From contig JADZCJ010000063.1 of assembly GCA_020851635.1 (NCBI GenBank), positions 1 to 64,000 on the forward strand: a stretch of DNA of 64,000 nucleotides, written 5' to 3'. Origin of the DNA: Anaerolineae bacterium. Its GTDB lineage: Bacteria; Chloroflexota; Anaerolineae; UBA4142; SHND01. The stretch's first letter is position 1. Each line of letters begins with the position of its first letter. The notes below the pieces were generated by a model. It had not been told where the DNA came from. It made no database searches and saw nothing but the letters and a program-made list of their open reading frames with translations. Both the position numbers and the translations under genes were made by a program. Positions 1-64,000 of the stretch are shown here, one piece after another.

Positions 1-73
1 CGGGTTGGGTCAAATTGGGATCGTGTGCGGCGGCAACGACGCGTTCCCGCAGGTCAGTGGAATAAGCACTCAT
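1..73 (-). CDS. IS630-type transposase, N-terminal fragment at window edge
   Basis: Reading leftward from the ATG at 73, 24 codons are visible before the window ends. They begin MSAYSTDLRERVVAAA, which resembles the opening of the helix-turn-helix domain of IS630/Tc1-family transposases (usually xxYSxDLRxRVV). The family moves DNA by a DDE cut-and-paste reaction into TA targets. No DDE residues can be seen here because the rest lies outside the window. It diverges from the ecfT operon, with about 100 bp between the two starts. Terminal inverted repeats cannot be assigned with only one end visible. Confidence 0.65.
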   Translation of the reverse strand, partial: MSAYSTDLRERVVAAAHDPNLTQP

Positions 74-124
74 AGATCTCAATGTACCACAATTATCCCT
101 TAAACGAAACAGGAATTCGCTCTA

Positions 125-171
125 ATTCAAACAATCCCGATGTTACGCAGTAACATCGGGATTGTTTGAAT
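125..171. repeat. perfect 21-bp inverted repeat (hairpin) just upstream of ecfT
   Basis: Arms at 125-145 and 151-171 are exact reverse complements around a 5-nt loop, CGCAG. The right arm ends 4 nt before the ecfT ATG, so in an mRNA the hairpin would occupy the place of the ribosome binding site. No Shine-Dalgarno sequence is visible. Unlike the terminator hairpins elsewhere in the window, its arms carry no outer A-run or T-run. It may be a leftover terminator separated from its gene by the transposon, or a structure that controls ecfT translation. Confidence 0.85.
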
Positions 172-175
172 CAAA

Positions 176-961
176 ATGTCTCAGACCTTTTACCTGGACC
201 GGGCGACCGTATGGCACGCTCTGCACCCCCTCACCAAGCTGGCGGTCGCACTGGCGCTCATCGTTGCCGCATTTAGTGTGCGCTGGTTTTTTTTCTCTAG
301 CGCACTCTATGTGCTGATTATTTTCCCTATCGCGGTGTGGGCTCGAATCTGGCGCGAGCTCTTGCGCACGACCTTTTTTGTCATCCTGCCCATCGCCATT
401 TCTCTTGTTCTGGTGCAGGGGTTTTTCTTTCCCGGAGCGCGGGATGTGATTTTCCAAATCGGACCTCTGGCGCTCAAGCGCGAGGGGCTCGAGTTTGCGT
501 TTGTCACCGCAACGCGTTTGTTTGTCGTTGCGGGTGCGGGTCTTTTGGTCGTCTACTGTACCCATCCCGTGGATTTGGCGTTAGCGTTGGTGCAGATGGG
601 CGCGCCGTATCCCTTTGCCTATATAGTCGTCTCTGCGATTCAACTCTTGCCTGAAATGCAGACGCGTGCAGAGAGCATCCTGAACGCGCAGCAGGCGCGC
701 GGTCTGGAGACGACGGGCAGCTGGCGCGTGCGTCTTGCCGCGTTTGTGCCGATCATTTCTCCTTTGGTATATGGCGCACTGGCAAACGTGCAAGAACGCG
801 CCCTGGCGCTCGATGCGCGAGCATTCCGCGCCCCGCTGCGAAAAACCAGCTGGCGCGTCCTGCGCGACTCGCAACTCCAACGCATCGTTCGCGTTCTGCT
901 CGTGGTCTCGTCCATACTCCTCGCGCTCTATTCCATCGCGACGCTCTATGTGACCCTTTGA
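176..961 (+). CDS. ecfT: ECF transporter transmembrane (T) component
   Basis: This 261-residue protein matches the CbiQ/EcfT family of integral membrane scaffolds. In energy-coupling-factor vitamin or metal importers they join two cytoplasmic ATPases to a substrate-binding S subunit. Hydrophobic segments lie at about residues 23-55, 64-86, 108-128, 142-160 and 236-260. The two short Ala-Arg coupling motifs that contact the ATPases are at 174-176 (ARG) and 214-216 (ARA, with the final Gly replaced). The start is the ATG directly after the perfect hairpin, and no Shine-Dalgarno is seen. The stop overlaps the next start as TGATG, so translation is probably coupled to the first ATPase gene. No S component is encoded nearby, so the substrate is unknown; a group II (shared) ECF module is plausible. 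Confidence 0.88.
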   Translation: MSQTFYLDRATVWHALHPLTKLAVALALIVAAFSVRWFFFSSALYVLIIFPIAVWARIWRELLRTTFFVILPIAISLVLVQGFFFPGARDVIFQIGPLALKREGLEFAFVTATRLFVVAGAGLLVVYCTHPVDLALALVQMGAPYPFAYIVVSAIQLLPEMQTRAESILNAQQARGLETTGSWRVRLAAFVPIISPLVYGALANVQERALALDARAFRAPLRKTSWRVLRDSQLQRIVRVLLVVSSILLALYSIATLYVTL

Positions 962-1827
962 TGTCCATTCTCACCGTCGAGAGTCTCTCGTTCAAATATC
1001 TCGAATCCTCCACGCTCGCGCTCAAGCAAGTTTCGGTCGCGTTCGAGCCGGGCAGCGTGACCGCCATCGTCGGCGCAAATGGCGCGGCCAAGTCCACGCT
1101 TTGCTATGCGCTCGCGGGATTCATTCCCCATTTCTTTAAAGGAGAGATGCGCGGTTCTGTGCATGTTAACGGCGCGGATACCCGAGAAACGCCCCTTGCC
1201 AAACTGGTCACGCAGGCGGGAATGGTGTTTCAAAATCCATTCAACCAGATTTCGGGCGCAAAACTCTCGGTATTCGAGGAAGTGGCGTTCGGTCTGGAAA
1301 ATCTGGGCGTCCCGCACGATGAAATCAAGGCGCGCGTTGACCGCGCGCTCGACCTGTTTGGACTAGAGGGCGCGTCCGATCAATCGCCGTTCGCCCTGTC
1401 CGGTGGACAGCAGCAGCGCCTTGCGCTTGCCTCGATTTTTGTCATGGACCCGCCGATCATGGTTCTCGATGAACCGACTTCGCAGCTCGACCCCGAGGGC
1501 ACGCGCGAGGTCATGGGGACGATTCAAAAGCTCGCGACGCAGGGACGCACGATCGTGATGGTCGAGCACAAGCTGGAGTGGATTGCCCGGCTTGCCTCTC
1601 GCGTTCTGGTATTGGATCATGGCGCGCTGGTGGCGGACGGCGAATCTGGAGCTATTCTCAGCCGCGCCCAAGAATGGGGTCTCAACGAAACATACTATGC
1701 GCGCGCGGCACGACTTGCGCAAGAGCGCGGGCTTGTATCTGCGGCTGGCTCTTTGCCTCAGACCCTCGAACAAGCTACTCGGTTCTTTGGTAATCGTCAT
1801 GTTGTGGGAACCGAAAACCGAAATTAA
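961..1827 (+). CDS. ECF transporter ATPase EcfA1-type, with altered Walker A
   Basis: An ABC ATPase of 288 residues, the first of two in the module. It has the ABC signature LSGGQ (146-150), Walker B with catalytic Glu (MVLDEPT, 167-173), a Q-loop (VFQNP, about 89-93) and the switch His203 (VEHK). The Walker A reads GANGAAKST (38-46). The Gly that normally precedes the catalytic Lys is Ala43, codon GCC at 1087-1089, one base away from GGC. This Gly is nearly invariant, so nucleotide binding at this site may be weakened. The ATG at 961 overlaps the ecfT stop. The reading frame continues past the TAA at 1825-1827 straight into the second ATPase. Confidence 0.9.
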   Translation: MSILTVESLSFKYLESSTLALKQVSVAFEPGSVTAIVGANGAAKSTLCYALAGFIPHFFKGEMRGSVHVNGADTRETPLAKLVTQAGMVFQNPFNQISGAKLSVFEEVAFGLENLGVPHDEIKARVDRALDLFGLEGASDQSPFALSGGQQQRLALASIFVMDPPIMVLDEPTSQLDPEGTREVMGTIQKLATQGRTIVMVEHKLEWIARLASRVLVLDHGALVADGESGAILSRAQEWGLNETYYARAARLAQERGLVSAAGSLPQTLEQATRFFGNRHVVGTENRN

Positions 1828-1917
1828 AAAATCGAAAATCAGGAATCGCCAATCATCAAGCCGGAATCTGCAATCTCACTCTCTGCTCTGCATTTCACAT
1901 ATCCAAACGGTGTCGAG

Positions 1918-2676
1918 GTGCTGCGCGGCGTCTCGCTGGAAATAGCCGCGGGTTCGCAGATTGCTCTCCTGGGGCAGAATGGCGCGGGCAAGACCACACT
2001 GGTCAAGCATTTCAACGGACTCTTGAAACCCACTTCCGGCGTCGCTCGCGTTGGCGATTGGGATACACGCGAACATACGATTGCCCAACTGGCGCGCCGC
2101 GTCGGTTTTGTCTTTCAAAATCCCGACGACCAGTTGTTCAAAACACGCGTGCGCGACGAAGTCGCGTTCGGTCCCATGAACCTCGACCTCGGTGCCGGGG
2201 AGGTCGAAACGCGCGTCAAGCGCGCGCTAGCGTTGTGTGGACTTGAAGAATGGCGGGATGCCCACCCTTATGATCTGGCGCCCTGGCAGCGGCGGTGGGT
2301 GGCAATTGCTTCGGTGGTTGCGATGCAGACTCCTATCGTTGTGCTGGACGAGCCGACGACGGGACAGGATGCGGCGGGGCTGGCGCGTCTCTCGGCGCTG
2401 CTTGCGGAATGGAAACATTTGGGCGTGACGGTGATCGCTGTCACCCACGCCATTGATTTTGCCGCCGAGCAGTTTGGCGAATTTGTCATCATGGCGCAGG
2501 GGCAGATCATTGCGCGCGGCGGAGCAGAGGTCCTCAAGACCGAGTCGGTCCGCGCTCGCGCGGCGCTTGATGCGCCGCAATTGGTGTGGCTGGCGCAAGC
2601 TCTCGGCTGGGACGAGTCTCCCGTCAGCCCCGATGCGTTTTGTGACCTTCTGGCAGCGCGCTCCCAACCCCATTGA
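1918..2676 (+). CDS. ECF transporter ATPase EcfA2-type; true start unclear, degenerate signature
   Basis: The second ABC ATPase of the ECF module; the GTG at 1918 gives 252 residues. Walker A is canonical (GQNGAGKTT, 19-27 in this numbering). Walker B is VVLDEPTTGQD and the switch His is in AVTHA. The signature motif is degenerate: LAPWQ (120-124) where LSGGQ is expected. The GTG start misses the first beta-strand of the fold. Upstream in the same frame the codons read SALHFTYPNGVEV (1882-1920), which is normal N-terminal ATPase sequence, but no ATG, GTG or TTG exists there before the ecfA1 stop at 1825. Possibilities are a CTG start (1888), an ATC start, readthrough of the TAA, or a sequencing error that splits a YkoD-like fusion. 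Confidence 0.85.
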   Translation: MLRGVSLEIAAGSQIALLGQNGAGKTTLVKHFNGLLKPTSGVARVGDWDTREHTIAQLARRVGFVFQNPDDQLFKTRVRDEVAFGPMNLDLGAGEVETRVKRALALCGLEEWRDAHPYDLAPWQRRWVAIASVVAMQTPIVVLDEPTTGQDAAGLARLSALLAEWKHLGVTVIAVTHAIDFAAEQFGEFVIMAQGQIIARGGAEVLKTESVRARAALDAPQLVWLAQALGWDESPVSPDAFCDLLAARSQPH

Positions 2677-2765
2677 CAGCAATGTCTCATGGAGATTAGA
2701 ATGAATTGCGCGTTTCAAACTCCTGCATGCATTCCTTTTATGCTGACCCCAAAGGAGGTTTCTTT

Positions 2766-4511
2766 GTGACACGATGGCTATTGCGCGGCGCCGTGTTATC
2801 GGTCACCCTGCTGGGAGCCATTGCGGTTCTCTCGAGCGTGACCTACGCCGACCCGCCAATTCGTTCGGCGCGTCTCGGTCGAGACGCGGGCCGCGAATTC
2901 AATAATGATTCCCCGCAGCTTCAAACTGACAAGCCGGGTTACACCCTGCATTACAGTTTTTCGTCCGACCCAAAAGACAATACCTATGTCGCGTCATTTG
3001 CGCCGGATGTGCCCGAAATCTATGCCTGGGCGACCATTGTGGAGGAAAATGGCGCACAGCAAAAACAGTTTGAGGTCGAAACTCTATTTATCGCGCCCGA
3101 CGGGACGCCGATTGACTCGGAGTGGTATGGCGAGGATACGGGCACCGTGAGCACCTATCCCGTGGATGCTGACACGTTCAGCGACGAGAATGTCGCGCGC
3201 CGTTTTATCAGGGTGGCGGGCACCTCAAACGCCGGGTTGGCTGGACAATGGACGGTGAACTTTAGCGTTGGCGGTAAACTCATTTCCTCGGGTAATTTCT
3301 CGCTCGCGGACGCAGGCGACATTGAGCAGTCCGATACCGCATCTAACGCACAGCAAGCGCTCGAGGAACGCGGCTATGAGGTCATTGAATTCACCGAATT
3401 GGAAGGCAAAAGCGGCAACCTCTTTGCCTTTGTGATCATGCGCCCCGTCAGCCAGGACCTGTACAGTTCTGAAACTAGCCAACAAATTGTGGATGGGCTT
3501 GCCGCACTTCGCCAAACCTTTCCCGATTCCGGCACGCTCTATACCTTTTTGCGCTTTGACGAACGATACGAAATTGCGTATTGGGCGGATGCGCTGGATG
3601 TGGACGCGTATCTTCAAGACAATGACTTTGGCGCGTTTGCCCAGGTCGTCAGCGTAGATGTTTATGATAACGAGACCGGCGAGTATTTGGGCAGCGCGTC
3701 CAAAGATTTTATCAACAAGAATTTTGGCGCGGGCACATACCGCAGTCCGGCAAACCCGCCGCTCTCCAAAAACAGCAGCAGTGTCGGCTCGGTTCGTGTC
3801 ACTGTTTCTCCGTCGGAACTGCCGGCGGACGGCGCGAGCAAGGCGATTGTCTCGGTCGAGGTTTTTAGCAAGCGAAACCTGCCGATCCAGGACGCCGAGA
3901 TCGAGTTCGAAATCAGCGGTTCGGGCGAGGGAACGGTGCGCCCCCGCGTGACCTCGACCGATGAGAACGGTCAGGCGGACGCCGTGTTCACCGCCGGGCG
4001 CACAAATGGGTTGGTGACAATTACCGCCAAGGTGGGCGGCATTTCCGGGGCAGGGACGATAACCCTCGGCACGGGGAGCGCGGACCAGCCCGCCGACAAT
4101 GTCATTGCCATGTTGAGCGCGCAGGGCTATCAAGCAACGCGCGTTGGGTTCCTCGACCAGGCGAAAAGCCAGATCGGCGTGCTTGTGGACCTGGGCGATT
4201 CCTACAATATCAATCAAGTGACGGGTCCCATCGTCTATGGCATGACCGCTCTGCGGATGAACTATCCGGACGCGGCGACGCTGGTCGTGATTGTGCCCTT
4301 CAAGGAAAATCTGCTGATGTTCCCGGCTTCTGCCAGCGCCTATGACAGCTATTACCAGGCGATTGGCGCGGCGAAATCGGACGATGACAAAAAGGCAGCT
4401 TCGTCCGACTTTTTGAACAAGGTCTTTGCGAACGCGCAGTATGTGGACCGCAACGGCAACAAGCTCTCGACATTCAAGGACTTTTACAACAAGAATTTCA
4501 TGGGCGGATGA
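2766..4511 (+). CDS. secreted protein with duplicated domain and a Big_1 (bacterial Ig-like) domain
   Basis: The GTG at 2766 is chosen because AAAGGAGG lies at 2751-2758 and a clear Sec signal peptide follows (TRWLLRG, then a hydrophobic stretch to about residue 30 ending VTYADPP). The product is 581 residues. A beta-rich N-terminal part (about 45-185) is followed by an alpha/beta unit (190-327), a Big_1/invasin-type Ig-like domain (about 341-435: VTVSPSELPADG, then AEIEFEISGSG, then STDENGQADAVF) and a second copy of the alpha/beta unit (439-581). Both copies share a GY near the start, ALR-x-x-[FY]PD-x-x-TL in the middle and an [F]xNKxF end. Function is unknown; an exported surface or adhesion role is inferred. 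It sits 90 nt before the DUF350 gene, probably in one transcript. Confidence 0.8.
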   Translation: MTRWLLRGAVLSVTLLGAIAVLSSVTYADPPIRSARLGRDAGREFNNDSPQLQTDKPGYTLHYSFSSDPKDNTYVASFAPDVPEIYAWATIVEENGAQQKQFEVETLFIAPDGTPIDSEWYGEDTGTVSTYPVDADTFSDENVARRFIRVAGTSNAGLAGQWTVNFSVGGKLISSGNFSLADAGDIEQSDTASNAQQALEERGYEVIEFTELEGKSGNLFAFVIMRPVSQDLYSSETSQQIVDGLAALRQTFPDSGTLYTFLRFDERYEIAYWADALDVDAYLQDNDFGAFAQVVSVDVYDNETGEYLGSASKDFINKNFGAGTYRSPANPPLSKNSSSVGSVRVTVSPSELPADGASKAIVSVEVFSKRNLPIQDAEIEFEISGSGEGTVRPRVTSTDENGQADAVFTAGRTNGLVTITAKVGGISGAGTITLGTGSADQPADNVIAMLSAQGYQATRVGFLDQAKSQIGVLVDLGDSYNINQVTGPIVYGMTALRMNYPDAATLVVIVPFKENLLMFPASASAYDSYYQAIGAAKSDDDKKAASSDFLNKVFANAQYVDRNGNKLSTFKDFYNKNFMGG

Positions 4512-4601
4512 GCCCGTGATATTTGTTTGGAGATAAAGCTCGATGCTCGATCTCCGGACTCGTCTTTGTACCATCCAAATTCCAATCAAGGAGAAATCAT
4601 C

Positions 4602-4880
4602 ATGGGTAACTTTATGCAGGGCGGTCTTCCCCCTCTCCCCGGCGCGGGTCCCGATTTTGCTTCGATCGCACTCAACATGCTCTTTGCAGTCCTCTGGTCG
4701 CTCGTCGCCGCGATTGGTTTTGCGGGCGCCATCGCCATCGGGTTCCGCTTTTTGAGCATCCTGACCCCGGGGCTGAACGAGTGGGAGGAACTTCGCAAGG
4801 GCAACATGGCGGTCGGTCTCATGTGGGCGTCCTTTACCATTGGGGTTGCCCTCGTCGTCTATGTCGTGTTGAACAAATAA
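4602..4880 (+). CDS. DUF350 family small membrane protein
   Basis: 92 residues from the ATG at 4602, which follows AAGGAGA at 4588-4594. A longer in-frame extension upstream has no ribosome binding site. It has two hydrophobic helices (about 23-48 and 67-90) separated by the loop LTPGLNEWEELRKGN, which matches the conserved loop of DUF350 (UPF0719). The family's function is not established. In other genomes it accompanies envelope-stress or potassium-related genes, but here its neighbour is a secreted duplicated-domain protein. A strong intrinsic terminator follows. Confidence 0.75.
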   Translation: MGNFMQGGLPPLPGAGPDFASIALNMLFAVLWSLVAAIGFAGAIAIGFRFLSILTPGLNEWEELRKGNMAVGLMWASFTIGVALVVYVVLNK

Positions 4881-4914
4881 GACCATTTCCGACTGAATTT
4901 CTCTTGGTTTTAGG

Positions 4915-4955
4915 ACTTGCCGCACCCGTATTTTCCGAGTGCGGCAAGTTTTTCT
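4915..4955 (+). terminator. intrinsic terminator after DUF350 gene
   Basis: An 11-bp stem, ACTTGCCGCAC at 4915-4925 paired with GTGCGGCAAGT at 4939-4949, has a 13-nt loop and is followed by TTTTCT. Confidence 0.85.
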
Positions 4956-4973
4956 GCGATTCGTGCGAGTTTT

Positions 4974-5002
4974 TTTACAAACCCCCCTCCCCGTAGTAAA
5001 AT
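4974..5002 (+). promoter_or_regulatory. sigma70-like promoter, candidate leaderless start
   Basis: The -35 TTTACA (4974-4979), a 17-bp spacer and the -10 TAAAAT (4997-5002) lie only 9 nt before the ATG at 5012. Transcription would start at or within a few bases of the start codon. Confidence 0.6.
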
Positions 5003-5011
5003 ATTATCGGT

Positions 5012-6046
5012 ATGATTCCTCCTGTGCTGCATGACCTGCGTGCGCTTGCCGGGTTGGAGGCGCACGGATTGGAACTCGACCTGGAACGTGTGCGTCTGTC
5101 TTCGAGCTCGCCGTTGACCGATGCGCTTGCGTCGCGGGTCTCGTTCGGGAACATGGGCGCAGAGACTTTTGTCTTGTACTCGAACGGACGCAAACAGCAA
5201 GCCCTCGGCGTTGTCCAGGCGCGTCTTCGCAAAAATCGTCCGGAAGCTGACATCACCTTTATTGCCCCCTCGCTCGAGCACGACCCCGACGCGGTCACGA
5301 CCTGGTATCGGCTGCTCGCCGAGGTGACCAAGAGTCTGGGCGAACTGGGCGTCCAACGCCTATATGCCCAACTGCCGGGCGGAAATGGCGCGGAAGAAGT
5401 ATTTCGGCAGGCGGGGTTTTCGGTCTTTACGCGCGAGGACATTTTCCTCTTGACGCCCGACCGGGCGGCTGAGCGCGTCGCAAACAGAGAAACCAAAAAC
5501 TTGCAAATCACCCTGCGCCGCATGCGCAAGCGCGACGCGTGGAACGTCCTGCGACTGTATGCAGAGGTCACGCCCGGCGCCATCCAGCACGCCGAAGCGA
5601 TGCGCACTACCGAAGACGCGCTCGGAAAACTGGAGGATTGGTGGGAAAATTTGAACGGGGTAAGCTATCTTTTTGAACGAAACGGGCTATTGTTGGGCAT
5701 TGTGCGGATTACCCGCGGACGCCTCGCCTCTTGGGTGCGCCTGCATTTGTATCCTGACGCGCAGCAGTTTGCCGACGAAATGGTCGCCGAGATGATCGCG
5801 CTCGTCTCGAGAACGCGCACCCGTCCGATCTATGTTGGCGTGCGTGACTATGAGGGCGGGATCCGCGCCGCCCTGCAAGCCGCGGGCTTTGAATGGCAGA
5901 TGGTCCGCAGTCTCATGGTCAAGCATACGACTGTGCGGGCGCGGATGTCGGTCCCCTGGCTTGCGCCAGTCTTTGAATCTAAAAAAATTCCCGCCGTTCG
6001 CACCACGCAGCACGCGCGCGGTGACACCGGAGCAGCAACCTTTTGA
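5012..6046 (+). CDS. hypothetical GNAT-like protein (possible tandem acetyltransferase fold)
   Basis: 344 residues, no signal peptide and no membrane segments. The N-terminal half (about 15-150) has the spacing of a GNAT N-acetyltransferase fold (a strand reading [16 protein letters not shown], then helices and [19 protein letters not shown]). The second half repeats the pattern ([23 protein letters not shown], then [14 protein letters not shown], then [19 protein letters not shown]), suggesting a tandem GNAT protein. The acetyl-CoA loop (Q/R-x-x-G-x-G/A) is not clear, so activity is uncertain. The promoter lies directly before the ATG. The stop overlaps the next ATG as TGATG, so it is probably co-translated with the R3H/AAA gene. 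Confidence 0.65.
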
Positions 6047-7650
6047 TGGATCAAACCCTCACAGACGATTTGGTAGTTCTCACCTCGGTGCTGCCGCCAC
6101 AGTTTCAGGCGGCGCTCAATGAAATCAACGACCCCGACAATCTGGTCGAAATCGTGCTTGATCTCGGGCGCAAACCCGAAGCGCGTTTTACCCACGGCGA
6201 AAGATACCTCTCCGAACACGAAATCACCGAAGCGGACATTGACTATATCACAGCACGCATCGGCGACTTTTCGGGCGACAATCGCGCCGGCATTCCGCGC
6301 ACCCTCCACCGCATCTCGGCGATCCGCAACCGCAAAGGACGCGTCGTCGGTTTGACCTGTCGCGTCGGTCGCGCCGTCTTTGGCACGATGGATATTATTC
6401 GCGATATTGTCGAGTCGAGCAAAAGCGTCCTTTTGCTCGGGCGTCCCGGCGTTGGCAAAACAACCATGCTGCGCGAAGCGGCGCGCGTGCTCGCCGAATC
6501 GAAACGGGTCGTGATTGTTGATACATCGAACGAAATCGGCGGCGATGGCGACATTCCGCATCCTGCGATTGGCAAGTCGCGCCGCATGCAGGTGCCTACG
6601 CCGCTCTTGCAGCACGAAATCATGATCGAGGCGGTCGAGAACCATATGCCCGAAGTGATCGTCATTGACGAAATCGGGCGCGAACTCGAAGCCGAAGCTG
6701 CGCGCACCATCGCCGAGCGCGGCGTCCAGCTGATCGGCACCGCGCACGGGCAGACACTCGAAAATCTCTTGATGAACCCAACGCTGATGGATTTGGTCGG
6801 AGGCATCCAGAGCGTGACGCTCTCCGATGAAGAGGCGCGTCGCCGCGGCACCCAAAAAAGTATCCTCGAACGCAAAGCGCCGCCGACGTTCGACATTCTC
6901 GTCGAAATTCAAGACCGCAACCGTGTAGCCGTGCATGGCGATGTCGCCGCCTCGGTGGATGCGCTCTTGCGTAATCGCCCCATCCCACCCGAAATCCGCA
7001 CACGCTCGGTCGAGACCGGAGAGATCGAAATCAATCGTCCGGAAGCGCGCGTGTATGTCGCGCCCCGACAGGGCGAACGTGTCTCGGCGCGGCGCGAACG
7101 CGGGCGCGGGGACGGCAAAATGGGCGACCGTCCCGCCATGTCGCCCCAGCGTCAGGAAATCGCCCGCGATCCCGGCGCGCCGCGCAAAACCATGGCGCTC
7201 TATCCCTACGGGGTGAGCCAGGACCGCCTCGAAACAGCCGCCAAAGCGCTCAACGTCCCGATCCGCATTGTCGGCGAGCCCGAACAGGCGGACGCGGTGT
7301 TGACGCTCAAAAACTATTACAAAAAGCGCCCCGCGCCCATTGTGGACTCGGAACGCGCGGGCGTGCCCGTCTATGTTTTGCGTTCGAACACTATCGCGCA
7401 GATGGAGGGCATCCTCGAAGATTTGTTTGATGTGACAGCCAAAGACGACCCTTTTGCTCTCGCCATGGTGGAAACGGATGATGCGATTCAACGCGTTTTG
7501 AACGGCTTGCATTCGGTCGAGCTGGCGCCTCAAAGCGCATTTGTGCGTCGCTTTCAACACGAACGCATCCGCCAGGCGAATTTGTTTTCGCGCTCGTTAG
7601 GTAAAGAACCCAAACGCCGCGTGCGGGTGTATGCCAGCGAGGTCGGATAA
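6046..7650 (+). CDS. R3H domain AAA ATPase (SpoIIIAA/Ycf45-like nucleic-acid-binding protein)
   Basis: 534 residues. An N-terminal region resembling the SpoIIIAA/Ycf45 family (about 10-120) precedes a P-loop ATPase core with Walker [10 protein letters not shown] (132-140) and Walker B VIVIDEIG near 205-212. A sensor-like segment reads [13 protein letters not shown]. The last 60 residues ([15 protein letters not shown], then SFGKEP-type [13 protein letters not shown]) form an R3H-like single-stranded nucleic acid-binding end. Members occur in cyanobacteria, plastids and Chloroflexi; the exact role is unknown, and RNA or ssDNA handling is inferred from R3H. Residues around 350-395 are an Arg/Pro-rich linker. 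The ATG at 6046 overlaps the previous stop. It lies 48 nt before tmk, probably in the same operon. Confidence 0.85.
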
Positions 7651-7698
7651 CTCTACCTCCGTCTCCTGCCCAAGGAGAGGGAGGGGTGAGGATCCCTC

Positions 7699-8340
7699 AT
7701 GTTTATCACCTTTGAAGGCATGGATGGCAGCGGCAAATCAACTCAGGCGCAGTTGTTTGGCGAACATCTGCGCGCCCGCTATGGAGCAGAAAATATCGTT
7801 GTGACGCGCGAACCCGGCGGGACCGCCATCGGCGAACAGATACGCGAGATCCTGCACAACATGCGGAATCAGGAAATGGCGCCCCTTGCCGAATTTCTGC
7901 TCTATAACGCGGCGCGAGCGCAGCTCGTCGCCCAGGTCATTCGTCCCGCGCTCGAACAAGGCAAGGTTGTTGTGTCGGACCGCTTTGGGGACTCTACACT
8001 TGTCTATCAGGGTTACGGGCGCAAATTGGACCTCGAGATGGTGCGAAACGTCATCAATTATGCAACCGGCGGGCTGAAACCGGATTTGACCTTTTATATT
8101 GACGTCAAGATCGAAGAAGGGTTGGCGCGGCGCGCCAACGGTCATTCGCGCGGCGAGGAACTGAACCGCATGGACACCCAAACGCGCGAATTTTACGAGC
8201 GTGTGCGCGCGGGCTACGAGACCCTGCTCTGTGAAAATCCGGTTCGATGGATCCGCATTGACGGCACGCGCTCTATCGAACAGGTGCAGTTCGATCTGCA
8301 AGAACGATTGGACGCTTTCGCACTCTTTCCAAATCATTAA
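7699..8340 (+). CDS. tmk: thymidylate kinase
   Basis: 213 residues matching dTMP kinase, which phosphorylates dTMP to dTDP in the cytoplasm for DNA synthesis. The P-loop EGMDGSGKST is at residues 5-14, the DRx signature at SDRFGDSTLVYQGYGR and TREPGGT near 35-41. The ATP lid is Arg-rich (RANGHSRGEELNRMD). Length is typical for the family. The stop codon overlaps the base of a long perfect hairpin terminator. The downstream c-di-AMP receptor gene lies after that terminator, as tmk and the receptor gene (yaaQ) are also adjacent in Bacillus. Confidence 0.95.
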   Translation: MFITFEGMDGSGKSTQAQLFGEHLRARYGAENIVVTREPGGTAIGEQIREILHNMRNQEMAPLAEFLLYNAARAQLVAQVIRPALEQGKVVVSDRFGDSTLVYQGYGRKLDLEMVRNVINYATGGLKPDLTFYIDVKIEEGLARRANGHSRGEELNRMDTQTREFYERVRAGYETLLCENPVRWIRIDGTRSIEQVQFDLQERLDAFALFPNH

Positions 8341-8390
8341 AGCGAGACACATTTTGATTACGCGGCAATCAAAATGTGTCTCGCTTTTCT
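8339..8390 (+). terminator. long perfect-stem terminator after tmk
   Basis: 21-bp perfect arms at 8339-8359 and 8367-8387, loop ACGCGGC, right arm ending GCTTT then TCTTCCCC. The left arm starts inside the tmk stop codon. Confidence 0.85.
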
Positions 8391-8411
8391 TCCCCTCCCG
8401 GAGGTTTCATA

Positions 8412-8741
8412 ATGAAATTGATCGTCGCCATTGTCCAAAGTGATGACGCAGGCGCGTTGAGCGATGCACTGCGCGAAGCCAACTTTCAATCCACCCTCAT
8501 CAGCAGCACGGGCGGTTTCTTGCGCGAGGGGAACGGCACGCTTTTTATCGGCGTAGAAGACAATCAGGTGGATGCGGCGTTGAAAATCATCAAGGAAAAC
8601 TGCACGACCCGCACCCAATTCGTCAATCCGATGCCCCCTGTTATGGAGCCCGGCGAGCTCTACATGCCGCCGCCCGTCGAGGTCCAGGTCGGCGGCGCGG
8701 TCGTGTTTGTGTCCAACGTCGAACGGTTTGAGAAATTCTAG
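8412..8741 (+). CDS. cyclic-di-AMP receptor, PII-like (DarA/PstA/YaaQ family)
   Basis: 109 residues from the ATG at 8412, preceded by GGAGG at 8399-8403. An earlier in-frame start lies inside the terminator and is rejected. The sequence fits the DarA/PstA family of trimeric PII-like proteins that bind c-di-AMP. It has the N-terminal strand MKLIVAIVQSDDA, the ligand-site segment ISSTGGFLREGNGTLFIG (about 30-47) and a long T-loop region (LYMPPPVEVQVGGA). The target regulated by such proteins is not known. A PgpH-type c-di-AMP hydrolase is encoded at 44.1 kb in this window, consistent with c-di-AMP signalling. Transcription ends at the shared hairpin with fmdB. Confidence 0.88.
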   Translation: MKLIVAIVQSDDAGALSDALREANFQSTLISSTGGFLREGNGTLFIGVEDNQVDAALKIIKENCTTRTQFVNPMPPVMEPGELYMPPPVEVQVGGAVVFVSNVERFEKF

Positions 8742-8761
8742 CTGACCGCCGGTGTTTCCTT

Positions 8762-8812
8762 GGAATGAAAAAAATGGCGAACACGATTTGTGTTTGCCAT
8801 TTTTTTCATTCC
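8762..8812. terminator. bidirectional terminator between convergent genes
   Basis: 23-bp arms at 8762-8784 and 8790-8812, with one G-U wobble and a 5-nt loop. A7 in the left arm and T7 in the right arm serve both directions. The stop codon of the minus-strand FmdB gene (8806-8808) lies inside the right arm. Confidence 0.88.
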
Positions 8813-9237
8813 CCCGGCTCTCCCATTCCACCCATTCCACCCATCATTCCGCCCATTCCTCCATCGTCTCCCATCCCTCCCATTTCGGGCATGGACTTTT
8901 CGATCTCTTCGGGGCTTTCGCCGGATTCCAGGCGTCCCACCATTTCGTCAAATTCGGGACCCATCTCCTCGCCCATTTCGCCGCTCATTTTTTTCATAAA
9001 CCGCGCCAGCGATTTGGGATCATTTTCATCCACATCTCCAAGCGCCGACGGGTCCGCCATCGCGTCCAGCCGCGCCTCTTCGGACTTGACCGTCGCAAAT
9101 TTAGAGACCAGCCGCGTCAGATTGGCGCTGTCACAATTTGGGCAGTGCGGCGTCCCTGCTTGAGCCGCTGCGATGCTCCGAAAAAAAACATTTACGCGGC
9201 GTTTGCAGCTGCCGCAGCGATATTCGTAAATGGGCAT
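8806..9237 (-). CDS. FmdB family zinc-ribbon protein with Gly/Met-rich tail
   Basis: 143 residues. The N-terminus MPIYEYRCGSCKRRVNVF followed by PHCPNCDSANLTRLVS is the FmdB-type zinc ribbon, with metal ligands in two CxxC knuckles (residues 8-11 and about 32-35). FmdB-family regulators were first described near formamidase genes, but most members are uncharacterised. Residues about 60-110 are an acidic helical region (SLARFMKKMSGEMGEEMG). The last 25 residues are almost entirely Gly and Met in repeated GMGGM units and are probably disordered. Upstream on the minus strand is GGAGTAGAGG next to the ATG. It stands alone between two terminators. Confidence 0.85.
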   Translation of the reverse strand: MPIYEYRCGSCKRRVNVFFRSIAAAQAGTPHCPNCDSANLTRLVSKFATVKSEEARLDAMADPSALGDVDENDPKSLARFMKKMSGEMGEEMGPEFDEMVGRLESGESPEEIEKSMPEMGGMGDDGGMGGMMGGMGGMGEPGE

Positions 9238-9324
9238 CCTCTACTCCGTTTCCATAGATGTTTAGAGAATAGTTTTTACGCAAGTCCGGACCTCGCGAGT
9301 GCGTGTCGGTGGTAGACTCGTGAT

Positions 9325-9358
9325 AAAAAAAAAAGACCCGGCTGATGGGTCCCGGTCT
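9325..9358 (-). terminator. intrinsic terminator of the response regulator-GGDEF gene
   Basis: Read on the minus strand, AGACC and GG pair with CC and GGTCT around a loop, followed by a run of ten T (plus-strand A-run 9325-9334). Confidence 0.8.
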
Positions 9359-9376
9359 CTCGAACGCGCCGCGCGC

Positions 9377-10345
<969 letters not shown>

Positions 10346-10405
10346 CGCTTCCAATTCCAGGATAAACTTTTTCCGCCAGAATTTTCAATAAAGAATGCGC
10401 GCATT

Positions 10406-11260
10406 TTACACCGATTGAGACCGCTTTCCAATTCCCTGACGCGCCAAATCCTTCCATTCTGCGAGCGAAAGTGTTTCGGCTCGTCGCGCGGGATCAAGCC
10501 CGGCGCGCACCAGCATTTCGGCTGCCTGATCCGTCGTAATCTGTAATCCATTTGCCAGCGCATTCCGCAGCTGCTTGCGTCTGGACCCAAAACCCGCGCG
10601 CACCACCTGAAAAAACCGGCGGGCAGACGGTTCAGCCGATGGTTCCGGCTCGTTCGACGCCTCCGACCGGTAGACGTCAATCCGAACAACTGCCGAGTCC
10701 ACTGCCGGACGCGGATAAAACGCGCCGGCAGGCACATTCAACACAATGTGCGGCTGTCCATAATACTGGACGCTCGTCCCCAGCAAATTACCGTGCGGAG
10801 GTTTGGCATTGATCTGCAGCGCCACCTCCTTTTGTGCCATCACCACAATGCGCCGCGGTCGGGTATTGGCTTCAAGCATGTGACGCAAAATCGCCGATGT
10901 GATGTAATAGGGGATATTGGCAACCACCAGATATGGCGGCGACAATTTCGCTCGCGCCAGCCATTCTTCCGGCGTTTGTTCCAGAATGTCCCCTTCCAGC
11001 AGATGCACGTTTGGCGCGTCTGCAAATTCAGCCCGCAAATCTTTTAGCAAATCGCGGTCTATCTCGACGGCAACCACCTCCGCGTTTGTCTCTGCCAGCG
11101 CGCGCGTCAAGTGACCTTTTCCCGGTCCAATTTCGAGGAGCACGTCGGTCGGCTTGATCTCTGCCGCCGCGACGATTTTGTGGAGGATATTGCGGTCTGT
11201 GAGAAAGTTTTGACCGAACCGTTTGCGCGGGATGTGTCTTGGCGGGGTGGGGCGAGTCAT
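10406..11260 (-). CDS. rsmA: 16S rRNA (adenine1518/1519-N6)-dimethyltransferase
   Basis: 284 residues matching KsgA/RsmA, which dimethylates two adjacent adenines near the 3' end of 16S rRNA late in 30S assembly. It has the family start KRFGQNFLTDRNIL, SAM motif I (LEIGPGKGHLTRAL, about 42-55), acidic motif AVEIDRDL and catalytic motif NIPYYI (about 124-129). The C-terminal domain is present and length is normal. No Shine-Dalgarno is seen: the T-run of the upstream gene's terminator ends about 5 nt before the ATG, so expression depends on readthrough or an unseen promoter. Confidence 0.95.
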   Translation of the reverse strand: MTRPTPPRHIPRKRFGQNFLTDRNILHKIVAAAEIKPTDVLLEIGPGKGHLTRALAETNAEVVAVEIDRDLLKDLRAEFADAPNVHLLEGDILEQTPEEWLARAKLSPPYLVVANIPYYITSAILRHMLEANTRPRRIVVMAQKEVALQINAKPPHGNLLGTSVQYYGQPHIVLNVPAGAFYPRPAVDSAVVRIDVYRSEASNEPEPSAEPSARRFFQVVRAGFGSRRKQLRNALANGLQITTDQAAEMLVRAGLDPARRAETLSLAEWKDLARQGIGKRSQSV

Positions 11261-11264
11261 AACG

Positions 11265-11294
11265 AAAAAAAACTGACAGGGGTCGCCTGTCAGT
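11265..11294 (-). terminator. terminator of the 3D/G5-domain gene, abutting rsmA
   Basis: On the minus strand the 9-bp stem ACTGACAGG/CCTGTCAGT (plus 11272-11280 and 11286-11294) has a 5-nt loop and is followed by T7. The T-run lies only a few bases before the rsmA start codon. Confidence 0.8.
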
Positions 11295-11303
11295 CTTTGG
11301 CTC

Positions 11304-12965
11304 TTAACGGGTGCGTTCCACAGGAGTGTCAGGCAAAACCACGTTCAGCTGCGAAGCGGGCGGCACCGGCGTCAGCAGGTAAACATCTACCCAGCGGTAC
11401 CAACCTTCGATTGCGTCTTCCGGATATCCGAGATCAATGCGTTTGCCTTTGATGCGCCCACCCGTGTCACCCGCCATTGCTTCGCCATAGCCCGGCACAT
11501 ACACTCTGGACGACAAATTCACCACGCGCGGGTCTATAGCAACGATGCCCCGCCCTGCTTGCAGACCCAGCCGTGTGCGTCCGTACTGGGGGTCTTCCCG
11601 CGACTTGCCCGAAGTCGCCGCCGAATATGCCGTCGCCAACATGCGGACCTTGCGCCAGTATTGGACAACCTGTCCGTCGGGCAGCGTCAAATCGCGGACC
11701 ACGATCCCCGTGCCGTAATTGATGATGTGGTCTTGTGGCGGGTTCTCGATCCACTCGCGCTCCAACCCGGTAGAGATCAGATTGCCGTTCTCAAAGACCG
11801 ATTTGAACAAACGGTGCTTTTCACCCTTTTTGCCCGTTTGGGCGACCATGCGTTGATCGAGTTCCAAATCGCTGTTTGGCAGCCATTTGGTTTGGAATGG
11901 CAGCTGCTCGGTCTCGGTAATAAATTCCTCGCGCACGCGCGTAACATTTACATTGACGTAATCCACCACAGGATTGTCCAGCGCGGGCAGTGCATAATCT
12001 TTGCCTTCGAGCTTGATGTTTTCTTGTTCCAGCAATTGCTCCAACGTATCTACGCGCGTGCGGGTGCGAATGAGTTTGCCGTCCACCGTGATCGAGGCGG
12101 GACGCGACCGACGAATAAAGATTGTTGCGCCCGCCGTAACGGGCGTGGTCAAGTCGGGTGTCACCGCGTCGCCCATATACAGCTGCAAACCTGCGCGCGT
12201 CAGCGCCGTGCCGAGCGTGTTCTCGGTTGTCAGCATCGTCGAGACGGTGCCGTTGTCGTTCACCGTAATCGGCAGCGCGCGGGTGATGCTAATGTGAATG
12301 GTGCTGTTCTGCGCTGCCATCAATGCCGGCTCGCCCGCGCTCGCCGCAATCCGCGGGAGAGAAGCATCGGCGCGCACCAGACGCCCGTCCAAAAAGACCT
12401 GGTCTTGCGGTTTGAGCGTGATTTGATTTTCGGCTAGGACTTGATTGATTGTGGTTGCCTGGGTGCGGCGTTCCCGGGTGTCGCCGTCAGCGGAAATAAC
12501 CAGAGGAGTTGCCAGTCGAATCGAGATGTTGCCATCGGAGGGAATAGAGGCATCGAGCGCCGGACGAATCATGTCCTTTTCGTGCCATGCGATTCCCGCC
12601 TCCAAAAGCACATCGCGGACTGTCTGTTGACGAGTCCACACCGTCATCTCCTGATCATTGATTCGGATCGTCAGCCGCGTCTGCGCCAGGAGAAAGAAAT
12701 AGAGCATCGCCGCAAGGGCAACGGCAACAAACAAGAACAGGAACAGGTTTCCATCGCGCAAGAACGGAAACAAGGTGGTGAGACGTGACGACGGGATAAT
12801 GACAGGGGCAGGGGCAAGGTATCGCCGATTGCCGCGCGGGGGCGCGGGTCGCAATGCCGGGGAGGGGGGCGCCGCTCGTCTGCTGGGCAATTGGCGCGTC
12901 GGCGGCTTGGGGGGCAGCGTACGACGCGGAATGCCGGTTGGTGGTATTACTTGATCAGACTTCAT
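11304..12965 (-). CDS. membrane-anchored G5/3D-domain cell wall protein (YabE/Rpf-like)
   Basis: 553 residues from the ATG at 12965. A Pro/Arg-rich cytoplasmic segment (1-70) precedes one transmembrane helix (about 77-98, NLFLFLFVAVALAAMLYFFLL). Then come about four DUF348-type repeats (ubiquitin-like units, for example LTIRINDQEMTVWTRQQTV), a G5 domain (about 348-418) and a C-terminal 3D domain with its three Asp in AIDP, AGDTGG and KRIDLGY. The 3D domain is related to the double-psi barrel of MltA/EXPB lytic enzymes. Such proteins act on or bind peptidoglycan during growth or resuscitation, although no lysozyme-like Rpf domain is present. A weak promoter-like TATATC lies just before the ATG. 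Confidence 0.87.
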   Translation of the reverse strand: MKSDQVIPPTGIPRRTLPPKPPTRQLPSRRAAPPSPALRPAPPRGNRRYLAPAPVIIPSSRLTTLFPFLRDGNLFLFLFVAVALAAMLYFFLLAQTRLTIRINDQEMTVWTRQQTVRDVLLEAGIAWHEKDMIRPALDASIPSDGNISIRLATPLVISADGDTRERRTQATTINQVLAENQITLKPQDQVFLDGRLVRADASLPRIAASAGEPALMAAQNSTIHISITRALPITVNDNGTVSTMLTTENTLGTALTRAGLQLYMGDAVTPDLTTPVTAGATIFIRRSRPASITVDGKLIRTRTRVDTLEQLLEQENIKLEGKDYALPALDNPVVDYVNVNVTRVREEFITETEQLPFQTKWLPNSDLELDQRMVAQTGKKGEKHRLFKSVFENGNLISTGLEREWIENPPQDHIINYGTGIVVRDLTLPDGQVVQYWRKVRMLATAYSAATSGKSREDPQYGRTRLGLQAGRGIVAIDPRVVNLSSRVYVPGYGEAMAGDTGGRIKGKRIDLGYPEDAIEGWYRWVDVYLLTPVPPASQLNVVLPDTPVERTR

Positions 12966-13032
12966 GGGTGATATAGAATTCGCGCACCTTGCCAAGAAGC
13001 GGGTCCTACGTTCAACCCAAAGCCCCGAGCGC

Positions 13033-13050
13033 AAAAAACGCGGCACGCGG
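13033..13050 (-). terminator. possible terminator downstream of SRP RNA
   Basis: On the minus strand CGCG-TGC-CGCG is followed by T6. The stem is short, and it lies about 45 nt past the predicted RNA 3' end. Confidence 0.4.
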
Positions 13051-13090
13051 ATTCTATATGAGAGCGTGATTCCTGATCTTGCGAATCAAA

Positions 13091-13370
<280 letters not shown>

Positions 13371-13377
13371 GTCGGGT

Positions 13378-13405
13378 AGTTTAGCGAAATGGTGGTCTTT
13401 GTCAA
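13378..13405 (-). promoter_or_regulatory. promoter of SRP RNA
   Basis: On the minus strand, -35 TTGACA (plus 13400-13405), a 16-bp spacer and -10 TAAACT (plus 13378-13383) place the start 7 nt later, at the predicted RNA 5' end near 13370. The -35 lies in a small palindrome (13399-13415). Confidence 0.75.
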
Positions 13406-13519
13406 GACTTGACAAGAGAAAAAGTTACACAAGAAACGCCCTCTCAAACAATTCTTGTAAAGTCAGCTGCTCGGCAGAGATGCTCTCCCGAACCTCTCGA
13501 CGCGTCGGGTACAAAGAAA

Positions 13520-13563
13520 TTGGAGACCGGAGCGAGGATATGCATCGCCTCGCCAGTCTCCAA
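13520..13563 (-). terminator. terminator hairpin after the tRNA-Ser pair
   Basis: Minus-strand hairpin with outer TTGGAGAC/GTCTCCAA and inner GCGAGG/CCTCGC pairs, then TTTCTTTG. It closes the transcript of the two serine tRNAs. The 114 nt between it and the SRP promoter show nothing else. Confidence 0.7.
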
Positions 13564-13574
13564 CCTTTATTGAA

Positions 13575-13663
13575 CGGAGAGGGGGGGATTTGAACCCCCG
13601 GTGACCTTGCGACCACACACGACTTCCAATCGTGCGCACTAGACCGGACTATGCGACCTCTCC
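13575..13663 (-). tRNA. tRNA-Ser (anticodon GGA)
   Basis: An 89-nt cloverleaf on the minus strand. The acceptor stem is GGAGAGG/CCTCTCC with discriminator G, the D-stem GCAT/GTGC, and the anticodon stem CACGA/TCGTG with loop TTGGAAG giving anticodon GGA (codons UCC/UCU). It has a long variable arm typical of serine tRNA and the T-loop GGTTCAAATCC. CCA is not encoded. The first 30 nt are identical to the neighbouring tRNA-Ser(CGA), indicating duplication. Confidence 0.95.
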
Positions 13664-13693
13664 AAACAAGACCAACCGGTCTGACTGCTGAGG

Positions 13694-13779
13694 CGGAGAG
13701 GGAGGGATTCGAACCCCCGGTGGCATAACCACACGCGATTTCGAGTCGCGCGCACTAGACCGGACTATGCGACCTCTCC
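13694..13779 (-). tRNA. tRNA-Ser (anticodon CGA)
   Basis: An 86-nt cloverleaf on the minus strand with the same acceptor and D-arm as its neighbour. The anticodon stem CGCGA/TCGCG with loop CTCGAAA gives anticodon CGA (codon UCG). It has a long variable arm and the T-loop GGTTCGAATCC. CCA is not encoded. It is transcribed first of the two, 30 nt upstream of tRNA-Ser(GGA). Confidence 0.95.
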
Positions 13780-13837
13780 AAAAATTTTTCGAGAGACGGC
13801 AAACCTGTGCGCTTGCCTCTCTCTCTTTCGGTTTTGG

Positions 13838-13866
13838 ATTATACACGCTTTCACACCGTCCCCCAA
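13838..13866 (-). promoter_or_regulatory. promoter of the tRNA-Ser pair
   Basis: On the minus strand, a perfect -10 TATAAT (plus 13838-13843) is extended by TG one base upstream. A weak -35 TTGGGG sits 17 bp away (plus 13861-13866). Confidence 0.6.
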
Positions 13867-13973
13867 ATTTTTCCCGATTTCCTTGACCCCCGTTATAATC
13901 TCACCTGACATTTGGTGACTTTACTCGCGGCAATCTCGTGTGCCAATGGGTTATTGCCGCGCCGGAGACCGAT

Positions 13974-14216
13974 ATGGCTTATTATATCAAACACATGACC
14001 GATATTCTCGACGAGATCGGTGTTCCACCCGTACGCGCATTCCACATTCGCATTGACGAATATGTCCAGGAGATTTTGGGCACCAAAGACCTGGACGCCG
14101 ATCAAGTCTGGAGAATTCTCTATCCCAAACTCCAGGACCCCGAATACAAAAAAGAATTTACCGAACAGTTGCGCGTCAAGTGGGCAAACCGCGACTATCG
14201 AAACGAGGGACTATAA
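13974..14216 (+). CDS. small conserved-looking protein of unknown function, coupled to FAD oxidoreductase
   Basis: 80 residues from the ATG at 13974, which follows GGAGA at 13964-13968. A GTG 12 codons earlier has no ribosome binding site. The protein is charged and mostly helical (DEYVQEILGTKDLDAD, then YKKEFTEQLRVKWANRDYRN), with no signal peptide, cysteines or membrane segment. I do not recognise a family. The gene ends 3 nt before the FAD-dependent oxidoreductase, so the two are almost certainly co-translated, and the small protein may be an accessory subunit or chaperone of that enzyme. A TATAAT at about 13896-13901 could be the -10 box of a shared promoter. Confidence 0.7.
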   Translation: MAYYIKHMTDILDEIGVPPVRAFHIRIDEYVQEILGTKDLDADQVWRILYPKLQDPEYKKEFTEQLRVKWANRDYRNEGL

Positions 14217-14219
14217 CTG

Positions 14220-15347
14220 ATGCGTACCAATGCAGATGTCGTCGTCATCGGCGGCGGAATCCAGGGGCTCTCTTGTCTCTATCATCTCGCCGCCAAAGGT
14301 ATCAAAAACATTTCGCTGGTCGAACTTGATTTGCTTGGCAGCGGCTCGTCGGGACGCAGCGCCGCTATGCTCGTGCTTTCCATGTCGCGGGCAGAGACAA
14401 TTGCGCTCTCGTTGGTCGCCTGGAAAGAATACATGGCGTTTCCCGAACTGTTTGGCGAATCAACCCATTTCAAACAAATCGGCTATTTGACTGTTGCCAC
14501 GGCGGCGGCAGAGCATGAATTGCGTCAAGAGCTCGCGGCGCAGCGTTCGATGAACGTCCCCCTGCAAGTCCTCGACCCGCAACAGGTCAAAGAGATTGTG
14601 CCCGCCGTCAATGTTGACGACCTTGTGCTCGGAGCGTTTTATCGCGCCGACGGCGTGATTGACCCGCACGCAGTCATGCAGACCTATGCGCGCGCCGCCA
14701 AACAGCTCGGCGCAGAGATCAACGAACGCGTTCAGGCAACCGGCATCGTACAGGAAAACGGGCGCGTCGTGGGCGTCGAAACAACCGCGGGTCTGATCTC
14801 GACCCCGCGCGTTGTCAACGCGACCGGCGCGCGCGCCAGAGAGGTCGGCGCCTGGGTCGGTCTCGATCTCCCCATCCGAAATTTCAAGCGACATATTTTT
14901 ATCACGGACGAGTTTCACGCCATACCTCCAAACACGCCGTTCGTGATGGACCTCGAAGTCGAGTGGTATTTCCGCAAAGAGGGCGATAACGTTCTCATGG
15001 GCATGGGACGAGAAGAGTCAACAAGCTTTGAGCCGCAGTTCGTCCCCGAGTTTCAGGAACAGGTGATCGAACGCGCGGCGCTCCGCGCGCCCATTCTGCT
15101 CGAAGCAAAAATTCTGCGCGGCTGGGCGGGTCTGCGCGCCTTGACTCCCGATGATTTGCCCGTGCTTGGTTATGCGCCCGGCGTCGAGGGTTTTGTCAAT
15201 TGCTGTGGCTGGGGCGGACACGGCGTCATGCACGCGCCGGTCGGGGGCATCCTCACCGCCGAAATCATCGCCGATGGCAAGGCAAGCAGCATGGATATTA
15301 CCCCCTTCAAATACGAACGCTTTCAAAATCAAGAGTCACACACCTGA
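14220..15347 (+). CDS. FAD-dependent oxidoreductase of the DAO family (amino acid/sarcosine oxidase-like)
   Basis: 375 residues. The N-terminal dinucleotide fold is DVVVIGGGIQGLSCLYHLA (residues 6-24), with GxGxxG read as GGGIQG. The Ser-rich FAD loop LLGSGSSGRSAAML follows, and near the C-terminus comes the GWAGLRALTPDDLPVLGYAP segment typical of sarcosine oxidase, ThiO and D-amino acid dehydrogenase relatives. GWGGHGVMHAPVGG closes the FAD site. These enzymes oxidise a C-N bond of small amines; the substrate cannot be told here. There is no flavinylation Cys motif at the usual sarcosine oxidase site. The stop codon lies in the loop of the terminator hairpin shared with panC. Confidence 0.85.
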   Translation: MRTNADVVVIGGGIQGLSCLYHLAAKGIKNISLVELDLLGSGSSGRSAAMLVLSMSRAETIALSLVAWKEYMAFPELFGESTHFKQIGYLTVATAAAEHELRQELAAQRSMNVPLQVLDPQQVKEIVPAVNVDDLVLGAFYRADGVIDPHAVMQTYARAAKQLGAEINERVQATGIVQENGRVVGVETTAGLISTPRVVNATGARAREVGAWVGLDLPIRNFKRHIFITDEFHAIPPNTPFVMDLEVEWYFRKEGDNVLMGMGREESTSFEPQFVPEFQEQVIERAALRAPILLEAKILRGWAGLRALTPDDLPVLGYAPGVEGFVNCCGWGGHGVMHAPVGGILTAEIIADGKASSMDITPFKYERFQNQESHT

Positions 15348-15364
15348 GGGTGTGTGACTCTTTT
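15331..15364. terminator. bidirectional terminator, FAD oxidoreductase / panC
   Basis: Perfect 14-bp arms at 15331-15344 and 15349-15362 surround the loop TGAG, which contains the oxidoreductase stop codon. TTTT follows on the plus strand. The panC stop begins at 15363. Confidence 0.85.
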
Positions 15365-16196
15365 ATTCCAACATCAAGTTATCAATCAACCGCGTCGTTC
15401 CAAATCGCACCGCCATCGAGAGCAGCGCCTTGTCCCGGACCCGGTCCAATTCTTGAAGCGTCAGCGGGTCTGCCGCGCTCACATATTCGACCTGCGCCCG
15501 TGGCTCTTGCGCCAGCACATCGCGCATCACCTCGCGCAAGCGTTCTGCCTCCCGCACCCCCTGTTCATAGACCCTCTGCGCCGCGCTCAATGCTTGAAAC
15601 AACACAACGGCTGCCTGCCGCTCCTCGGGGGACAAATAAGCATTCCGCGACGACATTGCCAGTCCATCCGCCTCGCGCACGGTTTTTCCGACGACAATTT
15701 CGACCGGCAGATTCAAATCGCGCACCATCCGGCTGATAACCGCAACCTGTTGGGCATCTTTTTGCCCAAAATAGGCGCGGTCAGGTTGGAAAATGTTGAA
15801 TAACTTGGTCACCACCGTCGCCACCCCCCGAAAATGCCCGGGACGCAGCGCGCCTTCCAGCGGCGCCGCAACGTCCTCCACCGTCACATAGGTCTGGAAT
15901 CCGGGCGGATAGATTTCCTCGGCGGAGGGCGCAAACACCAGGTCCACCCCCAACGGCGCCAACAATCCCAAATCCTTTTCCAAAGGGCGCGGATATTTCT
16001 CCAGGTCGCCCCCTGCCGCAAACTGTGTCGGATTTACAAAAATGCTCACCGCCGTATGTTTGTTTTCCGCTCGCGCTCGCTCCACAAGCGCAAGATGCCC
16101 CTTGTGCAGAGCGCCCATAGTCGGAACCAGACCCCATCCCCCACCCGGATGCTTGTGGATTTCACGGACTTCTTGAATTGTCTTTACAAAATGCAT
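15363..16196 (-). CDS. panC: pantothenate synthetase
   Basis: 277 residues matching PanC, which ligates pantoate and beta-alanine using ATP, the last step of vitamin B5 synthesis. It has the HIGH-like motif PTMGALHKGHL (25-35), FVNPTQF for pantoate binding, YFGQKDAQQ and the KMSKS-like segment AMSSRNAYLSPEER. Length is normal. It is the third gene of the minus-strand panB-panE-panC operon, 15 nt after panE. Confidence 0.96.
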   Translation of the reverse strand: MHFVKTIQEVREIHKHPGGGWGLVPTMGALHKGHLALVERARAENKHTAVSIFVNPTQFAAGGDLEKYPRPLEKDLGLLAPLGVDLVFAPSAEEIYPPGFQTYVTVEDVAAPLEGALRPGHFRGVATVVTKLFNIFQPDRAYFGQKDAQQVAVISRMVRDLNLPVEIVVGKTVREADGLAMSSRNAYLSPEERQAAVVLFQALSAAQRVYEQGVREAERLREVMRDVLAQEPRAQVEYVSAADPLTLQELDRVRDKALLSMAVRFGTTRLIDNLMLE

Positions 16197-16211
16197 ATCG
16201 CGTAACCGTCA

Positions 16212-17144
16212 TCATGTCAGATAGGGCAGCGCGGCGTGATTAGCCAGATGTGGGTTCGACATCACCCGCATCAACTGTTCATTCACCGGCGTCGGCACTC
16301 CGAGTCGTTTGCCTTCGCGTACCACCGCGCCGTTGATGCGGTCTAACTCGGTTGGCGCGCCGCGCAGCACGTCCTGCAGCGTCGAGGACTTGTTGGCGGC
16401 CGTCGCCGTCGCGACCTGAATCGTTCGCGCTACCGGGTCAGCATAGGGCAGGGCAATCCCGAGCGCGTTCGCCACTTGTGCCGTTTCTTGCGCCGCCGCC
16501 GAGAGCAGGGCGCGCGTTTCGGGATGCTCCACCAATGAACCATTCGGCACGCGATAGATCGCGCTCAGCGCATTGATTGCGCTGTTGACGACCAGTTTGC
16601 CCCAGACCAAACCCGCAATGTCATTCGTCAGCTGGGTCTCGATGCCCGCGCGGTTCAGCACATCGCAGAGGGTCTGCATTCGCGTTTGCGTTATCGCTGT
16701 CGCGGCGAGCAGGGTCGGACCCTGACCCGCGTGACGCACATGACCCGCGCCCAGCAAGGTCGCGCCGAGCATCGTCACGCCAACTCCTGCGCGCGCGGCG
16801 CCCACATGCTGCGCGACAATTTCATAGTTGCCGATGCCGTTTTGCAGCGTCACCGCGAGACCCTGAGGTTTGAGGATTTGCTTTGCCCAGCGCGCCGCGC
16901 GTTCCGTCTGGTGCCCCTTGACCGCGATGAGCGCAGTGTCAACCGCGCTCACCGTCGCGGGATCGGTCGTCGCAGGAACGGGCGTTTGGAAATGCTCGCC
17001 GTCGCGTTCCAGCCGAACCCCGACGCGATTCAGCTCGTCAACCGCGCCGTTCCACGTCCCAAGGACCGTCACATCGTGCTGTGGCGCAAGATGCGCTGCC
17101 AAAAACGAACCCATCGCGCCCGTGCCGATAATTCCGATTCGCAT
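16212..17144 (-). CDS. panE: 2-dehydropantoate 2-reductase
   Basis: 310 residues from the ATG at 17144. The N-terminal NADPH fold is MRIGIIGTGAMGSFLAAHL (GxGxxG at 7-12). Family motifs include AVKGHQT with the catalytic Lys region, TLQNGIGNYE (NG motif) and KLVVNSAINALSAIYRVPNG (KxxxN with Asn and Ala/Ser contacts). It reduces ketopantoate to pantoate. The panB stop and this ATG are one base apart (TGA-G-ATG), so the genes are coupled. Longer in-frame starts inside panB are rejected. Confidence 0.94.
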   Translation of the reverse strand: MRIGIIGTGAMGSFLAAHLAPQHDVTVLGTWNGAVDELNRVGVRLERDGEHFQTPVPATTDPATVSAVDTALIAVKGHQTERAARWAKQILKPQGLAVTLQNGIGNYEIVAQHVGAARAGVGVTMLGATLLGAGHVRHAGQGPTLLAATAITQTRMQTLCDVLNRAGIETQLTNDIAGLVWGKLVVNSAINALSAIYRVPNGSLVEHPETRALLSAAAQETAQVANALGIALPYADPVARTIQVATATAANKSSTLQDVLRGAPTELDRINGAVVREGKRLGVPTPVNEQLMRVMSNPHLANHAALPYLT

Positions 17145-17145
17145 C

Positions 17146-18057
17146 TCAATACACCCGTGCCGCGTCCGCTGTCGCATCAAATTGGATGTGCGCGTGCGTC
17201 TCGTCGGTCTCATCCAGCGTTCTCAAAAACGCGTCCCATTCCTCGTCCTTGATGGCAAATGAATGTTCCACCGTCGGAAACGCGTGTGCGTCAACCTCGA
17301 GTTTGTATTCACTCAACGCGTCCACAATGAGCGGATACAATTTTGCGTACTGTTTTGCAAACTTGGGTACGAACCTGTCAAACAGCCCCAGTAAATCGTT
17401 CGTCACCAGCACCTGTCCGTCACACATTGGTCCCGCGCCAATGCCGATGGTTGGGACCTGCAATCGTTGTGTCACAAGCCCGGCGAGACGGTCCGGCACT
17501 TTTTCCAGCACAACGGAAAATGCTCCCGCTGCTTGCAGCGCGAGCGCATCGTCCAGCAGTTTGCGCGCCGCTTCGGCTGTCGTGCCCTGTGTGCGCCAGC
17601 CGCCCAGTTTGCTGACGCTCTGCGGTGTGAGACCGACATGTCCCATGACTGCAATCCCCGCGTTCGTGATTGCGCGCACGGTCGGCGCAATCTCGCGCCC
17701 GCCTTCCAATTTCACCGCGTCCATGCCCGCTTCTTTGATAAAGCGTCCCGCGTTACGCACCGCTTCAAGCGGGTCCACCTGATACGTCAGAAACGGCAAA
17801 TCGCCGACCAACAAAGGATTCTTTGCGCCGCGCGCGACGGCTTGCGCCGCCGTGATCATCTGGTCCATTGTCACCGGCACGGTCGTATCATAGCCGAGCA
17901 CCACCATCCCGTACGAGTCGCCCACCAGGATCATGTCAATGCCCGCCTGGTCAACGGCGCGCGCAATCGAAACATCATACGCGGTGAGCATCGTGATCGG
18001 CTCACCCATTTCTTTTTTGCGCTGGATTTCGGGCAGTGTCACCTTTTTACGGTCCAC
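17146..18057 (-). CDS. panB: 3-methyl-2-oxobutanoate hydroxymethyltransferase
   Basis: 303 residues matching PanB, which adds a one-carbon unit from methylene-THF to ketoisovalerate to make ketopantoate. The TIM-barrel signature LTAYDVSIARAVDQAGIDMI, metal-binding LVGDSYG and DLPFLTY, the KLEGG motif and GIGAGPMCDGQVLV are all present. It is about 30 residues longer than many homologues, because of a C-terminal tail after SFAIKDEEWDAF. GGAGGAGG directly precedes the ATG. A promoter and a leader of about 195 nt with an intrinsic terminator lie upstream. Confidence 0.96.
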   Translation of the reverse strand: MDRKKVTLPEIQRKKEMGEPITMLTAYDVSIARAVDQAGIDMILVGDSYGMVVLGYDTTVPVTMDQMITAAQAVARGAKNPLLVGDLPFLTYQVDPLEAVRNAGRFIKEAGMDAVKLEGGREIAPTVRAITNAGIAVMGHVGLTPQSVSKLGGWRTQGTTAEAARKLLDDALALQAAGAFSVVLEKVPDRLAGLVTQRLQVPTIGIGAGPMCDGQVLVTNDLLGLFDRFVPKFAKQYAKLYPLIVDALSEYKLEVDAHAFPTVEHSFAIKDEEWDAFLRTLDETDETHAHIQFDATADAARVY

Positions 18058-18256
18058 GGTTCCTCCTCCGACCTCCCAACAAACAGGGCAAACAAAAAAC
18101 GCGCTCGCCGTAGAACGGGGAGCGCGCGAAACAGTTTCGCCGTTATCGGTCCGTCTCGGTCTTGCGCCTCGAGGCGCATTGGATCCAAGCGGTATTTGTT
18201 GGTTAATCGAACTTGTCGGGCTCGATGTCTGCTCGCGCAGATCACCGGCGCCAATA
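18058..18256 (-). promoter_or_regulatory. panB leader: candidate attenuator (possible pan RNA motif)
   Basis: Between the promoter and panB the minus strand forms several hairpins: the 16-nt palindrome TGCGCCTCGAGGCGCA (about 18163-18178), GCGAAA-CTG-TTTCGC (about 18125-18139) and then a terminator, CGCGCTC/GAGCGCG with T6 (plus 18094-18126), ending about 35 nt before the panB ATG. A terminator inside a biosynthetic leader implies transcription attenuation. The pan RNA motif, known upstream of pantothenate genes in Chloroflexi, Firmicutes and Deltaproteobacteria, is a natural candidate. I could not match its consensus by eye. Confidence 0.6.
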
Positions 18257-18284
18257 ATTATATTTCAAATCGGCGGTTGGTCAA
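18257..18284 (-). promoter_or_regulatory. panB operon promoter
   Basis: On the minus strand, -35 TTGACC (plus 18279-18284), 16 bp and -10 TATAAT (plus 18257-18262). It is back-to-back with the divergent promoter at 18291, with the -35 boxes 6 bp apart. Confidence 0.75.
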
Positions 18285-18290
18285 CCTTTT

Positions 18291-18319
18291 TTGAGATGCG
18301 CCGTAACTGTCTGTATAAT
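18291..18319 (+). promoter_or_regulatory. promoter of the polytopic membrane protein gene, candidate leaderless
   Basis: -35 TTGAGA (18291-18296), 17 bp, and -10 TATAAT (18314-18319) end 11 nt before the ATG at 18331. No Shine-Dalgarno could fit in the remaining leader. Confidence 0.7.
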
Positions 18320-18330
18320 CTGTTGCAGAC

Positions 18331-20763
18331 ATGCGGAAACATCTTACGGCGGCGGTGCTTTATTTAGCGCTCGTTCTGATTCTGACCAACCCTCTGGCTT
18401 GGCAACTTTGGGATGCCGTCCAAGACAAACAAGACGGACTGCTCAACACCTGGATCCTGGCGTGGGTTGGACATGCGTTCATCGCCGACCCCGCCAATCT
18501 GTTCAACACCAACATTTTTTATCCCTATCTCGATACGCTTGCGTTTTCCGAAATCATCATCCCCGCCGGTCTCTTTGCGCTCCCCATTACGCTCGCGACC
18601 AACAATCCGATCTTTGGTTATAACCTCGCGCTGCTCGCCATGCTCTGGCTCGATGCGTTTGCGATGTATCTGTTTGTCTATGACATGACCCGTCGTGTGG
18701 AGGCGGGCTGGATTGCGGGCGCTGTCATGGCGTTCAACCCCTTTAATCTCGGAAACCTCGCCCAGCTCCAATTGGTGACGCTTGGATTTTTGCCCCTGGC
18801 AATGCTCTGTTTGAGTCGCCTGCTCTATGCGAGGGAACCTGTCGCGATTGTGTATGACATTGGACGATTTGCGGTCTCGTCCCGCGTCCGGGATGCCTTT
18901 CTTTTTGCGCTCTTTTTCACGCTCCAGGCATTATCGTCGTTCTATTATGCGCTTTTGGCTGGATTCGCCGTCGGCTTGTATCTCTTGTGGTGGCTCTATA
19001 CCGTGCGTGCCACGGTCCTCGTTTCTCTGCGCCGCATCGCCGTCCCACTGTTTGCCTCGTTTGCTCTGATCGCGGTCATGGTAATTCCGTTCCTCCTGCC
19101 CTATTTTCGCGTCCAGCGCGACCTGGGGCTTGAACGCCGCGTACAAGAGAGCGAACCCTTTAGCGCCTCTTTCCGGCAATTTGGCGAGGTTGCGCCCGAG
19201 AACGTGCTTTATGGAGGCATCCTCGCCCCCAACCCGGTCAAGCGCGTCGGCGGTTACCCCCTCGATAACCTCTTTCCGGGTTTTATCGCGCTCGGACTTG
19301 CGTTCGTTGGTTTTATCGGTTCGCGGGCGCGCGACAAAAACTTTTTTCTGATCTTGCTATTGACGTCATTTGTTCTTGCGCTCGGACCGCGTCTTTATCT
19401 CGCCACCGACCAACCGACCGAGCTGGTCCTGCCCTACCACTACCTGTACGACATTTTTCCGCCCCTGCGCGCTCTCCGTGCGCCCGTCCGTTTTGAAGCG
19501 CTGGTGAATTTTTCGCTCGCCGCCGCGGCCGGGTTGGGGACCGCCGTGCTCCTGCCCAGAGTTTCTGTTCGACTCGGCACGTTCGGTGCCCTCGTCATGG
19601 TCGCACTCGTCGCCCTCGAATATCTCTCGCTGCCTGCCGCAGGGATTGCCAAATTGCCCGTTGCCAATGACATCCCCGAGGTGTACAAATGGCTCGCGGA
19701 CCAGCCGAACGGCGTCATTGTGGAAATTCCATTGATGGGTCCGAACGCCGAGAACGAGCTCGACCTTTCGACGCAGTATTTCACATCTTATCACTGGCAA
19801 AAAACACCCGACGGCTATAGCGGCTTTATCGCCCCGCGTCGCGGCGAGGTTGGATTGGAACTATCAACCTGGCCCTCGCCGCGCTCCATTGGCTTACTCC
19901 GCGCGCTCGATGTGAAATATGTGCTTGATTGGACGCAGATGGAAAACTGTCGTGTTTTGACGGGACCCGTCGGGTCTGTTTTACCAAGCGCGCTTGTGCC
20001 CGCGCAAACCCCATGCGTCTATGAAATACCGCCTGCCGCCCGTGCGCTCCCCGAGTTGGGCAAGCAGCTCCATGCCCCCGCCACAGTCGCCGCGGGCGCG
20101 CCGTTTACCGCCTATCTGATTCTTGAAAACCGCGACCCGAATGCCTATGGTGTCAAGCCGACCGCGCGGGCAGGGCTTGAAGCCGAATGGGACAATGGCG
20201 CCACCGAATGGCTGGAATTTCCGCTTCCGCTCGTCACTTCCGCCTATTCCGTGGTGCCCATTCAAATCTCCGCCCCCGGGACGACAGGCGTTCGCACTCT
20301 GCGTCTGACCGGGAATGATGCGCTGCTCGGCTTGACCGACCTCACAGCACAGGTCAATGTAGGTTCAGAGCTCGACCGCTCTCTGGTGCTGCCCGCCTCT
20401 GTCGAATTGGCGCGCCCTCTACCTGCAGAAATCGAGCGCGGCGAGACTCTGCTGCTCGACCTGCGCTGGCTGCCTTACGACAAAATCAACGGCTATTATT
20501 CTGCATCCGTGCGGCTTGTGGACGAGACCGGCGACAAGAAAAGCAACCTCGATCGTCAACCCATAGTCTCCACGCTCTTGTGGCAGCCCGACAACCCGGT
20601 TGCGGATTCGTCTGAGCTTTTGGTTCCCGCCGACATTCCGCCCGGCGCATACACGATCCAGGTGCTCATGTATCAAGCGGACACCGACCAGAGCGCGCTC
20701 CTCCTTGACGAATCGGGCACGCCGCGAGAATCTATTACGCTGGCAAGACTGGTTGTCAAATAA
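18331..20763 (+). CDS. large polytopic membrane protein (GT-C glycosyltransferase-like)
   Basis: 810 residues. The first 450 or so hold about ten transmembrane helices. An early periplasmic loop reads DGLLNTWILAWVGHAF, then FNTNIFYPYLDTLAFSE, in the arrangement seen in GT-C type membrane glycosyltransferases and their YfhO/DUF-type relatives that use lipid-linked sugars. A second characteristic stretch is LPYHYLYDIFPPLRALRAPVRF (about 367-388). The C-terminal 350 residues are soluble and beta-rich, probably extracellular. A catalytic Asp or Glu cannot be assigned with certainty. It is a single-gene unit with its own promoter and ends in the terminator shared with fabH. Confidence 0.7.
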   Translation: MRKHLTAAVLYLALVLILTNPLAWQLWDAVQDKQDGLLNTWILAWVGHAFIADPANLFNTNIFYPYLDTLAFSEIIIPAGLFALPITLATNNPIFGYNLALLAMLWLDAFAMYLFVYDMTRRVEAGWIAGAVMAFNPFNLGNLAQLQLVTLGFLPLAMLCLSRLLYAREPVAIVYDIGRFAVSSRVRDAFLFALFFTLQALSSFYYALLAGFAVGLYLLWWLYTVRATVLVSLRRIAVPLFASFALIAVMVIPFLLPYFRVQRDLGLERRVQESEPFSASFRQFGEVAPENVLYGGILAPNPVKRVGGYPLDNLFPGFIALGLAFVGFIGSRARDKNFFLILLLTSFVLALGPRLYLATDQPTELVLPYHYLYDIFPPLRALRAPVRFEALVNFSLAAAAGLGTAVLLPRVSVRLGTFGALVMVALVALEYLSLPAAGIAKLPVANDIPEVYKWLADQPNGVIVEIPLMGPNAENELDLSTQYFTSYHWQKTPDGYSGFIAPRRGEVGLELSTWPSPRSIGLLRALDVKYVLDWTQMENCRVLTGPVGSVLPSALVPAQTPCVYEIPPAARALPELGKQLHAPATVAAGAPFTAYLILENRDPNAYGVKPTARAGLEAEWDNGATEWLEFPLPLVTSAYSVVPIQISAPGTTGVRTLRLTGNDALLGLTDLTAQVNVGSELDRSLVLPASVELARPLPAEIERGETLLLDLRWLPYDKINGYYSASVRLVDETGDKKSNLDRQPIVSTLLWQPDNPVADSSELLVPADIPPGAYTIQVLMYQADTDQSALLLDESGTPRESITLARLVVK

Positions 20764-20802
20764 GAAATCCGACGCGTGCTGCACGTCGGATTTCTTATTT
20801 TT
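20761..20802. terminator. bidirectional terminator containing both stop codons
   Basis: Perfect 14-bp arms at 20761-20774 and 20784-20797, with ATTTTTTG following. The TAA of the membrane protein gene is the first triplet of the left arm, and the TAA of fabH (plus TTA 20795-20797) is the last triplet of the right arm. Confidence 0.88.
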
Positions 20803-21976
20803 TGTTCCCATTCCCGTTCACGTTTTCCGGCTTGTCTATCAGGTCGAGCGCCCGGTTTACCCCGTCATCCACACGTCGCAGCACCCGGTGTCCGAGTGAT
20901 TTTACATTCGCCCATTGATAGCGCAATTTGCTCTGCGCTGCCTTGGCTGGGGGAATGGCGCGCTTGACGACCGGCTCGGTCCATTCGACCGCACAACTGC
21001 CCCACGTCAAGCCCCCGCCAAATCCCACAAATACCAAGCGGTCGCCCGGCTTGACGCGTTTTTCCTCAATCGCTTCCACGAGCGCCAGCGGAATCGAAGC
21101 GGCGGATGTGTTGCCGTAGCGGTCCAGGTTCATATACACCTTTTCCGGCGGCAGACCCATGGTTTTGATGGCATGATCAATGATCCGAATGTTCGCCTGA
21201 TGCGGAATCATCAAGTCCATGTCGTCGAGCGTCAGATTGGCTTTTTGAAGCGCCTGTTTGGTGGCATCCACCATAATGCGCGTCGCAAACCGAAAGACCT
21301 CGCGCCCATTCATCTTCACAAAATGCGCGTTTGCCATGACGGTCTCGAGGGACGTTGGGTTTTTGGAACCGCCTGCGGGAATTTCGAGCAATTCTCCGCC
21401 CGACCCGTCCGACCCCAGGATGGTCGAGAGGATGCCGCCCGGCTCGTCGCGTCCTTGCAGCAGCACGGCGCCTGCGCCGTCGCCAAACAAGATACAGGTT
21501 GCGCGGTCTTTCCAGTTGAGCAGGCGCGAAAAAGTTTCCGCGCCAATGACGAGTACCGTGTTATAGGTCCCCCCGCGAATCATGCCCGCGGCAACGGCAA
21601 GCCCATAAACAAAACCCGAACAAGCTGCGCTCAGGTCAAACGCGCCCGCGTTCTGTGCGCCCAGTTTGTCCTGCACGATGCTCGCCGTCGCCGGGAAAAT
21701 ATATTCGGGGGTCGAGGTCGCCACAATGATGAGATCAATCTCGTTCGGATTGACGTCTGCCACTTCGAGCGCGTCTTGCGCTGCGTAAAGCGCCATGGCG
21801 GCAGTCGTTTCCTTGGTGGCGATGCGACGCTCGACGATGCCGGTGTTTTTGCGAATCCAGGCATCGGTCGTGTCCACTTTTTTCGCCAATTCCTCATTGG
21901 TCAGAACATTGGGCGGCACATACTTGCCCCATCCGACAATGTGCGCATAACGCGGAGATTGATAGTTGGCAGACAT
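20795..21976 (-). CDS. fabH: beta-ketoacyl-ACP synthase III with C-terminal extension
   Basis: 393 residues. FabH condenses an acyl-CoA with malonyl-ACP to begin fatty acid synthesis. The catalytic triad is visible: Cys119 in LSAACSGF, His in MIPHQANIRI and Asn in RYGNTSAAS. The Gly-rich end GFGGGLTWGSCAVEW is where most FabH proteins stop (about 325-335 residues). Here about 65 more basic residues follow (VKRAIPPAKAAQSKLRYQW, then a helix and a polar tail). It is the second gene after fabF, separated by 122 nt that contain no ORF and no clear promoter. Confidence 0.93.
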   Translation of the reverse strand: MSANYQSPRYAHIVGWGKYVPPNVLTNEELAKKVDTTDAWIRKNTGIVERRIATKETTAAMALYAAQDALEVADVNPNEIDLIIVATSTPEYIFPATASIVQDKLGAQNAGAFDLSAACSGFVYGLAVAAGMIRGGTYNTVLVIGAETFSRLLNWKDRATCILFGDGAGAVLLQGRDEPGGILSTILGSDGSGGELLEIPAGGSKNPTSLETVMANAHFVKMNGREVFRFATRIMVDATKQALQKANLTLDDMDLMIPHQANIRIIDHAIKTMGLPPEKVYMNLDRYGNTSAASIPLALVEAIEEKRVKPGDRLVFVGFGGGLTWGSCAVEWTEPVVKRAIPPAKAAQSKLRYQWANVKSLGHRVLRRVDDGVNRALDLIDKPENVNGNGNKK

Positions 21977-22098
21977 TCAGTCCACGCTGCGCGCGACAGA
22001 AACTCGTTCTTGTCGCTGCAGCGTCCTACCCCGACAGGCGCAATCCAAAACAGCCGGACGCGCGCGGCTGAGCGTTGCGGATGGCGCATCCGCCAGAG

Positions 22099-23343
22099 TC
22101 AATTGTATCGCGATACGATGATGCTGGCATTGTGCCCGCCCAGCCCGATCGAGTTTGACATGGCGTGGTCAAAACGTTTGGGGCGCGGCAGATTGGGCAC
22201 ATAGTCCAGATCGCAAGCCGGGTCCGGTGTGGTCAGATTGATGGTTGGCGGAATGATCTCGTGTTTGAGCGCCAGCGTGGCAAAAATTGCCTCGGCAGCT
22301 CCCGACGCGCCCATCATATGTCCGGTCATTGATTTGGTCGAACTGACCGGAATGTTATATGCCTCTTCGCCAAAGACATTCTTGATTGCAGTCGTCTCGG
22401 TCAAATCGCCCAGCTTGGTCCCGGTGCCGTGCGGATTGATATAACCGATATCGCGGGGTTCCAGATTGGCTTTTCTGAGCGCCCATTTCATTGCGCGCGA
22501 AATGCCGCCCGCCTCCGAGTCCATCGCGGCAAAATGCACCGCGTCCGCGCTTGTGCCATATCCCGAGAGCACACCATAGATTTGCGCGCCGCGCGCGACG
22601 GCGTGTTCTTCACTTTCGAGCACCAGCACGCCCGCGCCTTCACTCAACACAAAACCATCGCGGTTCAAATCATAGGGGCGGGATGCGCCCGTCGGATCAT
22701 CATTACGACGCGAGAGGACGCCCATGATATTAAATCCCGCAATCCCCACGGCAAAAATTGGCGCGTCGGTCCCACCGCACAATGCCACATCGGCATCGCC
22801 GCGCTTTATATATTCCGCCGCTTCGCCAATCGCATTTGTGCCGGTCGAACATGCCGACACGATGGCAAAGTTGGGTCCGCGAATCCCGAGATCAATCGCC
22901 ACCAGCGCGCCAGCCGTGTCCACCAGCATCATTGGCAGAAAAATGGGGCTTACGCGGCGCGGTCCCTTGGTTTCGTACAACTTGACATTTTCACTGACGG
23001 CAAGCACGGCGCCGCCCGCGCTCCCGATCAGAACGGCAATCCGTTCGCTGTTCTCTTCCGTTATCTCGAGCTCGGCGTCTTTTACCGCTTCGCGGGCGGC
23101 AACCACCGCCATGTGGCTAAAGCGTTCCATTCGCCGCACTTCTTTGGCGTCAAAATGTTGTTTGGGATCAAAGTTTTTGACTTCGCCTGCAATTTTGGTT
23201 TCCAATCCGGACGCATCAAAAAAAGTTATGGGAGCGATGCCCGAAATTCCATTTTTGATTCTATGCCAGGATGTGGGCACATCATTGCCCACAGGACCAA
23301 TCAAACCCAGCCCCGTAATCACCACCCGTTTTGTTTCACTCAT
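22099..23343 (-). CDS. fabF: beta-ketoacyl-ACP synthase II
   Basis: 414 residues matching FabF, the elongating condensing enzyme of type II fatty acid synthesis. The nucleophile Cys165 is in SACSTGTN and the two His are in NPHGTGTKLGD and KSMTGHMMGASGA. The gatekeeper end is SNSIGLGGHNAS. Length is normal. AGGAG precedes the ATG on the minus strand and a promoter lies upstream. It diverges from plsX, so initiation of fatty acid and phospholipid synthesis may be co-controlled. The acyl carrier protein and other fab genes are not in the window. Confidence 0.95.
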   Translation of the reverse strand: MSETKRVVITGLGLIGPVGNDVPTSWHRIKNGISGIAPITFFDASGLETKIAGEVKNFDPKQHFDAKEVRRMERFSHMAVVAAREAVKDAELEITEENSERIAVLIGSAGGAVLAVSENVKLYETKGPRRVSPIFLPMMLVDTAGALVAIDLGIRGPNFAIVSACSTGTNAIGEAAEYIKRGDADVALCGGTDAPIFAVGIAGFNIMGVLSRRNDDPTGASRPYDLNRDGFVLSEGAGVLVLESEEHAVARGAQIYGVLSGYGTSADAVHFAAMDSEAGGISRAMKWALRKANLEPRDIGYINPHGTGTKLGDLTETTAIKNVFGEEAYNIPVSSTKSMTGHMMGASGAAEAIFATLALKHEIIPPTINLTTPDPACDLDYVPNLPRPKRFDHAMSNSIGLGGHNASIIVSRYN

Positions 23344-23378
23344 TCTTTTGCTCCTATCAAGATCTGGTCCCTCGCTCG

Positions 23379-23407
23379 ATTATATTGCGCCTACTATATA
23401 ACACCAA
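23379..23407 (-). promoter_or_regulatory. fabF-fabH promoter
   Basis: On the minus strand, -35 TTGGTG (plus 23402-23407), 17 bp and -10 TATAAT (plus 23379-23384) give a leader of about 30 nt with a Shine-Dalgarno. Confidence 0.65.
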
Positions 23408-23435
23408 AGCCGTACCCAAGTTATCCTGTCTATAT

Positions 23436-23463
23436 TTGTTAGGATTTCGTTTTTCGGCATAAT
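23436..23463 (+). promoter_or_regulatory. plsX promoter
   Basis: -35 TTGTTA (23436-23441), 16 bp, -10 CATAAT (23458-23463), then about 40 nt of leader ending in a strong Shine-Dalgarno. Confidence 0.5.
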
Positions 23464-23510
23464 TTGCGGTTGTGGGCGGGGACATCTCGCCCCCTCTTGG
23501 GGAGGAACCA

Positions 23511-24506
23511 TTGAAGATTGCATTGGATGCGATGGGGGGAGACTATGCCCCGCACGAGATTTTGTTGGGCGCCGTCCGGGCGAAACGCGCGTTCGAAATT
23601 GACCTGATTCTGGTCGGAAAACGCTCCCGGATCGAAGAGGAATTGCGCGCCATCGAGTCTGCGGACCTCCTGGGACTGCCGGATTTTGCCATCATAGACG
23701 CCCCCGATGTCATCGAGTTCGACCAGAACCCCTCCTCTGTCAAAGAGCGGCGCGGCGCGTCAATTCGGGTCATTTGCGATTTGGTCAAACAGGGTCATGC
23801 GGATGCCTGTCTGACGATGGGACATACGGGCGCCGGGATCATTGCGTCGCTCATCACCTTTGGGCGGTTGGGCGATGTTTTGCGTCCGTGTGTGGGCATC
23901 CCCTATTTCAGCATGCAGCCGCGCACGCTTCTGGTTGACGCGGGGGCGATGGTGGATTGCAAACCCGAATATCTCGTCCAATTCGCGCGCATGGGCGCGA
24001 TCTATGTCGAAAAAATCTGGGGGATTGCGCAGCCCACTGTCGGCATCATGGCGAACGGACGTGAGGATAACAAGGGCAATGAATTGACGCGCGCGGTCTT
24101 TGCGAGGTTGAAAAATACCGACCTCAATTTCATTGGCAATCTGGAAGGATACGATTTGCCGAACGGGACCGCCAACGTGGTCGTCATGGATGGCATGTGG
24201 GGTAACGTCGCGCTCAAGTTGTCCGAGGGTTTGAGCGAACAGCTGCTGGAACGCATGACCAAGCGCTTTGTCGAGGCAGGGCTTGCGTCAGCTGCTTACC
24301 CCATCCTGCAGGAATTTCATGCCATGATGGACTATGCGCGCATTGGCGCGATCCCGGTCTTTGGCGTGGATGGTCTCATGCTCATCGGGCATGGGCGGTC
24401 TCATGCGGCGGCTGTCGTCGGCGCTGTCAAGAGCACGATGTATGCGCTCCAGGTGGACCTCCTCGGCGCCCTTCGCTCCGGTTTGAGCGAACCCGTGCCT
24501 GCCTAG
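23511..24506 (+). CDS. plsX: phosphate acyltransferase PlsX
   Basis: 331 residues. PlsX makes acyl-phosphate from acyl-ACP for phospholipid synthesis. The TTG at 23511 is preferred because GGGGAGGA (23499-23506) precedes it and the product then starts with the family's KIALDAMGGDYAPHEIL. Further motifs include QNPSSVKERRGAS, MGHTGA, GRPCV-like VLRPCVGIPYFS, MANGREDNKGNELT and GNLEGYDLPNG. Length is normal. Divergent from fabF-fabH. The 90 nt after the stop show no gene and no clear terminator. Confidence 0.95.
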   Translation: MKIALDAMGGDYAPHEILLGAVRAKRAFEIDLILVGKRSRIEEELRAIESADLLGLPDFAIIDAPDVIEFDQNPSSVKERRGASIRVICDLVKQGHADACLTMGHTGAGIIASLITFGRLGDVLRPCVGIPYFSMQPRTLLVDAGAMVDCKPEYLVQFARMGAIYVEKIWGIAQPTVGIMANGREDNKGNELTRAVFARLKNTDLNFIGNLEGYDLPNGTANVVVMDGMWGNVALKLSEGLSEQLLERMTKRFVEAGLASAAYPILQEFHAMMDYARIGAIPVFGVDGLMLIGHGRSHAAAVVGAVKSTMYALQVDLLGALRSGLSEPVPA

Positions 24507-24596
24507 CTCTCGGGTGTTTTCAAGGACGCAAGTTCTGACCTTTGTTGTCTCTGCTCGGCCCCGCGTGATTCAGCTATAGCCCAAAAGAGGTTTCGT

Positions 24597-26309
24597 TCAC
24601 GCAAACAGCTTGTTGACCCTGTCCTGCATTTCCTCCAGTCCCTTTCGAGACTGAGCCAACCTGGTTTCGGTCGCGGCGATGCGTTCTTTTTCGCCGGTGA
24701 CGAATCGGACATACGGGGCGACCCCTTCCTTCATCCGCGTGATCGTCCGGTCCGCTTCGCTGCCAAACTGTGCGCGCAGCACCTTGCCGAGCCGCGCGCG
24801 CAAATCTGCAATCTTGATTTTGAAATTCTCTTTTGCCTGCTTGCGTTTGTACGGAATGACAAACAGCCCCAAGACCGCGACAACACCCGCAAGCAAAATC
24901 CCGGTCACATCGAGCGCCGCCACTGTCACGCTGGTCGCTACAATCGCCCCGATCCCAACCGCGCCCGCTTCGAAAATTGCCGTCTGCGCCACCGCCATTT
25001 CCACGTGCTGTCCGATTTCGCGCGATTCCTTTTCCGCGTCATAGGTCGAAACCACCGACTGCGCCGCCTCAGTCGTCGAAGTGAGCAGCGCCTGTCGGCG
25101 CATGTCGAACGACGTCGTCAACTCGCCCACCAGCGCGTCAGAGGGCACGCGGCGTTTTTGCAGATAGGTAAGAATATTCTGCCATTCGCGCAGGTCTTTT
25201 TCCACCAGCCAATCCACCACGGCGCGCGTGCGATTGTCAATCTCCTCCGGCACGCCCGCCAGCACCTGCTGCTCAAACTCGGAGCGGAACTTGTCGCCCC
25301 GCGCCAGGTCAAAGATTTTTGTCAGCCGCACATTCTGGTCAAAAAAGTCCATGCCGCGCGCTTCCAGTTTATAGAGCAGGTTGTCTATTTCGGCGATGCG
25401 CGGTTCCATTTCGGCGCGCACGTCTTTTTCATAGCTCGACACTTCGCGTTCGACGTGTGTTGCGGTTTCTGCATCTTGCGCCAGCTGTTCGCGTTCGTGC
25501 TGGGAGATGTTCTCGGCGCGTTTCAGAATCTGGTCAGCGACACCCAGCGGCGTGCTGAACTTTACCCTCAGCCGCGCCGACTCGTCGAGCCACGTCCGCA
25601 CATACGAGTCGAGCGCAGCCATCCCACCTGTGAACTTGCCATCCACATACTCGCGTTTGGCAGAGACAAAAAAGAGCTCCGGTGTCACACCCAAAAGCTG
25701 GGTCGCATTCCCTTCGACGAATCTTTTTACGTCGTCGAACGATTTTTCGTCCTCCAACAGATCGCGCTTGTTGATGACCAGCACGATCTTTTTGCCCCAT
25801 TCGCGAATGTGCTCCATAAACTGCCGTTCGCTCTCGGTAAAGGGACGGTCGGCGGAGGTAACAAACAACACCAGGTCACTGCGCGGGATAAAATCGCGGG
25901 TCAGCTCTTCGTGCTTGCGAATCACCGCGTTTGTTCCCGGCGTGTCCACGATGTTGATTTCGCGCAGCAGGTCGAGCGGATAGGTCACGAGCGCCAGGTC
26001 GTCGGGCGAAACATTTTCGCGGATCACGTCGCCGTGTTTCACGAGCGTCACGCGGGTCGTGGTCGGCACCGCGCCTTCTTGCAGCACTTTGGCGCCGAGC
26101 AGCGCGTTGACGAGCGCCGACTTGCCCGCGTTGAACTCGCCCACGACGACGATCAAAAACAGCTCTTCGAGTCGCACAATCGCGTCTTTGAGCGCGTCGA
26201 GCTCCGCCGGTGGGCTTTTGAGCTCGCTCAGCGTCGCAAACAGGTCGGTGAGATACCCTTTTTCATCGCGCAGCAGTTGCGCTTGCGCGTCAGAGAGAAT
26301 GAGTGGCAT
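24597..26309 (-). CDS. bacterial dynamin-like GTPase
   Basis: 570 residues. The GTPase domain has G1 GEFNAGKSA (57-65), the G2 region VPTTTRVTL, G3 IVDTPGTN and G4 INKRDLL, the pattern of bacterial dynamin-like proteins. A long helical middle and stalk region (about 255-440) precedes a hydrophobic pair of segments (about 455-505, VGIGAIVATSVTVAALDVTGILLAGVVAVLGLFVI) that serves as membrane paddle or anchor, then a coiled C-terminal helix. Such proteins remodel or protect the membrane. It follows the HAD phosphatase gene by 21 nt on the same strand. Many bacteria carry a tandem pair of dynamins, but only one is here. Confidence 0.88.
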   Translation of the reverse strand: MPLILSDAQAQLLRDEKGYLTDLFATLSELKSPPAELDALKDAIVRLEELFLIVVVGEFNAGKSALVNALLGAKVLQEGAVPTTTRVTLVKHGDVIRENVSPDDLALVTYPLDLLREINIVDTPGTNAVIRKHEELTRDFIPRSDLVLFVTSADRPFTESERQFMEHIREWGKKIVLVINKRDLLEDEKSFDDVKRFVEGNATQLLGVTPELFFVSAKREYVDGKFTGGMAALDSYVRTWLDESARLRVKFSTPLGVADQILKRAENISQHEREQLAQDAETATHVEREVSSYEKDVRAEMEPRIAEIDNLLYKLEARGMDFFDQNVRLTKIFDLARGDKFRSEFEQQVLAGVPEEIDNRTRAVVDWLVEKDLREWQNILTYLQKRRVPSDALVGELTTSFDMRRQALLTSTTEAAQSVVSTYDAEKESREIGQHVEMAVAQTAIFEAGAVGIGAIVATSVTVAALDVTGILLAGVVAVLGLFVIPYKRKQAKENFKIKIADLRARLGKVLRAQFGSEADRTITRMKEGVAPYVRFVTGEKERIAATETRLAQSRKGLEEMQDRVNKLFA

Positions 26310-26330
26310 TGGTGTCTGGGATTGCCCCGG

Positions 26331-27002
26331 CTATGATTGCAGAAACTCGAGCACCCGGTGCAGGTCGGGAAAAATACGGTCCGCGATCGTCAAGTCCTGA
26401 TGACGTGTAAATTCGTTCGGGACCGCAATCACAAACATTCCCGCCGCATGTGCCGCGCTCACGCCCGCGCTGCTGTCTTCGAGCGCCAACGTTTCCGCAG
26501 GGTCAGCGCCCATTTTTTCGAGCGCGAGCAAGTATACGTCCGGTTCGGGTTTGGGTTTCAGCGTCCCATCATTTCCGACACGCTGTTCAAAATAGTGATC
26601 AATTTTCAGCTGGTGCGCGATCAACTCGATCTGCTCCGGGCGTGAACTGGAGGCAATGCCAATCCGCAGGCGTCTGTTTTGCAGCCATGCCAACAGTTCG
26701 CGCAACCCAGCCATTGGCTCCAGATTGCGCGGGTCTGCAATCAACACATTAAACAAGGCGCGGTGCGCCTCGCTGAGCATCGCCTCATTTTGCGGCAGCC
26801 CAAAACGCTCGCGAATATATTCGGTATTTTCGGAAATCGGCTTGCCTGTAAAAACGCGCCCGTATTCGAGGGTCTCGAACTGATGCCCGGTCCCGGCGAT
26901 TCGCAGAACGGCATTTAGCGCTGTTTGGTGCAGCGGTTCGGTATCTACGATCAACCCATCCAGGTCGAAAATAACATTTTTGAATTGTGGCATAGGATCC
27001 AT
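26331..27002 (-). CDS. HAD-superfamily hydrolase, beta-phosphoglucomutase-like
   Basis: 223 residues from the ATG at 27002 (MDPMPQF); the next ATG at 26993 is equally plausible. HAD motif I is FDLDGLIVDTEP, motif II GIASSSR, motif III with Lys in LKPKPEPDVYLLAL and motif IV LALEDSSAGVSAA. The helical cap after motif I fits subclass IA (beta-phosphoglucomutase or phosphoglycolate phosphatase-like). The substrate is unknown. It probably leads a two-gene operon with the dynamin. Confidence 0.88.
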   Translation of the reverse strand: MDPMPQFKNVIFDLDGLIVDTEPLHQTALNAVLRIAGTGHQFETLEYGRVFTGKPISENTEYIRERFGLPQNEAMLSEAHRALFNVLIADPRNLEPMAGLRELLAWLQNRRLRIGIASSSRPEQIELIAHQLKIDHYFEQRVGNDGTLKPKPEPDVYLLALEKMGADPAETLALEDSSAGVSAAHAAGMFVIAVPNEFTRHQDLTIADRIFPDLHRVLEFLQS

Positions 27003-27142
27003 TTCACTTTCGCCCAATAGAGTAATCCGTAAAACAAAAAACGTCAAACGTGATTTCCACGCCTGGCGTTTTCTCTGTTTTCAACCCGCATTTCCGGCGT
27101 TCGACGCTCGTTTTCAAAAAGGCGTTTGGTTCCGGTCGTTCC

Positions 27143-29176
27143 CTACTGCACCTGATACTCGTAGCTCGCCGTCTCCCACGTCACGGGCGTGCTGCCCGAA
27201 ACCGCAATGACCACGCGTGGCACAGCCGAACCAAACCCGCTTGTGGTATATGTCCCGCGGTTCTTGCCGTCCAGTTGAATCGGCACAACACGCGGGGTTG
27301 CGCCAAATTCGATTGCCTGCACGATAAAGTGTTGGGGCAGAATATTGTCAATGCGGGCGAATCCTTCACCCTTCCAACTGTTGTCGCCGTCTTCCGCGTC
27401 ATCAAAAAAACCGATCTCGGGAATCGCGATATCGTCAATCGCGAAACCCGGCGCCGCATACACTTCATCGGTAATTTGTTGGAATCGAATCAGCACCTTT
27501 TTACCCGCGTATGGGGTCAGGTCAATCACTTCTTGAATCCATTCGGCGTGTGCCTGCGGATTGCCACAACCCACATCCGATTTGCAGTTAAAGGCGTTGC
27601 CATAATTCGCCGCGTTCGGGTCGTTGGTCGTCGTCGTATTGCCCTTGAGCGTCGTCCATGTCGCGCCGCCGTCGGTCGAGATGGAAGCATAGCCATAATC
27701 GTAATCGGGTTCGAGGTCGTACCACGCGCGGAATTGCAGCGTCGCGCTTGACACGCCTGTCAAGTCAAACTCGCGCGTCATCATCGCATCCGAAAAATCG
27801 GTGCGTCCGCTCCACCACATAAAGCTGCCGCTATAAGGGTCTGTGGGCACGGCGCGCACCGTGTCCGAACCGTCAAACGTGAATGTCACATCCTTGCCGT
27901 TGGGCAAGAGCTGGATGTAGTCTGTGCCGTATTGGTGTACGGTTTCGGCGCCCGATGTTGGATACCGTCTGACATCAATGGTCGGTCGAATCCCCAGCTC
28001 GCCCGCATCATAGCTATAGCGCGGACCCAGTTTCGGCGCGTCAAGGAAATTTGCCGCGACCCAGTCCGCAAACAATTCGTCAAAAGTGAGATCCGTCTGG
28101 TGTTTGTCCAGCGCGCGCTGGATGGTGTTGATGCCTATCGTATCGGTAGAAAACACATCCCGAATATATTCTTTGCCGAAACGATTCAATTGATAGGACA
28201 TGAACAGATACGCCGCGCCATAATGCGGAATCGAAAGCCCCGGCTGCGAGTCCCATGCGTTGAGCTGCAAGTCAGGGTCCTGCGCAAAAGCTGCTTCGTG
28301 CCCCGCCGCATATCCGTTCAATTCAATGCCGAGATCGCCAAACCCTTCGGTGATCCACGACGCTTCGCCGCGTTCGTTTTGGTTGCGGTGAATCATGTGG
28401 GCAAACTCGTGCGCCAGCACGGAATCATACGTGTCCGTGCCGGGGCGCAGCGCTTCTGTGTTGATATAAAACATTTCCTTGTTGTTGGATTGGCGGTTGA
28501 CGGCGGAAGGCAGAGTATCCGACTGTGAAAAATAGCCCGCGGCGTTGGCGAAATGCGCGTTCAGAATATGCAGGCGGGGGTCATTGTCCACGCCGGGGTT
28601 TGCCTCGCTGCCGAGGACCTCGCGATTGGTTGTATAAATCTCTTTTGCAAACAGGTCTGCCGAGCGTTTGAGCGCGTTTTCATCCACCCGTTCGCCGTCC
28701 TCGACCCACATATAGACCACATCGTTCATGTAGCGCAGGGTGGCGGTCAACTGCTCGTTCTGCTTTTGCATGTCGCGGTTGATCCAGAAGGTTTCCTTGT
28801 CTCCCACCTGATATTGTCTGCGCGCAGCGGGCGTCGCCAGCGATGCCACAATGCCTTTGTATTCGCGAGACAACCGCACACGGTCGTTCGACGGAAAATT
28901 TATCTCTGTCAAAAGGTCGAGGGTGGAATTTTCCGGCACCGGAGCGGCGTCCGCTCCTCCACCGGTCGCGACAGTGGTGCGGGGTGGGCGGGGAGTGATG
29001 GAATTGGCAGGGTGTGTGGGACTGACAGAATGGTCGGCAACCGGAACCGGCGCATTGGTGCTCTGTGCTGCCGCGCTTGGCACGGCGCGACCAACAAATA
29101 CAAAACCAATCCCGATCAGGGTGGCACAAATGACAATCGAAAGGATAGCGATAATCGCGAGTAAAAGTTTACGCAT
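27143..29176 (-). CDS. secreted M6-like zinc metalloprotease with C-terminal sandwich domain
   Basis: 677 residues. A signal or anchor helix is at 5-32, then a Pro/Ser/Thr linker. The zinc site is H256-E-F-A-H260 in LAHEFAHMIHRN, with Glu277 in WITEGFGD as the likely third ligand. This HExxH plus downstream Glu pattern is gluzincin-like. The C-terminal 300 residues (for example DGSDTVRAVPTDPYSGSFMW, then VIDLTPYAGKKVLIRFQQIT and FAIDDIAIPEIGFFDDAEDG) resemble the immune inhibitor A (M6) domain. It is likely an extracellular protease for feeding or surface processing. The promoter's -10 TATAAT ends 7 nt before the ATG. The 140 nt downstream holds only a weak hairpin. Confidence 0.83.
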   Translation of the reverse strand: MRKLLLAIIAILSIVICATLIGIGFVFVGRAVPSAAAQSTNAPVPVADHSVSPTHPANSITPRPPRTTVATGGGADAAPVPENSTLDLLTEINFPSNDRVRLSREYKGIVASLATPAARRQYQVGDKETFWINRDMQKQNEQLTATLRYMNDVVYMWVEDGERVDENALKRSADLFAKEIYTTNREVLGSEANPGVDNDPRLHILNAHFANAAGYFSQSDTLPSAVNRQSNNKEMFYINTEALRPGTDTYDSVLAHEFAHMIHRNQNERGEASWITEGFGDLGIELNGYAAGHEAAFAQDPDLQLNAWDSQPGLSIPHYGAAYLFMSYQLNRFGKEYIRDVFSTDTIGINTIQRALDKHQTDLTFDELFADWVAANFLDAPKLGPRYSYDAGELGIRPTIDVRRYPTSGAETVHQYGTDYIQLLPNGKDVTFTFDGSDTVRAVPTDPYSGSFMWWSGRTDFSDAMMTREFDLTGVSSATLQFRAWYDLEPDYDYGYASISTDGGATWTTLKGNTTTTNDPNAANYGNAFNCKSDVGCGNPQAHAEWIQEVIDLTPYAGKKVLIRFQQITDEVYAAPGFAIDDIAIPEIGFFDDAEDGDNSWKGEGFARIDNILPQHFIVQAIEFGATPRVVPIQLDGKNRGTYTTSGFGSAVPRVVIAVSGSTPVTWETASYEYQVQ

Positions 29177-29183
29177 GGTCGCG

Positions 29184-29192
29184 ATTATAGCA
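29184..29192 (-). promoter_or_regulatory. extended -10 promoter, candidate leaderless
   Basis: On the minus strand, TGCTATAAT ends 7 nt before the ATG at 29176. No clear -35 is seen. Confidence 0.6.
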
Positions 29193-29283
29193 TAGGGGTT
29201 GTGAGAGAGGGTTTAAGCGGATGTTAGGCGCGGATTTTATTCACCCGCGCGCACGACTCACAGAACAAGACGACGGTCTGTCG

Positions 29284-29736
29284 TCAGGCGTCTGTCTTGC
29301 GGGCAAACAGTTTGTTGAGGAATGTCTCTTGTGTGGACCGGTAACTCGTCACGATGATCTGGGGTTGGGCATTTTGCGCCGCCGCCCAATACACCACAAT
29401 CTTGCCGCGCGGGCGCAGCTGTTTGGCGCTGAGGTTGATAAACGTATGTCGTTCGCCGCCGCCGCGCAGCACGACATTTTCCGAACCGGCAACTTGCATG
29501 TGATGAATCATCGGCGCGTTCTCGCCGCTAAACCCTATCGCAATCTTGAGATTGGGCGCGGGCTGGCGCCCGCGATTCTCGACAAGCACGCCGCTAATGA
29601 GGATGACATCGGGGATTTCATACGGGGGCAACTGCGTATAGGTCAAAAGCGGGATGTTGTACCGTGTTTGCCAGTAATACAACGCCGCAACAGCCGCCGC
29701 AATCAAGACAAACGCAGCCAGGAGCCAGAGCCACAT
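29284..29736 (-). CDS. membrane-anchored protein of unknown function
   Basis: 150 residues with one N-terminal transmembrane helix (1-21, WLWLLAAFVLIAAAVAALYYW). A single beta-rich extracytoplasmic domain follows (ISGVLVENRGRQPAPNLKIA, then SENVVLRGGGERHTFINLSAKQL, then GKIVVYWAAAQNAQ), resembling Ig-like or CARDB folds by pattern only. No family is recognised. A good promoter (-35 TTGCCG, -10 TAAAAT) ends 8 nt before the ATG. Confidence 0.7.
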   Translation of the reverse strand: MWLWLLAAFVLIAAAVAALYYWQTRYNIPLLTYTQLPPYEIPDVILISGVLVENRGRQPAPNLKIAIGFSGENAPMIHHMQVAGSENVVLRGGGERHTFINLSAKQLRPRGKIVVYWAAAQNAQPQIIVTSYRSTQETFLNKLFARKTDA

Positions 29737-29744
29737 AGGGCGCT

Positions 29745-29773
29745 ATTTTAGCACACCGCCATTGGCGCGGCAA
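29745..29773 (-). promoter_or_regulatory. promoter of the anchored protein, candidate leaderless
   Basis: On the minus strand, -35 TTGCCG (plus 29768-29773), 17 bp, and extended -10 TGCTAAAAT (TAAAAT at plus 29745-29750), 8 nt from the ATG. Confidence 0.65.
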
Positions 29774-29788
29774 TGGGCAAAAAGGTAT

Positions 29789-29832
29789 AAAAGCGATGCC
29801 ACGCAATTCCAAATTGCGTGGCATCGCTTTTT
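29789..29832 (-). terminator. long perfect-stem terminator after rimO
   Basis: 20-bp perfect arms at 29789-29808 and 29812-29831 with a 3-nt loop. AAAA and TTTT ends make it usable on both strands; the minus-strand rimO is the obvious client. It sits just upstream of the promoter at 29745-29773. Confidence 0.88.
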
Positions 29833-29848
29833 GCAATGGCGCGGCGTT

Positions 29849-31255
29849 TCAAATCGGGTCCGCGATCAAGTCGTATTCACTCGCTGATGTGACCCTGACC
29901 TTGACCAGTTTCCCGATGGCAAGCTCGTTTTGCACGATCACGATGCCGTCCACTTCGGGCGCATCGCGATAACTCCGTCCGATGCTCACGCAATTACCAC
30001 ATTCCAGCGCGGGATCGCGCATGGCGGCGTTGCCTTCGATCGTGCCCACGCCCTCGATCAGCACCTCGAGCTCGCTTCCCACGAACGCGCGGTTCTTGGC
30101 AAGCGAGATCGCCTGCTGTGTCAGCATGGCATCGTGTCGGCGGCGCGCCTTGACTTGGCGCGAGACCTGATGTTCCATTGCTCCTGCGGGTGTCCCGTCT
30201 TCCCGCGAGAATTCGAAAATCCCCACGCGGTCGAACTGCTCCTCTTCGATAAAATCGAGCAGCCCCTCAAATTCTTGTTCCGTCTCGCCCGGAAAACCCA
30301 CGATAAAGGTGGTCCGTATTGCAAGGTCGGGCATCGCCGTCCGCAAGTCGTCCAACATGCGTTTTGTCGCAACGGGGTTGGGGCGCTTCATGCGGTGCAA
30401 GACGCGACCATCCCCATGTTGAAGCGGGATGTCGAGGTAATGCACAATCTGTGGATAGGCAGCCATCACCCGGACCAATCGCGGCGTCACATGACCGGGA
30501 TAGGCATACATCAAGCGCAGCCAGTTCAGCCCTTGCACCTCGTTGCACATGCGCTCCATCAATGTCGCCAGCACGTCACGCTGTCCCCAGTCCCAGCCAT
30601 ACGCGGTCGTGTCCTGCGCCACCAGAACGATCTCTTGAACGCCTTGTGCGACCAGGTCGCGCGCTTCGGCAATGACGTCATCCATCGGTTTGCTGCGGTG
30701 TCCGCCCTTGATGGCAGGAATGATACAAAAGGCGCAGGGGCGATCACACCCGTCTGCGATTTTCAAAAACGCGCTGGGTCCATGCGCGTGTCTGGGCATA
30801 TAGTCCGTCACGGACCGCGCGGGCAATTGCGAGCGCGGCAAATTGATATATGCCTCTTCGAACCACGTCTCGCCGTCCGCCTTGCCGTTCGCCGTCTGTT
30901 CGTGGGCGCGCAGATACTCGATAAAACGCGGCATGGCGAGCCAGCGGCCCGCATCAATCACCCCGTCCACGCTCGGCACTTGATGTTTCACATCCTGGCC
31001 ATAGCGTGAAACCAGACAACCGGCCGCGATCAACAATTGTCCGTCGTGCTTGTTTTGACCCAGCGCGCGCATCGCTTCGAGCGATTCCTGGCGGGATGCC
31101 TGCAAAAAGCCGCACGTATTGACAATTATGACATCCGCATCTTCGGGTGACGCGGCGCTTTCAAACCCTGCGCGCTCTAGAATTGCCTCGATGCCCTCCG
31201 AATCGGCAGTATTCTTGGCGCATCCCAATGTCTGAATAAAAAAGAGATTTGACAT
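29849..31255 (-). CDS. rimO: ribosomal protein uS12 methylthiotransferase
   Basis: 468 residues. The N-terminal UPF0004 domain carries the auxiliary cluster ligands Cys12 (LGCAKN), Cys48 (VNTCGF) and Cys80. The radical SAM cluster is C170-x3-C174-x2-C177 in DGCDRPCAFC. A C-terminal TRAM domain (about 395-465) binds RNA or protein. The start MSNLFFIQTLGCAKNTADSEGI is the RimO rather than MiaB pattern. It adds a methylthio group to an Asp of S12. Single gene bounded by a strong terminator. Confidence 0.93.
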   Translation of the reverse strand: MSNLFFIQTLGCAKNTADSEGIEAILERAGFESAASPEDADVIIVNTCGFLQASRQESLEAMRALGQNKHDGQLLIAAGCLVSRYGQDVKHQVPSVDGVIDAGRWLAMPRFIEYLRAHEQTANGKADGETWFEEAYINLPRSQLPARSVTDYMPRHAHGPSAFLKIADGCDRPCAFCIIPAIKGGHRSKPMDDVIAEARDLVAQGVQEIVLVAQDTTAYGWDWGQRDVLATLMERMCNEVQGLNWLRLMYAYPGHVTPRLVRVMAAYPQIVHYLDIPLQHGDGRVLHRMKRPNPVATKRMLDDLRTAMPDLAIRTTFIVGFPGETEQEFEGLLDFIEEEQFDRVGIFEFSREDGTPAGAMEHQVSRQVKARRRHDAMLTQQAISLAKNRAFVGSELEVLIEGVGTIEGNAAMRDPALECGNCVSIGRSYRDAPEVDGIVIVQNELAIGKLVKVRVTSASEYDLIADPI

Positions 31256-31289
31256 GCCTGTCCACTTTCTAGCAGCTCATTATTCCGGC

Positions 31290-32921
31290 TCACGGCGCGG
31301 GCGTGCTCGACCGAGTCGGTGTGCGGGTGACAGTTCGAATCGGTGTTGCTATCTGCGTACGAGTTACGGTCGCATTTTGTCCGGCGCTCGGCGAGGGGGG
31401 AGGCGCCTTTGTAATCGTCGCCTCTGCCGTCGCCGCCGCCCGCGCACTTGTCTGGCTCGGCGTCGCGGTGTGCGTCGGTGTCCGGGTCGAACTTGGCAGG
31501 ACGGTTGGCGTTCGCGTCCGTGTTTGGGTCGCCGTGCGCGTCGCGGTCCGGGTCGCGCTCGCCGTCGGACTTGGAGAACTCGTGCTGGTCGAGCTCGGCG
31601 TCCTTGTCAGAGTGGCAGTGCGTGAGGCGGTCGCGCTTGGCGTGGTCGTGCGCGTTGCGGTTGGCGTGCGCGTATCCGTTGCCGTCGCGGTCAAAGTCCG
31701 CGTGGGCGTACTGGTCGGCGCGAGGGTCAGCGTTGGCGGGACAGTTGGCTCTACCGGAACAGGGAATGGTGTCGGCGGCACAATGACGGGCGTGCCGAGC
31801 GGACTCATAAACCACGCCCGGAACAGATCAAAACGCTCTTGTTGATTCCGCGGCAAAATGCGAGTCCCTTGAAAAAACACCCGTCCGTTTTCGATATTTT
31901 TGATTTCGATAAACATTCGCGCCCGCGCAATAAAAGTGCGTGACTCATTGGTGAGTGTTCCGTTAAAAGCTGTATCGCCATCCACCACCACCCACGCGCC
32001 CATTTCGCCGTTCGCTTGCAACTCTAGAATCATTTGCGCGTCTGCGGGCACATCAAACGTTGGCGTGCCGGTGGGGAGTGTGCCTGTTGCGCTTTCCGTT
32101 GCCAGGATGGTCGGGGTCTCTGCTTGCGCGGTCCCGGTAATGACCGACGTGATCAGGGTTGGCGCGACGGCGGTTTGGGGCAGGGTCGGGATGCCGGTCG
32201 GCGTGCTGCCGCGCGGCACGGTTGCCGTTGGAATGCGGGTCGGCTGTTCGGTCGGCGCTGTGGCGAACGGAATTGTGAAACCCTGAAATGACCTGAATCC
32301 CGCCGAGACCATGATAAACAACGCCACGCCAATCGAGATGATCGCCACTGCTTCGGGTATGCGTGTGCTTCCGATCCGCCGCGCCAAGGTGGGCGGCTCT
32401 TGTGGCAAATCGAGTGGCGCAGTTGGCTCGGGTTCCTCGACCTCGAGTGTGGGCGCAACCTGATAAATGGTCTCTGGTGCGGGAGGCAGCGCGGCAGGTC
32501 CACCCACATCCGCGTCGCCTGTCATCTTGGGCGCCGTTGGAATCTGAAACGGCGGAAACGGGAGCGACTCTTGAGGTTGTTCAGGCGGCGTCGCCGGAGA
32601 AGGTTGTTGTGGTGGCGTTATCGCCGTCGAGGGCGGCGCAGAGGCGCTTGGTTCGGGTTCGGGCGGAGGGGTGCGCGCGATCGCAGGTCTGTGACCCGTC
32701 TCATAGTCATACTCGTCGAGAACAGAATCCGCATCGAGATGCAAATACAACGCATAATTCCGCAGCAGCCCTCTTAGAAAGGGTCGCGGCGGTACTCCGG
32801 TGAAATCACCATCCTCCAGCGCTTCGAGGACTGCCTGCCGGATGCGCGTTTCGAGTGCGGCCTGATTCAAACTGATACGACGCGCTTCTCGGGCGCGGCG
32901 CAGTGTCTCGCCAAGAGCCAT
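31290..32921 (-). CDS. RodZ-like membrane protein with Thr/Pro-rich extracellular tail
   Basis: 543 residues from the ATG at 32921. The N-terminal HTH_25 domain (about 1-66, ALGETLRRAREARRISLNQA, then RPFLRGLLRNYALYL) is that of RodZ, which links MreB to the rod-shape machinery. A Pro-rich linker follows, then one transmembrane helix (about 192-210, VAIISIGVALFIMVSAGF) and a DUF4115-type RodZ domain (about 280-375, MILELQANGEMGAWVVVDGD). The last 150 residues are a Thr/Ser/Pro/Arg/Ala repeat (TPTRT, TATAT and TRTPT units), probably extended and possibly glycosylated. Typical RodZ lacks such a tail. It diverges from the GAF kinase, with its promoter 7 nt before the ATG. Confidence 0.85.
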   Translation of the reverse strand: MALGETLRRAREARRISLNQAALETRIRQAVLEALEDGDFTGVPPRPFLRGLLRNYALYLHLDADSVLDEYDYETGHRPAIARTPPPEPEPSASAPPSTAITPPQQPSPATPPEQPQESLPFPPFQIPTAPKMTGDADVGGPAALPPAPETIYQVAPTLEVEEPEPTAPLDLPQEPPTLARRIGSTRIPEAVAIISIGVALFIMVSAGFRSFQGFTIPFATAPTEQPTRIPTATVPRGSTPTGIPTLPQTAVAPTLITSVITGTAQAETPTILATESATGTLPTGTPTFDVPADAQMILELQANGEMGAWVVVDGDTAFNGTLTNESRTFIARARMFIEIKNIENGRVFFQGTRILPRNQQERFDLFRAWFMSPLGTPVIVPPTPFPVPVEPTVPPTLTLAPTSTPTRTLTATATDTRTPTATRTTTPSATASRTATLTRTPSSTSTSSPSPTASATRTATRTATQTRTRTPTVLPSSTRTPTHTATPSQTSARAAATAEATITKAPPPSPSAGQNATVTRTQIATPIRTVTRTPTRSSTPAP

Positions 32922-32928
32922 CTTGGAG

Positions 32929-32956
32929 AGTGTACGCTGAAAAAAGAAATAGTCAA
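32929..32956 (-). promoter_or_regulatory. promoter of the RodZ-like gene, candidate leaderless
   Basis: On the minus strand, -35 TTGACT (plus 32951-32956), 16 bp and -10 TACACT (plus 32929-32934), 7 nt before the ATG. Confidence 0.65.
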
Positions 32957-32977
32957 TTATCCATGACAATATTCATA

Positions 32978-33006
32978 TTGACACGCATTTCGGTAGCGAG
33001 TACACT
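32978..33006 (+). promoter_or_regulatory. promoter of the GAF histidine kinase, with overlapping palindrome
   Basis: -35 TTGACA (32978-32983), 17 bp, -10 TACACT (33001-33006). The palindrome CGAGT-AC-ACTCG (32997-33008) covers the -10 and could be an operator. Confidence 0.65.
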
Positions 33007-33115
33007 CGAAACCGATCGCCTCTGACGGCGTAATTTAGGGGCATCGCCGCGCCCGATGGCTTGTTTCGGCGCTTTGTGCAACCGACAAGCGGCACGCGTT
33101 TCCCCCCAACACGTG

Positions 33116-36100
33116 ATGAACGCAAAATTCTTTGCCCTGCTCGAGAAACGCAGCGCCAATCTGCGTTTGCGCGGCATCGCGCTGGCGCTGGTCATTTGCA
33201 GTCTTTTGATCGCGCGCTGGTTTATCTATTTTCAAGCCGAGTTTATTTTTGCGATTGCTGTTCTCTATATCATCGAACTGACGGTTGTCTGGCTTTTGCT
33301 CCGCCGCCTCGAAAAAATCCCCGACCAACCGCATACGACGCTCCTCCTGCAGCTCACGGGTCAACTCCAGGTGCTTGCCGAACTCCTCCTTCTCACCTGG
33401 GCGGTCTATTACACGGGCGGCATCATTAGCCCACTTTTGCCCCTCTACTTTATCTATATTTTTGCCGATGGTCTTTCCTCTTATACCCGCGCGCTGGTGT
33501 TTCACGGAGCGGTTGCATCTCTCCTGCTGCTTGTCGTCGCCCTCGGCACGTTTGCCGGGTGGCTGAATCGCTACAACATCGGACTGTTTCCCGAAAACGA
33601 CTTGTGGCGTAATGCCGGTTTTGTCGGCGGCTCGCTCATTGTCTTTGGCGCCATGATGATCGTCACGCTGGTCATTTCAATCACGCTAAGCCGCCGCACC
33701 TGCCGGCGCGAGATCGAGTTGGGCGAATCCGCCGGGCAGCTCTCGGTCAGGGTTCAGCAGGTCAGCAACATGCGCGATATCGGGCAGCGGCTGGCTTCTT
33801 TGCTGGGACTTGATCAGGTCCTCGACGCGGTCGGAGCCAGCGCACTCAAGATTGTCAACGCGACCGATGCGCACATTTATCCATACGACGAGGACACGGC
33901 GCAATTCCTGCCCGGCGCCGGTGTGTGGTCTGACGGTCATCGCGGCACGGTGGTCAATACCCCGCGCCCCGATGGACTTTCGGCGCGCGTCGTCAAAACC
34001 AAAAGACCGATTATCATTGACGATGCCGAGAATGACCCGCTTTTTCAGTCGCTTCAGGCGAAAACGTGGGGTCTTGCCTCCATCGCCAGTTTCCCGCTCA
34101 TCAAAGCGGCTCGCATCGTTGGCGTTTTGAATGTGGCTTTTCTCGAACCTCACCATTTTACGCCCCAGGAACAAGAAGCGCTGCTCGTGTTGGCGGACCA
34201 GGCGGCGATTGCGCTGGACAATGCGCGCCTCTATACACAGGTCCAGCGCAAAATTCAAGAATTGTCTGCGCTCAATGCCGTCAGTCAGTCCGCTGCGCAT
34301 CTGACCGATATCAACTCGATGCTCAACGATGCCCTCGGCGCTATCCTCTCTGCCATCAGCGCCGACGCTGTGCTCGCCGGCATTTTGAACGAGCGCGCCC
34401 AAGTCCTTGACCTGGCAGCGCAACGCGGACTGACCGGCGCCGCGCTCGACGATCTCGTGCGTCAGCCCCTGCATCCCGGCGAGGGCTTTGGCGGCATAGT
34501 TATACAATCGGGCAAACCTTATTTTGCGGAGGAAATTTCCAAAGACCCGCAGCGGTTTGGCGAAAACGCCACTGCCGCTTTTACTTCAATTTATACCGTG
34601 CCCCTGCGCGCGTACGATCACATGATCGGCGTGCTGCAGTTGTTGTGGCGCGAACAGCACCACTTGACGGCGGCAGAAGTCAGTCTGTGCGGCGCGATTG
34701 CCCCACAGCTCGCGGCAGCTATTTACAACTCGACGCTGTTTAACGAGACGAAACGCCGCGCCGACGAATTGACCACCCTGCGCGCCATCGGTCTCGCGAC
34801 GACCTCGACGCTCAACCTGCGCGAACAGCTGCGGCTCTTGTACGAAAATGTCAATCAACTGCTGCGCGCAGACACGTTTTTTGTGGGAGTGTATGACGAG
34901 ACGCGAAATGAATTACGCATCGAATACATCGTCGAAGAGGGATGGTTTTTGCGCCCGCAGCAGATGCCGCTGGCGCAGGCGGGACTTTCGGGTTGGGTGA
35001 TCAAAAACCAGAAATCGCTTCTTGTCGCCGACGTGCAAAACAGCGAGACGCTGCCCACCCAGCCCGTCCATCTCACCCGTCCCGCGCGCAGTTGGCTCGG
35101 CGTCCCATTGATGCTCAAAGAACGCGCGGTGGGTCTGATTTCGGCGCAAAGTTTTCAACCCAACGCGTTTACGCCCCAGGACGAACGTTTCCTCATTGCC
35201 GCCGCCCAGCACGTGGCGCTCGCGCTCGATAACGCCCGGCTGTTTGCCGAATCGGAACGCCGCGCGCGCGAGCTCACCCTGTTGAATGAAATCAGCCGCG
35301 CGATCAGCGCGTCGCTGGACCTCGACGAGGTCATGCAGCGCGCCGCGCGGGCGCTTGCCGACCAGCTCGGCTATCGCTATGTCGGTATCTACGAGCTTGA
35401 CGGCGACCAACTGGTATGCAAAGCAAGCATCGCCGACGTCGAATCCAACGAACCCTGGGATACGTCGCGCGGGGTGATTGGGCGGGTTGCTCGCACAGGT
35501 CGCGCCGCTCTCATCACCAATGTTCGTGCCGACCCCGATTTTGTGAGCGTGCATGAGGATGTCGTTTCAGAGATCTGCGTCCCCATCGTGCGCGAAGGGC
35601 GCGTGCTGGGGTTGGTCAATGTCGAAGAGACGCGCATCGGCGCGCTAAAACAAGACGATCTCGCCCTCCTGTCGGTGCTGAGCGAACAACTCGCCATCGC
35701 CGCGTCCAATGCTTCGCTCTATCACGAGGCGTTGGGGCGCGAACGCTTTGCCACGCGGCTCGGTCAGTTGGGCATGACCATGACCTCGACGTTGGATGTC
35801 GTGCAGTTGATTGAAATCCTCTGCCGCGAGGCGCTTGCCCTCTTTGGTTCGGATACGGCGGTCATTTATCTGCGCGAGACTGTGCGCGATGTTGTGCGCC
35901 CCGAATCTCGCGCCCTGGCGAGTGTCAGCGAAATCTCTTCGGGTCCCGAGCGCGCCCATCTGGTGTGCCGCGCGGCAGCGGGAATTGGGCGTGAGGAGCT
36001 GCTTGGCACAGCCGTCGAAATTGACCAGCTCGGTAATCTCCTCGCGCGGACGCTCCGTCTCGGACGCGGCGCGATTGTGCATGACGCCCATTCTTCCACT

Positions 36101-38575
36101 CAGCTCTCGCCCCAGCTGCGCGCCATCGTCCAACCCGAGGCGGCGCTTGCCGTTCCCATTATGAAAGAGCACGATGTGATTGGCGTCCTCATGCTGTGCG
36201 ACCGCCAAGACCCCATTCACTTTGGCGAACCCGAACTGGCGCGCGCCCAGATCGTCGCCTCGCAGGCAGGGCTTGCCATTTCCAACGCGCGTCTCCTGGC
36301 AGAAGCGCAGCGCCGCGCCAAAGAACAAAGCAGTCTCTACGAGATCGGTCTCGCCATCAGTTCCACGCTCGATCTTGGAGAGCAACTGCGGATCATTTAC
36401 GATCAGGTCGCCAAACATTTTCAGCTCAGCGGTTTTGACATTGCCCTGCGCGGCGAAAACAACGAACTCGAGTTTGCCCTGTATATCGAGCAGGGCAAGC
36501 CGCTTTCGACCTTTAGCAAACCAATGGCAGAAGCGGGTTTTGCCGGATGGGTGGTCAGCAGCCGCCGCACGCTCGTGATTGACGATATCGAACGACAAGC
36601 CGAAACTCTGCCCGTCAAACCGGGCGAGCACGGGACTTTTAACGACACGGCGTCCTATATCGGGATACCGCTGATGACCAAGTCCGAAGCGATGGGGGTC
36701 ATGGCGCTCCAACGCTCACCCGTCGAGCCCTTTACGGCGGACGAACAGCGTTTCTTGTTTGCTTTGGCGCAGCAGGTTGCATTTGCGGTGGACAATGCGC
36801 GCCTCCATCAACAATCTCAACATCGCGCCGCTCAACAGTCCCTGCTGTATCGCGCCAGTCGCCGGATTGCAGGCGCGTTGAATCTCGATACCCTGCTCAC
36901 GGGCATCGTGGATGCGCTCAGCAAGGACTTTGGTTATCCCGGCGTCCTTGTCATGCTGGTGGATAGGGAGGCGAATGTTCTGCAGCCGGCGGCGGTTTCT
37001 GCCGACGTTCGTTCGATCATCACTCAATCTTATCGCCAACCGGTCGGTGTCGGGCTGATGGGCTTGGCGGCGCAAACAGGAGAGACACAGCTCTCGAATG
37101 ATACGCGCGACGATCCGCGCTTTCTTGCCGTCAAGAATTGGCGTCCCATGTCCGAAGTGGCAATGGCGATTCGCTCCGGTGATCAGGTCATTGGCGTCTT
37201 GAATGTCGAAAGCGCGGAGGTACATGCCTTTACGGATGAAGATGTGCGCATGTTTGAAGCGATCGCCGATCAGCTGGCGGTGGCAATCGAGAATGCAACC
37301 CTGTTTACGCGCGCTCAGGAACGCCTGGCGCGCCTCAACGCGCTGCAAAATATCCAGATCGCCATTCTGTCAACCATGAGTCTCGTTGACCGCCTCGATT
37401 TGATCCTGGAACATGCCGTCACTCAGATGCGCGCCCATATGGGCGTGATCTTGATGCGCGACAGCCAGACGCGCGAGCTATATGGCTTGCGTCAGCGCGG
37501 GTCGCGTGATCTGGTGTCTTTTCGCGAATTACGCATCAAGCCGGGGCAGGGCGCAGGCGGCTGGATCATGGAGCACGGCGAACCACTTTATATCGCCGAT
37601 GTTAGCCAGGATGAGCGTTGGTCCCGAACGACCGCTTCGGTGAATGAGGGCGTTGTCTCGTATCTGGGCGTGCCCCTCCGCGTCGAAGAACGCTCCATCG
37701 GCGTCATTGATGTGTCCACCCGCACCCCGCGTCTTTTTACGGACGAAGAAATCAATTTTTTCACCACTCTCGCCAGCCACGCGGCGGTGGCAATTGAAAA
37801 TGCCCGGCTTTACGAGCAGACCCGCGCCCAACTTGAAAAACTGCGCGACACTCAGGACCGTCTTGTCGAAAGCGAACGCCGCGCCGCCATCGGCGAATTG
37901 GTTGCCGGACTTGCCCACGAAATCAATAACCCACTCACAGCGATTGTGGGGCATTCGCAGCTGCTGATGGAAACCATACCGGACAGCCCCTCCACCGATT
38001 CGTGGCGCAGTGAATTGGACACCATCGGCGTCGCGGCACAGCGCATTGCGCGCATCGTCCAGGAATTTATCAAACTCTCTCAGGTCGAAGGCGGTCACAC
38101 CGAAACGATCAACCTCGCCGACGTCATTCACCACGCGGTCGCCCGGTTCGAAGCGCGTGAGGATTCGCAGGATATCGCCATTTCAGAAATCCTGCCGACT
38201 GAACCGCTGTGGGTCCGCGCCAACGCCCAGCTGATCGAGCAGGTGCTTGGCAGTCTGCTCACGAATGCGCTCGAAGCCATGCCGCACGGCGGCGCGATTG
38301 ATGTCACGGCAGGTTTTGCCGAATCGGGTCAGATTTTCTGTGCGGTACGCGACAGCGGCTATGGCGTGCCCGCCGGCGATGTGAAACGCGTTTTCGAGCC
38401 GGGCTATACCACCAAGGTCGAGAGCGGAGTTATGCGCGGCGTTGGCTTGGGGCTTTATACCGCTCAACGAATCGTGGTTAGCCACGGCGGCACGATTGAC
38501 CTTGACAGCCGGGAAGGAAAATACACCATCGTTACTTTTACCCTGCCGCGCGCCAAATTGGGCGGGGGAGACTGA
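33116..38575 (+). CDS. membrane histidine kinase with eight GAF domains
   Basis: 1819 residues from the ATG at 33116 (an in-frame ATG at 33056 is possible; neither has a Shine-Dalgarno). About six transmembrane helices occupy the first 215 residues. Eight GAF domains follow, each ending in the recurrent helix [AV]A[LIV]xNA[RST]L[YFL] before a short coiled linker. HisKA has His1601 in AGLAHEINNPLTAIVGHSQLL. The ATPase has N-box LLTNALEAM, G1 VRDSGYGVPAG and G2 GVGLGLYTAQRI, all canonical. GAF domains bind small ligands or chromophores; no bilin-type Cys pattern is obvious. The next gene, 4 nt on, is a response regulator fused to a kinase-like module and is probably its partner. Confidence 0.9.
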   Translation: MNAKFFALLEKRSANLRLRGIALALVICSLLIARWFIYFQAEFIFAIAVLYIIELTVVWLLLRRLEKIPDQPHTTLLLQLTGQLQVLAELLLLTWAVYYTGGIISPLLPLYFIYIFADGLSSYTRALVFHGAVASLLLLVVALGTFAGWLNRYNIGLFPENDLWRNAGFVGGSLIVFGAMMIVTLVISITLSRRTCRREIELGESAGQLSVRVQQVSNMRDIGQRLASLLGLDQVLDAVGASALKIVNATDAHIYPYDEDTAQFLPGAGVWSDGHRGTVVNTPRPDGLSARVVKTKRPIIIDDAENDPLFQSLQAKTWGLASIASFPLIKAARIVGVLNVAFLEPHHFTPQEQEALLVLADQAAIALDNARLYTQVQRKIQELSALNAVSQSAAHLTDINSMLNDALGAILSAISADAVLAGILNERAQVLDLAAQRGLTGAALDDLVRQPLHPGEGFGGIVIQSGKPYFAEEISKDPQRFGENATAAFTSIYTVPLRAYDHMIGVLQLLWREQHHLTAAEVSLCGAIAPQLAAAIYNSTLFNETKRRADELTTLRAIGLATTSTLNLREQLRLLYENVNQLLRADTFFVGVYDETRNELRIEYIVEEGWFLRPQQMPLAQAGLSGWVIKNQKSLLVADVQNSETLPTQPVHLTRPARSWLGVPLMLKERAVGLISAQSFQPNAFTPQDERFLIAAAQHVALALDNARLFAESERRARELTLLNEISRAISASLDLDEVMQRAARALADQLGYRYVGIYELDGDQLVCKASIADVESNEPWDTSRGVIGRVARTGRAALITNVRADPDFVSVHEDVVSEICVPIVREGRVLGLVNVEETRIGALKQDDLALLSVLSEQLAIAASNASLYHEALGRERFATRLGQLGMTMTSTLDVVQLIEILCREALALFGSDTAVIYLRETVRDVVRPESRALASVSEISSGPERAHLVCRAAAGIGREELLGTAVEIDQLGNLLARTLRLGRGAIVHDAHSSTQLSPQLRAIVQPEAALAVPIMKEHDVIGVLMLCDRQDPIHFGEPELARAQIVASQAGLAISNARLLAEAQRRAKEQSSLYEIGLAISSTLDLGEQLRIIYDQVAKHFQLSGFDIALRGENNELEFALYIEQGKPLSTFSKPMAEAGFAGWVVSSRRTLVIDDIERQAETLPVKPGEHGTFNDTASYIGIPLMTKSEAMGVMALQRSPVEPFTADEQRFLFALAQQVAFAVDNARLHQQSQHRAAQQSLLYRASRRIAGALNLDTLLTGIVDALSKDFGYPGVLVMLVDREANVLQPAAVSADVRSIITQSYRQPVGVGLMGLAAQTGETQLSNDTRDDPRFLAVKNWRPMSEVAMAIRSGDQVIGVLNVESAEVHAFTDEDVRMFEAIADQLAVAIENATLFTRAQERLARLNALQNIQIAILSTMSLVDRLDLILEHAVTQMRAHMGVILMRDSQTRELYGLRQRGSRDLVSFRELRIKPGQGAGGWIMEHGEPLYIADVSQDERWSRTTASVNEGVVSYLGVPLRVEERSIGVIDVSTRTPRLFTDEEINFFTTLASHAAVAIENARLYEQTRAQLEKLRDTQDRLVESERRAAIGELVAGLAHEINNPLTAIVGHSQLLMETIPDSPSTDSWRSELDTIGVAAQRIARIVQEFIKLSQVEGGHTETINLADVIHHAVARFEAREDSQDIAISEILPTEPLWVRANAQLIEQVLGSLLTNALEAMPHGGAIDVTAGFAESGQIFCAVRDSGYGVPAGDVKRVFEPGYTTKVESGVMRGVGLGLYTAQRIVVSHGGTIDLDSREGKYTIVTFTLPRAKLGGGD

Positions 38576-38579
38576 CCCC

Positions 38580-40199
38580 ATGTCAAATGAACGGCTGCTG
38601 CTGGTTGACGACGACCCCGCGATTCTCGACATCTGTCGCCGCGTTCTGGAAACGGAGGGCTTTACGGTTGTCCAAGCCAAGCGCGGCGAAGATGCGCTCG
38701 CGAAACTCCAAGCCGAGCCGTTTGATCTGCTGCTCACCGATATCCGTCTGCCGGGACTTGATGGGCTGGAAATGGTGCGTCGTCTGCGCGAGAGCGCGCC
38801 GGAACTACCTGTCGTGACCATGACCGGCTATAGCAATATGGAGATGGCAATTCAAGCCCTCTCGTTCGGAGTGGACGGATTTCTGGTCAAACCGTTCACT
38901 CTGGACACTCTGCGTCTGACGATCACACGCGCGCTCGAAAAACGGCGGATTCGGCGCGAACTGTTGCGTCTGAGCACGCTGGAACCGCTATTGAAAACCG
39001 CGCGAGAGCTGGCGTCCGCGCGGACGCGCGACGGGATCTATGAATGCGTCTCTGCCGCCGTGCGTCCTTTGCTCGAGACCGAACAGATCGCGTTTTTTGA
39101 GATTGGCAGCGACAATCTCACGCTGACCGTTGCGTCGGTGAACGGCGAGCAGTTCGCTTTGCTTTGCAATCAGAATTTCCCTCTCTCGCAGATCGTCGAG
39201 GGGCAGGAACTGTTTGGCGCCGCTGTGACGGTCTGGAACGAACGCGATACGCCGCGCCTCCCATTCGACTTGCCCGGCGTGACCTGGCTGGTCGCCGCCC
39301 CGTTCGTCACACGAGACAAGCCCATCGGGTTTTTGCTGGCGGCGGTCCCTTTCTCTCCCTCTGCCGGCGATAGCGAAGCAATGCGCCTGATCATGGCGCA
39401 AGCTTCCGCCGCATTGGAAAATGTAGACCTGCTGAACGAAACCGGTCGCGCGCTTGTCGCGGCGCGGCAAGCCGAACGCGTCAAGGGTGAATTGATCAAT
39501 ATCGCCGCACAGGAACTGAACGCTCCGCTCACAACGCTCGTCGCAAGCGCCGAACTCGTGCGCGGTCGGGTCACGGGCGATCTCTACGACTCGATTGCCG
39601 ATATTTTGGAGCAAGCCGCTCGCATACAGCACCTAACTGACGAGATGCGTATGCTCCAATCGGTTGAATCAGGACGCCTCGAACTGCATCTCGAACGCTG
39701 CGCGCTCGATCAGGTGGTTCGCCGGGTGGTTGGCTCTTGCCAACCTCTGGTGCTTGAGCGCGAACAAACGATTGATGTGGAAATTGAGGACAGCGCGGGC
39801 GCCGTCACTGCCGATCGCGCCATGCTGCGAGCCATGCTGGGCAGTCTTGTCTCGAACGCCATAAAATTCTCGCCGCGCCACGCACGCTTGCAAATTGCGG
39901 CGCGTGGAGACGCGGCGAACGTCACCTTTCAGGTTCGGGACCTGGGCAAGAGCTTGCCCGAGCAGGGCGGGCACGTCACCGATGCGTTCCATCAAGCCAA
40001 CTCTGCGCTGACGCGTGACCCGGGCGGTTTGGGGACCGGCTTGACGCTTGTGCGTGACATGGTCGCGGCTCATGGCGGCAAAATCTGGTTCGAGTCGGCG
40101 CAGCCCGGCGGCACGTCTTTTAATATTTCCCTCCCCCGCGAACCGCGACACGAACCACACCCCCGGCTTGTTCGGGATCCTGCTGCGCAGAGTGTCTAG
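38580..40199 (+). CDS. response regulator-GAF-degenerate histidine kinase fusion
   Basis: 539 residues from the ATG at 38580. The receiver domain (1-120) is intact: acidic VDDDP, Asp54 in LLTDIRLPG, Thr in VTMTGYS and Lys in LVKPF. A GAF-like middle (about 140-285) is followed by a HisKA-like helix whose H-box reads AAQELNAPLT. The phospho-His is Gln311 (codon CAG at 39510). In the ATPase domain the G1 box reads VRDLGKSLPEQ instead of DxGxG, while G2 (GLGTGLTLVRDM) is kept. It probably receives phosphate from the upstream kinase but cannot autophosphorylate in the usual way, so a scaffold or phosphatase role is likely. Confidence 0.87.
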   Translation: MSNERLLLVDDDPAILDICRRVLETEGFTVVQAKRGEDALAKLQAEPFDLLLTDIRLPGLDGLEMVRRLRESAPELPVVTMTGYSNMEMAIQALSFGVDGFLVKPFTLDTLRLTITRALEKRRIRRELLRLSTLEPLLKTARELASARTRDGIYECVSAAVRPLLETEQIAFFEIGSDNLTLTVASVNGEQFALLCNQNFPLSQIVEGQELFGAAVTVWNERDTPRLPFDLPGVTWLVAAPFVTRDKPIGFLLAAVPFSPSAGDSEAMRLIMAQASAALENVDLLNETGRALVAARQAERVKGELINIAAQELNAPLTTLVASAELVRGRVTGDLYDSIADILEQAARIQHLTDEMRMLQSVESGRLELHLERCALDQVVRRVVGSCQPLVLEREQTIDVEIEDSAGAVTADRAMLRAMLGSLVSNAIKFSPRHARLQIAARGDAANVTFQVRDLGKSLPEQGGHVTDAFHQANSALTRDPGGLGTGLTLVRDMVAAHGGKIWFESAQPGGTSFNISLPREPRHEPHPRLVRDPAAQSV

Positions 40200-40260
40200 C
40201 AAATTGTCGTATAGACCTCCTGCCTTTTTCGTCGTTTCAATGTCAGGGCTGGCACAACGG

Positions 40261-40289
40261 TTGAATAACCTGTCGCTCTATGCTATACT
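40261..40289 (+). promoter_or_regulatory. promoter of the Ig-like lipoprotein
   Basis: -35 TTGAAT (40261-40266), 17 bp, -10 TATACT (40284-40289), then a leader of about 25 nt without a clear Shine-Dalgarno. Confidence 0.6.
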
Positions 40290-40320
40290 TGATTATCTTG
40301 AACCGGGGCAAACAGGGTCA

Positions 40321-42102
40321 ATGGTGTTCAGAACACTAATTTTTGCGCTTGTGATCGCCGGATTTGGGCTTGTCATAATGGGTTGCAGCGCGTCTGTAGC
40401 TACCCAATCAAAACCCACCGTTATTATTGCATCCCCTCCCAGCGGCAGCGTCTATACCGTGGGCGAAAAGGTCGTCATCCAGTCCACAGCGACGGACCCG
40501 TCCGGTGTGACCAGAGTCACGTTGCTCGTGAACGGCGCAATCATAAGCGATGACCCCAGCCCCGTTCCACAGGGACAGGCGCAATTTTCTTTGATCCAAA
40601 CCTGGACCGCCGAGAGTGCAGGCGAGTATGTCCTCACTGTGCGCGCAACCAACGCTCAAGGCGCCACTTCTGACAGCGGCATTATCATCAATGTCCGCGA
40701 TCAAGGCGGCGGTCCCGAACCTCCCACTGTCGTAGCCATCGCAACTGCCGTGCCGATTGCCACGGCAACGCCTGTCGCCACCGGCATGGCTCAGACGGAT
40801 GTGCCGCCTGTCACGGTCATTGTGACCGCCACGCCCGCAGCGTCCCAGCCCACCGCGCCGCCGAGCTGTGTGCTAAACTCGCAGTTTGTCGCCGATGTGA
40901 CCATTCCGGATGGCATGGTCTTTACGCCCAACGCCGTGTTTGCCAAAACCTGGCGTGTGCGTAACAACGGAACGTGCACTTGGGAGAATTTCGGTCTTGT
41001 GTTTGTCAGCGGCACCCAGATGGCGGCAAGCTCTATCTTTCCCGTGCCGACCACACCACCCGGCGCGACGGCTGATCTCGTCGTGCCCATGACCGCCCCC
41101 GCAAGCTATGGGAACTATGCCGGGACATGGCGTTTGCGGAGCGCCGCCGGACAACTCTTTGGCACAAACCTGACCGTCGTCATCAGCGTCCCTTCACCTG
41201 CCACCCCCGTGCCGCCCACCAATACCCCGCCGCCGACGGCGGCAGGATGCGCCGGTAAACCTGATGATTTTACTTTTACGGTGAGCGATAGTGACATTAC
41301 GGCAGGACAATCGGTCACACTCGGCTGGGGACCCGTCACCAACGCCAGCGAGGTGCGTTTGGATGGTGGAGAATTTAGCAACGAAGGTGTCGAGACTCCC
41401 GGCAATCGTGTTGTTTCACCCGGCGCGACCACTCATTACGAACTCACCGCCAAATGCAACAACAGCGGACAGGTGCGCGACAAGACCGTCACCGTCAATG
41501 TGGGCGCTCCGGTCGGCAATTTCGCGGGCAACTGGGTTATGAATTTCGGCAATATGAATCTCACCCAGGATGGAAATGCGGTCACCGGGACTTATAATAA
41601 CCTTTTTGGCGGTACCAGCGGGTCAATCGCCGGGTCCGTTGACGGAAATGAATTTGTCGGAACGTGGAGTATTGTAGGGAATTCGGGTGATGTAGAGCTG
41701 ACCTTGTCCAACAACGGACAGCGCTTTACCGGCAGTTGGGGTGGAGGGGCAAACAGTTGGTGCGGCGCGCGCCCGGGTCAAAATTTCCCGAACGGTTGTA
41801 GTTTTGCCGGCGAATGGCAAGGCAAGAATTCTGTCTTTGCCGACTGCCCGATGACCCTCACAAGGCGCGACAATATTATTACGGGCAACTATTGCAACGG
41901 CACCATTCAAGGGAGCGTTGATTATCTTGGCTCCAGTGCCGTCGCAACGGGGAACTGGGATACGGGCGGTTCAATCGGCGAGTTCAAGTTCTATCTCGAC
42001 GGCTATAATGCGTACAAGTTCAACGGGAATTTTTCGGGCATTTACGAGTGGTGCGGATGGCGCAGCGGGCAGTCGGCTCCTGTGCCATGTCACAGACCAT
42101 AA
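40321..42102 (+). CDS. lipoprotein with Ig-like and NBR1-type domains
   Basis: 593 residues from the ATG at 40321. The lipoprotein signal is VFRTLIFALVIAGFGLVIMGC, with lipid-bearing Cys at about 22. Next come a bacterial Ig-like domain (about 35-125, ASPPSGSVYTVGEKVVIQST), a Thr/Ala/Pro linker, an NBR1-type Ig-like domain (about 185-290, FAKTWRVRNNGTCTWENFGL), a further Ig-like domain (about 318-395) and a Cys-containing beta-rich repeat region (about 400-590) with alternating GSW/GNW and SGSIAGSV motifs. It is anchored on the outer face and function is unknown; adhesion or carbohydrate binding is inferred. It ends 21 nt before the Lys-rich gene, probably in the same transcript. Confidence 0.82.
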   Translation: MVFRTLIFALVIAGFGLVIMGCSASVATQSKPTVIIASPPSGSVYTVGEKVVIQSTATDPSGVTRVTLLVNGAIISDDPSPVPQGQAQFSLIQTWTAESAGEYVLTVRATNAQGATSDSGIIINVRDQGGGPEPPTVVAIATAVPIATATPVATGMAQTDVPPVTVIVTATPAASQPTAPPSCVLNSQFVADVTIPDGMVFTPNAVFAKTWRVRNNGTCTWENFGLVFVSGTQMAASSIFPVPTTPPGATADLVVPMTAPASYGNYAGTWRLRSAAGQLFGTNLTVVISVPSPATPVPPTNTPPPTAAGCAGKPDDFTFTVSDSDITAGQSVTLGWGPVTNASEVRLDGGEFSNEGVETPGNRVVSPGATTHYELTAKCNNSGQVRDKTVTVNVGAPVGNFAGNWVMNFGNMNLTQDGNAVTGTYNNLFGGTSGSIAGSVDGNEFVGTWSIVGNSGDVELTLSNNGQRFTGSWGGGANSWCGARPGQNFPNGCSFAGEWQGKNSVFADCPMTLTRRDNIITGNYCNGTIQGSVDYLGSSAVATGNWDTGGSIGEFKFYLDGYNAYKFNGNFSGIYEWCGWRSGQSAPVPCHRP

Positions 42103-42122
42103 CCAAGCGGGGCGATGTTTAC

Positions 42123-42821
42123 ATGGCAACCAAGAAAACAGCATCCAAGTCCTCGTCTCAAGGCGTTGTCGGCATCTTGAAACAAATCGTCACGGGCAAA
42201 TCCGGCGCCCCGCCTGCGCGTCCCAAGACCAAAAAGTCAACCACCGTCAAAGCTAAATCGTCCGCCAAAGCAAAAACCAAGCAAGCATCTCAAGCCAAGC
42301 CGTCCCGCAAGCCCAAAAAAGCTGCGCCCGCCACAGAAACCAAGAGCGCTCCCGGCGTCAAGGACAAAGCCGCCCGGACTGTTCCGGAACAAGCTCGCGC
42401 CAATGACAAAGTCGTCTCCTCCGAGACGCCGGTCAAAAAGAAACCGCCTTCTATCACCATCACACGCCCCGAGGTCACACGTCCGCCGGTCGTTTTGCCG
42501 CCGCCGCGCCCGCTCGAAGCGCCCATCGGCGCGCCCAGTATTCTATTGCCCAAAGGTGGACTCCCCATCACTTCGCTCACTCCAATTCTGCGCTGGATGT
42601 ATGTCGGTGGCGCGACGGAATACGAAGTCGAGTGGTCCCCGGACCCCAATTTCGCGCGCGGGCGCAGTGTCACCGCCGTTGCCCGGCAGACCGCGATCAC
42701 CCTTGACTCCTCAAACCAGCTCAAACCCTCCACCAACTATAAATGGCGGGTGCGCGGCGGCAACGAAGCGGGATGGGGTCCCTGGTCTCACCCCGAGTCC
42801 TTTCGCTCACCTGAAAAGTGA
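42123..42821 (+). CDS. Lys/Ala-rich protein with fibronectin III-like C-terminus
   Basis: 232 residues from the ATG at 42123 (the longer in-frame start lies inside the upstream gene). Residues 1-110 are extremely basic, with KKTASKSSS, PKTKKSTTVKAKSSAKAKTK and KPKKAAP stretches like histone H1 tails. Residues 110-140 are Pro-rich. The C-terminal 90 residues (ILRWMYVGGATEYEVEWSPD, then PSTNYKWRVRGGNEAGWGPW) look like a fibronectin type III fold. No signal peptide is present, although FnIII domains are usually extracellular. Function is unknown. A hairpin with arms CATTTCGCGCCGC/CGGCGTGAAATG (42838-42862) follows, without a T-run. Confidence 0.7.
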   Translation: MATKKTASKSSSQGVVGILKQIVTGKSGAPPARPKTKKSTTVKAKSSAKAKTKQASQAKPSRKPKKAAPATETKSAPGVKDKAARTVPEQARANDKVVSSETPVKKKPPSITITRPEVTRPPVVLPPPRPLEAPIGAPSILLPKGGLPITSLTPILRWMYVGGATEYEVEWSPDPNFARGRSVTAVARQTAITLDSSNQLKPSTNYKWRVRGGNEAGWGPWSHPESFRSPEK

Positions 42822-42872
42822 CTGCCAAACATTTCGCGCCGCGCAGCGGCGTGAAATGCTCTAGTTGCAGAG

Positions 42873-43733
42873 ATGCAAAACTTTAGCATTCGTTTGTGCA
42901 AATCCTGGGATGAATGTGTCGAATGCGAAGAATTACAAAAGCTGGTTTGGGAGATGCAGGACTATCGGGATGCCGTCCCTGCCAATCTCCTTATCACCGC
43001 CATCAAAAACGGCGGCTTGCTGGTCGGCGCGTTTGAGGGGACGCGCATGGTTGGTTTTGCCTTTGGCTTTCTCGGCTATGACTATGATGGCGGCGCGCCG
43101 CGTCTGAAACATACTTCTCACATGCTCGGCGTTCTCCCCGAAATGCGGGTATATGGACTGGGCGCAGAACTGAAATGGTTCCAGCGCGCCGAGGCGTTGG
43201 CGCAGGGTCTCGATCTCATGACCTGGACATATGACCCCTTGCAATCGGTCAACGCCTATCTGAACCTGACCCGACTGGGGGCAATCGCCCGGCGCTATTA
43301 TCGGGATGCTTATGGCGAAATGACCGACGCCCTCAACGTCGGGCTTGCTTCGGACCGTTTCCAAGTCGAATGGCATCTCCGGAATGAGCGCGTCAAACGC
43401 CTGCGCGCCGCGGGCAATCCTCATGTCCCGCTTTCGGATGCCCCGTCGGTCTATCGAATCGAGTGGACTGCTCTCGGATTTCCGGTCATTGTGGACGAAA
43501 ACCCGCTTCGGGGCGAAATCCTCCGCGTCGAAATCCCTTCCGACATAACTGTTCTCAAACGGGACGCCCTCCCCCTCGCAATTCAATGGCGCGAGCGCAC
43601 ACGTAGTACATTCGAGCGCGCCTTTGCGTCCGGCTATATTGCCACCCGAGTTGACAGAGAGACTCGGGCGGATGGACGCCAGCGCGTGTGGTATATCCTA
43701 GAACTGCGCCCTGACCTTTTTGATTCTATTTGA
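42873..43733 (+). CDS. predicted GNAT acetyltransferase, COG3375 type
   Basis: 286 residues. The N-terminal GNAT core includes NGGLLVGAFEGTRMVGFAFG (about 47-66) and the acetyl-CoA loop region HMLGVLPEMRVYGLGAELKW (about 90-110). MTWTYDPLQSVNAYLNLTRLG and the family's RFQVEW motif follow (about 167-172). These features fit the COG3375 group of uncharacterised GNAT proteins, which are longer than usual acetyltransferases. The substrate is unknown. Its stop codon overlaps the -35 box of the rpsU promoter. Confidence 0.8.
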   Translation: MQNFSIRLCKSWDECVECEELQKLVWEMQDYRDAVPANLLITAIKNGGLLVGAFEGTRMVGFAFGFLGYDYDGGAPRLKHTSHMLGVLPEMRVYGLGAELKWFQRAEALAQGLDLMTWTYDPLQSVNAYLNLTRLGAIARRYYRDAYGEMTDALNVGLASDRFQVEWHLRNERVKRLRAAGNPHVPLSDAPSVYRIEWTALGFPVIVDENPLRGEILRVEIPSDITVLKRDALPLAIQWRERTRSTFERAFASGYIATRVDRETRADGRQRVWYILELRPDLFDSI

Positions 43734-43758
43734 CACCCCCCAGTCCCCCGCATATAAT
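43730..43758 (+). promoter_or_regulatory. consensus promoter of rpsU
   Basis: A perfect sigma70-type pair: TTGACA (43730-43735), 17-bp spacer, TATAAT (43753-43758). Confidence 0.85.
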
Positions 43759-43809
43759 CCCTGAACCTTGCCCCCATCCATACTGGCACGGAAAGGGGGG
43801 GATTATTAA

Positions 43810-44013
43810 ATGACTCAGATTCTTGTTGACCGAAACGAATCGTTTGAAGCAGCGCTCAAGCGCTTTAACAAAAAAGTTCAGGAAGACCGCATCTTGTCCG
43901 AAGTCCGGCGCCGCCGCTTTTTTGAACCCAAGAGTGTAGAACGCAAAAAGCGTAAAGCCGCCAAAAAGCGTAAATCGCTCAAGGAAACCGCGCGCAGCGA
44001 AGACCGCGATTGA
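43810..44013 (+). CDS. rpsU: 30S ribosomal protein bS21
   Basis: 67 residues: MTQILVDRNESFEAALKRFNKKVQED, then EVRRRRFFEPKS and a run of Lys/Arg (KKRKAAKKRKSLKE). This is the bS21 family, which helps the 30S subunit bind mRNA. A purine-rich GAAAGGGGGGG lies before the ATG, and a consensus promoter and a strong terminator bracket it as a single-gene unit. Confidence 0.93.
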   Translation: MTQILVDRNESFEAALKRFNKKVQEDRILSEVRRRRFFEPKSVERKKRKAAKKRKSLKETARSEDRD

Positions 44014-44042
44014 GCAAAGCGTTTAGGTGTGAGTGAAATCAC

Positions 44043-44091
44043 CGGCACGCCGGGCAGAGTGCACGTTTATTGCCCGCGTGCCGTTTTCTTT
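44043..44091 (+). terminator. intrinsic terminator after rpsU
   Basis: Stem CGGCACGC plus CGGGCA (44043-44056) pairs with TGCCCG plus CGTGCCG (44071-44083), followed by TTTTCTTT. Confidence 0.85.
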
Positions 44092-44147
44092 CCCCGTCCT
44101 CGCGCTCGCACCCGTAATCCTGCGAATTGCGAGGTCCGCAAGTCACG

Positions 44148-46295
44148 ATGGCGTATTTGGACCGCATTGAGGAACGCACCGAGAGCAAATTGACGCGGCG
44201 CGAGTTCGGCGTTGCGCTTGCCATTGCCGTGGTCACGGCGTTGTTGTTGGGCGTCATTTTTGCCGCGCAACTGGCGATCTTTACGCCGCGTCAACCCGAT
44301 GCTGTCGAATTTGCTGCGGGTAGGGCGAGCCCGGTGACAATCCTCGCCCCCGCTCAGACCACTTTTGCCAGCGAATTGGACACGGCGCAGGCGCGCGCCC
44401 AAGCCGCGCGCGCCATTCCCGATGTCTATGACCCCCCCGACCCCAATATCGCCCGTGAACAGGTCCGGCGCGCCGCGCGCATTATTGACTTTCTTGGCAC
44501 CGTTCGTTCCGACCCGTATATCTCACCCCAATCCCAAGTAGAATGGGTCCAGGCGCTGCCCGCGCTCCAGGTCTCGCCGGACGTGGTCAGCCGCACGCTG
44601 GCGCTGGATGCTTCGGGGTACCGACAGGTCATCAGCGAAACCCTCTATGTCATTGATGCGACAATGCGCGAAGAGATTCGCGACGCTACCTTGACTTCTG
44701 CGAAAAACAGAGTCCCCTCCCGCATCTCACTCGTCCTTTCGGCATCCCAGTCCGACCTCGTCAAACAGTGGGCAGTGCCTTTTATCGTCCCCAACACAAA
44801 ACTCAATCAAGCCGAGACCGACCGCGCCCGTCAGACCGCCAGCGGTTCGGTGGGCGAGGTTTTTCGCACGCTCCGGGAAGGAGAGGCGGTCGTGCGCGCG
44901 GGCGAGGTCATTACTCCCCGGACCCTCGAAGCGCTTGCCGAGCTGGGCTATCTCCAGCCCGGAAACGATTCCAGGGAATACATCGCCGGTTTCCTATTTG
45001 CTGTGCTCGTTGTCTCTCTCGGCGCAACCTATCTGGCGCGCATCGCCCCCCCACTCTTGCGCCAGCCGCGCGTCATGCTGATTCTCTCGTTTCTGCTCCT
45101 TATGACGGCGCTGGGGACCAAGATTCTGGGGCCCGCCGGATCGGGTCTGCAATATTTGTTTCCATATGCCGCTGCCGCCATGCTGGGCGCAGCCCTCTTG
45201 AGCGTGAGCGTGGGGGCGGGAATGGCGATCATTGTGGCGCTCTCGACCGCGTATATCACGCGCGGCTCGGTAGACATGACGGTCTTTGTGCTGGTCGGCA
45301 GTTTGATCGCCGCCATTGGCTTGCTGCATCGCGAGCGGTTGACAAGTTTTTTGGTCACGGGTCTCTATGTTGCAACGGCGAATGTGGCAATCGTTCTGAT
45401 TTTTGGTTTGCTCATGCGCCAGGAGGACTATGCCTCCCTGGCGCGCATCGCGCTGGCTGCTTTTGGCGGTGGCGTGTTCACCGGGCTGATTGCGCTCGGC
45501 AGTCAATTCCTCCTCGGCAAAGCGGCGGGCATCACGACGGCGCTCGAACTCATCGAGCTCTCGCGCCCCACCCATCCGCTGTTGGAAAAAATTTTGCGGC
45601 AAGCCCCGGGCACGTATCACCACTCGCTCATCATCAGCAATCTTGCCGAACATGCGGCAAAACAAATTGGGGCGGATGCGCTGCTGTGTCGGGTCGGCGC
45701 GTATTATCACGATGTCGGCAAGACCCTGAACCCGCAGTTTTTTGTCGAGAACCAATTCGATGGCATCAATCCGCACAACACCATTGACCCGCGGGTCTCT
45801 GCCAAAATCCTGCACGACCACGTCAGCGAAGGCGACAAACTGGCGCGCAAGTATCATGTCTCTCTGCGCGTGCGCGACATTATTCTCCAGCATCACGGCA
45901 CGACGCTGCCCGTGTATTTCTTTGAAAAAGCGCAGGCGCAATCGCCGGGCACGCCGCTCGATGAAAACGAGTTTCGCTATCCCGGACCCAGACCCCAGAC
46001 GCGCGAAGCGGCGCTGATGATGTTGGCGGACGGGGTTGAAGCAACCACTCGCGCCGAACGCCCCTCCAACACGCAGGAAATTCGCGCCATCATTGACCGC
46101 ATCATCAATGCGCGCATCCACGATGGACAATTGGACCAGGCAGACCTCACGCTGCGTGACCTCGAACAAATCCGGACCGCCTTTCTTGACGTATTGCAAG
46201 GTTTGTATCATCCGCGTGTAAAATATCCTTCGCCCAAACTTCCCGCTCCTCTGCCTGCGAACGTCAACGCCCAAGAGACCGTGGCAGAATTGTGA
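44148..46295 (+). CDS. PgpH-type 7TM-HD cyclic-di-AMP phosphodiesterase
   Basis: 715 residues from the ATG at 44148 (a TTG seven codons earlier is possible). One N-terminal helix (about 22-44) is followed by an extracellular 7TMR-HDED sensor domain (about 50-265), seven transmembrane helices (about 275-470) and a C-terminal HD domain. Metal ligands are in PGTYHHSLIISNLAE, YYHDVGK, NPHNTIDP, ILQHHG and ADGVEATTR. The family hydrolyses c-di-AMP to pApA. It is first of three coupled genes (pgpH-ybeY-glycosidase/LysM); pgpH next to ybeY is a common arrangement. Together with the DarA-like receptor it points to c-di-AMP signalling. Confidence 0.92.
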   Translation: MAYLDRIEERTESKLTRREFGVALAIAVVTALLLGVIFAAQLAIFTPRQPDAVEFAAGRASPVTILAPAQTTFASELDTAQARAQAARAIPDVYDPPDPNIAREQVRRAARIIDFLGTVRSDPYISPQSQVEWVQALPALQVSPDVVSRTLALDASGYRQVISETLYVIDATMREEIRDATLTSAKNRVPSRISLVLSASQSDLVKQWAVPFIVPNTKLNQAETDRARQTASGSVGEVFRTLREGEAVVRAGEVITPRTLEALAELGYLQPGNDSREYIAGFLFAVLVVSLGATYLARIAPPLLRQPRVMLILSFLLLMTALGTKILGPAGSGLQYLFPYAAAAMLGAALLSVSVGAGMAIIVALSTAYITRGSVDMTVFVLVGSLIAAIGLLHRERLTSFLVTGLYVATANVAIVLIFGLLMRQEDYASLARIALAAFGGGVFTGLIALGSQFLLGKAAGITTALELIELSRPTHPLLEKILRQAPGTYHHSLIISNLAEHAAKQIGADALLCRVGAYYHDVGKTLNPQFFVENQFDGINPHNTIDPRVSAKILHDHVSEGDKLARKYHVSLRVRDIILQHHGTTLPVYFFEKAQAQSPGTPLDENEFRYPGPRPQTREAALMMLADGVEATTRAERPSNTQEIRAIIDRIINARIHDGQLDQADLTLRDLEQIRTAFLDVLQGLYHPRVKYPSPKLPAPLPANVNAQETVAEL

Positions 46296-46717
46296 TGGAG
46301 ATCAACATCGTCGTTGCGCCCAAATATGCCCGCCGCATTTCCCAAAAGGAATTGCGTTCCGCTGCCTCGCGCGTGCTCGCGGCGGAATCCCCAGAGGCGG
46401 ATACCTCGCTCTCGATTGTGGTCGTCGGCGACCGCGCCATCAAGGACTATAACCGGCGTTTTCACCATGTGAACGCCGCCACCGACGTGCTCTCGTTTGA
46501 TTCTCCTCTGCGAGAGGAGTATCTGGGCGATGTGATCATTTCATACGATACCGCCAAAGAAAATGCGCGGCGCGTGGGTTGGTCCGTGCGTCAGGAATTG
46601 GAATTACTGGTCATTCACGGTGTTTTGCATTTGCTCGGCTATGACGATACAACGCCCGATCGGCGCGAGGCGATGTGGCGGCGGCAAGCCGAAATATTGG
46701 AGCGAGAACTGTTATGA
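46295..46717 (+). CDS. ybeY: endoribonuclease YbeY, with Asp at the third metal-ligand position
   Basis: 140 residues. YbeY processes 16S rRNA and takes part in ribosome quality control. The fold is clear: TDVLSFDSPLREEYLGDVIIS and the zinc motif HGVLHLLGYDDTT. The family motif is H-x3-H-x5-H, and here the third His (GYDH) is Asp, codon GAT at 46646. Asp can bind zinc, so activity may be kept. The start overlaps the pgpH stop (TGATG) and the end overlaps the next gene by ATGA. Confidence 0.92.
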   Translation: MEINIVVAPKYARRISQKELRSAASRVLAAESPEADTSLSIVVVGDRAIKDYNRRFHHVNAATDVLSFDSPLREEYLGDVIISYDTAKENARRVGWSVRQELELLVIHGVLHLLGYDDTTPDRREAMWRRQAEILERELL

Positions 46718-48297
46718 ACCGATGGGGCATCCACGCGCCAAACAACGCACGTCCCCGCAGCATGGGCGAGTTTTTCGATGCGGGGGTGGCAAATTACACC
46801 GTGCTCCATGGTAACGAATCGCTGATCCCCGAAATTCGCAATCGCTATCCCGACGCCAGGATTCTGGTGCGAATGTATTTGACCGAATGGGACGAACGCG
46901 ACCCCGCCGAATGGTCACGCGAGATTGCAGATTTTATGAATCGGGTGCGCCCCTTTACCAATGAGGTGACGTGGGCGAACGAGCAGAACCTCGATATCGA
47001 AGGACATCCTCAGGCAGCCAGTCCCGCACAACCTATCCCGCCTGCCTCGCTCTATCACGACATTAACAAGTGGAATGTCGAAATGATTCGTCGCCTGCGC
47101 GAAACGATCCCGTGGGCGCGCTTGCACTATCCCGCATTCGCCAACGACCACAGCGACGACAAGAATCAGGGCGGCTATGTTGGGCTTGAAATATGTCGCC
47201 CGGGCATTCAAGCCGCGGATGTGATGGATTGTCACGTCTATTGGCGCGTGGATGATGGACCGCTCACTCTTGACGGCGGACAGCGATTTGTGCTGACGCA
47301 CAATTTTTTTCCCGACAAACCGATTTTTATTTCCGAATGCGGCAATTTTGCCGTGCGTGACCCGCGTTCGCCCGAACAATATGTGCGCTGGATGCATTCG
47401 CTCTATCATTACCCTTATGTCGAGGGGGCGACCTTTTTTATTTGGGACTCGGATGGAGCTGCCGAAAACGCGCCGAATGTGATTGTCGAAAGCGGCGCCC
47501 TCGTCCGCGCCTTGCGCGAAACGTCCAAAGCCGACCCCGTCGAGCTTCCGCCCGTTCCCGAGTCGCCGCCGCCTATTTTTGTTTCGCGCCCGGTCCCGAC
47601 CGAGACGCCCGCGCCGGCGACGGTTTCTGTCGGCGAACATGAATATATTGTCCGGTCCGGCGACACGCTGCTTATGATCTCGAAACGCTTTCAAGTTGAA
47701 TTGATCCAACTCATGAATCTCAACGCGATTTCCGATGCGCGCAAATTGCGTGTCGGTCAGCGGCTTCAAATCCCCGCCTCCACCGTTCCTGCCCCTGTTC
47801 CCGTGCCCGCGCCGACACAACCTGTTCCAACAGTCGCAGAGCCGGAACTGGTCGTCACCGGCGGGGCAGTCTATGTTGTCAAGGGGGGTGATACGCTCGG
47901 CGCGATCGCCATGCGCTTTAACGTGACGGTATCTGCCATCGTTGCGGCGAACGCGCTGCCAAATGCGAACGTAATTCGCCCCGGTCAGCGGTTGACAATT
48001 CCAAAACCGGCCATGGTCTTGCGGGTGGCAGAGTCCGCGGCGACGGCAAGCGCGAGCCGCGCGGCGGCGGGCGTTCTGGGTGTGGGCGACCCCAACACTC
48101 CGGTGGTCTCTTCCGGCGAGATCGCGGATTTTCTTGCGGGCAAGCGGACCATGTTCTATATCACCCGCAAAGGGGATACGATCTCTCGCGTCGCGCTGCT
48201 GTTTCACATCGAGCCCCTGGTCCTGTCTCAGCTCAACGAGGTTGGCATGAATGGAGAACTGATTCCGGGGACCCGGCTGATTATTCCCATGAAATAG
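46714..48297 (+). CDS. TIM-barrel glycosidase-like protein with three LysM domains
   Basis: 527 residues from the ATG at 46714. The N-terminal 270 residues look like a clan-A-type glycoside hydrolase barrel, with a likely acid/base Glu90 in WANEQN and a likely nucleophile Glu208 in FISECGNF. Three LysM domains follow (about 310-355, 385-432 and 480-525), each with [YF]xVxxGDT and a final IP. LysM binds peptidoglycan or chitin, so a cell-wall hydrolase is inferred. Oddly, no signal peptide is present and the start overlaps ybeY, leaving no room for one. Its place after a c-di-AMP hydrolase gene suggests a wall-homeostasis link. Confidence 0.8.
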   Translation: MNRWGIHAPNNARPRSMGEFFDAGVANYTVLHGNESLIPEIRNRYPDARILVRMYLTEWDERDPAEWSREIADFMNRVRPFTNEVTWANEQNLDIEGHPQAASPAQPIPPASLYHDINKWNVEMIRRLRETIPWARLHYPAFANDHSDDKNQGGYVGLEICRPGIQAADVMDCHVYWRVDDGPLTLDGGQRFVLTHNFFPDKPIFISECGNFAVRDPRSPEQYVRWMHSLYHYPYVEGATFFIWDSDGAAENAPNVIVESGALVRALRETSKADPVELPPVPESPPPIFVSRPVPTETPAPATVSVGEHEYIVRSGDTLLMISKRFQVELIQLMNLNAISDARKLRVGQRLQIPASTVPAPVPVPAPTQPVPTVAEPELVVTGGAVYVVKGGDTLGAIAMRFNVTVSAIVAANALPNANVIRPGQRLTIPKPAMVLRVAESAATASASRAAAGVLGVGDPNTPVVSSGEIADFLAGKRTMFYITRKGDTISRVALLFHIEPLVLSQLNEVGMNGELIPGTRLIIPMK

Positions 48298-48637
48298 GAA
48301 CTCGCCGGGTAATGATTTGAGCAATGGAATGGCAAGGGGCGGGTTGGACGCATGTGCTTTTGCCGCGCGGGCGCGCATTTGCTCGGTTGATTGACAAAGT
48401 CGCCTGCTCCATTTTATAATGTCCGTATTCTTCGCCCGATGGTCTTGAACTACCCTCAGTTTTGGCAATGTTGCCCGAGACCAGGATTCCACACGTTAGC
48501 TCAAGGAGGTGGCGCCTTACCCAGACCCAAACTCCATACTTGTGACGCAACTCACCCATTCGTAGCTTGCGCGTAATTTTGCATAGGCGCGCGCAAAGCA
48601 AAAAAATGCTCGAATACCAACAGGAGGAGAAGAGCAG
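48298..48637 (+). promoter_or_regulatory. intergenic region with near-consensus promoter and long leader for the first ABC cassette
   Basis: TTGACA (48391-48396), 18 bp and TATAAT (48415-48420) give a leader of about 210 nt before the SBP gene. The leader holds an orphan Shine-Dalgarno-like AAGGAGGT near 48502 with no start codon at a suitable distance, and a proper AGGAGGAG just before the ATG. No terminator for the upstream gene was recognised in 48298-48390. Confidence 0.7.
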
Positions 48638-50437
48638 ATGAAGAGGTTTAACAACAAGGGCTATCTCGTGGTAGCGACTTTTGTCCTAGTGGCGTTTTTG
48701 ATTGCCGCGTGCGCCCCGGCGGCAGCTCCGCCCCCCGCCGCGCAGGCGCCCGCCGCGCAGGCGACCGCTGCCCCCGCAGAACCGACGGCCGCCCCCGCCG
48801 CGCCAACCGCCGCCCCGGCAGAACCGACCGCACCCCCCGCGGCAGCAAGCGGCGGGACTGTGAATATCGCGTTCTATCAGGAACCGAATACGCTCGTGTC
48901 CTATTATAGCAACCAAACGTTCGCCTTCTGGGCAGAATTGATTTATAACCGCGGTTTCTGGACCTTTGATGACAAGTCCGCCCCCAGTCTCGAACTTGCA
49001 TCGGAATACCCGACCGTTGAGAACGGTGGAATCTCGGCGGATGGTCTTACGATCACCTACAAACTCAAGCCCGACCTCAAGTGGAGTGACGGCGAGCCCC
49101 TGACGTCCAAAGACGTCGTGTTCACTTGGGAAGCAATCATGAACGACAAGAACACGGGCGTCACCAGTCGCGACGGTTATGACAAGATCGAATCCGTTAC
49201 GGCGCCGGATGATACGACAGTGGTTGTAAAATTCAAGGAATTGTATGTGCCATGGCCCGGGCTTTTTAACGGACCAAACACCGGTTTTGGGTTCCTCCCG
49301 CAGCACGTTTTGGGCGATAAAGAGACCCTCGATGGTGATGATTTCCTCCGCGCCCCGATTGGGGCAGGTCCTTTCAAGGTCACGGAATGGAAGGGCGGCG
49401 ACCACATCACCTTTGTGCCGAATGAAAATTATTGGCGTGGGCTGCCCAAACTCGAAGGCGTGAATATCAAAGTCGTTCCCAGCCGCGATGCGGGCAATGC
49501 GGGTCTCGCCGCCGGTGATGTTGATCTGGTCGCGGATGAGATCGAAGCATCCATTCCCGACCTCGACGCGCTCATGCCTGCGGCGCACGCACAATCAGTG
49601 CCGTCGCAGAGTTTTGAGCATTACTTTTTCAATCTGGACGACGGCACGAATGGTGCGCCCGGGAATCCCATCTTTAGGGATGTCAATGTCCGCAAGGCGT
49701 ATATCATGTGCATTGACCGCCAGACCATCGCCGACAAGCTGCTCTTTGGCAAGTCGAAAGTGATCTCGAATCTGTGGCCCAATTCGACGTATGACAATAC
49801 TGATCTCGTCCCGTATCCATACGACCCCGCTGCTGCCAACAAATTATTGGACGATGCGGGATTCAAGGTTGGCGATGATGGAATCCGCACGATGGACGTG
49901 GATGGCAAGACGGTCCGATTCTCGTTCAATCATGAAACGACGACGGGCAATCAACTGCGTGCGGATGTCCAGGTGCTTGCCACCTCGACCTTGCGCGAGT
50001 GTGGTTTCGAGATGCTCCCCCAGAACTATCCCTCCGGGACGCTCTTTGGCAGCTATGCCCAAAGCGGGCCCCTTGCAACAGGCAAATACGAGACCGGCGG
50101 CTACACGACAAGCTTTTCGCCGGATCCTGACCCGGGCGACACCTTTAAATGCGATGGGATTCCAACCGCAGATGCGCCGAATGGCAATAACTGGTATCGC
50201 TTGTGCGATCCCGAGCTCAGCAAGCTGACCGAGGATCAAGCCAAAGAAGCCGACCCCGCCAAGCGCACAGCCATGATCAAAGAGATGCAAAAGATCATGT
50301 ATGACAAGGCGTACAACGCCCCGCTCTACAACCGCTTGAACACAATCGGCGTCTCCAGCCGCCTGCAGGGTATCAGTCAATCACCAACACAGACCGATGC
50401 GTACTGGAATATCTATGATTGGTTTGTGACACAATAA
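48638..50437 (+). CDS. lipoprotein solute-binding protein, peptide/nickel ABC family (SBP_bac_5)
   Basis: 599 residues. The lipobox is LIAAC (Cys at about 25), then a 45-residue Ala/Pro/Thr linker to the outside of the membrane. The mature domain has the SBP_bac_5 pattern: LKPDLKWSDGEPLTSKDVVFTWEA, PIGAGPFKVTEW, VRKAYIMCIDRQTIADKLLFG and a C-terminal YNRLN-type segment. The ligand is probably an oligopeptide or similar; it cannot be told from the sequence. It is the first gene of SBP-permease-permease cassette 1 and is about 35-40% similar by eye to the SBP of cassette 2. A hairpin follows. Confidence 0.9.
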   Translation: MKRFNNKGYLVVATFVLVAFLIAACAPAAAPPPAAQAPAAQATAAPAEPTAAPAAPTAAPAEPTAPPAAASGGTVNIAFYQEPNTLVSYYSNQTFAFWAELIYNRGFWTFDDKSAPSLELASEYPTVENGGISADGLTITYKLKPDLKWSDGEPLTSKDVVFTWEAIMNDKNTGVTSRDGYDKIESVTAPDDTTVVVKFKELYVPWPGLFNGPNTGFGFLPQHVLGDKETLDGDDFLRAPIGAGPFKVTEWKGGDHITFVPNENYWRGLPKLEGVNIKVVPSRDAGNAGLAAGDVDLVADEIEASIPDLDALMPAAHAQSVPSQSFEHYFFNLDDGTNGAPGNPIFRDVNVRKAYIMCIDRQTIADKLLFGKSKVISNLWPNSTYDNTDLVPYPYDPAAANKLLDDAGFKVGDDGIRTMDVDGKTVRFSFNHETTTGNQLRADVQVLATSTLRECGFEMLPQNYPSGTLFGSYAQSGPLATGKYETGGYTTSFSPDPDPGDTFKCDGIPTADAPNGNNWYRLCDPELSKLTEDQAKEADPAKRTAMIKEMQKIMYDKAYNAPLYNRLNTIGVSSRLQGISQSPTQTDAYWNIYDWFVTQ

Positions 50438-50449
50438 GGGTATGAAATA

Positions 50450-50474
50450 GGGGGCGAAGTTATCCTTCGCCCCC
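50450..50474 (+). other. intercistronic hairpin after SBP 1
   Basis: Perfect 9-bp arms GGGGGCGAA/TTCGCCCCC with a 7-nt loop and no T-run. It is probably an mRNA-stabilising or partial-termination structure that keeps SBP expression above permease expression. Confidence 0.6.
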
Positions 50475-50550
50475 TCCATTCCGGTGGTGGCACAACTGGA
50501 ATGCTTTCGAGGCGTTTGGCAAGCGAGCGCCATAGTTGGGAGGAGTCGGA

Positions 50551-51510
50551 ATGTCGCGATACATTATTCGACGGCTGATTCAATCGTTCTTTACCATCCT
50601 GGTCATCACCACAGTGATTTTCGTCGTCGGGCGCGCCGCGGCGGACCCGATGGCGGCGTATACAAATAACCCCAGAATTACCGCGGAAGATAAAGCTCGC
50701 ATCGCGCATAATCTGGGGCTGGACCGACCCTTGCCGGTTCAATATCTCACCTGGTTGGGTGATGTTGCGCGCGGGGACCTCGGCACCTCTTTTGTCACGC
50801 ATCAAAAGGTGAGCGACATGATCATGGAGCGGCTTCCGGCGACGCTGGCGTTGATGATTTCGGCGCTGATTGCAACGGTGATTGTATCCTTGATCGCCGG
50901 CGTGTTCGCGGCAACCCATCAATACTCGGCAGGCGATAACCTGATCACCGCTGCCACATTTATTGGTTTTTCCATGCCTGTATTTTTTATCGGACTTTCC
51001 TTGATCTTTATTTTTGGGGTGGGCTTTAAAGCTTGGGGCTTGCCGTATCTGCCAACCGGCACAGATATTTGGGACCAGAACGACCCAATCGAGTGGGCAC
51101 GACATCTTGTGCTCCCTGTCCTCACTCTGACGCTGATTCAAGCCGCCGGTTACACGCGCTATTTGCGTTCCAGTCTTTTGGATGTGCAGCATCAGGACTA
51201 TATTCGCACAGCCAAGTCCAAAGGGCTTGCGGACCGTGCCGTTCTCTGGAAACATGCGCTCAAGAATGCGTCACTCCCCTTTGTTACAGTCCTTGGTTTG
51301 GATATTGCGCTGCTGTTTGGCGGGGCTCTTGTCACAGAGACTATATTTTCATGGCCCGGTCTGGGACGCCTCTTTTGGGAGCAGTCGAACGCAGGAGATT
51401 TTCCGGTAATGATGGCAATTCTGCTCATCGTTGTCACGCTGGTGGTTGTCGGGCAGATTGTAGTGGATGTGGTCTATACATTCCTTGACCCGCGGATCAA
51501 ACTGGCATAA
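50551..51510 (+). CDS. ABC transporter permease, OppB/DppB type (cassette 1)
   Basis: 319 residues from the ATG at 50551 after GGGAGGAG. Family features are SRYIIRRLIQSFFTI, GLDRPLPVQYLTWLGDVARGDLGTS and the EAA loop YTRYLRSSLLDVQHQDYIRTAKSKGL, then ETIFSWPGLGRLFWEQ. Six transmembrane helices are expected. It forms the membrane channel with the next gene product. No ATPase gene is in the cluster. Confidence 0.92.
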   Translation: MSRYIIRRLIQSFFTILVITTVIFVVGRAAADPMAAYTNNPRITAEDKARIAHNLGLDRPLPVQYLTWLGDVARGDLGTSFVTHQKVSDMIMERLPATLALMISALIATVIVSLIAGVFAATHQYSAGDNLITAATFIGFSMPVFFIGLSLIFIFGVGFKAWGLPYLPTGTDIWDQNDPIEWARHLVLPVLTLTLIQAAGYTRYLRSSLLDVQHQDYIRTAKSKGLADRAVLWKHALKNASLPFVTVLGLDIALLFGGALVTETIFSWPGLGRLFWEQSNAGDFPVMMAILLIVVTLVVVGQIVVDVVYTFLDPRIKLA

Positions 51511-51522
51511 GGAGTACGGGGC

Positions 51523-52536
51523 ATGGCAGTTGCAACAGAGACCTTGAGCAAAGGCGAGGAACGAGTCATGTTTTCGCCCTCCACCAAGCCGACGCTGAGT
51601 TTGTGGGGCTTGGCATTTCGCCGCTTTCTGCGTCATCGCGCCGCCGTCGGGGGGATCATTGGTCTTGCTCTCATTTTCGCTTTTGTAATTGTGGGTTCTT
51701 TTGCATATACAGAGGCGTATGCAAACAAACCCGACGTCGTGAATCGTTTGCAAGCCCCCTCCTGGCTTCAGGACCCTCCGACCTGGGAGCATCCAATGGG
51801 CACGGATTCCGTTGGGCGCGATGTGCTCGCGCGTATCATTTACGGCGGGCAAATTTCGCTCATCATCGGTTTTCTCTCTGTCCTGATAGCGGTAACTTTG
51901 GGGGCGATCATCGGCGCTGTGTCCGGCTACTATGGGGGCTCGGTGGACTCGATATTGATGCGATTTACCGAGGCGATGATCGCAATTCCCAGTCTCTTTT
52001 TCCTGATCATCATCAGCAAAATGTTGATCGGCTCCATTCCAAATATTAATCTCCTGGGACGAAGTCTGAGCGGCAGTGTGCCCATTGTCATTTTTGTCAT
52101 CGGCATTTTTGGGTGGATGGTGGAGGCGCGCATTGTCCGTTCACAATTCCTGTCACTCAAACAACAAGACTTTGTCCTGGCGGCACGGGCGCTCGGTGTC
52201 AAGGACCACAGCATCATGTGGAAACACATTTTGCCAAATTCGATTGCGCCGATTATTGTTTTTGCGAGTCTGGGACTTGCCGTCGCCATCCTGACGGAAG
52301 CTTATGTTGGTTTTCTCGGTCTGGGGGTGCAGGAACCCACTGCATCATGGGGCAACATTCTAAACCAGGCGCTCAGTTACTTGAATCGCGCGTTTGCCCC
52401 ACAGGATTTTATTCATCGCGGTGTGTGGTGGCTCTGGCTGTTTCCCAGTCTCATGATCATTTTCACCGTGCTGTGTGTTAATTTTATTGGGGATGGTTTG
52501 CGGGATGCGCTTGACCCGCGCGGGCTGACAAAATAG
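51523..52536 (+). CDS. ABC transporter permease, OppC/DppC type (cassette 1)
   Basis: 337 residues. The N-terminal cytoplasmic tail of about 35 residues precedes the first helix. The family motifs HPMGTDSVGRDVLARIIYGG and the EAA loop RSQFLSLKQQDFVLAARALGVKD are present, ending DGLRDALDPRG. It pairs with the preceding permease. AAGGAG precedes the ATG by 9 nt. Confidence 0.92.
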   Translation: MAVATETLSKGEERVMFSPSTKPTLSLWGLAFRRFLRHRAAVGGIIGLALIFAFVIVGSFAYTEAYANKPDVVNRLQAPSWLQDPPTWEHPMGTDSVGRDVLARIIYGGQISLIIGFLSVLIAVTLGAIIGAVSGYYGGSVDSILMRFTEAMIAIPSLFFLIIISKMLIGSIPNINLLGRSLSGSVPIVIFVIGIFGWMVEARIVRSQFLSLKQQDFVLAARALGVKDHSIMWKHILPNSIAPIIVFASLGLAVAILTEAYVGFLGLGVQEPTASWGNILNQALSYLNRAFAPQDFIHRGVWWLWLFPSLMIIFTVLCVNFIGDGLRDALDPRGLTK

Positions 52537-52580
52537 GACGAGCCGTGAATGGCTCTAACTCAAAGGGAGGAATGCAATTT

Positions 52581-54335
52581 ATGAAACGAATCTTTGCTCC
52601 AAGCTCTATTCTTGCAATCCTGATCGTAACTGCCGCATGGCTGGCAGCCGCGTGCGCGCCGGTCGCCGCGCCCGGTCCTGCCGCGCAGGCGACTCAACCT
52701 GCCGTCGCCCAACCGACGAGCGCACCTGCCGCTACGGCAGCGCCTTCGACCGGCGGGAACAAAGTCATTACCATTTCATACACGCAGGAAGCCAACAATC
52801 TCAACCCGCTTTACACGAACCAATGGTTTACACAAAATTTGTTCGACCTGTTCCTGGACAATGCGTTGATCACGTTCAACGACAAAAACGAGCCGCTGCC
52901 GTGGATTGCCAAAGAGATCCCGTCAATCGAAAATGGCGGAATCTCTGCGGATGGCAAGGTGATCACCTTTAACCTTCGCGATGATGTCAAGTGGTCAGAC
53001 GGAACGCCCCTCACGGCGGATGACTATGTCTTTACGTATGAAATGATTTTGAGCGACAAGAACACGGTTACGAGCCGCGATCCGTTCGAGTCCGAAGTTG
53101 CGAGTGTGGTTACCAAGGACCCGCATACGCTGGTCGTCACGTTTAACGAACCGTATGCGCCGTGGATGACTTCGATTTTTAGCCGCGCCAATTCCAGCGT
53201 GGCTATTCCCAAGCACATCCTCCAGCCCGTCTTTGAAAAAGATGGCACCCTTGACAATGCCGAGTGGAACCGTGCCCCAACTGTGGGGGTGGGGCCCTTC
53301 CTTTTCAAAGAATGGGAGACGGGCAGTCATCTTACGTTTCAAGCCAATCCCGATTTTTGGATGGGAGCTCCCAAGGCAGACCAAATCTTTTTCCGAATCG
53401 TTCCCGATGATGCGTCGCAGCTCGCCGCCATCAAAGCCGGAGACACGGATATCGGCGTCTTTATCAGCCCTTCCGATGTTCCTGACCTTGAAAAACTGGG
53501 AACGGTTGACATTCCCAAGGTCCAATCGGGTTACAAGGAATCCTGGTACTTTAACATGAGCACCGATCCGGCCACGATGGGCAACCCGGCGCTGCAGGAT
53601 GCCAATGTGCGCCGCGCGCTGGTGATGGCGGTAGACCGCAACAAGATTACACAAGAGCTGTTGTATGGTTTGACCAAGCCCGCCCTGACGTTCTGGGATG
53701 GCATGGCGCAGGCAAACACCGATATCGAGCCAATTCCATACGACCCGGAAGGCGCGAAAAAACTGCTCGACGATGCGGGGTGGAAAGTGGGCAGCGATGG
53801 CATCCGCGAAAAGGACGGCGTCAAGCTCAAACTCCGTTATGTGACGACCACGCGTGAAGTCCGCAAGAATACACAGGCGATTGTTCAGCAGGAATGGAAA
53901 GACATCGGCATTGACTCGGAGCTGATCAATCATCCTTCGGACGTCTTTTTCGCCAGCTTTGGCGATAAGGGACCGATTGCGACCGGTCAATATGACATTG
54001 CCGAGTGGTCAAACTCGCCCCAATTCCCCGACCCGAACGCCGTGGATTGGCTGTGCAGTGAAATTCCATCGGATGCGAATCCTCCGGGCGGAAATTGGGA
54101 ATTTATCTGCGACAAGGATTTGGATGCGCTCTTCCAGGAGCAAGCCAGGACAGTGGATGCGAAAAAACGGATCGAGCTGTTTAAACAAATCCAAAAGATC
54201 ATTGCCGACCAGGTGTACTGGGTCAGCATCTGGGACGACCCGGACTTGTGGACCGTGTCCAAAAAAGTAACCGGGGTCAAATTCTCGGGCGCGACCCCAT
54301 TCTGGAATGCGTACGAGTGGGACAAGATGGAATAA
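52581..54335 (+). CDS. lipoprotein solute-binding protein, peptide/nickel ABC family (cassette 2)
   Basis: 584 residues from the ATG at 52581, because GGGAGG (52565-52570) is 10 nt before it; two earlier in-frame ATGs are too close to or upstream of that site. Lipobox LAAAC, then an Ala/Pro/Thr linker. SBP_bac_5 motifs are LRDDVKWSDGTPLTADDYVFTYE, TVGVGPFLFKEWE and VRRALVMAVDRNKITQELLYG. It is a paralogue of SBP 1 (compare SIENGGISADGK with TVENGGISADGL), so the cassettes arose by duplication or double acquisition. Confidence 0.9.
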   Translation: MKRIFAPSSILAILIVTAAWLAAACAPVAAPGPAAQATQPAVAQPTSAPAATAAPSTGGNKVITISYTQEANNLNPLYTNQWFTQNLFDLFLDNALITFNDKNEPLPWIAKEIPSIENGGISADGKVITFNLRDDVKWSDGTPLTADDYVFTYEMILSDKNTVTSRDPFESEVASVVTKDPHTLVVTFNEPYAPWMTSIFSRANSSVAIPKHILQPVFEKDGTLDNAEWNRAPTVGVGPFLFKEWETGSHLTFQANPDFWMGAPKADQIFFRIVPDDASQLAAIKAGDTDIGVFISPSDVPDLEKLGTVDIPKVQSGYKESWYFNMSTDPATMGNPALQDANVRRALVMAVDRNKITQELLYGLTKPALTFWDGMAQANTDIEPIPYDPEGAKKLLDDAGWKVGSDGIREKDGVKLKLRYVTTTREVRKNTQAIVQQEWKDIGIDSELINHPSDVFFASFGDKGPIATGQYDIAEWSNSPQFPDPNAVDWLCSEIPSDANPPGGNWEFICDKDLDALFQEQARTVDAKKRIELFKQIQKIIADQVYWVSIWDDPDLWTVSKKVTGVKFSGATPFWNAYEWDKME

Positions 54336-54346
54336 GGAAATGAAAT

Positions 54347-54383
54347 GCCGGTGTCTTGCGATTCATAACCGCAGGACACCGGC
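54347..54383 (+). other. intercistronic hairpin after SBP 2
   Basis: 14-bp arms GCCGGTGTCTTGCG/CGCAGGACACCGGC with one G-U pair and a 9-nt loop, without a T-run. It has the same position relative to its SBP gene as the hairpin at 50450. Confidence 0.65.
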
Positions 54384-54394
54384 GAGCCAAATTT

Positions 54395-55429
54395 ATGGGC
54401 AGATATATTGTTCGGCGGATGCTGCAAGCGATTCCCTTGTTATTCATCGTCAGTCTCATTGTCTTTGTGCTGATCATGAATATGGGTGACCCGTTGATTG
54501 CGTTCGCCGGACGAAATGGGCAGGTCAAGGGCGCAGACCGCGAGCGGTTGATTCGCAAACTTGGTCTGGACCAACCGATCTATGTGCAATATGTTGTTTG
54601 GCTTGTTGGGAACGATTGGATGAAATTGGACTTGGATGGGGATGGGGTTCCGGAAACGAACGGCACTCGCAGGGGGGTATTGCGCGGTGATCTGGGCACC
54701 TCGGTTGTGACTCGCGAGCCGGTCATCAAGATGGTCCGGGACCGCTTGCCGAATACGCTCCTCCTCATGGTCACGGCTGAAATTGTGATCATTAGTTTTG
54801 CGTTGATTTTGGGAATAGCCACTGCCGTTTTCAAATACTCTATCTTTGACAATGTGTTTACGGGTTTGTCATTCGTGGGCTTTTCGATGCCCGTGCCACT
54901 CCTGGCGCTCGGACTGATTTATATCTTTGGCGTCTATTTCAAGCGCGCGGGCTTGCCGTATTTTCCAACGGTTGGGATGTTTGAACCGGCAGCGGGCAAA
55001 ACGCCGGAACAGCTTGTATGGCATCTCGTTCTTCCCGTTGCCACGCTCTCGATTATTTCGATTGCCGCCTATAGTCGTTTCATCCGTTCTAACATGTTAG
55101 AGGTTTTGGGACACGATTACATTCGTACCGCAACCTCCAAGGGTCTGAGCAGTCGGGTCGTCCTGTTCAAACATGCATTAAAAAATGCCGCCCTGCCAAT
55201 TGTTACGCTCATTGGCTTGGACCTCGGATTTTTGTTGGCGGGCGCATTGGTGACCGAAACGATTTTTTCATGGCCCGGAATGGGCAGATTGTTTTACGAC
55301 CATGCGCTCAAATCTGACATGCCGGTCTTGATGGGTGTTTTGATGCTGATTTCCATCTCGGTCATCTTTTTCCAGTTACTCACCGATATCACTTATACGT
55401 TTGTTGATCCCCGCATTCGGTACCAGTAG
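54395..55429 (+). CDS. ABC transporter permease, OppB/DppB type (cassette 2)
   Basis: 344 residues from the ATG at 54395 (MGRYIVRRMLQAIPLLF). Features are GLDQPIYVQYVVWLVGND, an inserted WMKLDLDGDGVPETNGTRR loop not found in cassette 1, and the EAA loop YSRFIRSNMLEVLGHDYIRT. It ends TETIFSWPGMGRLFYDHALK and TYTFVDPRIRYQ. The Shine-Dalgarno is weak; the intercistronic hairpin lies 11 nt upstream. Confidence 0.91.
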   Translation: MGRYIVRRMLQAIPLLFIVSLIVFVLIMNMGDPLIAFAGRNGQVKGADRERLIRKLGLDQPIYVQYVVWLVGNDWMKLDLDGDGVPETNGTRRGVLRGDLGTSVVTREPVIKMVRDRLPNTLLLMVTAEIVIISFALILGIATAVFKYSIFDNVFTGLSFVGFSMPVPLLALGLIYIFGVYFKRAGLPYFPTVGMFEPAAGKTPEQLVWHLVLPVATLSIISIAAYSRFIRSNMLEVLGHDYIRTATSKGLSSRVVLFKHALKNAALPIVTLIGLDLGFLLAGALVTETIFSWPGMGRLFYDHALKSDMPVLMGVLMLISISVIFFQLLTDITYTFVDPRIRYQ

Positions 55430-55441
55430 CAGACGCGAGCC

Positions 55442-56392
55442 GTGGCAACACTTTCCAAATCAATTACAACGACCCAGGTGCAGCAGCTGGCGCCTCCCAA
55501 GGTCAGTTCGCCCGGACAGCTGGCGCGGCGGAAACTGATGAAAAATCGGGCTGCCATGTTTGGGCTTGTACTCTTGGGGGCGCTCATTGCGTATATCGTT
55601 ATCGGTTCGTTCCTCTTTACAGAGGAATATGCCAACCATAACGACCTCAGCATTCGTCTCCAACCGCCCTCCCGCGAACATCCTTTTGGCACCGACCCGA
55701 TCGGGCGTGACATTCTCGCGCGCACAATCTATGGCGGTCAGATTTCCTTGATCATCGGGGTGACAGCCGTTGCCATTTCCATGCTCGTCGGGGTCCTGAT
55801 CGGCGCCTTTGCCGGCTTTTACAGCGGCAGACTGGATAGTCTCTTGATGCGCTTTACGGAAGCGGTCTTGAACATCCCCTCTCTCTTTTTGCTCATCATC
55901 GCCGCCAAGTATGCAGGTGACAAGATTCAGAATTTCGATCTCTTTGGAAGAGAGTTTAGCGGCAGTCTGATTGTCATCATTCTCATTATCGGTCTCACCA
56001 GTTGGATGTATCTGGCGCGCATCGTGCGTTCCGAATTTCTCTCGCTCAAAGAACGCGAATATATCACCGCCGCGCGCGCGTTGGGCGTAAAGGATTTACA
56101 GATCATCTTTCGACACGTTTTGCCCAACACCACCGCGCCGATCATTGTTGCCGCGACGCTTGGCATTGCGACGGCGATTCTGGCAGAGGCGTATATCAGT
56201 TTTCTGGGGTTGGGGGTCCGCGCCCCCACTGCGACCTGGGGCAATATGCTCGAGGATGCGACGCGTTATATTGACACTGCCCCGCAAATCTGGTTCTTTC
56301 CCGGTTTGTTGATTCTGGTGACGGTGCTCGCGATAAACTTTGTAGGCGATGGATTACGGGATGCTCTGGACCCGAGAACCTTGTCGGAATGA
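55442..56392 (+). CDS. ABC transporter permease, OppC/DppC type (cassette 2)
   Basis: 316 residues starting at GTG 55442. It has HPFGTDPIGRDILARTIYGG, the EAA loop RSEFLSLKEREYITAARALGVKD and the end DGLRDALDPRTLSE. It closely resembles the cassette 1 permease. It is the last gene before a strong terminator, so the whole block 48638-56392 contains two SBPs and four permeases but no nucleotide-binding subunit. Confidence 0.91.
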   Translation: MATLSKSITTTQVQQLAPPKVSSPGQLARRKLMKNRAAMFGLVLLGALIAYIVIGSFLFTEEYANHNDLSIRLQPPSREHPFGTDPIGRDILARTIYGGQISLIIGVTAVAISMLVGVLIGAFAGFYSGRLDSLLMRFTEAVLNIPSLFLLIIAAKYAGDKIQNFDLFGREFSGSLIVIILIIGLTSWMYLARIVRSEFLSLKEREYITAARALGVKDLQIIFRHVLPNTTAPIIVAATLGIATAILAEAYISFLGLGVRAPTATWGNMLEDATRYIDTAPQIWFFPGLLILVTVLAINFVGDGLRDALDPRTLSE

Positions 56393-56439
56393 CCAAAACA
56401 AAAACCTCGCTCCCCGACAGAGCGAGGTTTTTGTTTTGG
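56393..56439 (+). terminator. long perfect-stem terminator after the ABC cassettes
   Basis: 19-bp perfect arms at 56393-56411 and 56421-56439 around a 9-nt loop. The right arm has GTTTTTGTTTTGG. Confidence 0.88.
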
Positions 56440-56444
56440 CTCCA

Positions 56445-56453
56445 TGCTATAAT
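56445..56453 (+). promoter_or_regulatory. extended -10 promoter of the creatininase-family gene
   Basis: TGCTATAAT directly follows the terminator. No good -35 is seen. About 38 nt of leader with GGAG before the ATG. Confidence 0.55.
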
Positions 56454-56498
56454 CGCGGCGATTGTCCAATCACACCACGCCGATCATAGGAGCAGTTG

Positions 56499-57305
56499 AT
56501 GAAAAAATTCCGCTATGATGATTTGACCTGGCACGAGGTGCGCGATGCCGTCGCCGCCAAAAAAGCAATTCTCATCCCCATCGGTTCCATCGAAGACCAC
56601 GGTCCCCATTTGCCTCTCAATACCGACAACATCATTGTCGAATCGGTCTGTTTTGAGGTTGCGCGGCGTGCGTCGGACGAGGTCCTCAGTCTGCCCGTCA
56701 TGCCTGTCGGGTTCGAAGACCATCACATGGATTATCCCGGTTCGCTAACGTCCTCGATGGAGACCCTGCTGACGTTTTTTTCGGACGCCGCGATCAGCGT
56801 CGCGCGGCACGGTTTTACCCACATCATGCTCGTCAACGGGCACGGCTCCAACTCGTCGCTCGTCGAGCTCGCCGCGCGCAAAGCGGTGATCCAAACGGGC
56901 GCCATCGTCGGCGCGATGGCGGGAAATGCGGCGGTTGATGATGTCTTGATCCGCGATTTGATTGCCCAACATCGCAAGTCCGCGCACGGCGGCATCGGGC
57001 ACGCCTGCGAATTTGAGACTGCCGTGATGCTCTATCTGCGCCCCGACCTGGTGCAGATGGACAAGGCGGTGCGCGAGATGGGCGTGCCTGACCTCAAATA
57101 TTTCAACTGGGACCATCCCAAACCCGCCGCCTATGCGTGGATGGATTGGTGGTCGCGCTTTTCCAAGACGGGGGTCGCGGGAGACCCGACCGTTGCCACG
57201 CGCGAATTTGGCGAAATGATGTTTAACGCGACGGTCGAGCGCATGATCGAGCTCATTCGCGAATTCAAACAGATTCCCATCAAACCGCGCAGTGATTTGC
57301 ACTGA
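56499..57305 (+). CDS. creatininase-family amidohydrolase
   Basis: 268 residues. Metal-binding motifs of the creatininase/MftE family are present: Glu and His in GSIEDHGPHLPLNTD (about 29-43), FEDHHMDYPGSLT and NGHGSNSS (about 113-120), with Glu in HACEFETAVML. Known members hydrolyse creatinine, formamidopyrimidine compounds or mycofactocin peptides; no mycofactocin genes are nearby, so the substrate is open. The ATG at 56499 follows GGAG at 56489. It ends 12 nt before two glycosyltransferase genes. Confidence 0.87.
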   Translation: MKKFRYDDLTWHEVRDAVAAKKAILIPIGSIEDHGPHLPLNTDNIIVESVCFEVARRASDEVLSLPVMPVGFEDHHMDYPGSLTSSMETLLTFFSDAAISVARHGFTHIMLVNGHGSNSSLVELAARKAVIQTGAIVGAMAGNAAVDDVLIRDLIAQHRKSAHGGIGHACEFETAVMLYLRPDLVQMDKAVREMGVPDLKYFNWDHPKPAAYAWMDWWSRFSKTGVAGDPTVATREFGEMMFNATVERMIELIREFKQIPIKPRSDLH

Positions 57306-57317
57306 GCTGACCCCCTC

Positions 57318-58244
57318 ATGCCTCCCCCCGACTTTTCGCTTGTCATTGTCTCGTTTCAGGTGCGCGACCTTTTGGAACGCTGTCTCGCCTCTCTGGCGCG
57401 TGTCTCGACCCCGCCTGTATGCGAGATCATCGTGGTTGACAATGCTTCAAGCGACAATTCGGCAGCTATGGTGCGCGAGAAATTCCCCCAAGTCACGTTG
57501 ATCGAAAACGCCAAGAATGTTGGTTTTGCCGCCGCCAATAATCAAGGGCTGACGTTGGCGACGGGGCGCTATTGGATGCTCTTGAATCCCGACACGGAAA
57601 TCCCGGCGGATGCCCCGAACCCTCTCGCGCAGCTCGTCGCCTTTATGGACAATCACCCGCGCGCGGGCGCATGTGGCGCCAGCTTGTTTTATCCCGACGG
57701 CACGCGTCAGCACTCGGCGTTTCATTTTCCATCGCTGGCGCAGATTTATATTGACCTGTTTCCTGTCAACTGGCGGCTGCGCGAGTCATCCTTGAACGGG
57801 CGCTATCCCTTTTCGCGCTATGAACGCGGCGAGCCGTTTCCGATTGACCACCCGCTCGGCGCGGCGCTGCTCGTCCGACCGCAAGCGGCAGAACAGGTTG
57901 GTTTGCTGGACGAGGCCTATTTCATTTACGCCGAAGAGGTTGACTGGTGCATGCGGCTCAAGCGGGCAGGGTGGGAGATATGGTGCGTGCCGAGCGCACA
58001 CATCATTCACCATCAAGCGCGCAGCACACGGCAGTTTCGCGAGATGATGTTTGTCGAGTTGTGGAAAGCGCGCTTGCGCTTGTTTCACAAAAACTATTCG
58101 CGCGCTTTTAATGTCGCCGCGCGCGCGCTGATACGGCGCGGCATGGCGCGCGCCATTCGAGAGGTAAGCGCGGCAGACGATACACAAGACGACCGCGCAC
58201 AAAAACTCGCGGCGTACCAGGCGGTTATGAGGATGGTGCAATGA
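57318..58244 (+). CDS. family 2 glycosyltransferase (rhamnosyltransferase-like)
   Basis: 308 residues. The GT-A nucleotide-sugar site reads VVDNASSDNSAAMV (about 35-48) and ANNQGLTLATGRYWMLLNPDTEI, where NPD takes the place of the DxD motif. This pattern is seen in rhamnosyl- and related GT2 enzymes. LGAALLVRPQAAEQVGLLDE and the acceptor-side EVDWCMRLKRAGW follow. It probably builds surface polysaccharide or glycolipid. The stop overlaps the next start as ATGA. Confidence 0.9.
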   Translation: MPPPDFSLVIVSFQVRDLLERCLASLARVSTPPVCEIIVVDNASSDNSAAMVREKFPQVTLIENAKNVGFAAANNQGLTLATGRYWMLLNPDTEIPADAPNPLAQLVAFMDNHPRAGACGASLFYPDGTRQHSAFHFPSLAQIYIDLFPVNWRLRESSLNGRYPFSRYERGEPFPIDHPLGAALLVRPQAAEQVGLLDEAYFIYAEEVDWCMRLKRAGWEIWCVPSAHIIHHQARSTRQFREMMFVELWKARLRLFHKNYSRAFNVAARALIRRGMARAIREVSAADDTQDDRAQKLAAYQAVMRMVQ

Positions 58245-59008
58245 CCCTCTCGGCGGTCGTCTTGACGCGTAATGAAGAGAAACACATCCTCGATTGCCTC
58301 GCCTCGGTGCGTTCTTTTGCGGACGAGCTGCTTGTATTTGATTCTCAGAGCACGGACCGGACGGTAGAGTTGGCGCAGACGGCGGGGGCACGTGTCGAAT
58401 CGCGCCCGTTTGACAATTATGCGGGGCAGCGCAATGCCTCGCTCGAAGCGGCGCGCGGGGATTGGGTCTTTTTTATTGATGCCGACGAAAGGGCGGATGA
58501 GGCGGTTGGGGGGGAAATCAAAGGCGAGATTGCGCGGATCGAAAGCGAAAAATCGGATACGTCGCTCTTTTGGATACCGCGCAAAAACTATATTTTTGGC
58601 AAGTGGATTCAATACACCGGCTGGTCGCCGGACTATCAGCCGCGCGTAATGCGCAAGGGACGCGCCCACTTTGACCCTGCGCGCCCGGTGCACGAGCTGG
58701 TGATTGCAGAAGGCAGCGCGATCTATCTCGCGTCACCACTCGTCCACTACAATTACGAAACCCTCGCCCAGTTTCGCAAGAAACAGGCACACTACACACG
58801 GTTCGAAGCCCAACAGATGGTCCAGGCGGGCATTCGCCCCCGCCTCCGCAGCTATGTGAGCATGCCGGTCCGCGAATTTGCGCGCCGTTTCATTTCGCTG
58901 GAGGGATATCGCGATGGTTTGCACGGTCTGCTCCTCAGCGCGCTCATGGCGTATTATGCCTTTTGGCGGCAGGTCTGGGCTGTCGAAATGTGGCGGATGA
59001 AAAGCTAG
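58241..59008 (+). CDS. family 2 glycosyltransferase (WaaE/KdtX-like)
   Basis: 255 residues. The start TLSAVVLTRNEEKHILDCLASV and the segment ELLVFDSQSTDRTVELAQ are typical of the WaaE/KdtX-like GT2 group. The DxD equivalent is in GDWVFFIDADERAD, and a helical C-terminus (YRDGLHGLLLSALMAYYAFWRQ) may touch the membrane. It overlaps the upstream glycosyltransferase gene by 4 nt, and its last 4 nt overlap the convergent cyclase gene. Confidence 0.9.
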   Translation: MTLSAVVLTRNEEKHILDCLASVRSFADELLVFDSQSTDRTVELAQTAGARVESRPFDNYAGQRNASLEAARGDWVFFIDADERADEAVGGEIKGEIARIESEKSDTSLFWIPRKNYIFGKWIQYTGWSPDYQPRVMRKGRAHFDPARPVHELVIAEGSAIYLASPLVHYNYETLAQFRKKQAHYTRFEAQQMVQAGIRPRLRSYVSMPVREFARRFISLEGYRDGLHGLLLSALMAYYAFWRQVWAVEMWRMKS

Positions 59009-60933
59009 CCCTCTTCTTCCTCTTCCTCCTGGCTTTCTACAGACAGACTCGTCTCGCGCACTTCCCAAACCGCCAGTGGTTCTTTGCGCCCGCGCACGCG
59101 CACGGGCGATAATTCGCGCAACACGATCCGGTCTGGTGGTTTTTCCGCGGTCGCGGCGTCCGCCAGAATCTGATTGTTGTTGGCGAATGCGCTGATGCGC
59201 GCGGCAACATTGACCGTATCGCCGACCAGCGTATATTCCACTTTGCCGAGCGCAGTAATGTTTCCCATCACCGCCCAGCCGGTTGCCAGCCCGATGCCCA
59301 CGCTAAACTTTTCCCGCTCCTGATTCTTTTTTTGATACTCCAGAAGGTTGTTGCGGATGGCGACCGCCGCATAGAGACCCCGCGCGCAATGGTCAATCTG
59401 ATCGAGCGGCGCATTCCAAACGGCTATCAGCGCATCGCCCATCGGTTTTGAAACCGTCCCCCCCTGACCCGATATCGCTTGCAGTGACAGTTCCATGTAG
59501 CGATTGACAGTTTGCAGGATGACTTCAGGTGTCATTTCATCCGAAATGGTCGCAAACCCGCGCAAGTCGGCATACAACACCGTGACCATCCGGCGGGCGC
59601 CCGTCAGCGGCAGCTCCCCGCGGTCGATCGCGTCAATCACCCGCCCCAAAATATCCGCCGGCACGTAGCGGCGAAACAACGAGGTCAGGAATTGTCTGCG
59701 GCGGTCTTCGGAAAAATATCGAAATGTGATGATGGCGGCAGAAGTCAAAATGAGCGCGAGGGCGGGATACAACAGCGGAATGACAAAGGCGCGATTGAAT
59801 GCATCAAACGAAAACAACAACAACCCCACCAGATAAACCAAGGTCAGCGCGACGGCATACAACGATCTGAGATGCGGCAGAGTCAAGCCGGCAAGCAATG
59901 CCATTGCCAGGATTAGCGCCAGTTGTCCCAATGCGCCCTGCGCCTGGAGCGTCTGCGGCGGTTGACTGAGCATCATGTTGGCAAAATCCGCTTGCAGATT
60001 GACATTGTATGTCCGCGCCTCGCCCAACTGCAAGGGAATCGCATATTGTTCGGTCTCGATGGTGCTGTTGCCGCCGATAAAAACCAACTTGTCCGCAAAC
60101 ACTTGCGGCGGCACCACACCCTGCAAGACATCTACGAATGAATACGTCGCCACATCTACATTCGGGCTTGTCAAGTTCAACAAGGTGTTACCGTACTCGT
60201 CCACCGGCACCCGATACGGTCCAAAGGCGACGATGCGTTCCGGCAGTTTGTATGAAAGGTCAGTAATGCCGGAATACCGCGCAAAAGCAAGCAGTCCCAA
60301 CGGGGGGAGGGATGTGGTTCCGGCTTGGACCCCCAGCGGCATCCGGCGCGTGATATTGTCCGGGTCGGGGTTGATGATGCGATGTCCGATTCCTTGCGCG
60401 GATTCGGCGAGCGTGGGGACGGGAGAGACAAAAGCCGTATAAGCAAGGATAGATTCGGGGCGCGGTGGCAGCGTGGCGCCCTCTTCTGCCGCAGCTGCCA
60501 ACAACACATTCCCGCTCTGTCGGATCGAAGCTGCCAGCACGGGGTCTTCGGAGCTGGCTTGCGAGAATACAATGTCAAAAGCGATCACCCGGGGCGGCGC
60601 GGTCCTGAGGATGTCGAGCAGTTCCGCATGGATCGCGCGCGACCAGGGAAAGGTCCCGATTGCGTCAAGTGATTTCTTGTCAATCGCGATGAGCGCAATC
60701 TGGGGTTGCGGCACGGCTGCGTGATAGAGAAAATCGGTGGCAACTCGGTTGAGCGGAGCGACCAGCCCGGAAAACAAGAGGAGGATGACCAAAAAGGCGA
60801 CGACCAGAGCGATAGCCGCGCCCGCTTGCAGGCGAAAACGGACGCGCAAATCATTTAGGGGCGGCGGCAGGCGCGCGATAACGACATTTAGAAATTGGTC
60901 GGCGCGCCGGAGGAGAGAGTGGATGGCGCTCAT
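59005..60933 (-). CDS. CHASE2-domain class III adenylate/guanylate cyclase
   Basis: 642 residues. One N-terminal helix (about 38-60) precedes a CHASE2 extracellular sensor domain (about 65-340, PQPQIALIAIDKKSLDAIGTFPWSRAIH). Three transmembrane helices follow (about 345-420) and then a class III cyclase domain. It has metal Asp in TVLYADLRGFATIS, the second Asp in PMGDALIAVW, and the substrate and transition-state residues in YTLVGDTVNVAARISAF. The Asp-Thr pair favours ATP, so cAMP is the likely product. The C-terminus is a run of Glu. It is downstream of the phosphatase gene (9 nt), probably one operon. Confidence 0.9.
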   Translation of the reverse strand: MSAIHSLLRRADQFLNVVIARLPPPLNDLRVRFRLQAGAAIALVVAFLVILLLFSGLVAPLNRVATDFLYHAAVPQPQIALIAIDKKSLDAIGTFPWSRAIHAELLDILRTAPPRVIAFDIVFSQASSEDPVLAASIRQSGNVLLAAAAEEGATLPPRPESILAYTAFVSPVPTLAESAQGIGHRIINPDPDNITRRMPLGVQAGTTSLPPLGLLAFARYSGITDLSYKLPERIVAFGPYRVPVDEYGNTLLNLTSPNVDVATYSFVDVLQGVVPPQVFADKLVFIGGNSTIETEQYAIPLQLGEARTYNVNLQADFANMMLSQPPQTLQAQGALGQLALILAMALLAGLTLPHLRSLYAVALTLVYLVGLLLFSFDAFNRAFVIPLLYPALALILTSAAIITFRYFSEDRRRQFLTSLFRRYVPADILGRVIDAIDRGELPLTGARRMVTVLYADLRGFATISDEMTPEVILQTVNRYMELSLQAISGQGGTVSKPMGDALIAVWNAPLDQIDHCARGLYAAVAIRNNLLEYQKKNQEREKFSVGIGLATGWAVMGNITALGKVEYTLVGDTVNVAARISAFANNNQILADAATAEKPPDRIVLRELSPVRVRGRKEPLAVWEVRETSLSVESQEEEEEEG

Positions 60934-60942
60934 ACGCGCGCG

Positions 60943-61449
60943 TCAGCGGGTGGATTTGGCTTGACTGTCCGGGACCGGGATCGAGAATTCACCAAGCCAT
61001 CGAAGGATTTCGGTGTATCCGCGGTCAAAAAGATGGTCGAGGTCGTTGGCGCACATTTCGTACGCGCTGCGGGGTTTCCCATACGGGTCTGCAATGTCGT
61101 ATTCGATACCGTTCAGCTGGCTCATCAATCGTATTCTCGAGCGCGCCGCCGGAAATTCGGCGGCGAGGGCATCGCGATGACTGCGGGTCATGACCAGGAC
61201 CAGGTCTGCCCGCTCCAGGATCTCGCGCGTGACCGTGCGCGCGATGTGACCGGCGAGCGAAAGCCCGCGCGCTTGCATGACCTCTATCGCATGCAATGCA
61301 GCCGGTTCGCCGTCCACTCCCCACGTCCCGGCGGACTCGACCTGAAACGTATCCCCGGCGCGCGCGGCATGCGCTTGAAACAATGCCGCCGCCATCGGCG
61401 AACGGCATATGTTGCCCGTGCACACAAAGAGAATCGTTGCGGGAGCCAT
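60943..61449 (-). CDS. low-molecular-weight protein tyrosine phosphatase
   Basis: 168 residues. The catalytic P-loop is C10-TGNICRS (C-x5-R), and the general acid Asp is in DIADPYGKPRSAYE. ESAGTWGVDGEPA is also typical of the family. These enzymes remove phosphate from tyrosine and often act on bacterial tyrosine kinases of polysaccharide export; two glycosyltransferases are nearby on the other strand. The start codon directly abuts the stop of the small acidic gene, implying coupling. Confidence 0.9.
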   Translation of the reverse strand: MAPATILFVCTGNICRSPMAAALFQAHAARAGDTFQVESAGTWGVDGEPAALHAIEVMQARGLSLAGHIARTVTREILERADLVLVMTRSHRDALAAEFPAARSRIRLMSQLNGIEYDIADPYGKPRSAYEMCANDLDHLFDRGYTEILRWLGEFSIPVPDSQAKSTR

Positions 61450-61689
61450 TTATTCGGCATCAATCAAAAGATATTCGAGCTCTTGAATCCGCACGATGTC
61501 GTCATCGCTCATGCGGTCATCGTCCAGCGCCAGCAGGTCGAGCAGCTCGTCTTCTGCCAGTTCAAACTCTTTGGGCGAAAGCTGGGGACGTTCTTCGCCC
61601 AATTCGGCATGTCGCTTGAGATAGTCACGATATTCGGGCGTTTGTGTGCTTTCGGTCTTGGACTTGGGTTTGGCTTTACGCTCGGTCAT
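61450..61689 (-). CDS. small acidic protein of unknown function
   Basis: 79 residues. A basic, Lys/Thr-rich N-terminus (MTERKAKPKSKTESTQTPEY) precedes an acidic helical half (EDELLDLLALDDDRMSDDDI, then VRIQELEYLLIDAE). No signal, cysteines or recognised domain. It is the first gene of the minus-strand unit with the tyrosine phosphatase and the cyclase. The promoter ends 9 nt before the ATG, so the message is probably leaderless. Confidence 0.7.
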   Translation of the reverse strand: MTERKAKPKSKTESTQTPEYRDYLKRHAELGEERPQLSPKEFELAEDELLDLLALDDDRMSDDDIVRIQELEYLLIDAE

Positions 61690-61698
61690 GGCAAGAAA

Positions 61699-61727
61699 AT
61701 TATACCATCGCTGTCACGCCGCCGCAA
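61699..61727 (-). promoter_or_regulatory. promoter of the acidic protein-phosphatase-cyclase unit, candidate leaderless
   Basis: On the minus strand, -35 TTGCGG (plus 61722-61727), 17 bp and -10 TATAAT (plus 61699-61704), 9 nt before the ATG. Confidence 0.7.
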
Positions 61728-61750
61728 TCATCCATCGAAACTATGCCAAC

Positions 61751-61784
61751 AAAAAAAGAGGGCATCGGTTGCCCTATGCCCTCT
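61751..61784 (-). terminator. intrinsic terminator after hpf
   Basis: On the minus strand, 9-bp stem AGAGGGCAT/ATGCCCTCT, 10-nt loop, then T-run (plus A7 at 61751-61757). Confidence 0.85.
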
Positions 61785-61792
61785 GTCGGTTT

Positions 61793-62344
61793 CTAATTCA
61801 CTTGGGGTTCCAACACACCATAATTGCCGTCGGTGCGCCGGTACAAAACATTCACGTCTCCGCTCTCTTGATTCATGAACAGGTAAAACGAATGTCCCAG
61901 CAGCTCCATCTGATCAATCGCCTCTTCTGCGCTCATGGGCGCTGCCCGGAATCGTTTCGTCCGCACGATGCGGGGCTCTGGTTCGATTTCTCCTTGCGCC
62001 AGATCATCTTTGACCGACTGTATGGTCTCACCGTCGGCGCGGCGCTTGCGGACTTGTTTGTTCTTGTAACGCTGCAGCTGTCTGTCCAATTTGTCCACAG
62101 CCGATTCAACTGCCACTTTCAAGTCCGCTGCCCGTTCTTCAGCACGAATGATGGTGCCATTTCTCGACAAGGTCACCTGAACGATCTGACGCTCGTTCAC
62201 GTTCCGAGTATTCTGTTGGGACAATTCTACGCGTGCCTCAAACGGTTCGTGCAAATGTCGTTCGAGACGGTTCATTTTGCGCGTGATAAACTCTTCGGTG
62301 CGAGTAGACACATTCATGTTCTTACCGGTAATAATCAACTGCAT
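61793..62344 (-). CDS. hpf: ribosome hibernation promoting factor, long form
   Basis: 183 residues from the ATG at 62344, which follows AAGGAGGT at the ideal distance. The N-terminal HPF/RaiA domain (1-100, MQLIITGKNMNVSTRTEEFI) is followed by a linker and the long-HPF C-terminal dimerisation domain (about 125-180, RTKRFRAAPMSAEEAIDQME, then GHSFYLFMNQESGDVNVLYR). It pairs 70S ribosomes into inactive 100S dimers in resting cells. About 270 nt of unusual inverted repeats lie upstream. Confidence 0.95.
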   Translation of the reverse strand: MQLIITGKNMNVSTRTEEFITRKMNRLERHLHEPFEARVELSQQNTRNVNERQIVQVTLSRNGTIIRAEERAADLKVAVESAVDKLDRQLQRYKNKQVRKRRADGETIQSVKDDLAQGEIEPEPRIVRTKRFRAAPMSAEEAIDQMELLGHSFYLFMNQESGDVNVLYRRTDGNYGVLEPQVN

Positions 62345-62423
62345 CACGACCTCCTTCAGCTGAGCGCACAAACATTTTGCTCCCATTGCGTCAGCCGGAC
62401 GTTGGTATTGGATTTGGTAAAGT

Positions 62424-62523
62424 ACTAGCGGGTTGTCGGAGTGAAATCAAATTATAGTTATTTTTGAGATACTACGACGCGTGTTCATAGTTACGAATGA
62501 GGTCTCTCCGACAACCTGCTAGT
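62424..62523. repeat. inverted-repeat element 1 (18-bp ends, 100 bp)
   Basis: ACTAGCGGGTTGTCGGAG (62424-62441) is repeated in reverse complement at 62506-62523 with one mismatch. The interior is AT-rich and has no ORF. It looks like a small MITE-like element or a structured RNA in the hpf upstream region. A minus-strand TATAAT (plus 62451-62456) inside it could be the hpf -10 box. Confidence 0.6.
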
Positions 62524-62612
62524 GCAACAACATGATGAAATTGCCGAGTCAAGTGCTCGCGCGCGAGTTATAAAACTCGATCTTCGACTACGCAATCTCA
62601 TGTTGTTGCGCT
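62521..62612. repeat. inverted-repeat element 2 (15-bp ends, 92 bp)
   Basis: AGTGCAACAACATGA (62521-62535) recurs in reverse complement at 62598-62612 with one mismatch. It shares 3 bp with element 1 and ends 1 nt before the comF stop codon. An inner hairpin CGAGTT/AACTCG is present. No ORF. Confidence 0.6.
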
Positions 62613-62613
62613 A

Positions 62614-63342
62614 TTAGTTGCCCGGACGAGGACGGGTCACGGTCAACCCATACACTCCGCGCGCCCGCGCTTGAAAAAGCGCCGAGGCGCAGGCCTCGAG
62701 CGTCGCGCCTGTCGTTGCCACATCGTCTACTAGTAATACGTTCTTGCCTGCAACTTGTTGCTCGTCCGCGAACAACGCGTTTTTCACATTCAAACGTCGC
62801 GCGGCGGCGTCAAGCTCAATCTGGTCGCGTGTGGCGCGCGTGCGGCGCATCACCCGCTTGTAGGCAAGCCCCCGCGCGTTCGCCGTGTGGATGGCAAGCA
62901 GGTCCGCCTGATTATAGCCGCGCTCCAGTTCGCGCACAGGATAGAGCGGCACGCCGGTAATCAGGTCAATGTCGAGCTCGCTGACGGCGAGTTTGGCGAC
63001 AAGGAAACGGGCAAGCTCAGGCGCCACGTCGCGGCGTTTTTTGTACTTGAGCGCATGTACTGCTCGCCGCGCGACCTCATCATGCCAGCAAACGGATTGA
63101 ATTTGCGTGATTGTTTTGGGATGCGCGCGACAATCAAAACAAACCGCATCCGGACTGGAAAGAGGGTTCCCGCAGCGCGGGCAGGTGGGCGAGGAAATCG
63201 GTTGAATCGTGGCGAGACAATCGGCGCAGAGCGCGGCACCGGGGCGCCCGCAATTTACACAGCGCGATGGAAACAAGAGGTCGAGCAATCTTGTGCTCCA
63301 ATCTCGCGACACTCTCAAGCGATGATCCGTGGTCGGACTCAT
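62614..63342 (-). CDS. ComF family phosphoribosyltransferase-like protein
   Basis: 242 residues. A zinc-ribbon-like N-terminus has paired cysteines (RCVNCGRPG, CADC, CPRCG, CFDC). The phosphoribosyltransferase-type domain follows, with ITGVPLYPVRELERGYNQADLLA and the PRPP loop VLLVDDVATTGAT. ComF proteins act in DNA uptake in naturally competent bacteria, but many ComF-like proteins have no proven role. Its start overlaps the DUF192 gene end by 4 nt on the same strand. Confidence 0.9.
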   Translation of the reverse strand: MSPTTDHRLRVSRDWSTRLLDLLFPSRCVNCGRPGAALCADCLATIQPISSPTCPRCGNPLSSPDAVCFDCRAHPKTITQIQSVCWHDEVARRAVHALKYKKRRDVAPELARFLVAKLAVSELDIDLITGVPLYPVRELERGYNQADLLAIHTANARGLAYKRVMRRTRATRDQIELDAAARRLNVKNALFADEQQVAGKNVLLVDDVATTGATLEACASALFQARARGVYGLTVTRPRPGN

Positions 63343-63698
63343 TTCACCCGTATTTCGAGCTGATCGCCCGGCTGTGTATTGGTTTTGGCAAGGGTGCCTA
63401 CCGGCAATTCTAGCACATTTCGCGCACCGCGCACAAGGGGACCCAGACGCGAGGGCGGCATGGCGGTGGTCGTTCGCAAGACCCTGCCCTCTTTGTCCAA
63501 ATAGACAATATCAATGGGAATTTGCATGCCAAAGGTGTGAATGGCGCTTTCGCCTTGCAGCAGCAGCCCAAACCCCTCGGCGAGATCATGCTGTCCCATC
63601 AGTCCTTTGAACCGTGTCCAAAAGGTGTCGGCGACCCGTCCGGCAGAGACCATTGTGGAATTGCGCGTGCGGTTGACGACGGATAGCGTGTTCTCCAT
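63339..63698 (-). CDS. DUF192 family protein
   Basis: 119 residues from the ATG at 63698. The family core is visible: ADTFWTRFKGLMGQHDLAEGFGLLL, IHTFGMQIPIDIVYLDKEGRVL and PLVRGARNVLELPVGT. Function of the family is unknown. The start is uncertain: a TATAAT ends only 4 nt before this ATG, an in-frame TTG exists at 63725, and MVSAGR further in is another choice. No signal peptide is seen with this start. Confidence 0.8.
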   Translation of the reverse strand: MENTLSVVNRTRNSTMVSAGRVADTFWTRFKGLMGQHDLAEGFGLLLQGESAIHTFGMQIPIDIVYLDKEGRVLRTTTAMPPSRLGPLVRGARNVLELPVGTLAKTNTQPGDQLEIRVK

Positions 63699-63702
63699 AA
63701 AA

Positions 63703-63739
63703 ATTATAGCGCGGGGCGAATACAACTTTCGCCGCGCGC
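63703..63739 (-). terminator. hairpin overlapping a -10-like box between the tad gene and DUF192
   Basis: On the minus strand the arms GCGCGCGGCGAA and TTCGCCCCGCGC (plus 63728-63739 and 63709-63720) have one mismatch. They are followed by TATAATTTTT, which can be read as the U-rich tail of a terminator for the tad genes or as the -10 box of DUF192. Confidence 0.5.
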
Positions 63740-63780
63740 TCGTTATCGGTGCGATAAATTGCCGATTTTTTGGCTTGTGC

Positions 63781-63999
63781 TCAGCGCGGGTTGAATCCTC
63801 CCGCCATAAAAATCAGGACGGTGGGCCCGAGCAGAACGATAAAGATCGAAGGAAAAATCAAAAAAGTGAGTGGGATCAACATTTTGACCGGCGCTTGATT
63901 GGCAAGTTCTTCTGCGCGCTGGCGACGTTTGACCCGCATCTGTTCCGCCTGAATCCGCAGCACTTTGGCGATGCTGACGCCCAGCTGGTCCGCTTGAAT
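63781..63999 (-). CDS. TadC-like type II secretion system F family protein, C-terminal fragment
   Basis: The open frame enters from the right edge and gives about 72 residues (IQADQLGVSIAKVLRIQAEQ, then RVKRRQRAEELANQAPVKM and a final helix IPLTFLIFPSIFIVLLGPTVL). This is the conserved end of T2SSF-domain proteins such as TadB/TadC, inner-membrane platforms of Flp/Tad pili. The last residues FMAGGFNPR follow the membrane helix. The rest of the gene and probably other tad genes lie outside the window. Confidence 0.8.
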   Translation of the reverse strand: MQADQLGVSIAKVLRIQAEQMRVKRRQRAEELANQAPVKMLIPLTFLIFPSIFIVLLGPTVLIFMAGGFNPR

Positions 64000-64000
64000 A

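Follow-up and report, generated by a model that had tools for sequence, protein, structure and literature searches.

An ECF transporter motor with one consensus and one probably degenerate ATP site in an Anaerolineae genome and its relatives

Two adjoining ATPase genes (A1 and A2; positions 961-2676) in a 64,000-nucleotide stretch of contig JADZCJ010000063.1 from an Anaerolineae bacterium (the window) encode an asymmetric pair in which the motifs of one composite ATP site are preserved and those of the other are altered in both subunits. We consider it probable that these ATPases and the T component encoded directly upstream form a dedicated ECF motor for a CD3073-type S component, probably transporting nucleosides, and that this motor has one consensus and one ancestrally degenerate site with ATP hydrolysis at the consensus site only. 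We also lean, if only slightly, towards a broader reading in which a widespread class of ECF transporters (the CD3073 type and relatives, in bacteria and archaea) would hydrolyze ATP at a single site. In this class, an ancestral loss of the A2 signature would have been followed by repeated erosion of the Walker A, switch His, or catalytic Glu of A1 with the opposite site remaining intact, and a mirrored version would have arisen separately in other ECF modules of Chloroflexota.

The relevant features at the start of the window are as follows:

1-124, minus strand: end of an IS630-type element (transposase start and terminal repeat GAGCGAATTCC), with the family assigned by eye.
125-171, no strand: perfect 22-bp hairpin with a 3-nt loop (-33 kcal/mol, z = -10.7).
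176-961, plus strand: EcfT, a CbiQ-family T component of 261 aa (Pfam CbiQ, E 2.7e-18, 66.9 bits with a cut-off of 25).
961-1827, plus strand: A1, the first ECF ATPase, 288 aa (Pfam ABC_tran and orthologues).
1072-1098, plus strand: Walker A of A1, GANGAAKST, in which Ala43 is private and all relatives have Gly.
1396-1410, plus strand: signature of A1, LSGGQ, canonical and part of the consensus site (read from the sequence).
1828-2676, plus strand: A2, the second ECF ATPase, an open frame of 282 codons (ORF and Pfam ABC_tran).
1972-1998, plus strand: Walker A of A2, GQNGAGKTT, canonical and part of the consensus site (read from the sequence).
2275-2289, plus strand: signature of A2, LAPWQ, degenerate here and likewise in all orthologues (orthologue alignment).
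2449-2451, plus strand: residue after the switch His of A2, Ala as a private change, with Asp in 17/17 relatives compared.

A CbiQ-family T component with two adjoining ECF-type ABC ATPases (Pfam ABC_tran, E 9e-27 for A1 and 3e-25 for A2) fits a dedicated, group I type ECF system, and the NCBIfam matches agree in kind while staying below their cut-offs, i.e., the family cut-off of ECF_T_CbiQ for EcfT (E 5e-15) and the equivalog cut-offs of ECF_ATPase_1/2 as the best matches of A1 and A2. The heterodimeric ABC exporter/CFTR class was rejected for this locus: neither ATPase is fused to an exporter-fold TMD, and each is encoded as a soluble chain of its own next to a CbiQ-type T component. Directly downstream of A2 lies a gene for a probable secreted protein (2706-4511), a placement that is conserved in three genomes of the same genus.

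Each nucleotide-binding site of an ABC transporter combines the Walker A, Walker B, and A-, Q-, and H-loops of one ATPase with the signature motif of its partner (PMC7756269). An earlier note on this DNA had read GANGAAKST in A1 and LAPWQ in A2 and placed both defects in the same composite site, formed by the A1 core and the A2 signature. Both readings and their coordinates are correct, and the other site is indeed complete (Walker A, Walker B, Q-loop, H-loop, and signature) with the exception of the Ala that follows the switch His of A2. Codon 43 of A1 is GCC (Ala; 1087-1089) where GGC (Gly) would be expected. The remaining core motifs are present in both subunits, i.e., the Q-loops (VFQNP), Walker B (LDEP) with its Glu, including the catalytic Glu171 of A1, and the switch His, and the D-loop of A2 reads TGQD.

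Alignment to orthologues indicates that the A2 signature change is old and conserved and that the A1 Walker A change is private. The three genomes of the same genus that carry the module have GANGAGKST or GANGAGKTT as the Walker A of A1 and LAPWQ, LQLWQ, or LPLWQ as the signature of A2, and more distant orthologues show a variety of other degenerate signatures at this place (LSPTW, LSAPQ, LLPSQ, LPLSV, LPYSM, LPYSV, or LSLSE). In all 21 members of the subfamily, which includes Fusobacteriota, Bacillota, Actinomycetota, Pseudomonadota, and Chloroflexota, the A2 signature is without Ser-Gly-Gly, whereas the A1 signature stays LSGG[QE] and A2 retains its Walker A, Glu, and His. Chance does not account for the signature change, which recurs in all orthologues, and neither does decay because LAPWQ is also found in an intact relative (L002). 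Some relatives retain partial A2 signatures that possibly still work (LTKGE or LGKGQ), of which the LTKGE type belongs to other subfamilies.

We scored 119 pairs for core defects in the Walker A, Glu, or His and, separately, for their signatures. Similarity to A2 supplied 29 of these pairs, a public-genome scan another 61, and a survey that started from the T component the remaining 29. Coincidences of core and signature defects fell within a single composite site in 46 cases and in opposite sites in none, with counts that are not independent given the shared descent of the pairs, so that a binomial p-value cannot be taken at face value. In the 83 pairs with A1-A2 gene order, the signature is non-canonical in 76 A2 subunits and in a single A1, and the A1 core is lost in 34 (affecting Walker A residues in 15, the switch His in 23, and the catalytic Glu in 4). 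The A2 core is lost in 0/83, a conservation that is inflated because the public-genome scan picked loci by the Walker A and Walker B patterns of A2. However, the 29 pairs found by similarity to A2 are free of this bias and show 16 losses of the A1 core versus 0 of the A2 core. A tree of the 83 pairs that leaves out the motif columns shows at least 21 changes in the state of the A1 core. A test on the tree for correlation between changes in the A2 signature and those in the A1 core had low power, with few signature changes to draw on. The survey anchored on CbiQ had been meant as an ATPase-independent sample and recovered mostly other ECF families, some of them mirrored; its pairs support a one-site rule without telling much about the CD3073-type subfamily.

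The layout of one good and one bad site is a family trait, founded on the signature of A2 and on a core of A1 that has eroded repeatedly in relatives, and the recurrence of erosion in the same pocket across many phyla suggests that these importers run on one ATP site. The catalytic Glu, which is kept in A1 of 79/83 pairs, counts against a reading with only one hydrolyzing site.

Mirrored ECF pairs are found in several genomes of Chloroflexota (L181, L183, L190, L192, L203, L204, L210, and L214). There, the signature of the first ATPase is non-canonical and its D-loop altered, while the second ATPase carries a changed Walker A and/or lacks the switch His; e.g., in L181, L183, L192, L203, and L204, the first ATPase has LSVGQ or LSQGQ and its partner, which lacks the switch His, has GPTQAGKST or GPTRAGKST. 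The degenerate site is thus again one composite site, but with the order of the subunits swapped. The Anaerolineae genome studied here has a second T component of its own (G000:C115:19500-20976), which is neighbored by an ATPase with the signature LSVGQ.

The operon looks damaged in this particular genome. In relatives of the same genus, the S-component gene stands in the place of the IS630-type end, and its stop codon overlaps or abuts the start of the T gene. Here, the S gene is found on another contig (C144:132-728), and the S and T contigs end in opposite ends of one IS630-type element (C144:1-131 and 1-124 of the window) with the repeat GAGCGAATTCC at a TA. We infer that the two contigs are joined across this element. 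Five other contigs of the genome carry right ends identical to the one at 1-124. The 22-bp hairpin, which is not repeated elsewhere in the genome, ends 4 nt upstream of the ecfT ATG. Moreover, the A2 codon aligned with the start codon of relatives is TCT, and the frame contains no ATG, GTG, or TTG before 1918, a position that is itself downstream of the A-loop (FTYPNG).

It is quite possible that the entire module has become a pseudogene that is decaying in this genome and that its private changes are products of this decay, as could be argued from the insertion between S and T, the strong hairpin in front of T, the missing start of A2, and the changes at two positions that are invariant in 17 relatives (A1 Gly43 and the Asp that follows the A2 switch His). 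However, EcfT, A1, and A2 are free of internal stops and frameshifts, and the private changes are no more numerous than in several other aligned rows and unusual only in their position. The dN/dS between this copy and its relatives is ca. 0.11-0.25, in line with purifying selection, and is not raised in the lineage of this genome, with a dS near saturation that limits the test. Any decay would have to be recent given the lack of internal stops or frameshifts and the low dN/dS, and LAPWQ, being common to the intact relative L002, would not be part of it.

The change of Gly43 in A1 stands apart from the family pattern. Among ca. 240 aligned ECF-type domains, the Gly preceding the Walker A Lys is altered in this A1 alone, and it is intact in 20/20 other ABC ATPases of the same genome, a sample of top-scoring domains that is biased to canonical ones. 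Other changes of the A1 Walker A in the family (GSNEAGKST, GKNDSGKST, and GRVGSGRST), which come with a degenerate A2 signature, hit the Gly at the fourth position or the Lys but never the Gly before the Lys. One of these, from an archaeal metagenome-assembled genome (L065; GRVGSGRST), has the same Lys to Arg exchange as ABCG5/G8 and a degenerate A2 signature reading MNLND. We take Gly43 of A1 to correspond to the position of Gly17 in the P-loop of RhoA. RhoA G17A serves as a nucleotide-free mutant (e.g., PMC5358333) and, by analogy across P-loop families, Gly43Ala likely impairs nucleotide binding and would further damage a site that is already off the catalytic path.

Since the operon looks damaged, Gly43Ala is probably an error, drift, or early decay of the present copy and, being private, it is unfit as evidence for the one-site layout of the family. 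We regard a sequencing or assembly error of one base (GGC to GCC) specifically as rather unlikely. It would account for a single-base change that is absent from all relatives in a draft assembly of 144 contigs, and the missing start of A2 close to a run of six A (1826-1831) would fit a second such error, but the position lies ca. 1 kb inside a contig of 120 kb and the rest of A1 shows no sign of poor quality.

A2 continues in frame after the TAA of A1, and the pair could therefore be modeled with AlphaFold2 as a single read-through chain (pLDDT 91, pTM 0.87). A Foldseek search aligned the full length of this model to the closed, fused NBD pair of ATP-bound DppABCD (TM 0.75/0.83), a match of the global fold that is consistent with a head-to-tail dimer of A1 and A2. 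In the mechanism that we propose, A1 and A2 would close around nucleotide like the ATPases of other ECF transporters, but productive hydrolysis would occur solely at the consensus site composed of the A2 Walker A, Walker B, Q-loop, and H-loop and the LSGGQ of A1. The degenerate site, with the A1 core facing an A2 signature devoid of Ser-Gly-Gly, would serve as a structural hinge with a loose hold on ATP, if any, since the A2 loop could not clamp the gamma-phosphate. A single hydrolysis event would then reset the module and free the S component.

The A2 loop could instead be an alternative functional signature that enables ATP hydrolysis at both sites, as A1 retains its catalytic Glu and switch His here and in most CD3073-type relatives and partial signatures such as LTKGE exist in other subfamilies. 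This seems improbable to us because the Ser-Gly-Gly triplet, which contacts the gamma-phosphate, is absent in 21/21 members and the core losses (34/83 pairs) are confined to the site of the A1 core. Even more doubtful is that the Walker A and signature changes of this pair co-evolved, despite their shared composite site and the family members with an altered A1 Walker A and a degenerate A2 signature, since the closest orthologues all combine an altered signature with a normal Walker A and the Gly before the Lys is never altered in the family. The earlier note had proposed both this pairing of Ala43 with LAPWQ and the layout of one consensus and one degenerate site. The pairing is largely refuted by the orthologue alignment, in which the degenerate A2 signature comes with a normal A1 Walker A, while the layout is borne out by relatives in which degenerate motifs are restricted to this site. 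Normal motifs in orthologues, which the note would have counted against itself, are thus found for the Walker A but not for the signature.

Regarding the substrate of this probable one-site motor, S components from operons of this type have their best match in NCBIfam CD3073 (NF045596) with 116-132 bits, below the equivalog cut-off of 180. In relatives, the S gene is found beside genes encoding a nucleoside hydrolase (IU_nuc_hydro), a PNP/UDP phosphorylase, or a PfkB-family kinase, neighbors that were not seen in the genus of the genome studied here. From this gene context in relatives, the transporter probably takes up nucleosides.

Searches of the open-access literature, which covers few subscription journals, turned up no report of an ECF transporter with a degenerate ATP site, and this absence is weak evidence. 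If our reading is true, the consensus/degenerate layout known mainly from exporters and a few importers (e.g., RbsA) would extend to ECF importers. Models of the toppling of the S component and of its expulsion use both ATP sites, and a natural one-site series would make it possible to compare natural proteins rather than mutants for the number of ATP per transport cycle and could show which site drives resetting.

Solved ECF structures have LSGGQ motifs and Mg-ATP engaged at both sites in the closed state (PMC4820897, PMC10368641). Group II ECF transporters (EcfA/EcfA' of ECF-FolT2) resemble the present system in having an S component, a T component, and two ATPases, with A1 and A2 homologous to EcfA1/EcfA2 and CbiO, but their two sites are complete while one site of the present pair lacks its signature. 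The CD3073 family (NF045596) is the closest named relative on the side of the S components, all of which score below its equivalog cut-off. Among importers, B. subtilis RbsA and NupO have fused NBDs, and changes in their Walker A and signature motifs led to one site being considered degenerate (PMC11466899); unlike the present system, they are not ECF transporters but are classed there as type II importers, and their defects lie in the second Walker A with loss of the Lys (PMC11466899). The degenerate-site exporters and channels share the combination of a consensus composite site with a degenerate one (PMC7756269), including ABCG5/G8 and Pdr5 in which the Walker A and the signature of one site are both altered (PMC7756269). 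However, they have another fold and have usually lost the catalytic Glu of the degenerate site, described as a hallmark of such exporter sites (PMC7544095), whereas this Glu is kept in the present A1 and lost in only 4/83 pairs.

Follow-up and report, generated by a model that had tools for sequence, protein, structure and literature searches.

This locus raises the question of whether a receiver domain joined to a histidine-kinase module that has lost its acceptor histidine, the residue phosphorylated in HisKA kinases, constitutes a signalling output of its own. It lies in a window of 64,000 nucleotides (the whole stretch of DNA that was analysed, from the start of contig JADZCJ010000063.1 of an Anaerolineae bacterium), whose closest relatives in the genome collection are metagenome assemblies of Chloroflexota, class Anaerolineae (L058-L061). 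A preliminary description of the DNA had paired a kinase carrying eight GAF domains with a response regulator fused to a pseudokinase, and had suggested that phosphorylation of the receiver may control a non-catalytic ATP-binding module, an output type different from DNA binding or cyclase domains.

The upstream gene of the pair (33116..38575, + strand, as for all features below) is an open reading frame for a membrane histidine kinase of 1819 aa. Hydrophobic stretches are found at its N-terminus (residues ~14-190), a membrane region that the preliminary description leaves out and for which Pfam gives a sub-threshold match to 6TM_PilS (E 0.009), and eight GAF domains delimited by Pfam span residues 212-1580 (33749..37855). 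The HisKA domain (37892..38095, E 4e-14) has the canonical His1601 in the motif AHEINNPL, and a HATPase_c domain follows at residues 1704-1813 (38225..38554, E 1e-20). With HisKA, acceptor histidine and HATPase_c all present, the protein is a HisKA-class sensor histidine kinase, and both the number of its GAF domains and the position of its phosphorylatable histidine agree with the preliminary description.

Only four bases separate the kinase stop (38575) from the ATG of the regulator (38580). The regulator gene (38580..40199) encodes 539 aa in the order Rec-GAF-HisKA-HATPase, with a glutamine in place of the phospho-histidine. Its receiver (38598..38924, Response_reg, E 9e-32) has all of D10, D11, D54, T82 and K104, i.e. 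the acidic pocket, the phospho-Asp, the Thr and the Lys. The GAF-like domain (39057..39422) matches GAF_3 at E 0.004, below the Pfam cut-off, but GAF_3 was matched in the regulators of all five genus members scanned, with a best E of 2.5e-6. No PAS domain was found by Pfam ahead of the DHp, where the receiver and GAF_3 stand instead. Within the degenerate HisKA, or DHp, domain (39483..39674, E 1e-7), the codon CAG (39510..39512) places Gln311 at the phospho-His position, as had been stated, and the codon GCT (39522..39524) places Ala315 at H+4, the position of the phosphatase Thr/Asn. The HATPase_c (CA) domain (39813..40142, E 6e-18, 65.9 bits, above the Pfam cut-off), delimited like the receiver by Pfam and the class alignment, keeps N426, D454, G456 and the glycines G483, G485 and G487, those of the G2 box included, and carries the changes G458S, F467T, Y471H, L486T and V504F. 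Its G1 box, D454-L-G-K-S458 (39939..39953), had been called broken, which applies to the second glycine, now Ser458, but not to D454 and G456, so that the box is better described as partly broken.

A structure model of the regulator (mean pLDDT 75.5, pTM 0.41, built on a five-sequence alignment) contains long helices at residues 108-146 and 262-328, which may correspond to the alpha-S helical link that Rec-controlled histidine kinases have between receiver, following domain and DHp. Residues 1-291 match the Rec-helix-GAF part of PDB 6ob8/6oap (VIA Z 21.7, 287 aligned, rmsd 8.6), in keeping with the GAF assignment; the VIA list consists mostly of receiver domains, and the lack of other folds in it carries no information. 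The LvrB structure PDB 8vc9 was among the Foldseek matches of the model, as was PDB 4q20, the structure of DivL. Since the ATP lid (residues 457-487) lies below pLDDT 50 in a model of middling confidence, we draw no conclusion on the nucleotide pocket.

Position 311 was compared with that of other members of the family. At a threshold of E 1e-40, a search of 396 genomes listed 77 matches, distributed over 68 genomes, and 63 sequences, that of the window included, were aligned; the 14 left out comprise 12 matches without the receiver half and two that are cut short (G061, G107). Histidine is found at position 311 in 61/61 of the other aligned homologues that have a residue there, the 62 aligned being full-length or near-full-length and drawn from across the class, and the remaining one (G002) having no residue at 311 because of a contig edge. 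The partial homologue of G061 (L035), outside the alignment, has histidine as well, and in the four readable congeners the residue is His311 with the codon CAT or CAC. Such an alignment of orthologues had been proposed in the preliminary description as a check, with histidine at 311 in orthologues named as an outcome that would refute the idea, and histidine is what the relatives have. Gln311 as the mark of a conserved family is thereby ruled out. Histidine in every other homologue read marks Gln311 as a single-species change in the window species, and the regulator is a member of a Rec-GAF-histidine-kinase family found across the class, i.e. of Rec-controlled histidine kinases. The idea of a conserved output type cannot be upheld, given that Gln311 is absent from all the other homologues read and that a receiver with a histidine-kinase module belongs to a class already described. 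Two further changes have to be read with care. Gly458 is missing in 7/60 homologues with an intact histidine, and the G1 change is therefore not decisive; alanine at H+4 occurs in three other homologues, all retaining the histidine, so that neither of these two changes is by itself proof of inactivity.

Kinase and regulator are adjacent in 6/6 members of the genus (six genomes in the collection, window species included), and the pairing proposed at the outset is borne out by a gene order kept in 5/5 congeners. These five are 65-73% identical to the window in the kinase and 45-55% in the regulator, all have eight GAF domains in the kinase orthologue, and all have RodZ-like and RimO-like genes upstream of the pair. 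Downstream, the Ig-like gene that follows the pair in the window comes next in three congeners (L038, L039, L040), another gene is found in L041, and a contig edge in L042. Outside the genus, where several contigs end near the gene, the homologue was located in 22/23 loci surveyed for neighbours (in L056 it was missed, apparently masked by a longer overlapping ORF). Of these 22 loci, L057 alone carries a multi-GAF kinase directly upstream of the homologue, which suggests that partnership with the eight-GAF kinase is characteristic of the genus. In L054 a kinase gene lies downstream of the homologue, and a receiver gene adjoins it in L045, L046, L050 and L052; in some other families the Rec-controlled kinase may thus have a receiver partner of its own. 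Compensation for the change by a full-length paralogue was also considered and rejected, as among 65 matches in the same genome only the gene itself spans residues 1-539.

How the regulator has changed in the window species was assessed over 65 class-conserved positions, defined as those held by at least 22/24 other homologues. Eleven of the 65 are changed in the window regulator, with a marked regional bias: 0/19 in the receiver, which bears out the earlier statement that this domain is intact, 1/10 in the linker and GAF, 5/9 in the DHp (F305L, H311Q, R314N, T315A and L349I) and 5/27 in the CA domain. The difference between receiver (0/19) and kinase module (10/36) gives P = 0.01 by Fisher's exact test, and the corresponding DHp plus CA changes in the congeners G003, G005, G001 and G004 number 1, 0, 1 and 3. 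Among positions invariant in the four congeners, the window regulator differs at 13/24 in the DHp, 12/62 in the CA domain and 11/81 in the receiver, as against 2/52 in the DHp of the neighbouring kinase. Compared with pooled counts in which each congener in its turn played the outlier, both the DHp (13/24 vs 11/55, P = 0.004) and the CA domain (12/62 vs 15/215, P = 0.007) of the window regulator showed an excess of change. The regulator DHp of the window is 32-37% identical to those of the congeners, which are 44-70% identical among themselves, whereas the DHp of the neighbouring kinase stays at 77-90%, and the terminal DHp branch measures 1.02 in the window species vs 0.20-0.49 in the congeners. 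For the CA domain, the identity of the window regulator to its nearest congener is 63%, and that between congeners is 56-68%. The NG86 dN of the DHp relative to G003, 0.64, is the highest of the four domains (receiver 0.20); dS values of 1.4-2.4 are near saturation, and dN/dS is not used as evidence. In the kinase and in RimO, too, the branch of the window species is about twice as long as those of its sisters G003 and G005, and part of the acceleration of the regulator is therefore general. All in all, the damage is concentrated in the kinase module, where the acceptor histidine, the phosphatase Thr and a glycine of the G1 box have been lost. The reading frame nevertheless runs open to its end with no stop. 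In 2000 runs of random mutation on the codons of the congener kinase module, at half the observed divergence, an open frame survived in 0.6%. Since an open frame is this rare under random mutation, its retention has likely been selected, at least until recently, although the test does not specify for which part of the protein.

Several described proteins can be compared with the window protein. A search of the open-licence literature for a receiver-fused pseudokinase brought up DivL, ChrS, ExsG and LvrB. LvrB of Leptospira, described as the prototype of Rec-controlled histidine kinases, autophosphorylates at H161 and passes the phosphate on to LvrC, a Rec-Bergerat anti-sigma factor (PMC13269768). 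The likeness lies in an N-terminal receiver ahead of a DHp-CA core that it drives, the phosphate coming from a distinct upstream kinase (PMC13269768), a role that the eight-GAF kinase would fill here; it extends to the acceptor histidine in homologues of the window protein outside the window species. The window protein itself differs in that a GAF domain separates its receiver from the DHp and that this histidine is missing. ExsG likewise has an N-terminal receiver before its kinase core, which is inhibited by receiver phosphorylation (PMC3899027), but it is of the HWE type, active and hexameric, whereas the window protein is of the HisKA type, with a GAF domain and without the acceptor histidine. 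With LvrB and ExsG described, a receiver with a histidine kinase as output is already known. DivL of Caulobacter shares with the window protein a HisKA-type module without the acceptor histidine; it no longer acts as a kinase or a phosphatase and exerts its effect through binding (PMC4211667). Its structure, PDB 4q20, matches the window module by sequence (E 9e-20). DivL differs in its tyrosine, in its PAS domains and in responding to a phosphorylated regulator that is a protein of its own, whereas in the window protein the receiver is part of the same chain, together with a GAF domain. The dual-sensor Rec-GAF histidine kinase of PDB 6ob8/6oap/6oaq has the Rec-helix-GAF arrangement in common with the window model, but is, going by the title of the entries, a green-light photoreceptor, and nothing in the present analysis points to a chromophore site in the window protein. 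In ChrS of Corynebacterium glutamicum, a histidine kinase turned into a pseudokinase in a single lineage, with a gain of function and heterodimers (PMC9491836). That single-lineage conversion resembles the present case, but it arose during laboratory evolution, from a frameshift that hit the CA domain of what was a sensor kinase, and the abstract mentions no receiver fusion (PMC9491836). What is unusual here is that a receiver and an apparently dead core are combined within a single chain, and this in a single species.

Because the acceptor histidine has given way to Gln311, we file the window protein as an inactivated derivative rather than as an active Rec-controlled histidine kinase, an assignment that is very probably right. 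Phosphatase activity depends on the Thr/Asn at H+4 in CrdS and in three further HisKA kinases (PMC3510030), and with the histidine lost and alanine at H+4, kinase and phosphatase activities are both predicted to be gone. The regulator is likely the cognate partner of the eight-GAF membrane kinase and would descend from an ordinary Rec-controlled histidine kinase of the Rec-GAF-DHp-CA type. In the ancestor and in the other species, receiver phosphorylation would control how active an ordinary His-phosphorylating core is; only in the window species would this core have been inactivated (His to Gln, H+4 Thr to Ala, G1 Gly to Ser, and changes in the ATP lid). Receiver and open frame have been retained, phosphate would most likely still be taken from the neighbouring kinase, and a signal would go onward, if at all, through shape or through contacts (in a dimer or with a partner, in the manner of DivL) rather than by phosphotransfer. 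This reading, of a cognate inactivated Rec-controlled kinase that is still phosphorylated, is the best explanation and somewhat more likely than not, and we have moderate confidence that a non-enzymatic output has been kept. The more specific proposal that phosphorylation of the receiver in cis alters the shape of an inactive DHp-CA dimer, and that this dimer signals through binding, making the protein a DivL-like device with its own receiver, is put forward tentatively.

It could also be that the kinase module is simply decaying, the output having been lost in the window species, and that the receiver persists either as a sink for phosphate from the neighbouring kinase or, for the time being, through chance. 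Such decay is rather less probable, though the strongest of the alternatives: it would account for the DHp having the clearest excess of change (13/24, vs 11/81 in the receiver) and the top dN, but sits poorly with a frame open to the end, with a CA domain that keeps N426, D454, G456 and the G2 glycines and scores as it does, and with a CA identity to the nearest congener near the between-congener level. That same preservation of the CA domain relative to the DHp might instead mean that the ATP-binding (Bergerat) domain is the output, for example by binding a partner, with the acceptor histidine dispensable, and a precedent of sorts exists in LvrC, the target of LvrB. We consider this improbable, as G1 and lid positions are changed too and as LvrC, going by its description, is a Rec-Bergerat protein without a kinase DHp (PMC13269768). 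Hardly credible is a module still active as a kinase on another acceptor, since no other residue is known to serve as a HisKA acceptor. Equally so is an assembly or sequencing error at position 311: a single base (CAT/CAC to CAG) would turn His into Gln and the assembly consists of 144 contigs, but ten class-conserved positions of the kinase module are changed together, which one wrong base is insufficient to explain.

The genome holds a further case outside the window. It contains 20 HisKA matches that exceed the Pfam cut-off; 18 of them have the histidine and two do not, these being the window regulator and a HAMP-HisKA-HATPase protein (C94:6848-7993) with asparagine at the acceptor position (IANELR). 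In the latter and its orthologues the N-box Asn is replaced by Asp or Glu, and the G1 box is missing (AYRAGV/AYRAAV). All 5/5 congener orthologues, 70-75% identical, have ANELR and AYRAAV, so that asparagine stands at the phospho-His position in 6/6 genus members; homologues outside the genus have histidine in 18/18 loci read. In 5/6 loci the gene stands beside one for a small conserved protein (102-144 aa), and a search with a receiver model found no receiver gene next to it in the six genus loci. To judge by its residues, this HAMP protein is a pseudo-histidine kinase that the whole genus shares and that is evidently constrained, and it is a better pseudokinase case than the window regulator.

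On the sequence evidence, the regulator looks like a one-off dead-kinase form of a known regulator type and not a new signalling output, while a distinct output as a single-species state may exist in the window species. One lesson is that a substituted acceptor histidine calls for comparison with orthologues before any new type of output is put forward. The window regulator is a natural, apparently dead Rec-controlled histidine kinase with intact versions in close relatives and in an identical gene order, and it therefore lends itself to a clean comparison on the question of whether the core of a histidine kinase can be the non-enzymatic output of a receiver.

Upstream of the eight-GAF kinase and divergent from it lie two genes on the reverse strand, one (31290-32969) for an HTH_25 protein with a Thr/Pro-rich tail, which we take to be RodZ-like, and the other (29849-31255) presumably RimO-like, and both are retained upstream in all five congeners. 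Directly 3' of the regulator, a forward-strand gene (40261-42102) encodes an Ig-like protein that combines a bacterial Ig domain with one of the next-to-BRCA1 Ig-like type (E 6e-25); this position is kept in three of the five congeners.

Elsewhere in the same genome, a HAMP-HisKA-HATPase homologue is encoded on the reverse strand of contig C94 (6848-7993; locus L219:6848-7993, also L152). Its phospho-His position is occupied by Asn and its G1 box is absent, both features being common to all six genus members, and His stands at the acceptor position in each of the 18 homologues read outside the genus. A gene for a small protein that has no Pfam match precedes the HAMP-HisKA-HATPase gene in five of the six genus loci, and no receiver gene was found in the neighbourhood of these loci.

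Among the Rec-GAF-HK homologues, L032 (G076) is a mirror case to the window regulator, its receiver being degenerate (15 of 24 class-conserved positions changed) and its kinase module retaining the His. The G1 box is altered in six members of family f45 (L166, L167, L168, L169, L177 and L179), all of which keep the acceptor His and have the G1 Asp replaced by Asn and G458, the second Gly of the box, changed as well (motifs NGS, NGT, NGP and NGI). On the tree, these six are scattered among intact relatives, and it is possible that the ATP site has been lost recurrently within this family.
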